Below, piece by piece: positions 1 through 46,599 of a stretch of DNA of 46,599 nucleotides; position 1 is the first letter of the stretch; the number at the start of each line of letters is the position of its first letter. The notes beneath the pieces were generated by a model. It made no database searches. It saw only the letters and a program-made list of their open reading frames with translations, and was not told the origin of the DNA. Origin of the DNA: Lujinxingiaceae bacterium (GTDB lineage: Bacteria; Myxococcota_A; Bradymonadia; Bradymonadales; Bradymonadaceae). The translations under genes and the position numbers were made by a program. The stretch covers positions 1 to 46,599 of the forward strand of contig JACCWM010000006.1 in the NCBI GenBank assembly GCA_013697635.1, in the 5' to 3' direction.

Positions 1-122
1 CAACACCGGCAACAACACCGGCAACAACACCGGCAACAATGACAACAACACCAACAACAACACCAACAACACCGGCAACAACACCAACAACAACACCAAC
101 AACACCAACAACGACAACAACA
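1..122 (+). repeat. Asn/Thr/Gly-coding low-complexity tandem repeat
   Basis: The first 122 bases are an imperfect tandem array of AACACC, AACAAC and GGCAAC units. Read in the frame of the following gene they encode only Asn, Thr, Gly and an occasional Asp. This is a linker between a lipoprotein or secretion anchor (outside the window) and the folded part of the protein. Such arrays are prone to length change by slippage. The repeat runs off the left edge, so its true length is unknown. Confidence 0.85.
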
Positions 123-1849
123 GCCAGCCGCTCACCGGCTCGGTCGCGTTCGTGCAACCGAGGCTGGCGAGCGTCTTGACCAACGGCTCGGTGGGATTTG
201 AGCTTGCCGTCACAGGCGATGCCAAGGACATCGAGCTTATCCTGGGCGCTGATCAGGTGCTGAAGGCCTTTGGCAACACGACTCATTATCTCTGGGATAC
301 GACCACGGTCGATGAGGGGACGCATACGCTCAAGCTTCGCTTCAAGCTGGGCGAGCTTGTGAAGTGGGCTGACGAGTCGCGCACGGTCGTCGTCGATCGC
401 AGCGGACCGAACGTTGTCTCGACAACACCTGAGGCCGACGCGATCAATGTCCACTCAAAAGGCGTGATTCGCATCGTGCTCGACAAAGCCGTCGATCCGG
501 AGACGGTCAATCCGGCCACCGTGCAAATCGAATTCAGCACGGGACAGACCACCGATCACAGCGTGGAGCTGAGCGAAGACGGCATGACGATCACGGTCGA
601 CTTCGATCGCACGACGATCGCAACACCCTACACGGCCACGGTCTCGCTCGACGAGGTCGCCGATGAAGCCGGCAATACCGTGGTTCACAGCTTTGACTAC
701 GATGTCCCGGCCTGGCTCAGGCATTCGGTCGCCGCGGGGCTGCACAATCCTGCCTTCCTGACGCACGGCGGCGAGAATTACCTGGTGGGCATGATCAAGA
801 ATGCCTACAACACGAACAGTTTCATCAAGGTCTATAAGTACAGCAACCGTTCTGGCGGCTGGCCGGAGGTGGCAAGCCAGGCGATTTTTAGTGCGTATGA
901 TTTTGCCGTTTCGGTCCACGGCGGCAAGTTCTACATGGCTGCGATGCATGAGGGAACCACCGGCGATTTGTTCATCAGGCGGGTTTTGGTCTACGCCTTC
1001 GATCCCAGCGCCACAACGCTCGCCTCGGCCGGTGTCGCCTATGTTCCAGGGGGAGGAGCAAACGTTGGCAAAGTCGCGATCTACGTGGGCGGAAATCCAG
1101 CCGGTGCTGCGGTGGGGATGACGATCGCTGCCGTGAACGACAAGCGGCTTTACGTGTTCAAATCCAATCTTGGCGCGATGACCGAGAGTGTCTCGAATTC
1201 CTTCCCGACCGCGGACTATACCAACGTTCGCTACGAATCCCTCTCGCTTTTCGTCGACGGCGGCTCTCCCGAGGTGATCTTCGCTCGCTGCGAGACCGCG
1301 GCCACGCCCTGCGTGCGAACCTTTATCGTCCGCTCCAAGCGGGCCTTGGGCGGATGGGTCCAGAACGCCGCCGCTGCGAGTACCTTGTTTACCGCCAATG
1401 TCAGCAACACGTGCGACGAGTTCGTCAATTTCGAGGTCAAGTACAAGCTCACCACCCCGATCATGTACTTTGCCCACAAGGAGACCTGTACCGACCTGAA
1501 GCCACGGGTCTACATGCGTGAAGGAACATCGAACAGCTGGACGAACATCAACCCGAACGCCAACTTTTTGTTGAACTACCCCGCTCCCGGCGCTCCCGGT
1601 TACGGCGCACACCTGGTCTTTGACGATGCCGGCCTGAGCCATGGGCTCTTTGCCTCGGGCTCTCGCCTCTACGTCGCGACGATCTCCACATCGATCGATT
1701 GGATGGCGGAGGTCGCGCCCCCTGTTCCCATCGTAGGTGGCGGCCGAGCGATTCCCTTCACGAATGCCCGCGTGTTCATGAACGCCAATTATTCACCCGT
1801 CGTCGTCGCCACGCAGGGCACGAGCACACGCATCTGGTTCAAGAACTAG
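2..1849 (+). CDS. Surface/lipoprotein-like protein with Ig-like domain, 5' truncated by window edge
   Basis: The frame is open from base 2, through the Asn/Thr-rich linker, to a TAG at 1847-1849, so the start lies outside the window. The first in-frame GTG at 152 is not a credible start. After the linker come an Ig-like module starting near TGSVAFVQPR and a second one of the SbsA/Big_5 type (GPNVVSTTPEADAIN, then IVLDKAVDPETV and DEAGNTV). The C-terminal ~370 residues hold repeated short segments ending in YVFKS, VYKYSNRS, VYMREG and LYVATIS, which look like beta-propeller blades. It is likely an exported, cell-surface protein. No catalytic motif was recognised and the ligand is unknown. A strong hairpin follows the stop. 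Confidence 0.75.
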   Translation, partial: NTGNNTGNNTGNNDNNTNNNTNNTGNNTNNNTNNTNNDNNSQPLTGSVAFVQPRLASVLTNGSVGFELAVTGDAKDIELILGADQVLKAFGNTTHYLWDTTTVDEGTHTLKLRFKLGELVKWADESRTVVVDRSGPNVVSTTPEADAINVHSKGVIRIVLDKAVDPETVNPATVQIEFSTGQTTDHSVELSEDGMTITVDFDRTTIATPYTATVSLDEVADEAGNTVVHSFDYDVPAWLRHSVAAGLHNPAFLTHGGENYLVGMIKNAYNTNSFIKVYKYSNRSGGWPEVASQAIFSAYDFAVSVHGGKFYMAAMHEGTTGDLFIRRVLVYAFDPSATTLASAGVAYVPGGGANVGKVAIYVGGNPAGAAVGMTIAAVNDKRLYVFKSNLGAMTESVSNSFPTADYTNVRYESLSLFVDGGSPEVIFARCETAATPCVRTFIVRSKRALGGWVQNAAAASTLFTANVSNTCDEFVNFEVKYKLTTPIMYFAHKETCTDLKPRVYMREGTSNSWTNINPNANFLLNYPAPGAPGYGAHLVFDDAGLSHGLFASGSRLYVATISTSIDWMAEVAPPVPIVGGGRAIPFTNARVFMNANYSPVVVATQGTSTRIWFKN

Positions 1850-1891
1850 AGGCCGAGACGGTGTTTGAGCAGATCCTGAATTTGTAATAGG

Positions 1892-1944
1892 AAACGCCGG
1901 GTGGCGTGGCAATCTGGCGAGACAGCCCTCGCCACCCGGCGTTT
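1892..1944 (+). terminator. Long perfect hairpin, probable transcription terminator
   Basis: A perfect 15-bp inverted repeat (AAACGCCGGGTGGCG at 1892-1906 and its complement at 1930-1944) encloses a 23-base loop, 42 bases after the stop codon of the preceding gene. The right arm ends in TTT but there is no long T-run. It is probably the 3' end of the upstream transcript. Confidence 0.7.
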
Positions 1945-2213
1945 ACACCTTACCTCCCTCCGATCCTCAAGAAAAGCCTAAGATCGCTGGCATCCGCTTA
2001 TTCTAAGCGGTCCATCGTGGATCCGTATCCAGTGTGAAAGGGCTGTTTGCACGGGCATCATCAGACCTCAGTCGCGCGAACAGGCGCCCTTGATCGGCTC
2101 GCACCGTCGCTGCATTGGCGCAAACCTCGCGATCTATGAGATGAAGCTCGGCTAGCGGAACGCGCGTTGTCGTACGCAGTCAGCGATGAATACTTTTTGC
2201 GGAGAAGTTCGAG
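1945..2213. other. Intergenic region upstream of the cupin/RND/PAP2/ligase operon
   Basis: About 270 bases without a convincing gene on either strand. It must hold the promoter of the four-gene operon starting at 2214, but I cannot single out a -35/-10 pair. A purine-rich GCGGAGAAG segment lies 10-20 bases before the ATG at 2214 and may be the ribosome binding site. Confidence 0.4.
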
Positions 2214-3227
2214 ATGTCGCAGCCAGCGTATCACCAGAAATTGAAAATGTGGAAGTCACTCTGGCTGCTCGATCATCTGCTCGGTGAGACACGGCTCAAC
2301 CGCTCGCTCGATGCTTCGCGCGCTCGCCTCACCGCCGAGCTCGAGGCGATGCTCGTCTCGTCGAACCGCGGAGGAATTCAGGCTATTGAGCGACGCGTCG
2401 ATCTCGGCCCTGACGATTTCGTCGAGAACTACCTCAAGCCTGGAAAGCCCGTCGTCTTGTCCGGTGTTGCGCGCGAGTGGCCGGCCGTCAAGCGTTGGAC
2501 GCCGTCGTTCTTTGAGCAAAATTACGGCGATGTGCCCGTGCAGCTGATCAACGCCTCGCGCCAAGATTTGGCCGGCGAGCAGTACAATCCGGTCGGCTCG
2601 GTGATAACGCTTGGCCAGGTAGCGCGCGACATCGAGGCCGGCGGCGCGGCCTATCCACGCTTTGTGCCGCTGTTGCACCAGCACCCCGAGCTCAGCGAGG
2701 ACTTCGACAAGGCACATTTGGCCTCGTTGCGCGGGCGGTTTGGGGCCGACATGATGTTTCAATTCTTCATGGGCGGTGCGGGCACAAACACGGCGCTGCA
2801 CTGCGCAATCCCGAACAACCTTTTTGTCCAGATCTACGGGCGAAAGCGTTGGTGGATCTTCGAGCCGAAGTTCAGCCCGGTGTTTCGCCCGCCGATGCTG
2901 CGCTCGACCTATTTCATCAGCCCCGTTGACGTGAGCATGCCCGAGGCCACCGCGATCCTCAAGTATGTCAACGGCTACGAGATCGTGCTCGATCCGGGCG
3001 ACGTGCTCTACATTCCGCCGTTTTACTGGCATCAGGTCGAGAATCTCACCTCGACCATCGGCGTGGGTGTGCGCTGGTTCAACATCGCAAGCATTCTCAA
3101 ATCGTCGACGACCCAGACGTTGTTGACCCTGTTGTCGACCAGCCCAACGATCTGGCAGGCCAGAAAAAACCGCACGGATTTCATCCGCAACTTCGTCCAA
3201 TCGGCTGCGGTCAAGGGCAGGAAATGA
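2214..3227 (+). CDS. JmjC/cupin_8-like Fe(II)/2-oxoglutarate oxygenase homologue with HxA metal motif
   Basis: The 337-residue protein matches the cupin_8/JmjC (FIH-like hydroxylase) layout. An entry motif KPVVLSGVAREWPAVKRW lies near 78-95. The core is ALHCAIPNNLFVQIYGRKRW (194-213) and the distal strand is DPGDVLYIPPFYWHQVENL, with His273. Family members normally have H-x-D/E plus a distal His to hold iron. Here the proximal motif is His196-Cys-Ala198, so the carboxylate ligand is missing. The same loss defines the HxA/HxG Fe/2OG halogenases, but it also occurs in inactive cupins. The gene leads an operon and overlaps the RND exporter by ATGA at 3224-3227, so it probably modifies the same lipid or a protein of that system. 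Family assignment is good; activity is unknown. Confidence 0.75.
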   Translation: MSQPAYHQKLKMWKSLWLLDHLLGETRLNRSLDASRARLTAELEAMLVSSNRGGIQAIERRVDLGPDDFVENYLKPGKPVVLSGVAREWPAVKRWTPSFFEQNYGDVPVQLINASRQDLAGEQYNPVGSVITLGQVARDIEAGGAAYPRFVPLLHQHPELSEDFDKAHLASLRGRFGADMMFQFFMGGAGTNTALHCAIPNNLFVQIYGRKRWWIFEPKFSPVFRPPMLRSTYFISPVDVSMPEATAILKYVNGYEIVLDPGDVLYIPPFYWHQVENLTSTIGVGVRWFNIASILKSSTTQTLLTLLSTSPTIWQARKNRTDFIRNFVQSAAVKGRK

Positions 3228-5557
3228 GAGCCGTGCTGGTCCCGGGCATGCTTCGTGGACTCGAAGTCTTGCACAGCCACCGGCGAATCACCGCCGCTTT
3301 GGTTGTCGCGCTGAGTTTCGCGAGTCTGTTGCTGGCGGCACGCCTGGAGTTCGTCACAAGCTACGTGGACATGATCCCCGAGAGCACGCCGCAGGTGCAA
3401 GCCGCGCGTCTGGGGCTGGGCGAGATCGAGAGCACACAGGAGCTGATCGTCGCGATCAGCGGGCCAGCCGAGGGGCGCGAGCAGTTTGCGCGCCACATCT
3501 ATCCCGCGATCGCAGGGCTCGATGCGGTGGCATCGCTGGATTTTGAGTACCCGGTGGCGTTCTTCGAGCACCGCTGGCTCTTGATGCTCGAGCCGGCCGA
3601 GCAAGAGCGCGTCGCCGACGAGCTGGTCAAGGCGCTCGGCGTCGAGCGCCGCCGCCACAACCCGTTCTTTGTCGCGCTCAAGGCCGATCAAGCCCACCTG
3701 TCAAAGCTCGAAGGAGAGCTTCGCGCTCGTTTTGCGCCGTCGCAGGAGCGCCTGGCGATCACCGCCGACGGCCAGTACCTGCTGCTCAGCGTGCAGCCTC
3801 GCGTCACACTCGACACCGCGATCAGCGATTACCGCCCGATCGTCGATCAGATCAGGCACGCGATCGAATCGGTCGAGCGCCCCAAGGGCGTCGACTACCG
3901 CTTGTCCGGGCAGATGCTGGTCGCGCTCGAAGAGTACGACGGCTTGACGCGCGATCTCGGCCGCGCCAGCGCGCTCTCGTTTGCCCTGATCTTGCTGATC
4001 CTGATCGTCGCAACGCGCAGGCCTGCCCTGGTGCTGAGCTGCGCGTTATCCTTGCTCGTCGGCACGCTGCTGACGCTTGCGGCGACCCAGCTCGTGCTCG
4101 GTCGTCTCAACGTTGTCTCGGCCTTCATGTTGCCGGCGTTGATGGGCCTGGGTATCGACTTCGGGATCCATTTGCACAACGCCTACGATGATTTTTTGCG
4201 CCAACATCGCCCGCACGAGGCCATGCAGGCGGCGGTTCGAAAGCTCTTTCCTGGCTGTCTGGCGGCAGCGAGCACGACGGCTGCGGCATTTGTCGCGCTG
4301 CTCGTGAGCGACTTTGCCGGCATCGAGGAGTATGGCGTGATCGCGAGCATCGGTATTTTCTTGATGCTGCTGTCGACCTTCGTCGTCTCACCGCTGCTCT
4401 CGCCCCTGATCTGGCGCAAAGCGTCGCGCGCGCCGCTCTCGCGTCCGTCTGTGCGGCTGCGACCAGGCATCGTCACGGTCGTGGTGATGGCCGTGCTCCT
4501 TGCGGCGATGGCAGGCCTTGGCTCCACGGGCTTTTCCAATGACTTCAAGCATCTGCGAGGCGATCTCGAGGCCACGGCGTTTCACGAATACCTGATGGAC
4601 GACGCCGGCCATCCTTTCGAGCCAACGCTCTTGCTCGTCGACTCGACCCGGGGCGCGGCGCTGGTCGCCGAGATCGCCCGAGCACAACAACTTGAGAGCG
4701 CGACGGGCCACTCCACGGAGATATCGCGCGTGGTTGCGATGAGCGATTTTCTGCCGGCGTCGGATCCCGACAGCGAAGCCATGCAACGCTTGCGCGCCGA
4801 GCTTGAGCGTCTGCCGGCCGACCACGCACAGCTCATTGAGCTTCGCCTGGCCGCGCACGCCAGGGGCTGGGAGCGAGACGAGCTTCCCGAGTCGATCCGT
4901 CGCCGCCTGAGCTTGCGCGCGGGCGGCGAAATCGTGGCGGTTTTTAGCCGCGCGGAGTTGGGCTCGGACACAGAGTTTGCGATCTGGCAAAACGACATGG
5001 GGCGTATTCAGCAGCAGGCGCTCGAGCAGGGCGTCGAGGCGAGGCTGGTCGACAAGTGGGCGGTCGTGCACCGCATGATCGAGCTGATTCGCGAGTCGTT
5101 TTGGCCGATGCTGCTCACGGCGCTCGCGCTCGTGGCGCTGACGTGTCTTGTTTTTCTGCGCAGCCCGCGCGAGGCGGCCCTGGCGCTTGGCACCGTGGTG
5201 CTTGGTACGCTGGCCTTTGGCGGCGCCCTGGGCTGGCTGGGTCTACCGCTCAATATCTTCAGTATCGTGGTGCTGCCGAGCATTCTGGGCATCGGCATCG
5301 ACAACGCAATTCAGCTCACCGAAGGCTTTCGCCACGACGATTTTTGGGACGTGCTGCGCACACGCGCCGTGGCCTGTGCGACCTCGACGGCGACGACAGC
5401 GGCAGGCTTTGGTGCGATGCTCATCGCCAACCACCGCGGCATCGCCTCGCTCGGCCAAACGGCCCTTGTTGGGCTGGGCTTGATGTTTTTGGCCACGACC
5501 GTGCTCGTGCCCGCGCTCGTCGTGTTGATGCGCACACACAAAGAGAGGCGCCCATGA
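3224..5557 (+). CDS. MMPL/HpnN-like RND-superfamily lipid exporter
   Basis: The 777-residue membrane protein has the duplicated RND plan. It has an N-terminal TM helix (about residues 18-38), a large periplasmic domain, a helix bundle with GLGIDFGIHLHNAY near 310, a second TM plus periplasmic domain, and a second bundle with ILGIGIDNAIQL near 690. The two Asp residues in GIDFGIH and GIDNAIQ occupy the proton-relay helices typical of MMPL and hopanoid (HpnN-like) transporters. Such pumps move hydrophobic lipids across or out of the inner membrane. It overlaps both neighbours by ATGA (3224-3227 and 5554-5557), so it is translated with the cupin and PAP2 genes. This suggests that the product of the ligase/thiolase/reductase genes is its cargo (inference). 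Confidence 0.85.
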   Translation: MRAVLVPGMLRGLEVLHSHRRITAALVVALSFASLLLAARLEFVTSYVDMIPESTPQVQAARLGLGEIESTQELIVAISGPAEGREQFARHIYPAIAGLDAVASLDFEYPVAFFEHRWLLMLEPAEQERVADELVKALGVERRRHNPFFVALKADQAHLSKLEGELRARFAPSQERLAITADGQYLLLSVQPRVTLDTAISDYRPIVDQIRHAIESVERPKGVDYRLSGQMLVALEEYDGLTRDLGRASALSFALILLILIVATRRPALVLSCALSLLVGTLLTLAATQLVLGRLNVVSAFMLPALMGLGIDFGIHLHNAYDDFLRQHRPHEAMQAAVRKLFPGCLAAASTTAAAFVALLVSDFAGIEEYGVIASIGIFLMLLSTFVVSPLLSPLIWRKASRAPLSRPSVRLRPGIVTVVVMAVLLAAMAGLGSTGFSNDFKHLRGDLEATAFHEYLMDDAGHPFEPTLLLVDSTRGAALVAEIARAQQLESATGHSTEISRVVAMSDFLPASDPDSEAMQRLRAELERLPADHAQLIELRLAAHARGWERDELPESIRRRLSLRAGGEIVAVFSRAELGSDTEFAIWQNDMGRIQQQALEQGVEARLVDKWAVVHRMIELIRESFWPMLLTALALVALTCLVFLRSPREAALALGTVVLGTLAFGGALGWLGLPLNIFSIVVLPSILGIGIDNAIQLTEGFRHDDFWDVLRTRAVACATSTATTAAGFGAMLIANHRGIASLGQTALVGLGLMFLATTVLVPALVVLMRTHKERRP

Positions 5558-6174
5558 TCGTGAAACCGGGTATCGACTTCTGGAAGCGGCTGGGGTTGAT
5601 CGGACCGCTCATGCTGATCAACAGTTTTGCCTACATGTACCTCAACCAGCGGCCGTTGAGTGAGCCGGTCATGTTGCCGATGACCTTCATCGACCATGCT
5701 CTGCCGTTCATCGCGATCACGATTTGGCCCTATGCGGCGCTCATGATCGCCAACGTCACGCTGCCCTTTTTGCTCGAGCGACGCGAGTTTCGCGCCGTCT
5801 TGATCGCCTACGCCATCGCGATCGTGCTCAACGTGTTGATCTGGTCGTTGTTTCCGACCACGTTTCCGCGACCGCCGCTGCCCGAAGGCGCCTCGATCTC
5901 CGAGCAGTTCTACCGCTGGTTGATGAGCCTCGATCAGCCGACCAACTGCTTTCCGTCGGGCCATGTCACGATCCCGGCCGTGCTGGTCTGGGGCCTGGGC
6001 GTGCAGTGGCCGCAGCGCAGGTGGTGGATGTGGAGCTTGCTCGTCGTCATGTCGCTGACGATCGTCACGACCAAGCAGCATTACTTCTGGGATCTGCTCG
6101 GGGGCTTGGGCACGGCCGGCATCGGCGCTGCGATCGCCTACCGGTTCTACTATCTACCCCGAACCCAGCCATGA
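5554..6174 (+). CDS. PAP2-superfamily membrane enzyme, inositolphosphotransferase (AUR1)-like
   Basis: The ATG at 5554 overlaps the exporter stop; a longer upstream frame is only a shadow of the exporter gene. The 206-residue protein has about six TM helices. It carries the PAP2 core motifs PTNCFPSGHV (Pro134-Ser-Gly-His137) and KQHYFWD (His176 to Asp180, the HxxxD pair). The form 'NCFPSGH... KQHYFWD' resembles the inositol-phosphorylceramide synthase/AUR1 branch more than plain lipid phosphatases. It would therefore transfer or remove a phospho-headgroup at the outer face of the membrane. It lies between an exporter and an acyl ligase, consistent with headgroup processing of a special lipid. 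The substrate cannot be read from sequence. Confidence 0.8.
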   Translation: MIVKPGIDFWKRLGLIGPLMLINSFAYMYLNQRPLSEPVMLPMTFIDHALPFIAITIWPYAALMIANVTLPFLLERREFRAVLIAYAIAIVLNVLIWSLFPTTFPRPPLPEGASISEQFYRWLMSLDQPTNCFPSGHVTIPAVLVWGLGVQWPQRRWWMWSLLVVMSLTIVTTKQHYFWDLLGGLGTAGIGAAIAYRFYYLPRTQP

Positions 6175-6184
6175 AGAGGCCGCG

Positions 6185-7774
6185 ATGAACTCGGGCAACG
6201 TCGCCAGCACCTTGTGGCAGGCCGCCGGGCGCTGGCCCGACCAGCCGGCCGTGATCCACGCGGCAAGCGGCGCTTCACTGAGCTTTGCCGAACTGTGCGC
6301 TCAGGCTGGCGCCGTCGCAGCCGGCCTGAGAGCGCTCGGCGTCGAGCCGGGCCAGCGCGTGCTCGTGATGCTGCGCCCAGGTCTGGAGTTCTTCGCCGCG
6401 ATGTTCGGCGTGGCTGCATGCGGAGCCACGGCCGTGCTCGCCGACCCGGGCATGGGGCTGGCCGCCATGTTGCGCTGTCTCAAGACCATCGAGCCGGTGG
6501 CGATCATCGCCGAGTCGATCTTTCATCTGGTCTCTCAGCTTCACCAGACCTTTGCGCGTGGCACCGTGCGCATCTCACGCGGCTGGTACCCGACGGCCAT
6601 CTCCTGGCCCAAGTTTCTCGCCACGGCGGCTGCGCCGCTGCCACCGGCGAGCTGTTCGGCCGATGACGTGGCTGTGCTGGCTTTTACCAGCGGTGCGACC
6701 GGGCTGCCCAAACCCGTGGTCATGGATCACCGCACGCTCTCAGCCCAGGTCGAGGCGCTGCGCGCGATCTCTGGCATCGGCGAGGGCGACGTCCAGTTGG
6801 CCTTCATCCCGCTCACCGGCCTGCTCGGCGGCGGTCTCGGCTGCACGACGGTGATACCCAGCGTTGACGCTCGCCGCCTGCAGACGCTCAATGCCGCCAC
6901 GACCATCGCGCAGATGCAGCGCCACGCGGTCACCCACTGCTTTGCTTCGCCATTTGTCTGGGCGCGTCTGGCCGACGAGCTCGAACGCCACGATACACAA
7001 CTCTCGCTTCGGCGCATCTTCGTGGGCGGCGCACCACCGAGCCCGGCGCTGGTTCAAAGACTGGTCAAGTGCATCGCCGGCGAGGTTCATGTCTCCTACG
7101 GGGCAACCGAGGCCGTGCCTGTGGCCAGCGCCACGGCCGAAGAGTTTTTGGCTGCGCATCAAGGCCCACACCTGGGCGGCTGCATGGTCGGAAGGCCCGT
7201 GCCCGGCATTGAAGTAAGCGTCGCCTGCTTCGAGCCCGAGGCGCTTCGCATGGCGCAGACCTACGAGATTGGTGAGCTGCTCGTGCGCGGCCCGATCGTC
7301 TCACCGGGCTACCACGGCGCCAGGCGTGTCGATCACCTGGTCCAACTCGCCGGCTCCAACTGGCATCGCATCGGCGACGCCGGCTACTTCGATCCTCTGG
7401 GCCGCCTGGTGCTCTGCGGGCGCATCGCCGATCAAGTCCACGGCGGCGGGCGCGTGCTCCACTCACTGCTCGTCGAGTCCCAATGCCGCGATGTCGCCGG
7501 CGTCTCGGAGGTCGCCCTCGTCGGTGTAGGCCAAGCGCCACATCAGCGCGCCGTGCTCGTCGTCGTGGCCTCCGGCGAGCGACCCACAGACGAGATCACC
7601 GCCGCGCTCAACGCGCTGGCCGCAGCGCAGGGATGGCAAGAGATGCTCGCCGACGTGCTCTATCGAGGGGCCCTGCCGACCGACACCCGCCACCGCTCGA
7701 AGATATTGCGCGCCCAGCTCGCGCGCTGGGCCGAGGGCAAGACGCGCCGGAAAATGCCGCTTTCTGCCCCGTAA
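6185..7774 (+). CDS. oleC: OleC-type AMP-dependent ligase (beta-lactone synthetase-like)
   Basis: This is a 529-residue ANL-superfamily enzyme. Its P-loop VLAFTSGATGLPKPVVM lies near 163-179, the A5 motif SYGATEAVPVAS near 303, the GDAGYF hinge region near 397, and a C-terminal Lys in DTRHRSKILRAQL near 504. Several segments are those I know from Xanthomonas/Stenotrophomonas OleC: VLADPGMGLAAMLRCL, VIPSVDARR, YGATE-PVA, and the PTDTRHRSKI tail. OleC converts a 2-alkyl-3-hydroxy acid and ATP into a cis-beta-lactone in the OleABCD head-to-head hydrocarbon pathway. The thiolase and reductase partners lie on the opposite strand just downstream. It starts 10 bases after the PAP2 gene, in the same operon. 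A plain fatty acyl-CoA/AMP ligase is the alternative. Confidence 0.75.
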   Translation: MNSGNVASTLWQAAGRWPDQPAVIHAASGASLSFAELCAQAGAVAAGLRALGVEPGQRVLVMLRPGLEFFAAMFGVAACGATAVLADPGMGLAAMLRCLKTIEPVAIIAESIFHLVSQLHQTFARGTVRISRGWYPTAISWPKFLATAAAPLPPASCSADDVAVLAFTSGATGLPKPVVMDHRTLSAQVEALRAISGIGEGDVQLAFIPLTGLLGGGLGCTTVIPSVDARRLQTLNAATTIAQMQRHAVTHCFASPFVWARLADELERHDTQLSLRRIFVGGAPPSPALVQRLVKCIAGEVHVSYGATEAVPVASATAEEFLAAHQGPHLGGCMVGRPVPGIEVSVACFEPEALRMAQTYEIGELLVRGPIVSPGYHGARRVDHLVQLAGSNWHRIGDAGYFDPLGRLVLCGRIADQVHGGGRVLHSLLVESQCRDVAGVSEVALVGVGQAPHQRAVLVVVASGERPTDEITAALNALAAAQGWQEMLADVLYRGALPTDTRHRSKILRAQLARWAEGKTRRKMPLSAP

Positions 7775-7795
7775 GCCGGGGCCCAGAGCCGGTTT
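7766..7795 (+). terminator. Weak terminator at the convergent oleC/thiolase junction
   Basis: A 6-bp stem GCCCCG/CGGGGC (7766-7771 with 7777-7782) spans the stop codon. It is followed 8 bases later by CCGG and a run of five T (7791-7795). The two convergent genes are only 22 bases apart, so some termination signal is expected here. The distance from stem to T-run is poor, so the call is tentative. Confidence 0.35.
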
Positions 7796-7796
7796 T

Positions 7797-8801
7797 TCAA
7801 TAGCGCAAGATCACTGCGCCAAGTGAAAGCCCTGCCGCCGTGCCTGCCAGCAGCAGGCGTTGTCCGCGTTGGATGCGTCCGTCGCGGATCGCCTCGTAGA
7901 GCGCGATGGGCGTGGAGGACGAGACCGTGTTTCCATAGCGATCGACGGTGACGACCATCTTTGAGCGCGGCACACCCATACGCTCGAGCATTTTGAGCGC
8001 GGCCATGCTCGCCTGATGTGGGACGAACCAGTCGATCGTGTCGATGCCGTCGGGGATCAGGCCGGGCTGGAAGGTTTGCATGAAGCGGCCAAAGTATTCG
8101 CGGGCGAGCAGGTAGACGCCCTCGCCGTCCATCGAGAAGAGGTTGTCGCGCTTTTTGGTCTCGGGCAAATTCGGGTGGCGACGTGTGCCGCCGCCGCGAA
8201 TCTCGGTGAGGTGTGCTCCCACACCGTAGGTCTCAAAGTGCAGCGCCTCGATGCAAGAGGATTGTCCGGGCTCACAGGCGGTGACGACGACGGCGGCCGC
8301 GCCGTCGCCAAAGAGCATCGCGCTGCTGGGCTGGTTGCAGTTCAAGCCGACGGAGGTGATGTCGGAGTTGACGATCAGGATCTTGTGGTAGCGCCCGGTC
8401 GCCAGAAAGCTCGCGCTGATGTCGAGCGCGCTGTAAAAGCCCAGACATGTGGTGTGCACGCTCATGCAGGCGATGCCGCTCGAACCCAGCCCGAGCTCGC
8501 GTTGGATCAGCGGCGCACCGTCGGGAATGACCTGCTCCTGGGTGCCCGAGGCGTTGAGGATCAGGTCGATGTCCTCGAGCGCAAGGCCGGCGTCCTCGAT
8601 TGCTTCGCGGGCCGCGGCGGCGCCCATCATGCTGTTGGTCTCGTCGCGGTTGGCCCAGTGACGCGTGACGACGCCGGCTCCGGTTTGCGCGATGTCGCCC
8701 GGGCTGAGCAGGCAAAGCTCTTCGACCTCGTCGTTGGTGACGACACGAGCGGGTAAATAGCGCCCGATTCCGGCAATTCGAACCGCAAAGCTCTGGCTCA
8801 T
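7797..8801 (-). CDS. Beta-ketoacyl-ACP synthase III family thiolase, OleA-like partner
   Basis: From the ATG at 8801 (GGAG 9 bases upstream) the protein has 334 residues, the usual length of FabH/OleA enzymes; an in-frame start at 8864 would lie inside the upstream gene. The catalytic triad is complete: Cys119 (SVHTTCLGF), His262 (FVPHQAS) and Asn291 (DRYGNTVSSS). FabH enzymes condense acyl-CoA with malonyl-ACP, while OleA condenses two acyl-CoAs to a 2-alkyl-3-keto acid. Next to OleC- and OleD-like genes the OleA role is attractive, but the sequence itself looks as much FabH/CerJ-like as OleA-like. It follows the reductase-hydrolase fusion by 23 bases on the same strand, so the two are co-transcribed. 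Confidence 0.75.
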   Translation of the reverse strand: MSQSFAVRIAGIGRYLPARVVTNDEVEELCLLSPGDIAQTGAGVVTRHWANRDETNSMMGAAAAREAIEDAGLALEDIDLILNASGTQEQVIPDGAPLIQRELGLGSSGIACMSVHTTCLGFYSALDISASFLATGRYHKILIVNSDITSVGLNCNQPSSAMLFGDGAAAVVVTACEPGQSSCIEALHFETYGVGAHLTEIRGGGTRRHPNLPETKKRDNLFSMDGEGVYLLAREYFGRFMQTFQPGLIPDGIDTIDWFVPHQASMAALKMLERMGVPRSKMVVTVDRYGNTVSSSTPIALYEAIRDGRIQRGQRLLLAGTAAGLSLGAVILRY

Positions 8802-8824
8802 CGCTTGGTTCTCCACTTCAAACG

Positions 8825-10699
8825 TCAGTGTTGCACACGAAATTGCGCTGCGGCGTCGGGACAATGGCTGGGCACGATCGCAATCTCGGGCATCTCGATC
8901 GCGAGGCGCCGCAGCAGCGCGTAGGTCTGCTGCTGGGCACGTTTATCGACGGCGATCATCTTGTGGGCCTGGCCGCGAGGCACCGTGTGTTCCAGGCAGC
9001 GGCGAGACCAACAGCCATCGGCCGCCAGAAAGACCACGTCGCCTTGGTCGCGGCGCACGAAGGCGCCGAACTGTCCCCAGGCGTGGCCGGCAAGCTCGAC
9101 CAGGCGAATCGAGCCGTCGGCGAAGACGTCATGAGAGCGCTCAAAAGGGCCGATCGCCTCTCCTTCGAAGTCGGGCAGGATCACAAGCCTTGCCGCGAGA
9201 TCGTCGGGTAGATGACCGGGCAGAATGCGCGCACGCAGCGCCTCGACGCCGGTCTTGCCCCGCACCGATGCCCAGGCCTGCTGTGTGCAGGCAATGCGCG
9301 CGTTTGGAAAATCGAGCAGCCCACCGTAGTGGTCGGGATCAAAATGCGAGAGCAAGATCAGGCGCACCGCCAGCGGATCGACGCCGTGCGTGCGAAGCCT
9401 GCCCAATGCGCCGGTCTCGGCGTCGATGGTCGCCGGCGTAATCCAGCGAAAGATGCGCGCCGGAAAGCTGCGGGTCGCCTCGAAGAAGCGCTCCGAATAA
9501 CCCGTATCGAAGAGCACCGTACCCTGGCTCGGGTGCTCAATCAGCCCGAAGATAGCCGGCAGCTCCACCATCGATGTGCCCCCATCGGGCCAGACGGCCA
9601 AGGACGGCGCATTGCACGTACCGGTGCTGAAGAGCTCGAGCGAGACGGTCGTGGCGCAGTCCGTGCCAGCCGATGGCCGGCTCACCACATGCGCAGGTTT
9701 CTGCTGGCCTCGATACCAGTCAACGAAGCGCTCCACGCCTTCGCTCACGCGCGTCTTGGGCGCATAACCCAGGTCTTGTTTTGCCGCCGAGATGTCGTAG
9801 GTTTGGCTGTAGGCAAAAAGCGAGGCGCTGTAGCGCGTCAGGGGTGGCTCGCCGGCGAGCCGCGAGATGCGCCATAGCGACTCGGCCGCGCCCGCGGCGG
9901 CCATCGCCTGGCCAATGCTCAACGTGCGCGGCCGATGCGCGATGCCCAGGCGCTCGAGCACATCGCGAATGACGTCCCAGGCGCGCACATCCTCGTCGCC
10001 CGTGAGCACGTAGGTCTTGCCCCGCGCCTTTGCACACTCCAGCGCCAGGCACAGCCCCTCGACGGCATCGTCGATGTAGGTCATGTTCGTGAGCGCGCCA
10101 CCGTCGCCGATCACCGGTAACGCGCCCTTTTGCGCTGCTCGGATGATCCGCGGAAAGATCGTCGTATCGCCCGGCCCGTAGACCCCGCGCGGGCGAACGA
10201 TCACCGTGTCGAGCCCCTGCGCCGCCGCCCAACTCACCCGAAGCTCTCCCTCCCACTTCGTTTGCGCATAGGGCGCCACGAACTGCGGGCCCACCGAGGC
10301 CGCTTCGGTCAGCCCGAGTTGGTCACAAAAACGCGAGGTTACGCTTGGCGAGGACACGTAGACCAATCGTTTGACCCCATGCTCGACACAACCGGCGATC
10401 ACGTTCTGCGTGCCCCCCACATTGATCGATTCGAACTCCTGTTGTGTACCCCATGGCGAGGTCAGCGCCCCGGCATGAATCACGGCGTCGACACCCTCGC
10501 ACGCCCGCAGCATTGACGCTCGGTCACACAGATCGACCGGCCGATAGTCCGCTCCCAGCGCCCCGAGCGCGACACCACGCTCGAGATTTCGCCCCAGCGC
10601 CCGCACCGTATAGCCTCGTTCGAGCAACGTCCGCGCCAGCGCACCGCCGATATAGCCTGTCGCACCGGTTACCAGTACCACTTTCGCATTCGATGCCAT
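8825..10699 (-). CDS. OleD-like NAD(P)-dependent reductase fused to a metallo-beta-lactamase-fold hydrolase
   Basis: From the ATG at 10699 the protein has 624 residues; an in-frame ATG at 10720 adds seven and has no better RBS. Residues 1-335 are an extended SDR/3-beta-HSD enzyme: VTGATGYIGG (10-19), a YAQTK active site (Tyr144, Lys148), and OleD-type segments AGALTSPWGTQQEF and NVGGTQNVIAGC. Residues about 350-624 are an MBL fold of the AHL-lactonase type: VLFDTGYSERF, SHFDPDHYGG (His452, Asp454, Asp456, His457), ELAGHAWG (His539), AADG (Asp561), VPSHCPD (His612). The usual second metal ligand, His, is Asp here. OleD reduces the OleA product before OleC. The fused hydrolase could open or process a beta-lactone and thus stand in for the missing OleB (inference). 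The reading frame is continuous with no sign of assembly error. Confidence 0.75.
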   Translation of the reverse strand: MASNAKVVLVTGATGYIGGALARTLLERGYTVRALGRNLERGVALGALGADYRPVDLCDRASMLRACEGVDAVIHAGALTSPWGTQQEFESINVGGTQNVIAGCVEHGVKRLVYVSSPSVTSRFCDQLGLTEAASVGPQFVAPYAQTKWEGELRVSWAAAQGLDTVIVRPRGVYGPGDTTIFPRIIRAAQKGALPVIGDGGALTNMTYIDDAVEGLCLALECAKARGKTYVLTGDEDVRAWDVIRDVLERLGIAHRPRTLSIGQAMAAAGAAESLWRISRLAGEPPLTRYSASLFAYSQTYDISAAKQDLGYAPKTRVSEGVERFVDWYRGQQKPAHVVSRPSAGTDCATTVSLELFSTGTCNAPSLAVWPDGGTSMVELPAIFGLIEHPSQGTVLFDTGYSERFFEATRSFPARIFRWITPATIDAETGALGRLRTHGVDPLAVRLILLSHFDPDHYGGLLDFPNARIACTQQAWASVRGKTGVEALRARILPGHLPDDLAARLVILPDFEGEAIGPFERSHDVFADGSIRLVELAGHAWGQFGAFVRRDQGDVVFLAADGCWSRRCLEHTVPRGQAHKMIAVDKRAQQQTYALLRRLAIEMPEIAIVPSHCPDAAAQFRVQH

Positions 10700-10762
10700 G
10701 GCGCCTAATCCTGAGTTCATAAAAAGCGACCCGACGCTGCTCGACCCAATGGTGCTCGGCGT

Positions 10763-11749
10763 CTAGCGACGTAGGGTGAAAGAGACGCCCGAGGTTGAGA
10801 GTGCGAGCGATGCTGTGGTGGTGTCGGTGCGGCCAAAGTCGGTGAAGTGTAGCACGAGGCCGGTACCGAGCAAGAGGGCGCCGCCGGCGTAGAGGCCGAT
10901 GGTGCGGATGCGGGCGGAGTCGGCTTCGCCCTCGAGCTCGTTTAGCCGTCCTGTGTCGGCAGCGAGGTGGGCCTCGAGCATCTGGGAGGTGCGGTCGCCG
11001 GCGCCGTGATCGGAGAAGGCGCCGGCGGCGATCAAAAGGCCGCCGGCTGCCATGCTGGCGTAGCCCAGATATGCCGTCCAACCGGCCTCGGTGGGCGGCT
11101 GCTCGATAGCTGTGACGATCGAAGGCGCCTCGTCGTCGGGTGGGTCGAGCGCGGTGGGCTGCATGTAAATCTCGAGCGCGGTGGTTTGGCCGGGCTCGAG
11201 TGAAGCGGTAGCGTGGTAATCGAGATAGCCCTCGCGCAAGGCGCGGATGGCGTAGGTGCCCACGGGCAGCTCGTCGCGATACGGGCAGGCGACGCGCGCC
11301 TCGTCGATGTGCAAAGCGGTGTCGGGGCTCTCACAACTCACGGTCAACGCGGCCATCTCGACGCAGCCGTCGAGGCGCTCGAGACCGCGATCGAGGCGCT
11401 CCTGGTTGTCGTCGCCGAGATTCTCGACGCCGGCCAGGCGCTGGTATTCGGCTTGTGCTTGCTGGCAGCGCCCCCAGGCGCGAAAGGCCGCGGCGATGCT
11501 CAGGCTGATGCGCGGATGGTCGATGATCTGGCGGGCCTGCTCGAGCTCATTGATCGCGCTTTCATAGCTCTCGTCTTCGAGCAACTGGCCGCCGCGCGCC
11601 AGGTGGGCCTGAAACGCTTCGACCTCGGCCGGGTTTGGACCCTGGGCTGCAGATGACGCGATCATCAGCGTCATCGTGAGCGCAAAGACGAGGCTGCGAA
11701 GCAAGTGCGTGTGAAGTGAAGGCATGTGAAGCAGCGGCATCTTGGTCAC
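10763..11749 (-). CDS. Exported TPR/PEGA-domain protein, partner of the adjacent kinase
   Basis: The frame opens with GTG at 11749, immediately after the TGA of the kinase gene, with an alternative ATG at 11740. A signal peptide (SLVFALTMTLMIASSAAQG) precedes a TPR-like helical region (YESAINELEQARQIIDHPRISLSIAAAFRAWG is typical, about residues 55-90). Next come a PEGA-type beta module (TVSCESPDTALHIDEARVACPYRDELPVG, then YAIRALREGYLDYHA, about 135-180) and two C-terminal hydrophobic segments (YLGYASMAAGGLLIAAGAF and LYAGGALLLGTGLVLHF). Proteins of this layout commonly sit beside Ser/Thr kinases in Myxococcota. It probably acts in the cell envelope. Exact function is unknown. Confidence 0.6.
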   Translation of the reverse strand: MTKMPLLHMPSLHTHLLRSLVFALTMTLMIASSAAQGPNPAEVEAFQAHLARGGQLLEDESYESAINELEQARQIIDHPRISLSIAAAFRAWGRCQQAQAEYQRLAGVENLGDDNQERLDRGLERLDGCVEMAALTVSCESPDTALHIDEARVACPYRDELPVGTYAIRALREGYLDYHATASLEPGQTTALEIYMQPTALDPPDDEAPSIVTAIEQPPTEAGWTAYLGYASMAAGGLLIAAGAFSDHGAGDRTSQMLEAHLAADTGRLNELEGEADSARIRTIGLYAGGALLLGTGLVLHFTDFGRTDTTTASLALSTSGVSFTLRR

Positions 11750-13471
11750 TCAAAGGTCGGGGAGGAACTGGTCGACCAATCGATCGATCGATGAGTCTTT
11801 GGGTGTGGCTGGCTTTTCGGTGTCGTCCGTGGGCGACTTTGGGGCGGTCTTTGACGGCGCTTCTCTGGACGCGACGCGCACCAAAACGACCTCGATCGCC
11901 TCGTTGGCCTCATCGAGGCGCACGCTCTGCTCGACATAGCCGGCAAGCGCAAGACGCACGGTGGTGGGCAGTTCGTGCGCTTTGAGATCGAGGGCGAGGG
12001 CGGTCTTTCCAAGCATCACGTCGCCGGCAAAGACGCTGGCGCCAGCGGGTTTGCTGGCGATTCGAAAGTGAATCGTGGGCTCCTTTGGTGCCTCGGCCGG
12101 TGCAACCTCTTCGACCAGCGCTTCGACGGCTGCAACGCCAGCGAGCACATTGACGGTGGCCGGCGCGTCGGGCACCTCGGCGGCCATCTCTTGGGCCATC
12201 TCTGCGGCAGGCTCGTCGCCATTGAGCCAGGCGGCGCCCACGACCATGAGCACCACAATAATGAGCGCCGAGACGGCCAAGATGGCCGCCAAACGACCTC
12301 CGGTGGCGCGCTCGGCTTCTGGGCGAGCCAGCGCAGCGATCCGGCCCGTGCGAAGCAGGTCCGAGGAGGGAATGTCGATCTCAGTGGGTTTGTCGCGCTC
12401 CTCATCCATCAAGGGCACCACGCGCTCCACGGGGCGCGAGGGATCGAAGGTTTCGTGCTGGGGCATCTGGCGCAAGACCTCCAGATTGGTGTCTGCGTCG
12501 GGGCTTTGATCGGCCATGAAGCGAAGAAAGGCCGGTGAAGTGTCTGCGGCGCTTTCGGGAATCTGTTCGGCCGAGAGCTTGATGTCTTTGGGGGTGCTCT
12601 CGCGCGCCGCGAGCAGGGCGGCGTACATCGCCTCGGCATCAGGATAGCGATCGTCGGGATGCTTGAAGGTGGCGCGCTTGATCACCTCGCCTAAGGCCGT
12701 GTTGGCGATCACCTCGGGGATGATCACCGGGCGCTTCAAGTGCATGAGCAAGGTCTGGGCGGAACCCTCGGCGGCAAACGAGCGCCTGGCGGTGAGCATC
12801 TCCAACAAGACCAGCCCGGCGGCGTAGACATCGGCCGCCTTTTTGTTGACGTCAGGCGCGTTGAACATCGACTCTGGAGCCAGATAAGAGGGCGTCCCGG
12901 TGATGCTTCCGGCTTGCGTGACCTGCGACTGCTCGCCGTCGACGAGCTTGGCGATGCCAAAGTCGAGCAGCTTGACCAGGTGTTCGCCGCGCCGGCTCTT
13001 GCAGGCGAAGATGTTGGCCGGTTTGAGGTCGCGATGCACGACCTCGCGGCTGTGGGCTTCGGCCAGACCGTCGAGCATCTGCAGTCCCAGGTTGAGCACG
13101 CGGCCCGTGCTCAGCGGAGCCTCGCGCTCGATCAACTCCTTGAGCTCCTCACCTTCCAAGAGCTCCATGACCAGGTAAAGAGCGGCCGACTTGGTCTCGC
13201 CGACGTCGTAGACGCGCACGATGTGCGGATGATCGAAGAGCGTTGCCACCTGGGCCTCGCGCATAAAGCGCGCGGCAAAATCAGGACGAGCGGCGATGTG
13301 CGGGTGCAGCAGCTTGACGGCGACATCGCGGCCCGTGCTCAGCTGCTCGGCCTTCATGATCATGCCCATACCGCCGCTGGCGAATACATCGCCCAGGCGG
13401 TAGCGGCCATCGATCACCTCGCCGGGGCGAGGGAGCATCGCAAACTTCGCTTTGGGTTCATCAGCACTCAT
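11750..13471 (-). CDS. Transmembrane Ser/Thr protein kinase with C-terminal PEGA domain
   Basis: This 573-residue Hanks-type kinase has all catalytic motifs: glycine loop ASGGMGMIMKAE (31-42), Lys53 in VAVKLLHP, Glu in the alpha-C region (REAQ), HRDLKPANIF (His146-Asp148), DFG at 170-172, GTPSYLAPE (192-200). A linker to about 390 follows, then one TM helix (LAAILAVSALIIVVLMVVGA, about 394-413). The C-terminal exported part carries a PEGA-like module (FRIASKPAGASVFAGDVMLGKT, roughly 469-530) and a Lys/Pro tail. It should sense envelope signals and phosphorylate cytosolic targets. The gene lies 19 bases after the RCC1 lipoprotein and directly before the PEGA protein gene, so the three appear to form one transcript running toward the OleD fusion. 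Confidence 0.9.
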   Translation of the reverse strand: MSADEPKAKFAMLPRPGEVIDGRYRLGDVFASGGMGMIMKAEQLSTGRDVAVKLLHPHIAARPDFAARFMREAQVATLFDHPHIVRVYDVGETKSAALYLVMELLEGEELKELIEREAPLSTGRVLNLGLQMLDGLAEAHSREVVHRDLKPANIFACKSRRGEHLVKLLDFGIAKLVDGEQSQVTQAGSITGTPSYLAPESMFNAPDVNKKAADVYAAGLVLLEMLTARRSFAAEGSAQTLLMHLKRPVIIPEVIANTALGEVIKRATFKHPDDRYPDAEAMYAALLAARESTPKDIKLSAEQIPESAADTSPAFLRFMADQSPDADTNLEVLRQMPQHETFDPSRPVERVVPLMDEERDKPTEIDIPSSDLLRTGRIAALARPEAERATGGRLAAILAVSALIIVVLMVVGAAWLNGDEPAAEMAQEMAAEVPDAPATVNVLAGVAAVEALVEEVAPAEAPKEPTIHFRIASKPAGASVFAGDVMLGKTALALDLKAHELPTTVRLALAGYVEQSVRLDEANEAIEVVLVRVASREAPSKTAPKSPTDDTEKPATPKDSSIDRLVDQFLPDL

Positions 13472-13490
13472 TACAGTCCAAAACGGCGTA

Positions 13491-15797
13491 TCAGTAGGTC
13501 AGGGGCCACTGCACGGCAACCGGCGTGGAGCTGTCGCTGCCAGGTATGGTTCCACCAATACCGAGCTGTCCGGAATCGTTCCAACCCCAGCATCGAACCA
13601 TGTGAGGTCCCTCCTTTGCACAGGTGTGAGCGTTGCCGGCCGACAGTTGGTCAACATTCAGTCCTCCGCTGACCTGGACCGGCACGAGGCTATTGAGAAA
13701 CGAGCCGATGCCAAGCTGGCCATTGGCGTTTCGACCCCAGCAATAGACACTCGAATCGACCTGAATGCAGTTATGCTGGTAGCCGCTGGAGAGTTGTCTG
13801 GCCCGCAAGTCTGTAAAGACGGCGACGGGAACGTTGCTCGAGTCATTGCTGTTGTCGCCGAGTTGACCGTGAAAATTCGATCCCCAGCAGAACACGCTTT
13901 CGTATCCATCCGTTGCGCAGGCATGCTCCCAGCCCATCGAGACGCTTTGGGCCCCCTCAAGCCCGACCACTTCGGTCGGTGTCGGTTGGTCCGTGAAGGA
14001 TTCATCGCCGAGCTGGCCGTGGTTGTTTCTGCCCCAACAATGAACGTGACCCGTGTCAGCCACCGCACAACTCGAGGAGCGGCGCGCAGAAATCTGGATG
14101 ATACCGCTGATAGCACGCACGGTGACGGGATTGACGCTGTTTTGGATTTTGCCATCGCCCAGGGCGCCAAATGCGCCGCCGCCCCAACAGTGCACCTTAC
14201 CGTCTGTGTCCAGGGCACAGCTATGGGAGTGGCCCGCCGATACCTGGACAATCTCCTCAGAGACTCCGACCTGAACGGGCGTTGACCGGTTGATGATGGA
14301 TCGATCACCGAGTTGGCCGAAGTCGTTGAGCCCCCAGCACCACACGGAGCCACCTTCGACGCCTGCACAGGTGTGCTCCCAGCCGGCTGAGATATGGGTG
14401 ACACGGGCGAGTCCGCTGACCAGCACGGGCGTGGAGCTGCTCACCGTGGAGTTGTTGCCCAGCGATCCTCGCTGATTGCCTCCCCAGCACAGCACCTTGC
14501 CGTTCTCAAGTAGGGCACAGGTGTGATTGCCGCCGGCCGATATCTGGAGCACCGTGTCACAACTGCCTTTTGTACAACCGATCGCGCAGACTTTGCCACA
14601 GCCACCACAGTTGTTTTTGTCGGTCTGAGTGTCTTTGCATGCGCCCCCACAAACCGTCTCGTCCGCCTCGCAACACAGGCCCAGATTGCAGGACTGGCTT
14701 GGGCTGCATGTGTTGAAACAGCTGCCGCAATGTGCAGGATTGGTGGTGGTGTCGACACAGGCGTTGGAGCACGCGTTCAGGGAATCGGTGCATGAAAACG
14801 TGCACTGGCTGTTGATGCAGGCCGGCACGGAGTTCGCTGGGACATTGCAGCCCTGACCGCAGCCCCCGCAGTGAGCGAGCGTATTGCTCGTGTTGACACA
14901 AATTCCGCCACAGGCGCTCTCACCTTCGCCACAGCACACGCCGCTGGTGCAGGAGAGGTTTGGTCCGCACTCCAAGCCGCAAAGGCCGCAGTGGTCGTCG
15001 TCACTAAAGCGATCGACGCAGCCTCCGTCGCACTCGTCGAAGCCTGGGGCACATGGGCTCAGGCATTGGCTGTCGACGCAAACGGCGATCCTGTTCGGGT
15101 CGTCGGTCGTACACGGCTGGTTGCACTGACCGCAGTGCTCGAGATCGCGCTCGAGGTCGACACAGCTTTGCTCGCAGTGGCTCTCCTCAGGGGCGCAGGT
15201 GATCGGGACATCGGCATCTTCGATGTCGCCATTGACATCGTAGCTGACGTCGTCGACGCCCTGGGCGTCGATGTCTGGCACGGTATCACTGATCGCATCG
15301 AAGCCACTGTCGTGGTTGATGTCGTGGTTGATGTCGTGGTTGATGTCGTGGACCGCTACGGCGTCGCCCGCATCGGCGACGGCGTCGCCCGCATCGGCTA
15401 CGGCGTCGCCCGCATCGTCGCCCGCATCGTCGCCTGCCTCGTTGCCTGCATCGGCGACGGCGTCCGCGACGGCGTCGTTGCCCGCATCCGTGATGGCGTC
15501 GTAGCCGAGGTCTTCGCCCGAATCGGCGACGGCGTCGTGGCCGGGGATTTCGCCCGTATCGTGTTTAGTGTCAATACCAACGTCGAGGTTGAACTTAGGG
15601 TGTCGGTCAACGCATATCCCGTCGCGGGCAAATAGGCCTCCGCCACTGAGGCAGCGCTGATCAGCCGCACAGTCCTGGTCGGCGCCGCAGTTTGATGCCG
15701 ACGACGTCGTGCAGGCGCTCAAAGTGAGCAGAAAACACAGACTCACGACCCAGAGAAAGGCGTGTTGGCAGTGGTGATGAATCATGGTTGCAGCCAT
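13491..15797 (-). CDS. RCC1-repeat lipoprotein with Asp/Ala-rich and Cys-repeat regions
   Basis: I take the ATG at 15797 (or 15785) because it places a signal peptide and lipobox (FLLTLSAC) at the N-terminus; the frame extends further upstream to a GTG at 15881. After a small Cys-rich head comes an Asp/Ala/Val-rich stretch with repeats such as GDAVADA and HDIN. Five Cys modules follow, each ending in (H/N)CGxCxxxC (HCGQCNQPC, HCGLCGLEC, HCGGCGQGC, HCGSCFNTC, NCGGCGKVC). Then come seven RCC1-type repeats, each with HxCA...CWG.N..GQLG, enough for a complete seven-bladed propeller. The paired Cys in each blade suggests disulfides in an oxidising, extracellular setting. It is probably a surface-exposed binding or adhesion lipoprotein. 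Ligand unknown. Confidence 0.8.
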   Translation of the reverse strand: MAATMIHHHCQHAFLWVVSLCFLLTLSACTTSSASNCGADQDCAADQRCLSGGGLFARDGICVDRHPKFNLDVGIDTKHDTGEIPGHDAVADSGEDLGYDAITDAGNDAVADAVADAGNEAGDDAGDDAGDAVADAGDAVADAGDAVAVHDINHDINHDINHDSGFDAISDTVPDIDAQGVDDVSYDVNGDIEDADVPITCAPEESHCEQSCVDLERDLEHCGQCNQPCTTDDPNRIAVCVDSQCLSPCAPGFDECDGGCVDRFSDDDHCGLCGLECGPNLSCTSGVCCGEGESACGGICVNTSNTLAHCGGCGQGCNVPANSVPACINSQCTFSCTDSLNACSNACVDTTTNPAHCGSCFNTCSPSQSCNLGLCCEADETVCGGACKDTQTDKNNCGGCGKVCAIGCTKGSCDTVLQISAGGNHTCALLENGKVLCWGGNQRGSLGNNSTVSSSTPVLVSGLARVTHISAGWEHTCAGVEGGSVWCWGLNDFGQLGDRSIINRSTPVQVGVSEEIVQVSAGHSHSCALDTDGKVHCWGGGAFGALGDGKIQNSVNPVTVRAISGIIQISARRSSSCAVADTGHVHCWGRNNHGQLGDESFTDQPTPTEVVGLEGAQSVSMGWEHACATDGYESVFCWGSNFHGQLGDNSNDSSNVPVAVFTDLRARQLSSGYQHNCIQVDSSVYCWGRNANGQLGIGSFLNSLVPVQVSGGLNVDQLSAGNAHTCAKEGPHMVRCWGWNDSGQLGIGGTIPGSDSSTPVAVQWPLTY
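15313..15545 (-). repeat. Intragenic tandem repeats coding Asp/Ala/His-rich linker
   Basis: Three perfect 12-bp copies of GTGGTTGATGTC occupy 15313-15348, coding DINH on the minus strand. They are followed by a looser array of GGCGTCGCCCGCATC-like units up to about 15545, coding DAGDAVAD-type residues. All unit lengths are multiples of three, so copy-number change would keep the frame. Confidence 0.75.
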
Positions 15798-16044
15798 ACA
15801 GGTAACCGTTGGAATGCAAAGAGGCCAGCGCGCGCTTCGTACGGTTTTCACAACAGCTCCATTGAGACTGTTCTCGCGCACTATTATTGCACGGCGAGCC
15901 TAACACTCATCGATACCACCGATCAACGCGCGTGTGCGCTGCCCGGCGCTGCGTCGTTTGAAACGTGGCGAGCCGGGGCATTAGCCGCGGCCGATGTTTT
16001 TGTATAAAACGGCTTGTTGAGGCCCCCTTCACCAAGAGAAGCTG

Positions 16045-17127
16045 ATGTTGATGAGTTTATCGGCCGTATGCGCCCTCACGCTGCTGTGTGTTTTAGGGCT
16101 CATTCGGGTGCGCAAGCGTCTCAAGGGACCCGTCGCCAGATTCCTATTTGTTCTGGCGAGCGTGAGCGTTTTGCTTGGCGCGGCCTTTGCGACACAGCGC
16201 GTGATCACCTATGCCCAGGCTTCCGCCCAAGCTCAGCGGCTGGCCATCGGCCCGGTTGAGCTTGTCACCAACGACTACGTGTTGCCAGCGAGCGACACCT
16301 TGCTCGAGATCGAGCAGGGGGCAACGATAATCGTTGCCCGTGAATCCGTTCGAGCCGGGGAGTCGATCGAGGGCGCAAACGCAGCGGATCGCCAGGAGCA
16401 TCGCGCTCCCAGCCCGCTGCCTGAAGGCCTGGTCAACCAACTTCAGGCGGTTTGGGAGTCGGGCAGCCTCGAGCCCACCGTGCTCGTGGTGGCCGACCAA
16501 CTCACCGATTACGCAACGCTTGGCCTGATCTTGCAGCTTGCTGCCAGGACGGGCTGGAGCCGCCAGAGCCTGGTGGTGCGAAACCAAGAGCTGGTCTATG
16601 CGCAAGGGGCTCGCATCGAGGTCAATTGGGCCGAAGCTTTCGAAGACGACGACGAGGCGGGCGTCTTTCACCTGCACGTAGGCCATGCGGGCTTTGAATT
16701 GACGAGCGGCGGTGAAGTGCTCGAGGCGATCACCGGATGCCCGCCGGTTGGGCCGACGATTTGCAGATCTCCGGCTCCCGAAACGCTTCGGTCGACCTTC
16801 GATCAGGCGCGCCATCTCTTTTTGGACGAACGCACCCTCGAGGGCGAGGCGCAAACCCTTTCGCTGCTGGCAAGCTACGACCTTCATAACCTCTACAACC
16901 TGGCGCGAGCCCTAAAGGCCGACCATCCGCACCCCAGCGTCGTCCGGCTGAGTGCAGACCCGAGCGTTCCTTTGGCCGTCATCACGCGCACCCTCGATGC
17001 CCTTCGCTTTGTGCGCGAGCAGGATCGCTACGCCGACGGCGCGTCGTTTCGCGCCGCGCGCATTCGTCAGCAAGACGGCCAGAGCATGGTCTTGTTTGAT
17101 GAGGCGGTCTTGACCTTTGCGCGTTGA
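16045..17127 (+). CDS. Membrane-anchored protein with ExbD/TolR-like segment, function unknown
   Basis: The 360-residue protein opens with two hydrophobic segments (SLSAVCALTLLCVLGLI and FLFVLASVSVLLGAAFA), followed by a long soluble part. The segment ELVTNDYVLPASDTLLEIEQGA and then PTVLVVADQLTDYATLGLI recalls the periplasmic fold of ExbD/TolR proteins, in which a short strand-turn element is repeated; the match is weak. No enzyme motif is visible. ATG codons at 16045 and 16051 are both possible; an AAGAGAAG purine stretch sits just upstream. A TATAAA at about 16003 may be its -10 element. It is convergent with the next gene, whose stop lies 6 bases away. Confidence 0.55.
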   Translation: MLMSLSAVCALTLLCVLGLIRVRKRLKGPVARFLFVLASVSVLLGAAFATQRVITYAQASAQAQRLAIGPVELVTNDYVLPASDTLLEIEQGATIIVARESVRAGESIEGANAADRQEHRAPSPLPEGLVNQLQAVWESGSLEPTVLVVADQLTDYATLGLILQLAARTGWSRQSLVVRNQELVYAQGARIEVNWAEAFEDDDEAGVFHLHVGHAGFELTSGGEVLEAITGCPPVGPTICRSPAPETLRSTFDQARHLFLDERTLEGEAQTLSLLASYDLHNLYNLARALKADHPHPSVVRLSADPSVPLAVITRTLDALRFVREQDRYADGASFRAARIRQQDGQSMVLFDEAVLTFAR

Positions 17128-17133
17128 TACGGA

Positions 17134-17979
17134 CTATTCGGTTTCGAAGACCACCAGCTTGGCGCCGTCGGGGCCGTCGACGACGTGAGTATAGCCGCTG
17201 AGTCCAGCGGCATCGCCGAGGTAGGTACAGACCGTGGCCGCGCGTGGAGCGCAGGCATCGGCGTGCACGACCGTGCAGCGCATCACGGTCTCAGTGCCAC
17301 AGTTTGAGCAGGCCGCGTCGCTGAGCTGCTCGACCTCTGCTTCGAGTTCGTCGGACCATGGGTTCTCGGCGGCGTCTTCGCAGGCGGTCGCCAGGCAGGT
17401 GTCAAAACCCTTGCACTGCTCGGGGGCCGCGCTGCAGCCGGGCTGCTTTAAGGCGCACTGCGCCGCCATGGCTCGCACAGCCTTGAGCTCATGACAGCCA
17501 TCTTCGAACAGTTGACTCGCAGCCTGCATAGCGCAGTACCCCTGAGAACATTCGTCGGTCTCCGAGAGCAGCAGACTCGCCGCCGGCCAATCCTCGCCGT
17601 CGTCTTCGAAGGCGAGCTCATCGATGTCGTAACCAAAGGAGACGAAGTCCCAGCTATGGTCGCCGCCGCTGCCATGGCTCTGCTCCTCGTTTCTGCACCC
17701 GTGCAGCGTCTGGGTGCAAAGCGTCGACGCCGCAACGATCTGGCAGCGTTCACCATCTGGATCAAAGACGCTCACGCCTTGCAAAAAGAGCTCCACGTAA
17801 GCCCTGCGGCGCACGTCGAGCTCCTGGCTAAGCGCGGCTTCGTCAAGCTCGGCCCTGCTCGGCGAAGCCGCTTTGGCCACTGCAGGCGCGGTCAACGATG
17901 AATTAGGCGTACTTTGTTGACCGCCGCAGCCGGCGAGCAGGCAAAGCGAGAGAATTGCGAGGATCGACGAGCGCTTCAT
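17134..17979 (-). CDS. Cys-rich lipoprotein of unknown function
   Basis: The ATG at 17979 gives a clean lipoprotein signal, MKRSSILAILSLCLLAGC, with the lipidated Cys in LAGC; the frame continues upstream but that part has no signal. The mature protein has about 263 residues with many Cys (CQIVAASTLC, CSQGYCAM, CALKQPGC, CKGFDTCLATAC, CSNCG). It probably forms a disulfide-stabilised envelope protein. Paired Cys in helices (FDTCLATACEDAAE) resemble the Cys-helix repeats of other deltaproteobacterial lipoproteins. I do not recognise the family and no catalytic motif is visible. Confidence 0.6.
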   Translation of the reverse strand: MKRSSILAILSLCLLAGCGGQQSTPNSSLTAPAVAKAASPSRAELDEAALSQELDVRRRAYVELFLQGVSVFDPDGERCQIVAASTLCTQTLHGCRNEEQSHGSGGDHSWDFVSFGYDIDELAFEDDGEDWPAASLLLSETDECSQGYCAMQAASQLFEDGCHELKAVRAMAAQCALKQPGCSAAPEQCKGFDTCLATACEDAAENPWSDELEAEVEQLSDAACSNCGTETVMRCTVVHADACAPRAATVCTYLGDAAGLSGYTHVVDGPDGAKLVVFETE

Positions 17980-18043
17980 CGGTGAACTTCTGTTGAGAGG
18001 TAGCAATAAAATCGCCCGGGACATCAAGACCTGCTGCTGGGCC

Positions 18044-18853
18044 TCAGGGTACCTTTACCACGAGCACCGGGCGCGGCGTGCGCCGGATCACGCGTTGAGT
18101 ATGCGTGCCGCTAATCAGATCGACCACGCCGTCTTGGCCGCGCGTGGCCATGGCGATCAGGTCGATATTCTTGTCCTCGCAGGTTTTGCTGATCACGTCA
18201 GCGAGCAGGCCCTGGGCGTTGATTTTATGGTAGCGCCGCCCGGCACGCTCGGGGGTCGTGATGTGCTCGAGGATCTCGGCATCACCGACGCGCAGCAGGT
18301 AGATGTCGACGTCGTCGATGGCGAGCTGGTCGAGCAGCCGGGTCAGCCCGCCGATCGCCTCGCGTGCCTCGTCACCGTCGCCGACCGGCACCAGCACCCG
18401 GTTCAGTGTGATCTTGCCCTTCGCGTCGATCAGCCCTGGCTCACCGATATGCACCACCAGCGTGGGCACGTGCGTCTCGAGCGCGACGACCTCCGAGACG
18501 CTGCCGCGAAACTTGCGCGGTTCGCCTTGCTGCATGCGCGTGCCGACGATCAGCAGGTCGGGGCGAAGCTCCTCGATTATCTTGATCAGCATGTTGCGCG
18601 GGTGATTTTGACGCTCATAGACCAACGTATCGTGCTCAAATTGCTCGACGCTCGTGCCCCACTTCTCAAAGACCTCGAGAAACTCGGGCAGCTCCGTCTG
18701 GGCGCTGCCGTCGGCGGCGTGCAAGGAGACCAGCCGGCCACTACCCGCGAGCGCAAGCGCAATGGCCTGCTCAAACACCGGCTGGCTGTCGGCCAGCAGA
18801 TCCGTAGCGTGCAAAATCACAAACTCATCGGTGTTTCGGGGGCGCGACGTCAT
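18044..18853 (-). CDS. Tandem-domain universal stress protein
   Basis: From the ATG at 18853 (AAGGA 8 bases upstream) the protein has 269 residues and two USP domains. Domain 1 runs from FVILHATDLL to LLIVGTRMQQGEPRKFRGS and TLVVH; domain 2 runs from NRVLVPVGDGDEA to LIAMATRGQDGVVDLISGTH and PVLVVKVP. Domain 2 keeps an ATP-loop-like GxxGxxxxxxxGT pattern; domain 1 is less perfect (GEPRKFRGS). USPs bind ATP or are regulatory under starvation, anoxia or NO stress. The gene stands alone, divergent from a lipoprotein gene, with a large inverted repeat between the two. Confidence 0.85.
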   Translation of the reverse strand: MTSRPRNTDEFVILHATDLLADSQPVFEQAIALALAGSGRLVSLHAADGSAQTELPEFLEVFEKWGTSVEQFEHDTLVYERQNHPRNMLIKIIEELRPDLLIVGTRMQQGEPRKFRGSVSEVVALETHVPTLVVHIGEPGLIDAKGKITLNRVLVPVGDGDEAREAIGGLTRLLDQLAIDDVDIYLLRVGDAEILEHITTPERAGRRYHKINAQGLLADVISKTCEDKNIDLIAMATRGQDGVVDLISGTHTQRVIRRTPRPVLVVKVP

Positions 18854-18970
18854 AACGAAAATCCTTGGGCTAGTGGAGTCGAACATCTGAGTTGCCGGAC
18901 ACGATAGCGAAAATGCAACGCTCATGCCAGTGATGTGCGCCACCACACTCCCGGGACCAATCACACCGTG

Positions 18971-19056
18971 GCGCCTCATGCCGGCTCACGCAATGGCTTC
19001 GAGAGGGGCGCAAACCGTGCGTGGGCCGGCATGAGGCGCAAGATCTGCGCCTCTCG
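18971..19056. other. Long inverted repeat with alternative pairing
   Basis: A 15-bp perfect inverted repeat (GCGCCTCATGCCGGC at 18971-18985 with its complement at 19025-19039) is extended inward by CACGCA/TGCGTG (18987-18992 with 19018-19023). One T/G mismatch lies between them and would be a G-U pair in RNA. This gives about 22 stem positions around a 25-base loop. Part of the loop (CGAGAGGGGCGCA, 19000-19012) can instead pair with TGCGCCTCTCG (19046-19056), so two mutually exclusive structures are possible. It lies in the leader of the lipoprotein gene at 19168 and upstream of the divergent stress-protein gene. The remaining bases of the 314-base gap show nothing clear. Confidence 0.65.
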
Positions 19057-19167
19057 GAGTCGAGCTTGGCCGGGCAGCATTGAGCGATTGGAGCAGGGCT
19101 AATTGTGCACGCACGTGTGTTTATTTTTTCGTTCAATGACGTCTGACACAGACCCCGGAGAGACTCG

Positions 19168-19932
19168 ATGCGCACCGTGATGACAGCCGTGTTCTTTGTG
19201 GCGCTGGCCGCCGCCTGCAACGACAACGACGACCCACCTTCGGGCGACGATACGCTCACCTTTAGCTACGATTTTCGTGACGGTGAGCAGGGCTGGCAGG
19301 CCGATTACTCCGACTACAGCGTGGGAATGGAGCAGAGCCTGGCCTTTCGCAGCGAGCTCGAAGCGCTGCCCGAAGAGCTCGAGCGCGATGGCACGGGCTT
19401 TTACTTTCACAGTCGAAACGTCTCCGACGACATCTTCATGTTTTTGAAGCGCCGCCTGGGGCCCGACGACGGCATCGTGGCCAACACGAGCTATGCGCTG
19501 AGCTATCGCATTCTCTTTGCCTCCAACGCCGCTTCCGGCTGTGTGGGCATCGGCGGTGCTCCGGGCGAATCGGTCTTCATGAAGGCCGGCGCCACGGATG
19601 AGGAACCCGAGGCCGTGCTCGTCGAAGACGACGGCCTCGAGCAGATCCGCATGAGCGTCGACAAGGGCAATCAGCGCCAGGATGGGCCGGCAGCGAGCTT
19701 CGTCGGTGATGTCGCAAACCCCATCCCTTGCGAAGAGGTCAACGGGCTAGACGACGCCCCTTATGTGGCCATCGAGCGCGAGCACGTCCACGATCACAGC
19801 GTCACCTCCACCGAGGACGCCGAGCTTTGGCTGCTCGTTGGCACGGACTCCGGCTTCGAGGGGGTGAACACGCTCTATTACCTCGAGATCGACGTCCGGC
19901 TCGAGCCCATCGACGCCTCAGCGGGCGACTGA
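19168..19932 (+). CDS. Lipoprotein of unknown function
   Basis: The ATG at 19168 follows GGAG by 7 bases. The N-terminus MRTVMTAVFFVALAAAC is a short lipoprotein signal, with the Cys followed by Asn/Asp-rich residues (NDNDDPPSGDD). The mature part (about 237 residues) is acidic and beta-rich: FSYDFRDGEQGWQADYSDYS is a start typical of jelly-roll carbohydrate-binding or 'sugar-binding-like' exported domains, and the C-terminal part includes WLLVGTDSGFEGVNTLYYLEID. No catalytic residues are recognised. It may bind a polysaccharide or act as an envelope sensor. The family is unknown to me; confidence in the gene itself is high. Confidence 0.65.
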   Translation: MRTVMTAVFFVALAAACNDNDDPPSGDDTLTFSYDFRDGEQGWQADYSDYSVGMEQSLAFRSELEALPEELERDGTGFYFHSRNVSDDIFMFLKRRLGPDDGIVANTSYALSYRILFASNAASGCVGIGGAPGESVFMKAGATDEEPEAVLVEDDGLEQIRMSVDKGNQRQDGPAASFVGDVANPIPCEEVNGLDDAPYVAIEREHVHDHSVTSTEDAELWLLVGTDSGFEGVNTLYYLEIDVRLEPIDASAGD

Positions 19933-19948
19933 GCAAGGCGTCTTAGCG

Positions 19949-21964
19949 CTACAAGACGCCTTCCCGAATCCCCGTAGACCGCACGATCTTGCGCGTCGCT
20001 CCGAGGGCTAGCAGCGCGGTGTTGCCGTAGACGGTGACCGACTTCGATGCGCGCGTGATGCCGGTATAGAGCAGCTCGCGCGTGAGCAGCTGCATGTCAT
20101 CGTTGGGCAAGACGAGGGCGATGTGGGGGTACTCGGAGCCCTGGCTCTTGTGGGTCGTAATCGCGTAGCTGAGCTCGAGGGCGTGCTGGATGCGTTCGAG
20201 ATCGATGATGTGGTAGTGCCCGGCCTCGGTGCCAGGAAAGACCGCACTTTTTTGCAGGCGGCCGGTGTCGGGCAAGCGCACGTTGAGGATCACGCCCTGG
20301 TCGCCGTTGAAGATCGCGTTCACATAGTCATTGCGCAGCATCATCACCGGCTCGCCGACGTGAAAGTTCATCGGGCGCTGGCCGATCTGGTCGTCGCTAC
20401 GATGGCGTTTGGCCAAAGAGGCGTTGATGTGTTCGGTGCCGGTTCGCTTGTGGTGGGTGAAGCACAGGATGCGGGCACGGTCGTGTCGCTCGAAGATCTC
20501 GGCGACCTGGTCGGCGTCGTCCACAACGAAGCTGCTGGCGTCAGCGTTGAGCAGAAAGCCTTTGAGGCTTTTGAGCGCATTGACGGTGGCGTTGTCAAGG
20601 CTGAGGTGGCGTTTGAACCAGTGGTCGAGAAATTTTTCGATGTCTGCCGAGTCGATCGCTTCGACGCCGTCGTAGCTCAGCGTCGAAAGGGTGGGACGCG
20701 GCGTGAGAGCGGCGATCGTGGCCGAAGCGTCGCCCGCATTGATCGCGGTGGCGAGGATGCCGATGGGGTTCTGGGCGCCAAAGCGGTGGCCCTGGGTGAG
20801 CCGCGTCGCGGCCAGGCCGGGGTGGGCTAAATGTTCGGTGGGGATGAGGTCGCGAAAGACGGCGCCGGAGCTCACCGAGGGGAGCTGGTCGGCGTCTCCA
20901 ATCAAGAGCAGGCGCGCGGTCGGTTTGAGCGCGCTGGTAAGCGCGGACATCAAGGAGAGGTCGAGCATCGAGGACTCGTCGATGATCACGACCTCGGCGC
21001 TCAGCAGGTTTCGCGCGTTGAAGTAGAAGTAGTCGCGTGCGTGTACATAGCCGAGCAGACGGTGCACGGTGCTGGGCTCGGCAAGCCCGCTGCGAAGAAC
21101 CATGTCGTCGTCGGTGAGGCCGCAGCTTGCGTCGATCTCGTTGAAGCTGCGTTGGATCGACTGCCAGAGGCGGTTGGCAGCCTTGCCCGTAGGTGCGGCC
21201 ATCGCGATCTGCTGGGGCTCGAGGCCAAGGCGCGTGAGCAGGCGCAGGATCGAGAGTACCAGCGTCGTTTTGCCCGTGCCTGGACCGCCGGAGATCACAA
21301 CCAACGGAGCATGGACACTGGCGACCATCGCGTCGCGTTGGCGCTCGCTGATCTCAAATTGGACGTGGGTGGCGACGTCGTCGGCGGCGCTGGCGACCTG
21401 CGCGCAATCGTAGGTCGTGGCGGCGCTGGTGAGCAGCTCTTGAAGCCGCGCGATGAGCGTCTGCTCGGCGCGGTAGGTCTGCTCGATATAGATGAAGTCG
21501 TCGCGATGAATCAGCGGCTTATAGGTGCCCGATTTGCCAAGAATGAGGTCGAGTTTGTGGCTTGTGACGAGCTCTCGCATACGCATGTGCAGCGCGCTCG
21601 CGCCGGGCAAGGCCGGGCAGCTCAAGTCGGTGGCGCGGCGCTCATTGACGGCTGCGCAAAGGCGCTCGAGGGCCGCGTGCAGATAGCTCTCGGAGGGCAC
21701 GCCGTGATTAAATCCGGTGTCGTAGCGTGTGCTTCCGTCGGCCTGGGCCATCAGGCTGACGAGCACGAGCAGGCTCGCAGCGAGCTGGTCGTCCGCATCG
21801 AGGCCGGGTTGCAGGCTGGCCAGATCGCTCGCCAGCCAGACCAGCGCCGGGTCGAGGTAAAAGTCGCCAACGATCTGCGTCAGAGCGCGCTGGCGAGCAT
21901 GAGTGTCGGGTGCCAGGGCAGCGGCAAAGCGTGCGCGCAGCGTTCCGGTTGGCGTGAGCTTCAT
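19949..21964 (-). CDS. recD: RecBCD exonuclease subunit RecD (5'-3' helicase)
   Basis: From the ATG at 21964, which overlaps the recB stop by ATGA, the protein has 671 residues. It is an SF1B helicase with Walker A VISGGPGTGKTT (near residue 226), Walker B VVIIDESSMLD, motif LIGDADQLPSV, and C-terminal SYAITTHKSQGSEYP plus LLYTGITRASKSV. The N-terminal part matches RecD (LTQIVGDFYLDPALVWLA). RecD is the fast 5'-3' motor of the RecBCD complex that resects double-strand breaks and degrades linear foreign DNA. It is the last gene of the recC-recB-recD operon. Confidence 0.93.
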   Translation of the reverse strand: MKLTPTGTLRARFAAALAPDTHARQRALTQIVGDFYLDPALVWLASDLASLQPGLDADDQLAASLLVLVSLMAQADGSTRYDTGFNHGVPSESYLHAALERLCAAVNERRATDLSCPALPGASALHMRMRELVTSHKLDLILGKSGTYKPLIHRDDFIYIEQTYRAEQTLIARLQELLTSAATTYDCAQVASAADDVATHVQFEISERQRDAMVASVHAPLVVISGGPGTGKTTLVLSILRLLTRLGLEPQQIAMAAPTGKAANRLWQSIQRSFNEIDASCGLTDDDMVLRSGLAEPSTVHRLLGYVHARDYFYFNARNLLSAEVVIIDESSMLDLSLMSALTSALKPTARLLLIGDADQLPSVSSGAVFRDLIPTEHLAHPGLAATRLTQGHRFGAQNPIGILATAINAGDASATIAALTPRPTLSTLSYDGVEAIDSADIEKFLDHWFKRHLSLDNATVNALKSLKGFLLNADASSFVVDDADQVAEIFERHDRARILCFTHHKRTGTEHINASLAKRHRSDDQIGQRPMNFHVGEPVMMLRNDYVNAIFNGDQGVILNVRLPDTGRLQKSAVFPGTEAGHYHIIDLERIQHALELSYAITTHKSQGSEYPHIALVLPNDDMQLLTRELLYTGITRASKSVTVYGNTALLALGATRKIVRSTGIREGVL

Positions 21965-24900
21965 GGCGTCACCTCGAGAGTCTGTGAAGATGGCGTGTTC
22001 GTTTTGGCGAGCTCGACGAAGCCCGCTCGCAAAAGCTCGTCCCACTTTTGGTCGTCTTGTTCGAGCGCGCTCTGAAGCGCAAAGACTTGATCCCAGGGCA
22101 CCTTCTCGAAATAAACGCCGTGGCCAGGATGCTCGCCCATGCCGCGCACGAAGAAGTAGCAAAAGCCGCCAAAGCGCGCCTCGTAGCTGGCCTCGTCGCT
22201 AATGGCGAGCATGCGCACGGTAGCCAGCGTGTAGATGGCGGCCTGGGTGGAGTACTTCTCCTCGACGCAGGCACGTACGGCTGTCAGTGAGTAGTCGTCG
22301 AGGTGGTCGCTCTTCCAGTCGGCGAAATAGGTCTTGCCCTCGTGCTCAAAGAGCAGGTCGACGAAGCCATGGGCAAAAGCGCGCCCGGCAATCGGAAAGA
22401 CAAAGCGCACTTCACGCGCGAAACGCGTCATCGCCGCGAGCTGAAAGCGCGACGAGTTCGGAAGCGCGATCGAGGCGGTCAGCGCGTCGTAGATCAGGCT
22501 GTAGGGCTCATCGCCGAGCTGCTCGGCCGTATAGCCAAAGCGTGTGCTCACGCTGGCATAAATGCGCTGCACAGGCTCGAGCGCGCGCCAGGCGTCGATG
22601 CTCTCGGCCTTGTGCAGAGCGTCAAAATCAAGGTGCTCGAGCAGCTCATGGATGAACGAGCCGCCGTTCGTGCCACGAATCGGCGAGAAGTATCGGGGCG
22701 TCGCCTCAACCGTGTCGTCTTCAAAGACACTGTCGTCATCGTTCTCGTCATACTCCGTGTCCAGCAAGGCCTGGTCTGTGTCGCCGGTCTTGCCATCTTT
22801 GTGGCTGTCGTGGCGCGGGCGAAGGCTGGAGTAGGAGGCCATGACCAGGGGTTTTTGGCGAAGCGCGTCCAGGCCCAGCACTTGTGTGGCCGCAGCCGTA
22901 GCTGCGGGAGCGGACCATTCATCGAGGTCCTCGAGCTCGCAGCGCGCGCGGCCGTGGGGCTCTAACACCGGCTGGCATGAGGTGATGCAAAACTGAGCTG
23001 CGTCGAGGCTGCGGGCTCTGGCGACGACCTCGTCGAGGCGATGGAGCACCGGAGCGTAGTCGCCGCCCTGGGGGCGGTACTTAAAGGCGTAATAAGGCAG
23101 GTAGAGGCGCACGCGCGCGCGCGTCAAGGCCACATACATCAGCCGTTCAGCCTCTTCGCGCTTGTAGGCAGCGCTGAGCGCATTAACCTCCTTGGGCGAG
23201 GGCTTGGGATCTTCCAAAAACGCAGAGTGGTTCAAGCATTCAACTTTCTCGCGTTGTTGGGAGTTCTTTGCAGCCGGCGCGACGAAAATACGTCGTCCCG
23301 AATTGCTGGCGTTGAAGCCACCGAAGACGAAGACGACGTCGGCCTCGAGGCCTTTACTCTTATGAATCGTCATGATCTGCACGGCGCCGCGATCGGACTC
23401 GAGGCGTTGTATGCCGTCGTCCTCGCCGACCGGGCTCTCGCGCGCGTCGATGCAGGCCTGGAACCAGGAGATCAAGTCGGCGAGCTGGCATTGAGAGTCG
23501 CCGGCTCGTCGTGTCAGGGTTTCGAACAGGTGTTGATAGTTCGTCAACGCGCGCTCACCGCTGGCGAGCAAAAGCTCGCGGCGAAGCAGCCCACTGTCTT
23601 GGAGCACCGAGCTGAACAGTTGGCGATACTTGCGCCGGCGAGCCAGGCTCTTCCAGGTGGCGAGCCGCGCGCGCGGCGCGTGGGCCACGTTTTCGAGCGC
23701 GTCATAGCGCTCGATGTCGTCGAGTGGGACTGCAAAAAACGGCGTCAGATAGGCTCGAAGGCGCTTGGGACGATCCGTGGATGCGTCGATCGCGGCCAAC
23801 AAATCGGCGATGTCCTGGGCTTCGTTGGTTTGAAACAGGCCCTCCTGGCGATAGAAGGCAAAGGGAATGTGGTAGTGGCGCAAAACGCGCCCAATCAGCG
23901 CCCCCTCGCTGCGGCTGCGCGTGAGCACGAAGATGTCGCCGGGCAGAATCGACAGGTCTTCGTTACCCTCACAATCAAAGCGCTTATTCTTCGGTTGGCG
24001 TTCGACATGCAGGCGATCTTTTCCATCGAGGATGCCGAGAATTGCTTGCGCGATAGCCTGCGCAAAGGAGAGCTTGAGCACCCCGGCTTTTGCTGCCTCC
24101 GTGTCCAGGTGCAAGATCTCGATCGCTGCAGGCGTCCTCTGTCCGTCCGCCCGAGACAGGCGCGGCAGGCTTCTGCCCGGTGCGCCGCCGTGCTTTACCG
24201 GATTGGGATAGTCGTTGGGCTGCCTGAAAACTGCCTTCTTTGTGCCGTCGGCCAGAACGTGATTGTAGGCATCAATCATGGCCTCGCTGGAGCGATAGTT
24301 CACGTTGAGCACGATAGGCTCACGCGCCAGACTCTTGACGGCCCCAAAATAGGTGTCGATGTCGGCGCCGCGAAATCCATAGATCGCCTGCTTGGGATCA
24401 CCGATCAGGTAGAGGATGTTTTGGTCGCCGCTGTCGACGAAGATGCGCTGCGCGATCTGCCACTGCACGGGGTCGGTGTCTTGAAACTCGTCAATGAGCC
24501 CAAAACGAAATTGTGCGCGCAGCGCGTTGACCAGATTGCGTCCATGCTTGTCGTCACCAGCCAGGGTGGCGCTGACCATCGTGAGCATGTCGTCGTAGGT
24601 GTAGCAGCCCTGCGCCCGTTTGTGGCGCAAGATCTCGTCATTGACCGCGTGCTCGAAGAGCTGAAGCACGGCCGTCTTGAAGCGAGCCAGGTTGATCTTG
24701 GGTAAGTCCGACGTGTCGGGATCGCTCGCCATGATCGTCTGGGCTTGCGCGAGAAGCTCGGGCAACTCATCAACGGGGACCTTGGGCCACAGCGCATAGG
24801 GACTCTTGTGTGACTCGTGCAGGCCGGAGCGAATATTGTCGACACCCCGGGAATCGAAGAACAACCAGGCTTTCAGCCAGGGAAGGAGCTCATCTTTGAC

Positions 24901-25407
24901 GGCATAGGTGTTGCGCAAGATATCGAAATAACAGCGATCGAAGAGTTCTTCGGCGCCAATGAGCTCGCCGCTAAAGAGCTGCTTGTTGTCGAAAGCATGG
25001 GTCATCAGCACGTGTTGGCAGAAGCTGTGGATCGTGAATATCTGGGCGTCGTCAAAGCAATTTAGCGTCTCCTCGAGGTGGTTGCGAGCCGCCTCATCGA
25101 TGGTCCAATACAAATGGGCCTGCTCGGGCGCGGGGGCAACCTTTCGCTCGGCGCTTATGACGAGCACCGACTCGATGCACTTTCGCACGCGCTCGCGCAG
25201 CTCTTCGGTGGCGCGGCGCGTATAGGTGAGCACGAGGATTTCGTTGATCTGAAGCGGCAGCCCGCGCTTGCTCAGCAAGAGGTGCACGACCAGATGCTCG
25301 AGGGTGTACGTCTTCCCGGTTCCAGCAGAAGCCTCGAGCGTCGCATGCGCGTTCAGAGGAATCTCGTTTAAAATAGCAGGCTTAGCGACGTAATGGGTAT
25401 CGGTCAT
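21961..25407 (-). CDS. recB: RecBCD exonuclease subunit RecB (3'-5' helicase-nuclease)
   Basis: The 1148-residue SF1A helicase has Walker A LEASAGTGKTYTLEHL (24-39), LVLTYTRRATEELRERV, Walker B FGLIDEFQDTDPVQW, YLIGDPKQAIYGFRGAD, TIHKSKGLEADVVFV and LMYVALTRARVRLYLP. The C-terminal RecB nuclease domain is intact: GFVDLLFEHEGKTYFADWKSD holds the catalytic Asp and Asp-x-Lys (near 1015-1030). It unwinds 3'-5' and cuts DNA, and loads RecA in the E. coli model. Overlaps of 4 bases with recC (25404-25407) and recD (21961-21964) show translational coupling. Confidence 0.95.
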   Translation of the reverse strand: MTDTHYVAKPAILNEIPLNAHATLEASAGTGKTYTLEHLVVHLLLSKRGLPLQINEILVLTYTRRATEELRERVRKCIESVLVISAERKVAPAPEQAHLYWTIDEAARNHLEETLNCFDDAQIFTIHSFCQHVLMTHAFDNKQLFSGELIGAEELFDRCYFDILRNTYAVKDELLPWLKAWLFFDSRGVDNIRSGLHESHKSPYALWPKVPVDELPELLAQAQTIMASDPDTSDLPKINLARFKTAVLQLFEHAVNDEILRHKRAQGCYTYDDMLTMVSATLAGDDKHGRNLVNALRAQFRFGLIDEFQDTDPVQWQIAQRIFVDSGDQNILYLIGDPKQAIYGFRGADIDTYFGAVKSLAREPIVLNVNYRSSEAMIDAYNHVLADGTKKAVFRQPNDYPNPVKHGGAPGRSLPRLSRADGQRTPAAIEILHLDTEAAKAGVLKLSFAQAIAQAILGILDGKDRLHVERQPKNKRFDCEGNEDLSILPGDIFVLTRSRSEGALIGRVLRHYHIPFAFYRQEGLFQTNEAQDIADLLAAIDASTDRPKRLRAYLTPFFAVPLDDIERYDALENVAHAPRARLATWKSLARRRKYRQLFSSVLQDSGLLRRELLLASGERALTNYQHLFETLTRRAGDSQCQLADLISWFQACIDARESPVGEDDGIQRLESDRGAVQIMTIHKSKGLEADVVFVFGGFNASNSGRRIFVAPAAKNSQQREKVECLNHSAFLEDPKPSPKEVNALSAAYKREEAERLMYVALTRARVRLYLPYYAFKYRPQGGDYAPVLHRLDEVVARARSLDAAQFCITSCQPVLEPHGRARCELEDLDEWSAPAATAAATQVLGLDALRQKPLVMASYSSLRPRHDSHKDGKTGDTDQALLDTEYDENDDDSVFEDDTVEATPRYFSPIRGTNGGSFIHELLEHLDFDALHKAESIDAWRALEPVQRIYASVSTRFGYTAEQLGDEPYSLIYDALTASIALPNSSRFQLAAMTRFAREVRFVFPIAGRAFAHGFVDLLFEHEGKTYFADWKSDHLDDYSLTAVRACVEEKYSTQAAIYTLATVRMLAISDEASYEARFGGFCYFFVRGMGEHPGHGVYFEKVPWDQVFALQSALEQDDQKWDELLRAGFVELAKTNTPSSQTLEVTP

Positions 25408-28400
25408 GGCATCGGCTCGGCGACGAAGTCGGGGTGATGTTCGAAGCGCTGCTCAATCATCTTTTGCCAATCAGCCGGCGCGAAGTAATCGAAGTAATTC
25501 TTGATCGGGCCGAACCTATCGGAGAGTGATTGCCAGTCCTTGTCGAGCTCATCGCTGATCCAGTTGGGAGCATCGAAAGACTCCTGATTTGGGCTGTCGA
25601 GATAATCGCTAACCAGCTCGATTGGGAGCAGATAGCCGTGGGCTTTGCCAAGGAAATCCGTGAGGATCACGCCAAGAGATTGGCGCGCATCGGCGCTCGA
25701 CAGTGGCGTGAGTTTTCGTGAGTTGTTGCTCTGATACTCCGTGCGCCTGGGGGTCCAACAGCTGTTGATATTTAGAATCAAGTAGCCGCCGCGCTCGCCG
25801 GTCTCGAGCACGTCACACGCCGCAAGCACGAGGTGGCTGAGCCACGCCCGCAACAGGTACTTGGGGCTTGCAAACGCTTTGGTGACGCAGAGCATGATGC
25901 TGCTCTCAAAGACGAGATCGCACTTTCCGCTGATCTCGACGATCACCTGTTCATCGACCCCGTCGCGAGACGTCAACACAATGGCAATCTCCAGCGGCGG
26001 CAGTGTTCTCTCACCCTCGACGTCCACGCAAGCCAGCCGCGTGGTCACAATCTTTTCGGACGTCTTCCACATCTTTTGGTCGGCCCACCACCGAGCGTTC
26101 TTGTGCCAGGTTTTGAGAACCTTGAGATGCTCGGCGCGCGTCGCATCCAGAAAAATACCGGTGGGCAGCGCGCCGCCTAGCTCGTGCCAGGGCAGCAACA
26201 GCTCGTCGTAAAGCGCGGCCAGTCGGCTGTCATCGACGCGATCGAGCGGTTGTTCCAGCGCCTTGGCGAAGACCTTGCGCAAGAATACCGTGTTGTCCAT
26301 AGGGCCGGGAGCAAAGCGCTCGTGCTCGACTGCAAGCGGGTCGTCCTCGTCCCTTTGCATCTTCAACTTGAAGCTTGCCGCGCCTTGCAGCGGGCTTTCG
26401 AGGAAGCTGCGAAGCTGGGCGATCGTGACGCTGACGCGCCGCGGCTCGGTGGCAGCCGCCTGGGCCAGGGTTGCGAGCGAGGTTGGTGGGACGGGCAAGC
26501 GCAGCAAGCCACCGAGTTTTTCGTCGCGCTGTTGCAGGTGGCGGCGCAAAGTGGCGGCCGAGGGCATGTCGGTGTTCTTGTCGCGCACGAACGCGCGAAG
26601 GCTGTCGCCGATGGCCTGCATACGCGCCTCGATGAGCGCTTCGGGATGGTAGTTGCCGCTTGTGTCCGCAATCTCGTAGCGGCGAAGCGCCATGTGGCGC
26701 GTTGCAGGCACATGGCCGGCGAGCAGCGCCTGAAGCTCCTTGACGAGCGAGGAGGGTTCGCGGTTGGCGCCGGTGGCAGCGTCGCGGGCCACCCAACTCA
26801 TCGTCAGCGCCTGGCGGCTGCAGAGCAGCAGGTCCAAGAAGGCCTGGCGGTCGCGGGCGTTGGGATAAACGTCGCCCGTGAGCGGTGACCCATCCTGTCG
26901 AAGATCGAGCGGGTTGGTCGGGTTGGTCGCCGGAAACTCGCCCTCGCCCATACCCAGCATGTAGACGAAAGCAAAGGGCAGGGCGCGAAGCGCTTGCGCT
27001 GTACCCACGGCGATGCCGTGCGTGAGCGGGCGGCGCGCTCGCGTGTCCACGCCGTCGAGCGCGGCCAGTAAGGTCAGGCTTGCCGTGCGGTAGGAGACGC
27101 GCTGACCACTTAGATCCTGGCCGGCTATCTGCGCGATGATGTGCTTGCACCGGCCGATCTGCTTGCGGTCGGCGCTCACGTCGTCGTCGTTGTCCGCAGC
27201 CGGCGCGAGGTAGGTAGCGACGAGCGCCTCGAAGACCTCGGCCCACTGCGTCAGCGTGAAACGCTCGGTGAGCAACCACTGAGCATCGCGGATCAACGAG
27301 CGCGCGAGCACGCTCATGCGGGCGGCGTGGACCATGTCGGCGCTGCTGATCTCTTCGACGATGTAGCTGTCGTCTTCGATCTCAAAAATCTCGCGCAGGC
27401 CGCTTCGCTCGCTGCTCAAAAAACTGCCCAGCGTCAGGCGTTTGATGCCCTGCGACCAGTTGTGCAAGTCCTTGCTGAGATAGCTCGTCTTGGCCGATGG
27501 ACGCTCGGCACCCGAGATGATGTTGAGCTTGTCGCACCACTCAACCCAGCTCTCGAGCTCGCCGACAGCCAGGTGACCGCCGATATTGGGATGTGTGAGC
27601 AAGCCCATCATTTCGCCGCGATGAAAGCGGCCAAAAGGCAGCGCGACGAGCATGCGCAACGCGTCGATGATGCGACCCGATGAGTCCGAGGCGATGCCGG
27701 TGATGTTGTAGGGCAGGTCGTGAAAGTCCTGGAACACCGACTCGATCTGGGCGACGTACTCCTGAGCGTCGCGGCCTGCGACGACGACGCCAAAGTCATG
27801 GAAGTGCAGCTTGCCCTCGGCTGCGACGACGCGTTGCCAGATCGCGTTGGCCACGACCTCGACCTCGCGTTGAATGCCCGAGCAGGCCAGAAACTCGATG
27901 CTGCGATCGCCGCTTGGCACCGACGCCATAGGCTTTGCGCTGAGCTCAGATTGCACGCTGGTCAGCAGCGCCGCCGTGGCTGTGGGCGCGTCGAACAGGT
28001 TGACCGGCGGCGTCAAAAGCTCTGCGGCATAGGCGTTCAATACGCCCAGCGTATCGACGCTCAGCTTGCCCCATTGGCGATGCGCGGGGTGCACATCGGC
28101 CTGATAGCGAAGCACCCGGTTGTCGAGGATGACCGCCGCAGGCTGGAGCATCCACAGATAAACCTCGTTGGTGCCGGCGAGCCGGGCGATGATCTTGGTG
28201 ACGGCCGGGCTCAAGTGCGCGAAACCAAAAATGTGCAGCGGCGCGTCAAGTTGCACGGGCTCTCGCGCGAAGCAAGCCGTCATACTCATCAGGTTGAGCG
28301 CGCGCGCGTCCTGCTCGACCCCACGCCAGAGCCGGCGCTGCCAGCCCTCGCTGCGCTTTGCCTCGTCAAAAAAGCTCGCTTCGCGCGACCAGGCCTCGAG

Positions 28401-28856
28401 CATCTCAGCGCGCGAGTATTCGTACTCCTCGAAGAGCGTGGCCAGCCGGGCGCTGAGTTGGAAGCGGCGCACGTCACGGCCGTCCTCGTCGTTTGCCGTC
28501 TCAATGTAGGCGCGAAGCGCTTCGAAGTCGTCGTGGGCAAGCCAGTTCGTGTCGCTCAAACGCTCGCGAATCAGTGTTTGAACGTGGGTGCGCTCGAGCA
28601 GTTTGACGCCCTCGCTTGCCAGGCGGGGGCCGAGCAAGCCGCGCAAAAAACTGTTCAAAAAGGTGATGTTGATGTTGGCGCACACGCCTGCGCGACTGGC
28701 CAGCGCAAGCTCAATATAGCCGTTGAGCGGGCCGCTCGGAGAGACGACGTCTATGCGCTGATAAAGCCCCGCGCCGCGGCGGCGCGCTTCACCAATGTGC
28801 TCGTCGAGCAGGGCAACGAAGCTCTCGACGCGATTGGAGAACGTCAGGTGCAGCAT
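25404..28856 (-). CDS. recC: RecBCD exonuclease subunit RecC
   Basis: I choose the ATG at 28856 because GAGGA lies 8 bases upstream; the frame can also open with TTG at 28877. The 1150-residue protein begins MLHLTFSNRVESFVALL, as RecC proteins do. It shows RecC hallmarks: GVCANINITFLNSFL, LHIFGFAHLSP, FLACSGIQREVEVV, YNITG, FVYMLGMGEGEFPA, DRQAFLDLLLCSRQAL. RecC holds the complex together and in E. coli reads Chi; helicase motifs are degenerate as expected. It is the first gene of the recCBD operon. The 185 bases upstream must hold its promoter, which I cannot assign. Confidence 0.93.
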   Translation of the reverse strand: MLHLTFSNRVESFVALLDEHIGEARRRGAGLYQRIDVVSPSGPLNGYIELALASRAGVCANINITFLNSFLRGLLGPRLASEGVKLLERTHVQTLIRERLSDTNWLAHDDFEALRAYIETANDEDGRDVRRFQLSARLATLFEEYEYSRAEMLEAWSREASFFDEAKRSEGWQRRLWRGVEQDARALNLMSMTACFAREPVQLDAPLHIFGFAHLSPAVTKIIARLAGTNEVYLWMLQPAAVILDNRVLRYQADVHPAHRQWGKLSVDTLGVLNAYAAELLTPPVNLFDAPTATAALLTSVQSELSAKPMASVPSGDRSIEFLACSGIQREVEVVANAIWQRVVAAEGKLHFHDFGVVVAGRDAQEYVAQIESVFQDFHDLPYNITGIASDSSGRIIDALRMLVALPFGRFHRGEMMGLLTHPNIGGHLAVGELESWVEWCDKLNIISGAERPSAKTSYLSKDLHNWSQGIKRLTLGSFLSSERSGLREIFEIEDDSYIVEEISSADMVHAARMSVLARSLIRDAQWLLTERFTLTQWAEVFEALVATYLAPAADNDDDVSADRKQIGRCKHIIAQIAGQDLSGQRVSYRTASLTLLAALDGVDTRARRPLTHGIAVGTAQALRALPFAFVYMLGMGEGEFPATNPTNPLDLRQDGSPLTGDVYPNARDRQAFLDLLLCSRQALTMSWVARDAATGANREPSSLVKELQALLAGHVPATRHMALRRYEIADTSGNYHPEALIEARMQAIGDSLRAFVRDKNTDMPSAATLRRHLQQRDEKLGGLLRLPVPPTSLATLAQAAATEPRRVSVTIAQLRSFLESPLQGAASFKLKMQRDEDDPLAVEHERFAPGPMDNTVFLRKVFAKALEQPLDRVDDSRLAALYDELLLPWHELGGALPTGIFLDATRAEHLKVLKTWHKNARWWADQKMWKTSEKIVTTRLACVDVEGERTLPPLEIAIVLTSRDGVDEQVIVEISGKCDLVFESSIMLCVTKAFASPKYLLRAWLSHLVLAACDVLETGERGGYLILNINSCWTPRRTEYQSNNSRKLTPLSSADARQSLGVILTDFLGKAHGYLLPIELVSDYLDSPNQESFDAPNWISDELDKDWQSLSDRFGPIKNYFDYFAPADWQKMIEQRFEHHPDFVAEPMP

Positions 28857-29041
28857 GGACAAATCCTCGACCAACAAACAGCCAGCAACAAGCGCAGCGT
28901 GTTCTAAAGTGAATTTACTCAGCGACGAGTCCCCTCGCAGCCGTTAACTATCGATAGCCGGGATCATAAACAGGGCCGCAGCGGTGTGTCAACCGCTACG
29001 GCGAAGGCATGCAATACGTCGCTGCTCGGGTTACGGTCACT

Positions 29042-31252
29042 TCATTGAACCCCGAATGCCCCCTGAAAGCCTACGCTGCGCGTTTGCGGGCACTCGTCTT
29101 GGGCTGCAGCGAGCAGTACGTTTGTCGAGAGCAGCTCACCGCGGCGCGCCGCGCGAAAGGCGGCCTTGACCACGGCGTTCTTGATCTGGCCGCCGGTCAG
29201 CGCAACCCGGGCCAACGCCTCGAAGTCGAGCGCGCCGTCGCACGGCACGCTGCTCGGCAGGTGCTTGTGCCAGATCGCCGCGCGCACATCGGCCCCCGGC
29301 GCCGCGAACTCCAACGTATAGCCCAGCCGGCGGCGAAGCGCCGGGTCGAGCGCGTCGGGCCGATTGGTCGCGAGCAGCACGACGCCCTCGAAGCGCTCGA
29401 TCAGCGTGAGCAGCACGTTGACCCCGCTGTCGTCGTGGCGCGAGGCGTTGGCCGCGCCGCGCTCGGTGAGCAGGCTGTCGGCCTCGTCCAAGAACAGCAC
29501 GGCCTGGGCGCGCTGAGCGTCGGCGAAGAGGCGAGTGAGGTTGCGCTCGAGCTCGCCCACCCATTTCGACTGTAATGCTGGCACCTGGGCCGTGAGCAGC
29601 GCCCGGTTAAGCTCGCCGGCGACCGCCTCGGCGCACAGCGTCTTGCCGGTTCCCGGCGGTCCGTAAAAGAGCGCCGAGACCCCGAGTCCGTGGCTAAAGT
29701 GCTGCCCGATGCCCCAGCGCTCGAGCAGGTGGCGTCGGTTTCTAGTGGCGTCGACGAGCTCCTCGATTTGCTCAGAGAGCGTCGGTGTGAGCACGACGTC
29801 AGCGAGCCGAGCGCGCGGATAGATCAGGCCGCTGAGCTCTTCGTCGCCGGGGCGGCGCATCTGCTCGCGGGCGGCACGCTCCAAGATCTCCATCGTGATC
29901 AAAGGCGTCGCGCCGCCGCTGTGCACGGCCTCGGCCACGGCCATCAACATCACATTCTTGATGTAGCCACCGGTGAGCTCGTAGCGCTCGGCCAACAGCT
30001 CGATGTCGACATCGTCGGCGATCGGCGCCTGGGCGGGAATGTGCTTTTGCCAGATGATGCGCCTCGCCTCGCGGTCGGGCTCCGGAAAGCAGACCTTCAC
30101 GAGAATGCGCCTGTCCAACGCCTCGTCGAGGATCTTGGGCATGTTCGTGGCCAAAATCGCGACGCCTTCAAAGCGCTCGATTTCGGTCAAGAGCAAGGTC
30201 ATCAAGGCGTTGCCACTTCGCCGGTCCGAGAAGAGCAGCTCGCACTCGTCGAAGAAGAGCACGGCGTTTTGAATGCGCGCCTCGCGAAACAGCGACGGCA
30301 AGAAGCGCTCGGCGTCCCTGTGGCTCAAGAATGTCGGGATGTCGACGTTGAGCACCCGCTTGTTCATCGCGTCGGCGACCGCATGGGCCATCATCGTCTT
30401 TCCCGTGCCCGGCTTGCCATGAAAGAGCATCAGCACACCGCGCCCATAGCTGATCACCTCGTCAAAACCCCACTGCTTTCGCCGCGCCAGATACTCGTCG
30501 TGGCGCTCGACGACCGACATCACGCGCTGCTTGTCGCGGCTGTCGAGCACGACCTGCTCCATGCGGCTTCGCGCCACTTCCACCGACGAGAACTCCATGA
30601 AGTCGTCCAAGAACTTGTCGTTGCCCACCAGCAGCCCGAAGATGCGCGTCGAGACGTGGATGGCCGTCATCAGCAGATCCTCGGGAGCGTTGAGCCGCCC
30701 GCTGTGATCCAGCATAATCAAATCGTTGGCCACCAGCGGCCCGCTGAGCCTGGAGAACACCTCGCGCCGCGTGATCCGCTCGGCCATGCTCAGCTCAAAG
30801 AAATCAAAGACGCTCTGCACCGTCAGCGCCGCATAATGCCCCACCTCCCCGACCTGTCCGTAGAGCTCCTCGAAGTGCGACGAAAACGCCAGCGCCGCTG
30901 CCATCAGCAAGATTACCCGCTCAAATTCCCCCAGTCCGTACAGCACGCACAACCGGTCCATCCCCAGCTCAACGCCGCCCGCAAGCGTTGCCTCTCGCCG
31001 CACATCGATCGCCTTTCGCAGGCTCTTCTCCTCGCGCAGATGCATCGCATGGCGCTTCGTCACCGCCGCCAACGACTCCTCGCTCGGCTCCCAATGCCGG
31101 CCCTGCTTTCCCGCCTTCTGCGCCCCCCGCAACCTCAATTCCACGCTCGCCCGCAACCGCCGACAACGCGCATCGAGCCACTCCAGCTCATGCTGCAAAT
31201 AATCCAAATCCGTCCCATACGCTGCCACTTCGACGCTCGCCATCTTCGCCAT
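29042..31252 (-). CDS. Stand-alone protein with two AAA+ ATPase domains
   Basis: The ATG at 31252 has a strong GAGGGAG 8 bases upstream; the open frame runs further but only codes shadow sequence. The 736-residue protein has an N-terminal helical region (LQHELEWLDARCRRLRASVELRLR, coiled-coil-like) and a region before domain 1 that resembles a winged or helical adaptor. Domain 1 has FHGKPGTGKTMMA near 279, FFDECELLF and ILATNMPKILDEALDRR; domain 2 has YGPPGTGKTLCAE near 532, LFLDEADSLL and LLATNRPDALDPALRRR. Both Walker A and B and arginine-finger-like residues are intact, as in Cdc48/p97-type or eCIS-associated ATPases. No substrate or injection-system genes lie nearby. A remodelling or unfoldase role is inferred. 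Confidence 0.8.
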   Translation of the reverse strand: MAKMASVEVAAYGTDLDYLQHELEWLDARCRRLRASVELRLRGAQKAGKQGRHWEPSEESLAAVTKRHAMHLREEKSLRKAIDVRREATLAGGVELGMDRLCVLYGLGEFERVILLMAAALAFSSHFEELYGQVGEVGHYAALTVQSVFDFFELSMAERITRREVFSRLSGPLVANDLIMLDHSGRLNAPEDLLMTAIHVSTRIFGLLVGNDKFLDDFMEFSSVEVARSRMEQVVLDSRDKQRVMSVVERHDEYLARRKQWGFDEVISYGRGVLMLFHGKPGTGKTMMAHAVADAMNKRVLNVDIPTFLSHRDAERFLPSLFREARIQNAVLFFDECELLFSDRRSGNALMTLLLTEIERFEGVAILATNMPKILDEALDRRILVKVCFPEPDREARRIIWQKHIPAQAPIADDVDIELLAERYELTGGYIKNVMLMAVAEAVHSGGATPLITMEILERAAREQMRRPGDEELSGLIYPRARLADVVLTPTLSEQIEELVDATRNRRHLLERWGIGQHFSHGLGVSALFYGPPGTGKTLCAEAVAGELNRALLTAQVPALQSKWVGELERNLTRLFADAQRAQAVLFLDEADSLLTERGAANASRHDDSGVNVLLTLIERFEGVVLLATNRPDALDPALRRRLGYTLEFAAPGADVRAAIWHKHLPSSVPCDGALDFEALARVALTGGQIKNAVVKAAFRAARRGELLSTNVLLAAAQDECPQTRSVGFQGAFGVQ

Positions 31253-31275
31253 GATTGCTCTCCCTCGGGTAAGTG

Positions 31276-31325
31276 TGTCTGTCCTGATTGCACAGACATA
31301 TACCCCAGCCAAGCGCATCGGTAAA
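31276..31325 (-). promoter_or_regulatory. Promoter and operator-like repeat of the AAA+ gene
   Basis: Read on the minus strand, a -35-like TTTACC (31320-31325) and a -10-like TATATG (31297-31302) are separated by exactly 17 bases. Overlapping the -10 and start region is an inverted repeat TGTCTG / CAGACA (31276-31281 and 31293-31298) with an 11-base spacer. This arrangement would suit a repressor binding site. The start codon follows at 31252 with a good ribosome binding site. Confidence 0.5.
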
Positions 31326-31361
31326 ATCTTTGTTTGATCGTCATGCGGGGGTTTAGGGCGT

Positions 31362-31477
31362 GGTGCCCCGGCACCGATTGCGCCCCGGGCTCGTGCAATC
31401 GACGTCCACCCGGGGCGACAAGGCCCCAGGCTCGTGCAAGGCCTGGGTCCGCTTTTCAGGGCAAGCCCTGGCGGACC
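31362..31477. other. Cluster of overlapping hairpins
   Basis: Five inverted repeats lie within 116 bases: GGTGCC/GGCACC (31362-31375); CGATTGC/GCAATCG (31375-31381, 31395-31401); CGCCCCGGG/CCCGGGGCG (31381-31389, 31409-31417); CCCAGGC/GCCTGGG (31425-31431, 31441-31447); and GGTCCGC/GCGGACC (31446-31452, 31471-31477), with CAGGGC-AA-GCCCTG nested inside it. The second and third overlap, so they compete. The loop sequence GGCTCGTGCAA occurs twice (starting at 31388 and 31429), so this looks like two related stem-loop units plus a third. Function unknown; no protein-coding sense. Confidence 0.55.
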
Positions 31478-31564
31478 TGGACGTGACGGTGGCGGGCAAT
31501 CCCGTGCGGGCGAGCGGTGACGAAAGGTATCGAATGGGCGAGCAAGTGCGTTCAGGCGGTTGGC

Positions 31565-32090
31565 CGAGTATCTGAATGGTTGTATTTGTGCACATGTAGC
31601 GCGTGGGCGACGAGTCAAATAGGCGCGTTCGCGCTGTCGAGCGCCCGGACGTCTATTCGAATGGTCAGCCAGGTGCTCTTGTAGCGCTTGGCCGTCTATT
31701 CGAATGATCAGGTGAGTGCTGCCATGCGCTCGGTCGTCTATTCGAATGATCAGGCGGGTGCTCTTGTAGCGCTCGATCGTCCATTCGAATGATCTGCTGG
31801 GTGCTCCTATAGCGCTTTGGCGTCCATTCGAGTGATCTGGTGGGTGCTCCTATAGCGCTTTGGCGTCCATTCGAGTGACCGGGTAGCTGCTCCTATAGGG
31901 CCTGGCCGTTCATTCAATCGATCAGGTGGGTGCTCCTATAGCGTCCAATCGTCCATTCGATCGATCAGGTCAGCGCCCCCACGGCGCCTGGTCGTCCATT
32001 CGATCGATCAGTTGCGTGCTCCAACAGCGCCAAAGCGTCCTATCGAGTGTTCAAGTCCGAGCACTGAGGCGCTTTTTTGGATATTCGAGG
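31565..32090. repeat. 43-bp tandem repeat array (about 11-12 degenerate units)
   Basis: Units begin at 31651, 31694, 31736, 31779, 31822, 31865, 31908, 31951, 31994 and 32037: a period of 43 bp with one 42-bp unit. Degenerate units flank both ends (from about 31565 and at 32080). Each unit has GTCYATTCGAATGATCAGG followed by a GGTGCTCCTATAGCGC-like half. The first half is palindromic (CATTCGAATG, or TCGATCGA in later units) and the second contains AGCGCT. The period is not a multiple of three, so the array is not coding. Whole units are conserved, so it is not a CRISPR. Adjacent units are the most alike (31779 and 31822 differ at few positions), pointing to local duplication. Confidence 0.85.
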
Positions 32091-32093
32091 GGA

Positions 32094-32268
32094 CGCAAAA
32101 ACGCTGTAGGAGCACTTTTAAGAGGCATCCGGACTCGAAGGGCGCGGCTAGCTCGAGCAAGTCGTCGGTCACGTCGCCGGACACGACCAGATCGAGCGGC
32201 TCACCAAGGTCCTGGCGGTCGATGTTGGTGCACCAACGCCCACGTGCCCGTCGCGAAGGTCTCCTGGG
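32094..32268 (-). pseudogene. Possible remnant of a protein-coding gene
   Basis: On the minus strand this stretch reads GRWCTNIDRQDLGEPLDLV, then VSGDVTDDLLELAAPFESG and CLLKVLLQRF. This looks like folded-protein sequence (alternating hydrophobic and acidic positions) rather than a random frame. It has no proper start or RBS, and the frame then runs into the 43-bp repeat array, so a real gene would be broken. I cannot name a family. Low confidence. Confidence 0.25.
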
Positions 32269-32465
32269 GCAAAGGCCCATAGGCGTCCCGAAGGGCGCCG
32301 TGGCCGACGCCCCAAGCCTCATAGAGGACGGGGTGTCAAGGGAGCTGACGTGCATCAGCCGAGATTCAGCATTCAGCGCAAAAGCGGAGCCTTGAGGTCG
32401 ACGGCCTGATAGAGCGGGAGATTCGGCGGTCGAGGAGGGTTGTCACTGTAGAATTGGCGCTGGGT

Positions 32466-32644
32466 TTACCCGGCCTCAAACGCAACCAACTCAACTGTTC
32501 CGGAGTGGCCAAACCACTTCTCTTTGCATTTGACTATCGTCCCAGGGGGGAATTCCCAATCCTCTGCCTCATCATCGTTTTCTGGAAGTATAAGAAACCG
32601 ATCATCTTCCAAAGGAATCGCTCGCGCAGGGGTCCAGACTGGAG
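32466..32644 (-). pseudogene. 3' fragment of a gene cut by the IS element
   Basis: The minus strand is open from the left end of the IS to a TAA at 32466-32468. It encodes PVWTPARAIPLEDDRFLILP, then ENDDEAEDWEFPPGTIVKC and KEKWFGHSGTVELVAFEAG. The ending (W-x-FPPGTIVKC...ELVAFE) is a plausible protein C-terminus of a type common among hypothetical proteins of Myxococcota. The 5' part is not found to the right of the IS, so the IS insertion was accompanied or followed by loss of the rest. Confidence 0.45.
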
Positions 32645-32695
32645 TGAACCCGGTTTTGTGGACTATACTGCGCTTGTCTACAACGGAGGTTCATT

Positions 32696-32992
32696 ATGGG
32701 AAGGACACGTCCCCCTTATTTGCCGGAGTATCGCGAACAAATCGTCGGTCTGCATCGAAGTGGCCGTTCAATTGCGAGTCTAGCTCGAGACTTCGAGCCC
32801 TCGGAACCCACCATTCGGAACTGGATTAGAGAAACTAGGAGTGACACCCGAGAGCACGAGGACTCCTCCTCAACGAGCGATGTTCATGAGGAGTTGCACC
32901 GGCTTCGCCGAGAGGTTGCGACGCTCAAGATGGAGCGTGAAATATTGGAAAAGGCTACGGCCTGGTTCGCCCAGAAGACCGTCCTGAAATAG
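32696..32992 (+). CDS. IS3-family transposase OrfA
   Basis: This 98-residue protein has a GGAGG ribosome site 6 bases before its ATG. It has the IS3/IS911 OrfA plan: an N-terminal helix-turn-helix (YLPEYREQIVGLHRSGRSI, SLARDFEPSEPTIRNWI) that binds the terminal repeats, then a leucine-zipper-like segment (LHRLRREVATLKMEREILE). It ends with TAG at 32990-32992. OrfB lies in the -1 frame, which is open across the end of OrfA. This matches production of an OrfAB fusion by programmed -1 frameshifting; an A-AAG stretch at 32950-32953 is one candidate slip site, but I cannot fix it. Confidence 0.85.
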   Translation: MGRTRPPYLPEYREQIVGLHRSGRSIASLARDFEPSEPTIRNWIRETRSDTREHEDSSSTSDVHEELHRLRREVATLKMEREILEKATAWFAQKTVLK

Positions 32993-33021
32993 CTTTCGGG
33001 TTCGTCAATGCGCACCAGGCC

Positions 33022-33870
33022 TTGTATCCCATCGCTATGATGTGCCGTGTGCTGGGTGTCTCTACCAGCGGGTACTATGCATGGCTAAACCGTGATTTAT
33101 CCAACCGCGCCCAAGAAGATGCAAAGCTGATGATTTTGATTCAGGACATCCACAAAAAGAGTCATGGCACCTACGGAGCCCCTCGCATTCATGCGGAGCT
33201 GCGCGAGGACCATGGTGTTTGTCTCGGAAAGAAGCGCGTGGCGCGACTGATGAGGGAGGCTGGCTTGCAAGGTGTGTCGCGGCGTAAGTTCGTCACCACG
33301 ACGGTTCGAGCTCCACGTGCTCGACCGGCGCCTGATCTGGTCGATCGAATCTTTGCGGCGTCTCGTCCAAACGTCTTGTGGGTTGCGGATATCACCTATA
33401 TCCCGACCGCTCAGGGCTTTATTTATCTCGCCGTCGTCCTCGATGTCTTTAGTAGGCGGATCGTCGGATGGGCCATAGAGCCACACCTTGAAACGTCTCT
33501 TATTGTCGCCGCCTTCACGATGGCCGTACGTCAGCGCCAGCCTCAGAATGTCATCCATCATTCCGATCAAGGCTGTCAGTACACGTCCATTGATTTTGGC
33601 GCACGATGCCGTGAGGCTGGAGTTAGACCTTCGATGGCTAGTGTAGGAGATTGCTACGACAACGCGATGTGCGAGAGCTTCTTCGCTACCCTTGAATGTG
33701 AGCTCCTCGACCGCCAATCCTTCAAAACTAAGGGTCAAGCACGCCAGGCTGTCTTCCAGTTCATCGAAGGTTGGTATAACCCACACCGAAGGCACTCATC
33801 TCTGCAATATCATTCACCAATTGACTATGAAAAGAAGCACCAGCAAGGGCAAGAATCCCAAGCTGATTAA
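33022..33870 (+). CDS. IS3-family transposase OrfB (DDE integrase domain)
   Basis: The catalytic rve domain carries the DDE triad: Asp in VADITYIP, Asp in HHSDQGCQY, and Glu in CESFFATLE. An HTH_21 segment (KSHGTYGAPRIHAELR, KRVARLMREAGLQG) precedes it and the tail is the usual IS3 WYNPHRRHSSLQYHSP. TTG at 33022 is the first possible independent start, but the frame is open further upstream (RPEIAFGFVNAHQALYPIAM), as expected if the protein is made as an OrfAB frameshift fusion. The reading frame is intact, so the element may be active. Confidence 0.88.
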   Translation: MYPIAMMCRVLGVSTSGYYAWLNRDLSNRAQEDAKLMILIQDIHKKSHGTYGAPRIHAELREDHGVCLGKKRVARLMREAGLQGVSRRKFVTTTVRAPRARPAPDLVDRIFAASRPNVLWVADITYIPTAQGFIYLAVVLDVFSRRIVGWAIEPHLETSLIVAAFTMAVRQRQPQNVIHHSDQGCQYTSIDFGARCREAGVRPSMASVGDCYDNAMCESFFATLECELLDRQSFKTKGQARQAVFQFIEGWYNPHRRHSSLQYHSPIDYEKKHQQGQESQAD

Positions 33871-33897
33871 CTGTCCATCAAACCGGGTCAACTTTAC

Positions 33898-33945
33898 GGA
33901 AACGGAAACGCAAACGGAAACGGAAACGCAAACGCAAACGCAAAC
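33898..33945 (+). repeat. Hexanucleotide microsatellite (GSAAAC)8
   Basis: Eight uninterrupted 6-bp units alternate GGAAAC and GCAAAC, starting 6 bases beyond the right end of the IS element. A perfect short tandem repeat of this kind mutates by slippage. It is not within a credible gene, although one forward frame would read Glu-Thr/Gln-Thr repeats. Confidence 0.9.
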
Positions 33946-34035
33946 GCCCACGATTGCCAGGCCAGGGATGGCCTGGCATCGATAAAGCGGCATGAGCGCT
34001 GGTTGACCGTGCCTACTACGCCCCTCCTTGATCCT

Positions 34036-34057
34036 CCCTCCCCACAAGTGGGGAGGG
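34036..34057 (-). terminator. Hairpin downstream of the hemerythrin gene
   Basis: A perfect 10-bp inverted repeat, CCCTCCCCAC / GTGGGGAGGG (34036-34045 and 34048-34057), with a 2-base loop lies 6 bases after the stop codon of the minus-strand hemerythrin gene. There is no T-run on that strand, so it may act as a 3' stabilising hairpin or an inefficient terminator. Confidence 0.5.
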
Positions 34058-34062
34058 GAACG

Positions 34063-34524
34063 CTAGCGCTCCATGATGTTGACGCGCTCGAGGAGCAGTC
34101 GCTCCTGGTTGATGTGGGCAAAGAAGGCGTATTTGAGCAGGCGCACGTGATCGTTGACGTCGCGAATGCGGCTGTCGCTGTCCGGGCGCTCGAGGCAAAG
34201 CCCGATGGCGACGGCGAGCTCCTCGAGCAGGCCCTCGAGCTCGCGGTGCTGGTCGAGCAGGCGCGCGATCTGGGGCTGCTGGCTCTTGGCAAGGTGGGCG
34301 GCGAGCCACTCAAAGAGGTTGGCCTCTTCGTCGGCCATGTGGCCCAAGATCTCATCGCCAAATTGGCGCGTGTACTGCTCCAACTCCTCGAGGATGCTCG
34401 CGCGATCCTCGCGCACGATGCCCAGCGTGACCGCATGGGCCTCGATCTCCTCGAGCAGGCGGTTCAAGTTGGAGTGGCTGTGGTGGATCTCGTCGGCAAT
34501 GGTTTGCTGGCTTTGATGGTTCAT
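34063..34524 (-). CDS. Hemerythrin-like diiron protein
   Basis: The 153-residue all-helical protein has the HHE cation-binding pattern: DEIHHSHSNLNRLL near the N-terminus, HMADEEANLF in helix 2, LLDQHRELEGLLEEL in helix 3, and HINQERLLLERV in helix 4. These supply His and Glu ligands for a diiron site. Such proteins bind O2 or NO, or act in nitrosative-stress repair (as YtfE/Ric/DnrN do), but this one lacks the N-terminal ScdA domain of that group. Its own promoter carries the FNR-type palindrome shared with the respiratory genes, which supports a role in NO or O2 handling. Confidence 0.8.
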   Translation of the reverse strand: MNHQSQQTIADEIHHSHSNLNRLLEEIEAHAVTLGIVREDRASILEELEQYTRQFGDEILGHMADEEANLFEWLAAHLAKSQQPQIARLLDQHRELEGLLEELAVAIGLCLERPDSDSRIRDVNDHVRLLKYAFFAHINQERLLLERVNIMER

Positions 34525-34571
34525 GCGTTCTTCCTCGGCTGGCAGGTGAGCGGGTTGACCGATCCGGGTTC

Positions 34572-34613
34572 ATTGTGGGCACGTTCAACTGCTGCGTGGC
34601 TGATCTCGATCAT
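34572..34613 (-). promoter_or_regulatory. FNR-type class II promoter of the hemerythrin gene
   Basis: On the minus strand a 14-bp near-palindrome ATGATCGAGATCAG (34600-34613) is followed after 22 bases by CACAAT (34572-34577), a -10-like hexamer. The same box with the same 22-base spacing occurs at 43077-43118 and 45527-45568. The box centre falls at -41.5 if the hexamer is at -12 to -7, the classical class II position for FNR/CRP activators. Confidence 0.65.
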
Positions 34614-34682
34614 GTCGCCTGGCGCTTTGTTCGCGCAAGAGGTGCACGCTCGCAGCCGGCGGCGCACACTTTGCGGCAGCGC

Positions 34683-35387
34683 TCAGTCGCAGCTCGTCGC
34701 CAGCGCCTCGAGCCTTGCGGCGTCGATCACGGTGAAGCCGCGTTTTTCGGTGCGCATGGGCCCCTCTTTGTTCCACTTGCTCATCAGGCGAATCGCCGTT
34801 TCGACGCGCACGTTGATCAGCTCGCAGATGTCGTTTCTCGACAGCGGCAGGTCGATGAAGACGCCCCATGTGCCGTCGTCGAGCTTGACGCGCTTGCCCA
34901 CGGACTCGCTGAATTTGGAGAAGATCAGGGCCAGGCGCTGCTCGGCGCTGCAGACGGTGACCTCGTTCATGCGCTGCACCAGGTCGTGGTTTCGGGCCAT
35001 CATGTTGCGCAAGACGGCCTCGAGCAGCGGCGTGTGGCGCTGAATGGTGCCGTAGAAGTGGCCGCGAAAGATCTCGAGCACGAGGGTGTCTTCGAGCGCG
35101 ATGAGCGAGGCCGGATAGGGGATCTGTTTGTAGACGGCCAGATGGCCCACGGCCTCGTCGGGACCAAAGATGCCCAGGATCACCTCGCGCGCATCACTGC
35201 GGATCTTGACCACCTTGACCTGGCCCTCGATCACGAAGGTAAAGTTCGAGGCCGTCGCGCCCTCGCGCCAGAGATAATCGCCGCGCTCGTAGCGGCGCGA
35301 AATGAAGTAGTCCGCCAGTGGCGCGAGCACGTTGTCGGGCACGTTTTCAAAGAAACTCAGTTCACGCAGCAAAGCTAATTTGTTCAT
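34683..35387 (-). CDS. Crp/Fnr-family transcriptional regulator
   Basis: The 234-residue protein has a cyclic-nucleotide-binding-like beta-roll (VIEGQVKVVKIRSDAREVILGIFGPDEAVGHLAVYKQIPYPAS is the core, about 50-100), a long dimerisation helix (LRNMMARNHDLVQRMNEV) and a C-terminal winged HTH (LPLSRNDICELINVRVETAIRLMSKWNKEG). The recognition helix reads VETAIR, close to FNR's VETISR; the Glu and Arg contact the TGA/TCA half-sites, while Ser is Ile here. It has none of the N-terminal Cys needed for FNR's iron-sulfur cluster, so it may sense NO or heme as Dnr-type regulators do (inference). It is the likely reader of the three shared boxes. Confidence 0.85.
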   Translation of the reverse strand: MNKLALLRELSFFENVPDNVLAPLADYFISRRYERGDYLWREGATASNFTFVIEGQVKVVKIRSDAREVILGIFGPDEAVGHLAVYKQIPYPASLIALEDTLVLEIFRGHFYGTIQRHTPLLEAVLRNMMARNHDLVQRMNEVTVCSAEQRLALIFSKFSESVGKRVKLDDGTWGVFIDLPLSRNDICELINVRVETAIRLMSKWNKEGPMRTEKRGFTVIDAARLEALATSCD

Positions 35388-35390
35388 GAC

Positions 35391-35404
35391 CTGACCATGC
35401 TCAA
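35391..35404 (-). promoter_or_regulatory. Possible Fnr-like site over the regulator's ribosome-binding region
   Basis: On the minus strand TTGAGCATGGTCAG lies 4-17 bases before the start codon of the Crp/Fnr gene. It is TTGA-N6-TCAG, one base from a TTGA-N6-TCAA Fnr/Dnr box. At this place it could only repress, by autoregulation. It differs in core from the three class II boxes, so the call is tentative. Confidence 0.25.
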
Positions 35405-35456
35405 AAGAAGAGTCGAAGACACCGCCCTTGGAGCATGTGCAAGGAGTGGACCAGAG

Positions 35457-35864
35457 CTATCGGCCAAAGCTCTTGATGCGCGGCCACAGATGGATCGCAA
35501 AGCACATGACTCCGCTCGCGGCCAGGGCGGCGGCCAGGGTGTCGAGCCAGGGCCAGGCTGCGGGCCAGGCCGAGAGGCAGCCAGCGAGCGTGGCCGCGCT
35601 GAGTTGGACGATGCTGGCTATCGCGAAAACCTCACGGCCGTGGTTTGTGCGATCGCCAAAGGTAGGAAGGATCCAGTGGGCCACACCGACGATCACGTGC
35701 AGCGTCCAACCGTAGATCAACAAGTGGCGGTGCATGGCCGTGGCGTAGAAGAGCCACGGCGAGAGCATCAGCGCCTTGTTGATGAGCATCAGCGCGCCGG
35801 CGCTAAAGCCAAGGGCCAGGTAGACCAGTGAGAGGCGAAGGGTCCAAAGCGTCAGTGGGGGCAC
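35457..35864 (-). CDS. Small four-helix membrane protein in the respiratory operon
   Basis: The start is a GTG at 35864 with GAGGT about 9 bases upstream, inside the gap after the previous stop at 35870. The 135-residue protein has about four TM helices. The second contains HRHLLIYGWTLHVIVGVAHW, with His residues placed as in heme-copper-oxidase or NnrS-like helix II. It resembles its upstream neighbour (HLFMVGWVTQIIFGVALWMF) in that helix, so the pair may have arisen by duplication or form a heterodimer. A heme-binding or assembly role in the NO-reductase-like complex is inferred; the family is not recognised. Confidence 0.6.
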   Translation of the reverse strand: MPPLTLWTLRLSLVYLALGFSAGALMLINKALMLSPWLFYATAMHRHLLIYGWTLHVIVGVAHWILPTFGDRTNHGREVFAIASIVQLSAATLAGCLSAWPAAWPWLDTLAAALAASGVMCFAIHLWPRIKSFGR

Positions 35865-35869
35865 GTTTG

Positions 35870-36232
35870 CTACCTCACCCTCGGCCAGATCGCCACGATG
35901 AAGGCCATGCCCGCCAGCCACTGCAAGACGGCCGAGGCGACCACGAGCGCCGGATAGTCGACGGCATAAGGCTCGGCCACGAGGCGCAAGAGCAGGCCCA
36001 GATTGAGCGCGATCAAACACACGAGCTCGAGCGCAGTGGGCCTGGCGGGCTTTTTGACGCCCTTGGGCCGGGGAAACATCCACAGCGCGACGCCAAAGAT
36101 GATCTGGGTGACCCAGCCCACCATGAACAGGTGCAAGACGGCCGGGCTTGCCAGGCCGAAGACGCCCAGCGACAGCGCCAGGACCATGTAGATCAGGGCG
36201 GCGCGCACGAACAGCTTGGAGATCGTTGGCAT
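35870..36232 (-). CDS. Small four-helix membrane protein, neighbour paralogue-like
   Basis: The ATG at 36232 overlaps the upstream TGA (TGATG), so it is coupled to the cytochrome b fusion gene. The 120-residue protein has about four TM helices. The helix VLHLFMVGWVTQIIFGVALW keeps the H...GW...I.GVA.W pattern seen in the following gene, and WMFPR/WILPT follows in each. It looks like a truncated heme-copper-oxidase-type helix hairpin. Probably an accessory subunit or heme-handling factor of the operon. Function not proven by sequence. Confidence 0.6.
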   Translation of the reverse strand: MPTISKLFVRAALIYMVLALSLGVFGLASPAVLHLFMVGWVTQIIFGVALWMFPRPKGVKKPARPTALELVCLIALNLGLLLRLVAEPYAVDYPALVVASAVLQWLAGMAFIVAIWPRVR

Positions 36233-38304
36233 CAGTGCCACTCGAATTGGTGGTCGTGCTCGAAGATGACCACGGTGCGTTTTCCGGGCTCGGCGGTGAC
36301 GTGCCGGCTGGCGCGGTAGGCGAAATGGTCGGGATCGTGGCCGTCGGCGATCTCGACGACGACCTCGTGGGTGCCGGGCGCAAGGTGCACGGTCTCGACG
36401 GCCACGGCCGGCCCGTCGCGGGTGATACCGCGGGGGCGGTACTCGCGCAAGAGCACAGGCTCGGCGTCGACGAGCACGCGAAGGCGCACGGCGGCGCGCT
36501 CGCGGCTGCACTCGACGGCCTTTTGCATGTGTCGGGGCCGCCGGGCGAGCTCTTCGTCTGTGAGCGTGCGGCAGTTATCGCTGATGGCGCCGTGGTGTTT
36601 GAGCGAGATGACGAGCTGGGGCTGCCAGGTCGGCGGCGCGGGGTAGCGCGCATCGCTTGCCACAAAGAGCACGAGGCCCAAACAGGCGGCCACGAGCACG
36701 CCGGCTGCGCCTTGTCGCGCGGCGCTTGGCGTGCGATTTCGCACAAGCGCGGCTTTGGCGCTCTTTTTGAGCAGCTCGGCGGTGCGCAGCAGCTCGGTCG
36801 GGCGCGTGCGGTCGAACTGCACAAAGTGCACGCGCTCGGCGTCGATCTTGTCGCGCCGAAGCTCGGGCTCGCGCACGCCCTCGAGGCGCTCACCGGTCCA
36901 CTTGACGCCCTCGCGGTAGCCCGGGTCCGAGCTGCTGCAGCCGACGACGAGGATGCCGGCCGCGCCCCGGCGAAGGGCGCGCTCGATGGTCAGCGCGTTG
37001 ACCCAGCCCGAGCAGGGAACGGCCATGACCCGGTAGGCCGGCAGCTCCAGGCAGCGCCCGCTCTTCTCGTCGATCGTAAAGAAGGCCGCGGCCGACTCCG
37101 CGCACAAAAAGGCGAGCAGCGGCTCCTCGCCGCCGGCCAAAACGTCGTCGATCCAGGCGTCGATGCCCTTTCGAATCTGCTGGGTGGGCAGCCAGTCCAG
37201 CGCGATGCCGCCCGGGTTGCAAGAGCCCACGCAGATGCCACAGCCCACACAGCGCTCGGGGTCGACCTGGGCCACGAGCGGGTATTTGTTGCTGTTATCG
37301 AGGCGGTGCACGATCACGATCGCGTCGTAGGGGCAGTCCTGGGCGCACTGCGTGCAGCCGTTGCAAAGCCCGGGATTGACCACAGCCGCGCGGATTTTGG
37401 TGCGGCGCATCCACCAGGGCGCCGAGAGCACGACGATGCTCACGACCAAAAACACGGCCCACAACAGCCCGCCCGAGAGCCTGTCGGTGAGCAGTACGGG
37501 CAGCAGATACCAGGCATCGATCGTAAAGTGGGCCGGCTGCACGGCCATGTCGGCCACGGCCGCGCTCTCGACCGGGAGCAGCCGGCCCAGCACGAGCGTT
37601 GCGCCAACGACCCACAAGCTCATCGTGCGCCCGGTCACAAAGCGCGGCCGGGCGACGCGGGCGATGTGCAGCCACAGCGGCAGCGCCATGGCCAGCGGGA
37701 TGAGCATGTGGGCAAAGAAGACGACGAAGAAAAATAGCGAGCTGACGTGGCTGTCGGCCAAGTAAGTGCGTGAGAGCGGGTCGGCAAAGATCGGCACCAG
37801 ATCGAGCAGCTTGGCCGTGCCGATGGCGACCTGTTGGCCGCGCACATCCCAGACCAACCAGTAGCCCAGCCAGCCAACCAGCCATAGCAAGAAGAGCAAG
37901 AACATGCCGGTGATCCAGGCCAACCAGCGTGCGCCGGTGAAGCGCCGCCCAAAGAAGAGCTTGCAGGCGTGCAGCAGCACAAAGAACAGGCAGGCGTCAC
38001 TGCTGTAGCGGTGCACCGAGCGAAGCCAGCCGGCCGTCCATGGGTGCTGGGCCATCAGCTCGACGCTAAGATAGGCCTGGTGCACGCTGGGCCTATACCA
38101 GATCAAGAGCGCGATGCCCGAGACGAGCGCGATCAAAAAACTCGTCGTCGCGATCGCCCCCGTCTGGGCAAAGGGGTTTAAGTGGGCCGGGAGCACACGC
38201 TCGACGAGGCGGTCGAGGCGCAAAAACAGTCCGTCGACCGCGCGCAGGGTGCGCTCAGCGCGTACGGCGGGTGCGGCGCTGGCTTGCTGGACGCTCTTGG
38301 ACAT
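36232..38304 (-). CDS. Cytochrome b / two [4Fe-4S] ferredoxin / MvhD-like fusion protein
   Basis: This is a 690-residue fusion. Residues 1-220 are a cytochrome b N-terminal domain with two His pairs spaced for two b hemes: His in SVHRYSS and LLHACKLF (14 apart), and DSHVSS and FAHMLIP (13 apart). More TM helices follow. Then come two ferredoxin motifs, CNGCTQCAQDCP and CVGCGICVGSCNP (about 310-360). A MvhD/FrhD-like module (about 390-510) keeps FLC, VPCSG and VVGCSS but has lost the other Cys of the [2Fe-2S] site. A last TM segment and an exported beta domain ending FEHDHQFEWH complete it. It likely moves electrons from quinol or ferredoxin to the operon's reductase (inference). It starts 6 bases after the SCO gene. 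Confidence 0.75.
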   Translation of the reverse strand: MSKSVQQASAAPAVRAERTLRAVDGLFLRLDRLVERVLPAHLNPFAQTGAIATTSFLIALVSGIALLIWYRPSVHQAYLSVELMAQHPWTAGWLRSVHRYSSDACLFFVLLHACKLFFGRRFTGARWLAWITGMFLLFLLWLVGWLGYWLVWDVRGQQVAIGTAKLLDLVPIFADPLSRTYLADSHVSSLFFFVVFFAHMLIPLAMALPLWLHIARVARPRFVTGRTMSLWVVGATLVLGRLLPVESAAVADMAVQPAHFTIDAWYLLPVLLTDRLSGGLLWAVFLVVSIVVLSAPWWMRRTKIRAAVVNPGLCNGCTQCAQDCPYDAIVIVHRLDNSNKYPLVAQVDPERCVGCGICVGSCNPGGIALDWLPTQQIRKGIDAWIDDVLAGGEEPLLAFLCAESAAAFFTIDEKSGRCLELPAYRVMAVPCSGWVNALTIERALRRGAAGILVVGCSSSDPGYREGVKWTGERLEGVREPELRRDKIDAERVHFVQFDRTRPTELLRTAELLKKSAKAALVRNRTPSAARQGAAGVLVAACLGLVLFVASDARYPAPPTWQPQLVISLKHHGAISDNCRTLTDEELARRPRHMQKAVECSRERAAVRLRVLVDAEPVLLREYRPRGITRDGPAVAVETVHLAPGTHEVVVEIADGHDPDHFAYRASRHVTAEPGKRTVVIFEHDHQFEWH

Positions 38305-38310
38305 GCTCGC

Positions 38311-39273
38311 TCACCTGGTCAATGCCACGGCCGTGGGTGGCGAGATTTCGGCCAGAAGAACCGAGAGCGCGGTGTCCAGCCATTCGCTGGTGCGCTCGTT
38401 GAGCGAGAGGCGATAGGCGATGCGGCCTTCGGCGTCGATCAGCACGTAGAGATTGGAGTGGTCGATCTCGCCGGTCTCCTTGTTGGGGATGCGCGAGATG
38501 CTCAGCTTGTCGAGCACGGAGTTGACTACGGCCGGCTCGCCGCCGACGAAGTTGTACAGCGGGGCGCCCACGCCGTGGCGCTGCGCCATGCTCTCCAGGC
38601 GCAGGCGATCGTCGCCCTCGGGATCGAGGGTGATCGCGACGATCGCGAGCTTGTCGCGCGCTTCGGGTGCGAGCTGGGCTGTGGCCTCCTTGAGCTTGGT
38701 CATGATCAGCGGGCAGCTGCCAAAGCAGGTCGCATAGACGCCGGTCAAGATCACGACCTTGCCGCGAAGCGCGTCGAGGGTCACCACCTCGCCATCCTGG
38801 TTGACCAGCGAGAAGGCTGGCGGCACCAGTGTCGTGCGAAGGCGCTCGGCCGGAAAAGGGTACTGGCTGGTGTCGCCCTCGGTGGGGCCAAGCAGCGCAA
38901 AGACGCCGGTGATCAGCAACACCGTGATCAAGGCAAAGCCGGAGACGAGCGCCACCGAATTGCGGTGCTCGTGCCAGGCGTCACGAAGCGGCTTGAACCA
39001 GATGTAGCCGATCATCGCGCCCATCAAGAGCGGTTGGGTGAGCATCACGGCGACATAAAACCAGTCCATGGTGCTCGTCGCCGGATCATAGTTGAAGCAC
39101 CAGGTCTTGAACTCGCGGGCAAAGAGGCCCAGGCCGCTGTCGCCCGAGGGCACGACGAGCAGCACGCTCAATAAGAGCTCGAAGAACAACAGCAGTGCCA
39201 GGGCGAAGGCGGCAAAGCGCCACTCGGAAAAACTCTCCATCGTCCAGTTTACAAGTGCTTTCAAGTGTTTCAT
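38311..39273 (-). CDS. SCO1/SenC copper chaperone fused to N-terminal membrane domain
   Basis: This 320-residue protein has three TM helices in the first 130 residues: FAAFALALLLFFELLLSVLL, one beginning WFYVAVMLTQPLL, and ALITVLLITGVFALLG. A periplasmic thioredoxin-fold SCO domain follows, with CxxxC in VYATCFGSCPLIM and the distal His in DHSNLYVL, the three copper ligands of Sco proteins. Sco inserts copper into the CuA site of subunit II, encoded two genes upstream (40982-41506), so the operon contains its own assembly factor. The membrane extension beyond a single anchor is unusual. Start and stop fit tightly between neighbours (3 and 6 bases). Confidence 0.85.
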   Translation of the reverse strand: MKHLKALVNWTMESFSEWRFAAFALALLLFFELLLSVLLVVPSGDSGLGLFAREFKTWCFNYDPATSTMDWFYVAVMLTQPLLMGAMIGYIWFKPLRDAWHEHRNSVALVSGFALITVLLITGVFALLGPTEGDTSQYPFPAERLRTTLVPPAFSLVNQDGEVVTLDALRGKVVILTGVYATCFGSCPLIMTKLKEATAQLAPEARDKLAIVAITLDPEGDDRLRLESMAQRHGVGAPLYNFVGGEPAVVNSVLDKLSISRIPNKETGEIDHSNLYVLIDAEGRIAYRLSLNERTSEWLDTALSVLLAEISPPTAVALTR

Positions 39274-39276
39274 CGA

Positions 39277-40971
39277 TCACCTCACATGCCAGACGTCGGC
39301 CAAAGCGCCCCAGTTGGCGAAGTAGTACACGGCAAAGGCCACGAGCAAGATGACCACGAGCGTCATCGCGCCGGGGGTGTTGTGCGGATCGACCTCGCGC
39401 TCGGCCTCGGCGCCGATCTTGGTGATCGTCTTGGGTACGCCCCAACAAGCCATGGGCCGGCCCTTGTTGGACTTGCCGATGAGCAGGGTGCCCACGGTGA
39501 GCAGCACGAAGATCAGCAGGCCGGTGAAGGCCAAGATGCCGCCGATGCCGAGCAGGCCGAGCATCATGTGCGTCGAGGCGCCGTAGACGCCGGCCGCCTC
39601 GATGTCCCAGGTGCGCCGGGCCACGCCCTCGGAGCCGGCAAAGGACATTCCAAACGACATCAGCGTGATGCCTCCGCCAAAGAGATAGGGCTGAATGCGC
39701 GCCAGCGGGCGAGCGATGTAGTCCTTTTGGAAGATCAGGGGCACCACGTAGTAGGCAAGGCCCATGAAGGCCAGCGTCGTGCCGCCCACGACCGTGGCGT
39801 GAAAGTGGCCCGGGATGCGCAGCGTGTTGTGGGCGATGATGTTGATCTGCTGAGTGCCCAGCGTCACGCCGGTGATGCCGCCGATAAATCCAAAGATCAC
39901 CAGCGAGAGGAAGAAGGCCGAGAAGCCCGGATTCCTCCACGGCGCGTTGAGCAGCCAGTCGAAGACGCCGCGCGTATAACCCTTGAGGCGCATGCCGATC
40001 TCGACCGAGGCCGGTACGGTGAAGGCGTGGATCATCGAGGCTAGCACCGCCAAATACATGGCATAGGAGGTGTTCCAGATCTTCCAGCCGGCGCCTACGC
40101 CCGGATCGACGAGCAGATGGTGGGCCGAGGCCAGGTTGATGAACAAGATGTAGAGCACGAAGGCCGCGCGACAGACAAACTCGTTGGGCGCGCGCGCCCC
40201 CGTGGTCAGCGTGGCGAGCAGATACCACACGGCGACCATGGCCGTGACGTTGACCTGCTGGCTGGTGTGTCCCAGGCCCCACCAGATCAGGCGGTACCAC
40301 ATCGGATCGGGCTCGGGCGTCAGCCCCAGCGAGAAGGTGAAGACCGGGATCAGGGCGAGCGCGCCGTGGCCGACGGCGACCACGGCGATGATCGCCGCGG
40401 CCGTGGCGCCAAAGGTCACCAGCGGCACCGAGCCCGCATAAGTCTTGTCGCGCCGGGCGATGTAGAGCGTGCCAAAGAAGTTGAAGACGCCGAGCAGCGC
40501 GCCCACGGCGAACAAGATGATGCCCAGATAAAAGAGCGGGTGGGCCAGCAGCGGCAGATACGAGGTCAAGAGCACGTCGGCCTTGCCCATCAAGATCACC
40601 GAGTTGGTCATCACCGCGCCGCTTACCATCAGGACAAACGACGCCCAGGCCAGGTGCTTGCTGAACAGCCGCGAGTTCAAAAGCGTGGTGCAGGCAAAGT
40701 ACAAGATGCCGATTTCCATGAAGAGCAGCCAGAAGATCAGCATGTTGATGCCGTGCAGCGTGAGCACGCGGTAGAACCACTCCGGTCCGAGCAGATGCAC
40801 CGTCTGCCAGCGGGTCAGGGCCAAGAGCAGCGCGGCGATGCCTCCCACGAGCAGGAAGACCACGGCGCACACGGCGTTGAGGCGAATGAAGAATTCGGCG
40901 CCCTTGAAGACCGGCAGCCCGGTGGTATCGCAGGTGCGAAGCTCAGTGGTGTTGGATTGCAATGTGGTCAT
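39277..40971 (-). CDS. Heme-copper oxidase superfamily subunit I, probable NO reductase (eNOR-like)
   Basis: This 564-residue protein has about 12-14 TM helices and all heme and copper histidines: His73 (TLHGIN), His235 (GLGHTSQQVN), His284-285 (SAHHLLVD), His389 and His391 (PGHFHATV). True O2-reducing A/B oxidases have HPEVY or HPIVY, with a Tyr four residues after the first CuB His. Here the motif is HTSQQ, with Gln at +3 and +4 and no Tyr. Loss of this Tyr is the mark of heme-copper-derived NO reductases, including the eNOR and related groups. Together with CuA subunit II, SCO, hemerythrin and an Fnr regulator, NO reduction at the cell membrane is the best guess; low-level oxidase activity is not excluded. 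Confidence 0.75.
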   Translation of the reverse strand: MTTLQSNTTELRTCDTTGLPVFKGAEFFIRLNAVCAVVFLLVGGIAALLLALTRWQTVHLLGPEWFYRVLTLHGINMLIFWLLFMEIGILYFACTTLLNSRLFSKHLAWASFVLMVSGAVMTNSVILMGKADVLLTSYLPLLAHPLFYLGIILFAVGALLGVFNFFGTLYIARRDKTYAGSVPLVTFGATAAAIIAVVAVGHGALALIPVFTFSLGLTPEPDPMWYRLIWWGLGHTSQQVNVTAMVAVWYLLATLTTGARAPNEFVCRAAFVLYILFINLASAHHLLVDPGVGAGWKIWNTSYAMYLAVLASMIHAFTVPASVEIGMRLKGYTRGVFDWLLNAPWRNPGFSAFFLSLVIFGFIGGITGVTLGTQQINIIAHNTLRIPGHFHATVVGGTTLAFMGLAYYVVPLIFQKDYIARPLARIQPYLFGGGITLMSFGMSFAGSEGVARRTWDIEAAGVYGASTHMMLGLLGIGGILAFTGLLIFVLLTVGTLLIGKSNKGRPMACWGVPKTITKIGAEAEREVDPHNTPGAMTLVVILLVAFAVYYFANWGALADVWHVR

Positions 40972-40981
40972 TTTGTCACCC

Positions 40982-41506
40982 CTATTCGACGAAGATCTTG
41001 CCGATCATGCCGTGATGACCAATGCCGCAGAACTCGTTACAGACGACGGTGTACTCGCCGGCCTGAGTCGGGGTGATGGTCAAGACGTGGTCATAGCCGG
41101 GCACGACTTGGAAGTTCATGTTCATGGGTTGCAGTGAGAAACCGTGCTGCAAGTCCATCGAGGACAGATGCAGCCGGTAAGTCTCGCCGACGCGAAGTTT
41201 CAAGAAGGGATACCAACTCCACATGCGCCCGAGCATGTAGGCGTCACCGCCGGGCGGCGCCTCGACGATCGGCGTGCCGTTGTGGGTGCCGACCTGGTTG
41301 GCCGCCACAAAGCGGTCGACGCGCTCGGAGAAGGCCGCAGGCGTCGTGGCATAGGACTCGCCGGTGCTGTTTTGTTTACCCTTGAAGTGCCACAGCGGCA
41401 TCATGATGAAGAGCACGATGCACCAGGCGAACGCCATACCGAGCCAGACGCGCTCGTGTCCGCTGGGAGCCTGGAACCAATCTTTGGGCGGTGCGGTGAT
41501 GCTCAT
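40982..41506 (-). CDS. Cytochrome c oxidase subunit II-type CuA protein
   Basis: The ATG at 41506 has GGAGG 8 bases upstream. The 174-residue protein has one TM helix (GMAFAWCIVLFIMMPLW, about 23-39) and a cupredoxin domain. The CuA ligands are complete: His121 (DLQHGF), then Cys156, Glu158, Cys160, His164 and Met167 in CNEFCGIGHHGM. It accepts electrons from cytochrome c (a candidate is encoded at 44995-45453) and passes them to the catalytic subunit next door. Single-TM subunit II plus cytochrome c is the layout of ba3-type and eNOR-type enzymes. It starts 13 bases after the small membrane peptide gene. Confidence 0.88.
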   Translation of the reverse strand: MSITAPPKDWFQAPSGHERVWLGMAFAWCIVLFIMMPLWHFKGKQNSTGESYATTPAAFSERVDRFVAANQVGTHNGTPIVEAPPGGDAYMLGRMWSWYPFLKLRVGETYRLHLSSMDLQHGFSLQPMNMNFQVVPGYDHVLTITPTQAGEYTVVCNEFCGIGHHGMIGKIFVE

Positions 41507-41519
41507 GGACGACCTCCGT

Positions 41520-41666
41520 TCAGGGAAGTTGGGCCGGTGCGATGGCCGAGATCTCGACCCAGCCCCACACGGTGTAAGAGAGCACGGGAATGACAAGCCC
41601 CAGCACGAGCAGCAGCCAGGGGTTGTCCATCAGTTTTTGTACGGGGTGAATCTTGGGTTCTTCCAT
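41520..41666 (-). CDS. 48-residue single-helix membrane peptide of the reductase operon
   Basis: This short frame is easily missed. ATG at 41666 with AGGAG 6 bases upstream, TGA at 41520. It codes 48 residues: a charged head MEEPKIHPVQKLMD, one TM helix WLLLVLGLVIPVLSYTVWGW, and a tail VEISAIAPAQLP. It overlaps the 3' end of the upstream heme-copper-like gene by 37 bases and ends 13 bases before subunit II. Good RBS, helix composition and tight spacing support a real gene, comparable to the small extra subunits (such as subunit IIa of ba3 oxidase). Function unknown. Confidence 0.7.
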   Translation of the reverse strand: MEEPKIHPVQKLMDNPWLLLVLGLVIPVLSYTVWGWVEISAIAPAQLP

Positions 41667-43042
41667 CGAGAGCTCCTGTTGTAGGTGGAACGATTCAATC
41701 GCCAGGCGGCGACGGTAAGCACTAAGAAGAGCAGGCCGCCGGCGATCGCCATCAGCCCTCCGGCGCCCATGACGACCAGGCCGACGACCTCGCCACTCGC
41801 GCGCACGATCTGGTCGCCGGCATAGGCTTTTCGCCCCAGTCCGTAGGCGCCGGCGATCGCAAAGCCCATGGCAAAAATCACCTGGCCCACGCCAAAGATC
41901 AGCGGCTGAACGCGCGCAAAGGCCGGCAGCCGGCCCGTGCCCAGGCTAAAGCCCAGCGGCTCGAGCAGCGCGAAGGTCACCGTCATCAACGAGACGGTCA
42001 CCGCCCCGAGCGAGGCGTGGTAGTGGGCGGGGATCATCGTGTTCGAGCCGCTGATCATCGCGCCGAGCACAAAGCCCAGCACACACAGCAAGGCGCTGGC
42101 CAAAAAACCGACCAGCCGCGGATCGAGCAGACCGCGCCCGCCGAGCTTGCCGGCGGCAAAATCCGTCCACACAGCCCGCAAACAAAGCCCCAAAAAGACG
42201 AGCACCGGCACCACGATCCCAAACTGCATCAGCCGCGAGAAGCCCGTGTGGTAGATGGGCGAGCTCGTGCCCGCAAGGGCCAGAAGCGGCGCCCCGAGCT
42301 GCGGGGCGACGAGCAGACCAAAGAGCAAGCCGCTCGTGCGCCGGCCCATAGGCTCTCGGCCCAGCAACCCCGTGAGCAAGATCAGCCAGACGACGAGCAT
42401 CGTCAGCACGCTCGCGACCTGCAAGACGTGGCCCCCGCCCCAGAACAGCAGCTCGTAATAAACCTCGGCCTCGAGCGCGCGCGACGTCTCAAAAAACGAG
42501 ATCACAAAGACAAGCGTCGCGATGAAGACCACCGCAGCCATCGCCTTGAGCCCCGTAATCGCCGCCCGCGGCAGGATCGTCGGCCCCGCACCCGGCGCCA
42601 GCAGCCGCCCGTCAAAGAGCGTGATGACGACGCTCGCCCCAAAGACGAACAGCCCCGCCAAGAAGAGGCCGTGGTCGAGCACCGGCACGTAGTTTGCCAA
42701 GACCGGCGCCGCGCCCTCAAAGCCCGCCGACAGCACCATCGCCAGCACCCCGCCCGCCCCCACCAGCGCCATATGCCCCGAGCGCTTCGACGGTTTGCCC
42801 GACGGCAGCAGCAAGAAGAGCGCGGTGGCAAAGGCGTAAAACCACACGATCAACGCCAGGTCGACGTGAACCACCAGACAGCGCCGAAAGAACATCGGAT
42901 CCGTGAGCCAGCCCGAAAACGGCGGCAAGCGCCCGATGATCAACATCAACGACAGCAGCCCGGCAAAGAGCATGCTGACCACGGCCAAAATCAGCCAGCG
43001 CCGAACGGCCAAGAGCGTGTCGCGATGAGTGAGTGTATTCAT
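41630..43042 (-). CDS. Second heme-copper oxidase-like membrane protein with altered metal site
   Basis: The ATG at 43042 follows GAGGTG by 8 bases. The 470-residue protein has about 12 TM helices. Heme-copper positions are recognisable: His59 (VVHVDLAL), His205 (GGGHVLQ, with Gln208), His265 (PIYHTGFSR), His340 and His342 (IPAHYHASL). The usual His-His pair of the copper/iron site is Tyr264-His265, so one metal ligand is missing, and the catalytic Tyr is absent as well. It could be an inactive partner subunit of the adjacent reductase or a divergent NO reductase with a different metal. It is the first gene of the long operon and its promoter carries the Fnr-type box. Confidence 0.65.
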   Translation of the reverse strand: MNTLTHRDTLLAVRRWLILAVVSMLFAGLLSLMLIIGRLPPFSGWLTDPMFFRRCLVVHVDLALIVWFYAFATALFLLLPSGKPSKRSGHMALVGAGGVLAMVLSAGFEGAAPVLANYVPVLDHGLFLAGLFVFGASVVITLFDGRLLAPGAGPTILPRAAITGLKAMAAVVFIATLVFVISFFETSRALEAEVYYELLFWGGGHVLQVASVLTMLVVWLILLTGLLGREPMGRRTSGLLFGLLVAPQLGAPLLALAGTSSPIYHTGFSRLMQFGIVVPVLVFLGLCLRAVWTDFAAGKLGGRGLLDPRLVGFLASALLCVLGFVLGAMISGSNTMIPAHYHASLGAVTVSLMTVTFALLEPLGFSLGTGRLPAFARVQPLIFGVGQVIFAMGFAIAGAYGLGRKAYAGDQIVRASGEVVGLVVMGAGGLMAIAGGLLFLVLTVAAWRLNRSTYNRSSRWKNPRFTPYKN

Positions 43043-43076
43043 GGTGTGCCACCTCGGGAGTCAAACTACGAAACCC

Positions 43077-43118
43077 AGGATAGGCTGCCCGCGTCGGGCG
43101 CTGCATGATCGAGGTCAT
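43077..43118 (-). promoter_or_regulatory. FNR-type class II promoter of the long respiratory operon
   Basis: On the minus strand ATGACCTCGATCAT (43105-43118) precedes TATCCT (43077-43082, -10-like) by exactly 22 bases. The start codon of the heme-copper-like gene follows at 43042. The box matches the one at 45555-45568 at 13 of 14 positions and has identical spacing. The centre at -41.5 suits activation by a Crp/Fnr-family dimer. Confidence 0.75.
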
Positions 43119-43148
43119 ACGAGGGATGAATTAGTTGCCAAAGGTCGG

Positions 43149-43200
43149 GGTGCCAGGGGACCCGACTCTGCGCCAGGGGACCCGACTCTGCGCAGGCACC
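43149..43200. repeat. REP-like doublet: two 20-bp direct repeats between inverted arms
   Basis: GCCAGGGGACCCGACTCTGC occurs twice in perfect tandem (43152-43171, 43172-43191) and is enclosed by GGTGCC (43149-43154) and GGCACC (43195-43200). The sequence style (GTGCC..GGGGACC..GACTC) is like the palindromic elements associated with REP transposases, but no such transposase is in this window. It lies between the PLP-decarboxylase stop and the promoter of the next operon. Confidence 0.6.
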
Positions 43201-43225
43201 TCGTCGATTTCGGTAACGATTGTGC

Positions 43226-44998
43226 CTATATGCGCCGCACGAGGTCTTCGACGAAGGCCTCGGCAAAGCGCAGGTTGGTCTCGCGAGAGTCAAGGAAGGG
43301 GTTCATCACGCACAGGCGGATCAGGCGCAGCTCGTCTTGGTCGGGGGTGGCGTGCCAGGTGGCGGTGAAGCTCGCCAGGTAGGCGTCGTGGGTGGCAAAG
43401 CGCAGGCTAGTCTTGGAGACGAAGAACTCGCTGGCGTGCTCGGGGGAGTAGGCCTCGTAGATGGCCAGGGTGCGGGCGTTGGTCTGGGAGAGGGGCTCGC
43501 CAGGGCGAGCGATGCAAAAACAGACGATGTTGGAGCTTGCGCCGGGGGCGATGTGGATGTCGGGCACGTGGGCAAGGAGCAGCGCCTGGAATTGGCGGCG
43601 GCATTGGACGGTGCGGGCCAGGATGCGGCCGTAGCCTGCGGCGTCGAGGCCGATGGTGCGCGCGGTCAGCCAGGTGGCCACGGCGCCGGAGGCCGAGCGG
43701 CTGCCCTCGATCGTCTGGGGGCCGCGGTCGCGGCCCTCGGTGAGCTCGAGGTAGGGGGCGTCGATGGTGAGCAGAAAGTATTCGCGGGACTCGCGCGAGA
43801 GGTAGGTGCCGCAGGCATAGGGCACGTAGCCGAGCTTGTGGGGGTCAAGCGTGACGGAGTTGGCGCGCCCGATCGCGCTGAGCGCGCGGTGGGCGTGGGG
43901 CTCGAAGGCGGCCGGGCCGCTCTCGGGGGCGTCGCCCAGCGCGGAGCAGAAAAAACCGCCGTAGGCGGCGTCGACGTGGTGCCAGATGTGGTGGCCGTGG
44001 GTTTGGGCACAGGCGTCGAGGATGTCTTGGACCTCGTCGATCGGGTCGAAGTCGCCAAGCTCGGTGGTGCCGGCTACCGAGACGACCATCAAGATCGGGC
44101 GCTGCTCGCGCTGGGCCTGGGCGATGCGCTCCTGGAGATGAGCGGTGCTCAAGCGGCCGTTTTCGCACAGCGCGACGGGCCAAAAGGCCTCCTCGCCAAG
44201 GCCCATCATACGAACGCCCTTGGGCCAGGAGTAATGCTTGTTTTGGGGCACGAGCACCACGGGGCCAAGGTAGGCGTGGCCAAACGTCTGGTGGTAGTGG
44301 GCGGCCAGGGCAAAGGGGTTGGCGTCGAGCATGCTGGTGGCGCGCAGATCGCCGGCCAGCAGGCCGCGCTCGGCCATCTCGCGATCGAAGCGCTGCCAGC
44401 CCATGTGGGCGGCGCCAAAGATGTCGAGCTCTTCGCCGCCGGCGGCCAAAAGCGTGCCCAAGGAGAGCCAGCGGTCCATGCGGATGCGCGCGCGGTAGAG
44501 CGCCTCGAAGTTTGCCAGCGTGCCGCCGCTGGTGAAGTGGCCGATGCCGGATCCAAAGCCGACCATGGCGGCCAAAAAACCCACGGCCTCCTCCTCGAGG
44601 CGAATGCCCACCCGCGAGGACTCGCCGGAGACGTTGTTCGGGTTGTGAAGCAAGGTGACGATGTGGCCGACCATCGCCGGCAGCGAGAGCTCGGAGAACA
44701 TGTGGGCAAAGTAGCGCGGCGAGAACTTGGGGACCTCGTCCTCGAAGCGGGCGAGCAACACGTCGAGCTCGGCGCCAAAGCGCGCGCGGCGAGCTTCGAA
44801 CTCCGGCGTGGTCTGGTCGGCGACGCTTATCGCGCAGCCGTCCTGGGGGTAGATCGAGCGACGCCAGCCAAACCAGTGGCGAAAGACCCGGCCGATGAGC
44901 GCCTCGAACCAGCTGGCGTTCTCGGACTGGGGCCCGAGGAAAAAACTCTTCAGCGCGATATCGCGGGGATCGCAGGCCGGCGTCTGCTCGTCTTTCAT
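43226..44998 (-). CDS. PLP-dependent group II decarboxylase
   Basis: The ATG at 44998 overlaps the stop of the cytochrome c gene (ATGA), giving 590 residues. It matches glutamate/aromatic-amino-acid decarboxylases: GHFTSGGTLANFEAL, VSVAGTTELGDFDPIDEV, WHHVDAAYGGFF and SVTLDPHKLGYVPYACG, whose Lys binds PLP. Length is above the usual 450-500 because of an N-terminal extension. Substrate cannot be told; aromatic or sulfinate acids are possible for such long forms. Its fusion in translation to a lipid-anchored cytochrome c under an Fnr-type promoter is odd and suggests a link to anaerobic or NO metabolism (inference). Confidence 0.85.
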   Translation of the reverse strand: MKDEQTPACDPRDIALKSFFLGPQSENASWFEALIGRVFRHWFGWRRSIYPQDGCAISVADQTTPEFEARRARFGAELDVLLARFEDEVPKFSPRYFAHMFSELSLPAMVGHIVTLLHNPNNVSGESSRVGIRLEEEAVGFLAAMVGFGSGIGHFTSGGTLANFEALYRARIRMDRWLSLGTLLAAGGEELDIFGAAHMGWQRFDREMAERGLLAGDLRATSMLDANPFALAAHYHQTFGHAYLGPVVLVPQNKHYSWPKGVRMMGLGEEAFWPVALCENGRLSTAHLQERIAQAQREQRPILMVVSVAGTTELGDFDPIDEVQDILDACAQTHGHHIWHHVDAAYGGFFCSALGDAPESGPAAFEPHAHRALSAIGRANSVTLDPHKLGYVPYACGTYLSRESREYFLLTIDAPYLELTEGRDRGPQTIEGSRSASGAVATWLTARTIGLDAAGYGRILARTVQCRRQFQALLLAHVPDIHIAPGASSNIVCFCIARPGEPLSQTNARTLAIYEAYSPEHASEFFVSKTSLRFATHDAYLASFTATWHATPDQDELRLIRLCVMNPFLDSRETNLRFAEAFVEDLVRRI

Positions 44999-45453
44999 TT
45001 CTGAGATCCCAGGTAGGCCAAGATCGCGTCGGCCTCCTCGGCCGTCAAATTGACGTTGGGCATGGGGGTGCGATACTCCTCGAGCAGTTTCTTGGCCTCG
45101 GCGTCGCTCTTGACCATCGCGTCGGGGTGCAAGATGAAGCGCGCCAGCCACTCGGGCTCGCGCCGGTTGGTTATGCCCCGAAGGGCCGGGCCGACCACGC
45201 GCTTGTCCATCTGGTGGCAGGCCGAGCAGCCCTTGCCCAGGTAGAGCGACTCGCCCTTTTTGATCATGTCCGGATCGCTCGAGACGAGCGTGATGCCGCC
45301 GTTGTCGATGCTCGAGGGGCCTTTGGCATTGCCTGCGGCCGCGGCCGGCGCCGAGCCGCCCTTCTTGGGCGCTTTGCCCGAGGCGTCACAGCCAAAGAGC
45401 GCCACGACGCTGGCGAGCACAATCCCCAACAGTAGTTTTTTCGATGTCGTCAT
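44995..45453 (-). CDS. Lipid-anchored class I cytochrome c
   Basis: The ATG at 45453 has GAGG 7 bases upstream. The 152-residue protein has a lipoprotein signal (LLLGIVLASVVALFGC), a Lys/Ala-rich linker, and one heme-c motif CSACH, with the distal Met in RTPMPNVNL. The body pattern GCSACHQ...VGPALRGITNRREPEWLARFILHPDAM...YRTPMPNVNLTAEEADAILAYL, here given in pieces, is the one I associate with cytochromes of clade II nitrous-oxide-reductase loci. It should carry electrons to the CuA domain of the reductase. Its promoter holds the Fnr-type box. Confidence 0.85.
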   Translation of the reverse strand: MTTSKKLLLGIVLASVVALFGCDASGKAPKKGGSAPAAAAGNAKGPSSIDNGGITLVSSDPDMIKKGESLYLGKGCSACHQMDKRVVGPALRGITNRREPEWLARFILHPDAMVKSDAEAKKLLEEYRTPMPNVNLTAEEADAILAYLGSQK

Positions 45454-45526
45454 TTTAAACCTCGTTCAAAGCGGTCGCTTGGGCTGGGCGGCGACTCTTT
45501 TTGAGCCGCTCAAGGCTACGAGACCC

Positions 45527-45568
45527 ACCATAGGCCCAGCCCAGGCGCGCTCCTATGATCCAGGTCAT
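45527..45568 (-). promoter_or_regulatory. FNR-type class II promoter of the cytochrome c gene
   Basis: On the minus strand ATGACCTGGATCAT (45555-45568), a perfect TGA-N6-TCA palindrome flanked by A and T, is followed after 22 bases by TATGGT (45527-45532). It lies between the stop of the upstream FAD enzyme and the cytochrome c start at 45453. This is the best copy of the shared box. The centre is at -41.5 relative to the implied start site. Confidence 0.75.
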
Positions 45569-45581
45569 ACGCGGCGCTCGG

Positions 45582-46599
45582 CTAAAGCATGCGCGCGGGT
45601 GAGAAGGGCTGACAAAACGCCGGGACGCGGCCGGTGTGGATCATCTCGGCCATGATTTGGGCGGTGATCGGGGCGAGCAAAATGCCGTGGCGCGCGTGGC
45701 CCGTGGCCAGCCATAGCCCGTTGACGACCGAGGGGCCAAGCAGCGGACGGCTGTCGCGTGAGACGGGGCGAAAGCCGGTCCACATATCGCGAACGGGCTG
45801 CTCGTAGAGCGCGGGCAGGATGCGCAAGGCGCCGCGCAAGAGGTCGTGGACGCCGCCGGCGGTGAGCTTGGCCTCAAAGCCGCGCTCCTCCATGGTCGAG
45901 CCGACGATCAGGCTGCCGTCGTTTTTGGGCACGAGATAGGCGTCGGGACCGCGCACGACGTGGGTCAAGAGCGCCGGTGTGCCGGCGTCGAGGGCGATCA
46001 TCTGGCCGCGCACGGGGCGCACGGCGTGGCGCGTGAGCTCGGGGACGTTTTCGATGCCGGGGCTCCAGGCGCCGGCGGCGATCAAGACGTTGGAGGCGCG
46101 AATGAGCGTGCCGTTTGCCAGGGTGACGCCACGGGCCCTGCCGCGCTCGAGGTGGACGCTGACCACCTCGGCGCCCTCCGAGAGAGTGCCGCCCTCTTTG
46201 AAAAAGGCGGTGAGCAGGGCGTCGACGATGTGGCTGTTGTTGACCTGGTGATCGCCCGCGCAAAGCACGGCGCTGTAGACGCGGCTCAAGCCGGGCTCGA
46301 GGCGCTGGACCTCGGCGTTGTCGAGGCGGGCAACATGCAGGCCCAGCGAGGCTTGGTGGCGGTAGACGCGCTCGACGGCTTCGTCGTCGTCGCGCGTCAG
46401 GGCGACGACCAGCGTGCCGTCGGCGCGGTATTCGAGGCCGCTGCCGGAGTGCTCTTCGAGCTCGCGCACGAACTCGGGATAGAGCGCCAGGCTTTGGCGC
46501 TGCAGATCGAGCAGCGCGGCGTCGTCGAAGTCGACCTCGGCGCTGGGCGCGAGCATGCCGGCGGCGGCGCGGCTTGCGCCGTCGCCGGCGCGCGCGCGC
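45582..46599 (-). CDS. thiO: Glycine oxidase ThiO-like FAD enzyme, 5' end outside window
   Basis: The frame is open to the right edge; residues just before the first in-window ATG read GASRAAAGMLAP, a conserved ThiO/DAO segment, so the true start and the FAD-binding GxGxxG lie outside. Visible DAO-family features are IAAGAWSP, RPVRGQMIAL, YLVPKNDGSLIVGSTMEERGF, DMWTGFRPVSRDSRPLLG and the C-terminal GLWLATGHARHGILLAP. ThiO oxidises glycine to iminoacetate for the thiazole ring of thiamine. No thiS/thiG genes are visible in the window, so a related D-amino-acid or sarcosine-type oxidase is possible. The stop is at 45582, 14 bases right of the Fnr-type box of the next gene. Confidence 0.75.
   Translation of the reverse strand, partial: RARAGDGASRAAAGMLAPSAEVDFDDAALLDLQRQSLALYPEFVRELEEHSGSGLEYRADGTLVVALTRDDDEAVERVYRHQASLGLHVARLDNAEVQRLEPGLSRVYSAVLCAGDHQVNNSHIVDALLTAFFKEGGTLSEGAEVVSVHLERGRARGVTLANGTLIRASNVLIAAGAWSPGIENVPELTRHAVRPVRGQMIALDAGTPALLTHVVRGPDAYLVPKNDGSLIVGSTMEERGFEAKLTAGGVHDLLRGALRILPALYEQPVRDMWTGFRPVSRDSRPLLGPSVVNGLWLATGHARHGILLAPITAQIMAEMIHTGRVPAFCQPFSPARML

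Follow-up and report, generated by a model that had tools for sequence, protein, structure and literature searches.

A Crp/Fnr-family regulator and a shared box/-10 switch appear to control nitrite and NO reduction genes in a myxobacteria-related soda-lake family

A Crp/Fnr-family regulator and a shared promoter switch appear, from sequence comparison, to turn on genes for nitrite and NO reduction in a soda-lake family of bacteria related to the myxobacteria. The shared switch is the box ATGAYC-NN-GRTCAT, located 21-22 bases 5' of a promoter -10 element. Three such boxes lie in the window (the whole stretch of DNA analysed, 46,599 nt). Very probably, a single activator uses all three as operators: the Crp/Fnr protein encoded at 34683-35387 on the minus strand, which would act in class II mode and drive a regulon for nitrite/NO respiration and NO defence.

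An earlier sequence-only reading of this DNA had placed the three boxes at 45568-45555, 43118-43105 and 34613-34600, and we re-located all three there, all on the minus strand. Predicted operator box 1 (ATGACCTGGATCAT, 45555-45568) lies 5' of the cytochrome c gene and is an exact match scoring 23.1 bits; the -10 hexamer TATGGT (45527-45532, minus strand) follows 22 nt past it, with a predicted start at ~45520. Predicted box 2 (ATGACCTCGATCAT, 43105-43118), also an exact match (22.6 bits), lies 5' of the eNOR operon, with TATCCT (43077-43082, minus strand) 22 nt past it and a predicted start at ~43070. Predicted box 3 (ATGATCGAGATCAG, 34600-34613; 20.9 bits) lies 5' of the hemerythrin gene, and the weak -10 CACAAT (34572-34577, minus strand) is again 22 nt past it. 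With a scoring matrix trained on relatives only, these boxes rank first to third in the window, and the fourth match reaches 8.9 bits, leaving a 12-bit gap. The outer half-site bases are A/T rather than T/A, as had been noticed from the sequence, and the consensus half-site is ATGAY.

Computation supports the motif itself, its fixed -10 spacing, its conservation before orthologues, and the co-occurrence of motif and regulator. The sequence ATGACCTSGATCAT occurs only 4 times in the 6.2-Mb genome, twice in the window, and TA follows at exactly +22 in all four cases; the six TA-type -10 promoters found in this genome all have a spacing of 22. In a profile of 126 ATGAYCNNGRTCAT sites from 21 genomes, TANNNT was counted 26 times at offsets 21/22 in the regulator-carrying genomes, versus 0.67 per other offset (Poisson ~1e-24). 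A TA lies at 21/22 bp in 43 of 44 orthologous promoters, including 15/15 whose boxes stayed outside the training set, against a background TA rate of 1.8% per offset; these promoters are drawn from related family genomes and are hence not fully independent. A backwards-pattern control gave almost no matches and made too weak a null; the analysis therefore relied on the spacing profile. The rarity of ATGACCTSGATCAT with its TA at +22, the gap in the matrix ranking and the sharp 21/22 peak together show that the boxes exceed chance.

The 22-bp spacing to a -10-like hexamer claimed earlier holds for all three boxes, but relatives use 21 or 22, and the box 3 hexamer is poor: CACAAT is the sole TA-less case among the 44 orthologous promoters and falls off the family pattern. 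Likewise, the class II position at -41.5 is predicted from the 21/22-nt spacing of the 43 promoters, but 21-bp spacers would place the box at about -40.5.

A genome scan for the box 22 bp before a -10, which the sequence-only reading had proposed, places the same box and geometry outside the window before nirK (C153), metH (C146) and the divergent nadA / unnamed-membrane-protein-hemN pair (C62). Within this genome, the analysis covered pattern searches and selected stretches. The small regulon of three promoters is thus real but larger than first read, extending to nirK, nadA, hemN and others. In the family genomes, the box and its geometry are found 5' of orthologues of nirK, the eNOR operon, cytochrome c, hemerythrin, nadA and ytkA. 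The upstream box is kept in 6/6 genomes for cytochrome c, in 8/8 for hco2, where the nearest box is always 21/22 nt from TA, and in 6/7 genomes tested for hemerythrin, this genome counted. The crp gene of G004 has its own box at 21 bp, and in G015 one box-22-TATAGT, the sole box/-10 pair found there, lies 5' of a gene for a RIC/YtfE-type protein.

The genes served in the window, all on the minus strand, had been read as cytochrome c, a heme-copper/CuA operon and hemerythrin; their boxes are conserved, but the operon is best read, on its sequence features, as encoding an eNOR-type NO reductase. Downstream of box 1 lies the c-type cytochrome gene (44995-45453; CxxCH, Pfam PF00034), a regulon member, whose stop overlaps the start (ATGA) of a PLP-dependent decarboxylase gene (43226-44998; PF00282). 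This gene pair is also present in G002, and the decarboxylase is probably co-transcribed with cytochrome c from box 1. Box 2 precedes hco2 (41630-43042), a degenerate heme-copper-type subunit gene (Pfam COX1, 36.7 bits) without the helix-VII His pair, followed by the genes for CuA subunit II (40982-41506; Pfam COX2, CuA motif CNEFCGIGHHGM), heme-copper subunit I (39277-40971) and an SCO1/SenC-type copper chaperone (38311-39273; PF02630). A gene for a cytochrome b / 4Fe-4S / FlpD fusion protein (36232-38304; Pfam) on the same strand is probably part of this operon. The hemerythrin-domain protein (34063-34524; PF01814), also a regulon member, matches the RIC model far below its cut-off.

eNOR is marked by a Gln at the position of the cross-linking Tyr, together with a cupredoxin (CuA) subunit II, and annotations frequently call its genes cytochrome oxidases (PMC8756737, Table A4 for the signature). 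Subunit I of the window carries this signature in GHTSQQ, the FeB/CuB His and heme His are intact, and subunit II is a cupredoxin with the CuA motif; GHxSQQ, SAHHLL and PGHFH are present in 6 genomes. Because of the Gln signature, we infer that the targets form a regulon for nitrite/NO respiration, going beyond hemerythrin plus an oxidase. The best PDB match of NirK (C153) is the copper nitrite reductase 6hbe (E = 2e-129, residues 158-570), and its score against TIGR02376 is 138 bits with a cut-off of 296, which by sequence makes it a divergent long form.

The regulator (Pfam PF00027 + PF13545) had been described as a Crp/Fnr protein without FeS cysteines and with a VETAIR helix, and an alignment of 12 orthologues agrees: no Cys is conserved, and the recognition helix reads R(V/I)ETAIR, with ETAIR invariant. 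His110 is also invariant, and is the closest such His to the effector domain. Box/-10 pairs co-occur with the orthologue across genomes, which ties the box to this protein: a -10 is found at 21/22 in 26/156 box orientations where the orthologue is present, versus 3/96 where it is absent. eNOR subunit I is found in 8/12 genomes with the orthologue versus 0/9 without it, and long NirK likewise in 8/12 versus 0/9; for either gene the counts are 10/12 versus 0/9 (Fisher p = 2e-4, per-genome tests with phylogeny ignored). Since G007 and G016 keep the regulator and have neither eNOR nor long-NirK genes, its main function may extend beyond denitrification. ETAIR-helix paralogues make the acting protein ambiguous in G002, G014, G019 and G020. 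The G015 homologue, 38% identical, keeps VETAIR. Homologues beyond the family (27-38% identical) occur in G038, G057 and Thermoanaerobaculia; the loci scanned, those of G038 and Thermoanaerobaculia, contain no box, and viral contigs yielded no relative. The structure model (mean pLDDT 80.8, pTM 0.52) shows a Crp fold and singles out no sensor subfamily, and no NCBIfam equivalog comes near its cut-off. By profile comparison, the nearest solved structures are cAMP-binding CRPs, and DNR (3dkw) is one among many remote matches.

In the mechanism we propose, the Crp/Fnr protein would bind ATGAYC-NN-GRTCAT near -41.5 where the spacer is 22 bp, or near -40.5 where it is 21 bp, so that the bound box would overlap the -35 region and plain TANNNT -10 promoters would be activated in class II mode. 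The targets would form a nitrite-to-N2O respiration and NO-defence set: NirK would produce NO, the eNOR-type heme-copper/CuA enzyme would reduce it with cytochrome c and copper proteins as donors, hemerythrin/RIC proteins would handle NO or repair NO damage, HemN would provide heme without oxygen, and NadA would provide NAD. Less certainly, and judging by the target genes alone, the activating signal may be NO. It would be sensed not through an Fe-S cluster of the FNR type but through another cofactor, likeliest heme, by analogy with a proposal for DNR.

The same boxes and geometry might instead answer to low oxygen or redox state through a non-FNR oxygen/redox sensor. hemN, nadA and cytochromes also occur in anaerobic regulons, and the regulator is retained in G007 and G016 without eNOR or long NirK. 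However, the zero conserved cysteines exclude an FNR-type 4Fe-4S cluster, nitrite/NO genes dominate the targets, and the only box/-10 pair found in G015 precedes a RIC-type gene; we regard such a signal as unlikely, though worth keeping in mind. It is considerably harder to accept that a different Crp/Fnr protein binds the boxes while the cluster gene has another role. This genome does encode four more weak Crp-like matches, and several relatives carry the ETAIR paralogues, but the remaining matches in this genome are just 22-24% identical, the cluster gene is located among its targets (in G004 with its own box), and box/-10 pairs, eNOR and NirK follow the cluster orthologue over 21 genomes.

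Control of the respiration genes by carbon status through a cAMP-type CRP is very improbable: cAMP-binding CRPs are the closest solved structures by profile, but in comparison with M. tuberculosis CRP the Arg-Thr pair aligns to Tyr/Phe-Pro, the Glu position is variable, and the half-site is ATGAY, not TGTGA. The genome contains 152 occurrences of the GATC-rich palindrome TGAYCNNGRTCA, and most single-mismatch matches to the box alone are intragenic, so a box without a -10 is not diagnostic. Even so, the idea that the boxes are chance matches of a palindrome frequent in coding sequence has next to no credibility, refuted as it is by the fixed TA spacing and the conservation before orthologues.

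The host group is related to the myxobacteria and known mostly from metagenomes. As far as our literature search showed, the circuit is undescribed, and it relates to known denitrification control circuits. A narrow query on how eNOR is regulated together with nirK and nadA gave no papers, and nothing relevant was found on Bradymonadales or on nadA under FNR/NO. By that narrow search, the transcriptional control of eNOR appears undescribed, and the analysis offers a concrete predicted regulon for it, linking long NirK, eNOR and nadA in myxobacteria-related organisms. The operator and recognition helix are a natural case of altered Crp/Fnr specificity (Ile for serine; A for T). Tentatively, the regulator could found a separate nitrogen-oxide-responsive Crp/Fnr class that has a distinct operator (ATGAYC-NN-GRTCAT, recognised by an ETAIR helix with Ile at the position of the FNR specificity serine) and a distinct sensor chemistry, and that includes nadA in the NO-respiration programme; we hold this with some reserve.

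Among known systems, DNR, found in Pseudomonas and beta-proteobacteria, is an NO-responsive Crp/Fnr activator of nir, nor and nos (PMC1274295). It shares with the regulator a Crp/Fnr fold without FNR cysteines, the TGA-N6-TCA core and control of nitrite and NO reductases, here predicted. DNR (3dkw) is ~20% identical to the regulator, no closer than other family members, its operator is TTGATnnnnATCAA versus ATGAYCNNGRTCAT here, and it uses cNOR, whereas here the NO reductase is eNOR and nadA is a core target. The alpha-proteobacterial NnrR (PMC1274295) similarly controls nirK, nor and nnrS-type genes, but its operator ctTTGcgnnnncgCAAag is unlike the boxes here, and we saw no close sequence relation to the regulator. 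The boxes and -10 elements that several genomes have 5' of nirK and of the eNOR operon amount, by prediction, to DNR/NnrR-like target control with an operator unlike either published consensus (PMC1274295). HcpR1, found in delta-proteobacteria, and HcpR2 are likewise Crp/Fnr proteins that lack the FNR cysteines and act as regulators in nitrogen-oxide stress (PMC1274295); their motifs, TTGACnnnnGTCAA and GTAACnnnnGTTAC, are unlike the boxes here, and hcp, the HcpR core target, did not turn up among the genes seen next to boxes. Beyond eNOR as described (PMC8756737), the operon here also encodes a second subunit, heme-copper-like but degenerate, and probably the cytochrome b/ferredoxin/FlpD fusion. 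The promoters resemble class II promoters of E. coli FNR, with a box at ~-41.5 over the -35 and a simple -10, and FNR box centres in Sphingopyxis granuli are reported from -40.5 to -42.5 (PMC4886647, PMC7713065). FNR carries an Fe-S cluster and recognises TTGAT half-sites, whereas the regulator has no conserved Cys in 12 orthologues; its boxes share the TGA-N6-TCA core of the FNR operator TTGATnnnnATCAA with A at half-site position 1, and its helix retains the FNR-like Val and Glu with Ile (Ile199) where FNR has the S212 serine.

The three FNR-type boxes located by the sequence-only reading are all at their claimed coordinates, on the minus strand and in intergenic DNA. Each lies 5' of the gene that it had assigned, which for cytochrome c starts at 45453, for the heme-copper operon at 43042, and for hemerythrin at 34524. 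Box 1 (45568-45555) and box 2 (43118-43105) are exact copies of ATGACCTSGATCAT, followed after 22 nt by TATGGT and TATCCT, respectively, and box 3 (34613-34600) is ATGATCGAGATCAG, followed after 22 nt by CACAAT. The claimed 22-nt spacing holds at all three; the hexamers of boxes 1 and 2 are of the TA...T form, and that of box 3 lacks the TA. A matrix built from relatives only ranks boxes 1-3 at the top of the window (23.1, 22.6, and 20.9 bits), with the next site at 8.9 bits. Immediately 5' of box 2, about 21 nt (gccaggggacccgactctgc) occur twice in tandem (about 43150-43195). Close to where the hemerythrin gene ends lies a reading frame (33022-33870, plus strand) that, judged by its translation alone, is IS3-type transposase-like.

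ATGACCTSGATCAT occurs four times in the whole 6.2-Mb genome, twice in the window and once each at C146 and C153, 5' of a MetH/MTHFR-like gene and of a gene for a 612-residue copper protein, respectively. Scanning the genome for the box 22 nt before a -10 element, a check that the earlier reading had proposed, shows TA at exactly 22 nt at all four sites. At C62, two divergent promoters have a box of the same kind in common, TAGATT lying 22 nt from it on one side and TATGCT 22 nt on the other. Because the core TGAYCNNGRTCA alone has 152 sites in the genome, mostly coding, the box alone proves little, and it is the pairing with a -10 element that does the proving. Single palindromic boxes that serve a divergent promoter pair, each side having its TA hexamer at 21/22 nt, are seen at L074:7527, L059:3420, L062:6822, L058:12385, and L061:13169, where nadA is always one of the two genes.

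We examined the spacing at 126 ATGAYCNNGRTCAT sites in 21 genomes of the same family, 12 with an orthologue (55-67% identity) of the window's Crp/Fnr protein and nine without. In the 12 orthologue genomes, TANNNT lies 12 times at offset 21 and 14 times at offset 22, against a mean of 0.67 per other offset from 10 to 35, while the nine others have it once and twice, respectively. The Poisson probability of this excess is about 1e-24, and the occurrences with and without the orthologue (26/156 vs 3/96) differ with a Fisher p of 9e-4, although these family-wide spacing and co-occurrence tests assume an independence that the genomes do not have. Across the whole family, TGAYCNNGRTCA precedes TANNNT by 21/22 nt at 47 places in the 12 orthologue genomes and at 11 in the nine others.

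Good boxes also precede the orthologous genes: cytochrome c in 6/6 genomes, the gene that opens the heme-copper operon in 8/8, hemerythrin in 6/7, nadA in 9/10, ytkA in 5/6, and nirK in seven of 10 gene copies. The three nirK copies without a good box comprise the additional copies of two genomes and the one in G008, where nirK sits after a box-bearing cytochrome gene. Among 44 promoters, about two thirds of whose boxes contributed to the matrix definition, the gene-nearest box has TA at 21 or 22 nt in 43 (23 and 20, respectively), 35 of which fit TANNNT; all 15 promoters whose boxes stayed outside the matrix have TA at one of these two offsets. In three genomes (G002, G004, and G010; L202, L149, and L295), tandem boxes about 28-30 bp apart precede the heme-copper operon, the nearer at 22 nt from the -10 element. 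The boxes are almost certainly real operators. As the sole promoter without TA is the window's hemerythrin promoter, we read box 3 as a conserved operator with a -10 element that is either degraded or weak by nature.

The C153 protein matches copper nitrite reductase among solved structures (6hbe, E = 2e-129) and has an additional plastocyanin-like domain. Subunit I of the heme-copper operon (39277-40971) can be aligned with ba3 oxidases and carries GHTSQQ, with Gln where Thermus ba3 (GHPIVY) has the cross-linking tyrosine; Gln at this position is the published signature of eNOR, a NO reductase (PMC8756737). The His pair and heme ligands of subunit I are retained in six genomes, and the CuA motif of subunit II is intact. 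Further box-linked members are c-type cytochromes, hemerythrin, NadA, and HemN (TIGR00538, above cut-off), and, in relatives, a copper protein, cytochrome c peroxidase, and flavin oxidase. The regulator is accompanied by eNOR subunit I in 8/12 genomes and by the long NirK likewise in 8/12, and neither occurs in any of the nine genomes without it. From these matches, the Gln signature, and the tracking with the regulator, the box-linked set reads as a putative regulon for nitrite-to-N2O respiration and NO defence, with NO probably the signal.

The long copper nitrite reductase encoded at L076:7317-9155 (minus strand) is extended at its N terminus and carries a plastocyanin-like domain at its C terminus, its closest solved relative being 6hbe. 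The first gene of the eNOR operon (hco2, 41630-43042, minus strand) encodes a second heme-copper-type polypeptide, which in several genomes keeps the heme His residues without the His pair of helix VII and may be a bis-heme accessory subunit. A single protein (36232-38304, minus strand) in which cytochrome b6 is fused to two 4Fe-4S clusters and to a methyl-viologen hydrogenase delta (FlpD) domain is an unusual candidate for electron input to the operon. A tyrosine-decarboxylase-like PLP enzyme (43226-44998, minus strand) has an ATGA overlap with the cytochrome c gene, a pair also present in G002 (57% identity). The many-helix membrane protein 5' of hemN (L074:6061-7332, minus strand) has no match in Pfam or NCBIfam, and we call it nnrS-like from position and look only.

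The Crp/Fnr protein (34683-35387, minus strand) would very likely be the binder of the boxes, presumably activating rather than repressing, with the boxes at -41.5 from the real start sites. It had been described as lacking FeS cysteines, and an FNR-type cluster is excluded because a conserved cysteine is absent in the 12 orthologues. The VETAIR recognition helix that had been noticed recurs across them as R(V/I)ETAIR, the sole variation being one V/I change. The position equivalent to CRP G184 / FNR S212 helps determine half-site preference, as seen in FNR and CRP mutants, and the regulator's Ile at this position may explain why A replaces T in the half-site. The cAMP-contacting Arg-Thr of M. 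tuberculosis CRP aligns with Tyr/Phe-Pro, and the closest structures are generic Crp-family members (about 20% identity), DNR being one among many. G015 has a 38%-identical homologue with the same recognition helix, and the only strict box in that genome that has TANNNT 22 nt away lies 5' of a RIC/YtfE-type protein gene. Named records of the regulator are Myxococcales MAGs labelled CSSed16, which we take to be soda-lake sediment samples.

The predicted regulon is functionally like those of DNR and NnrR, NO-responsive activators of nir and nor genes (PMC1274295), but its box differs from both the TTGATnnnnATCAA-like operator of DNR and the TTGcgnnnncgCAA operator of NnrR, and no curated model groups the regulator with them. 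The geometry itself is not new, since class II sites of FNR commonly lie at -41.5, and displacement to -40.5 or -42.5 is likewise usual (PMC4886647, PMC7713065). What is new is the operator variant, the regulator clade, the predicted control of eNOR, and the recurrence of nadA among the conserved targets.
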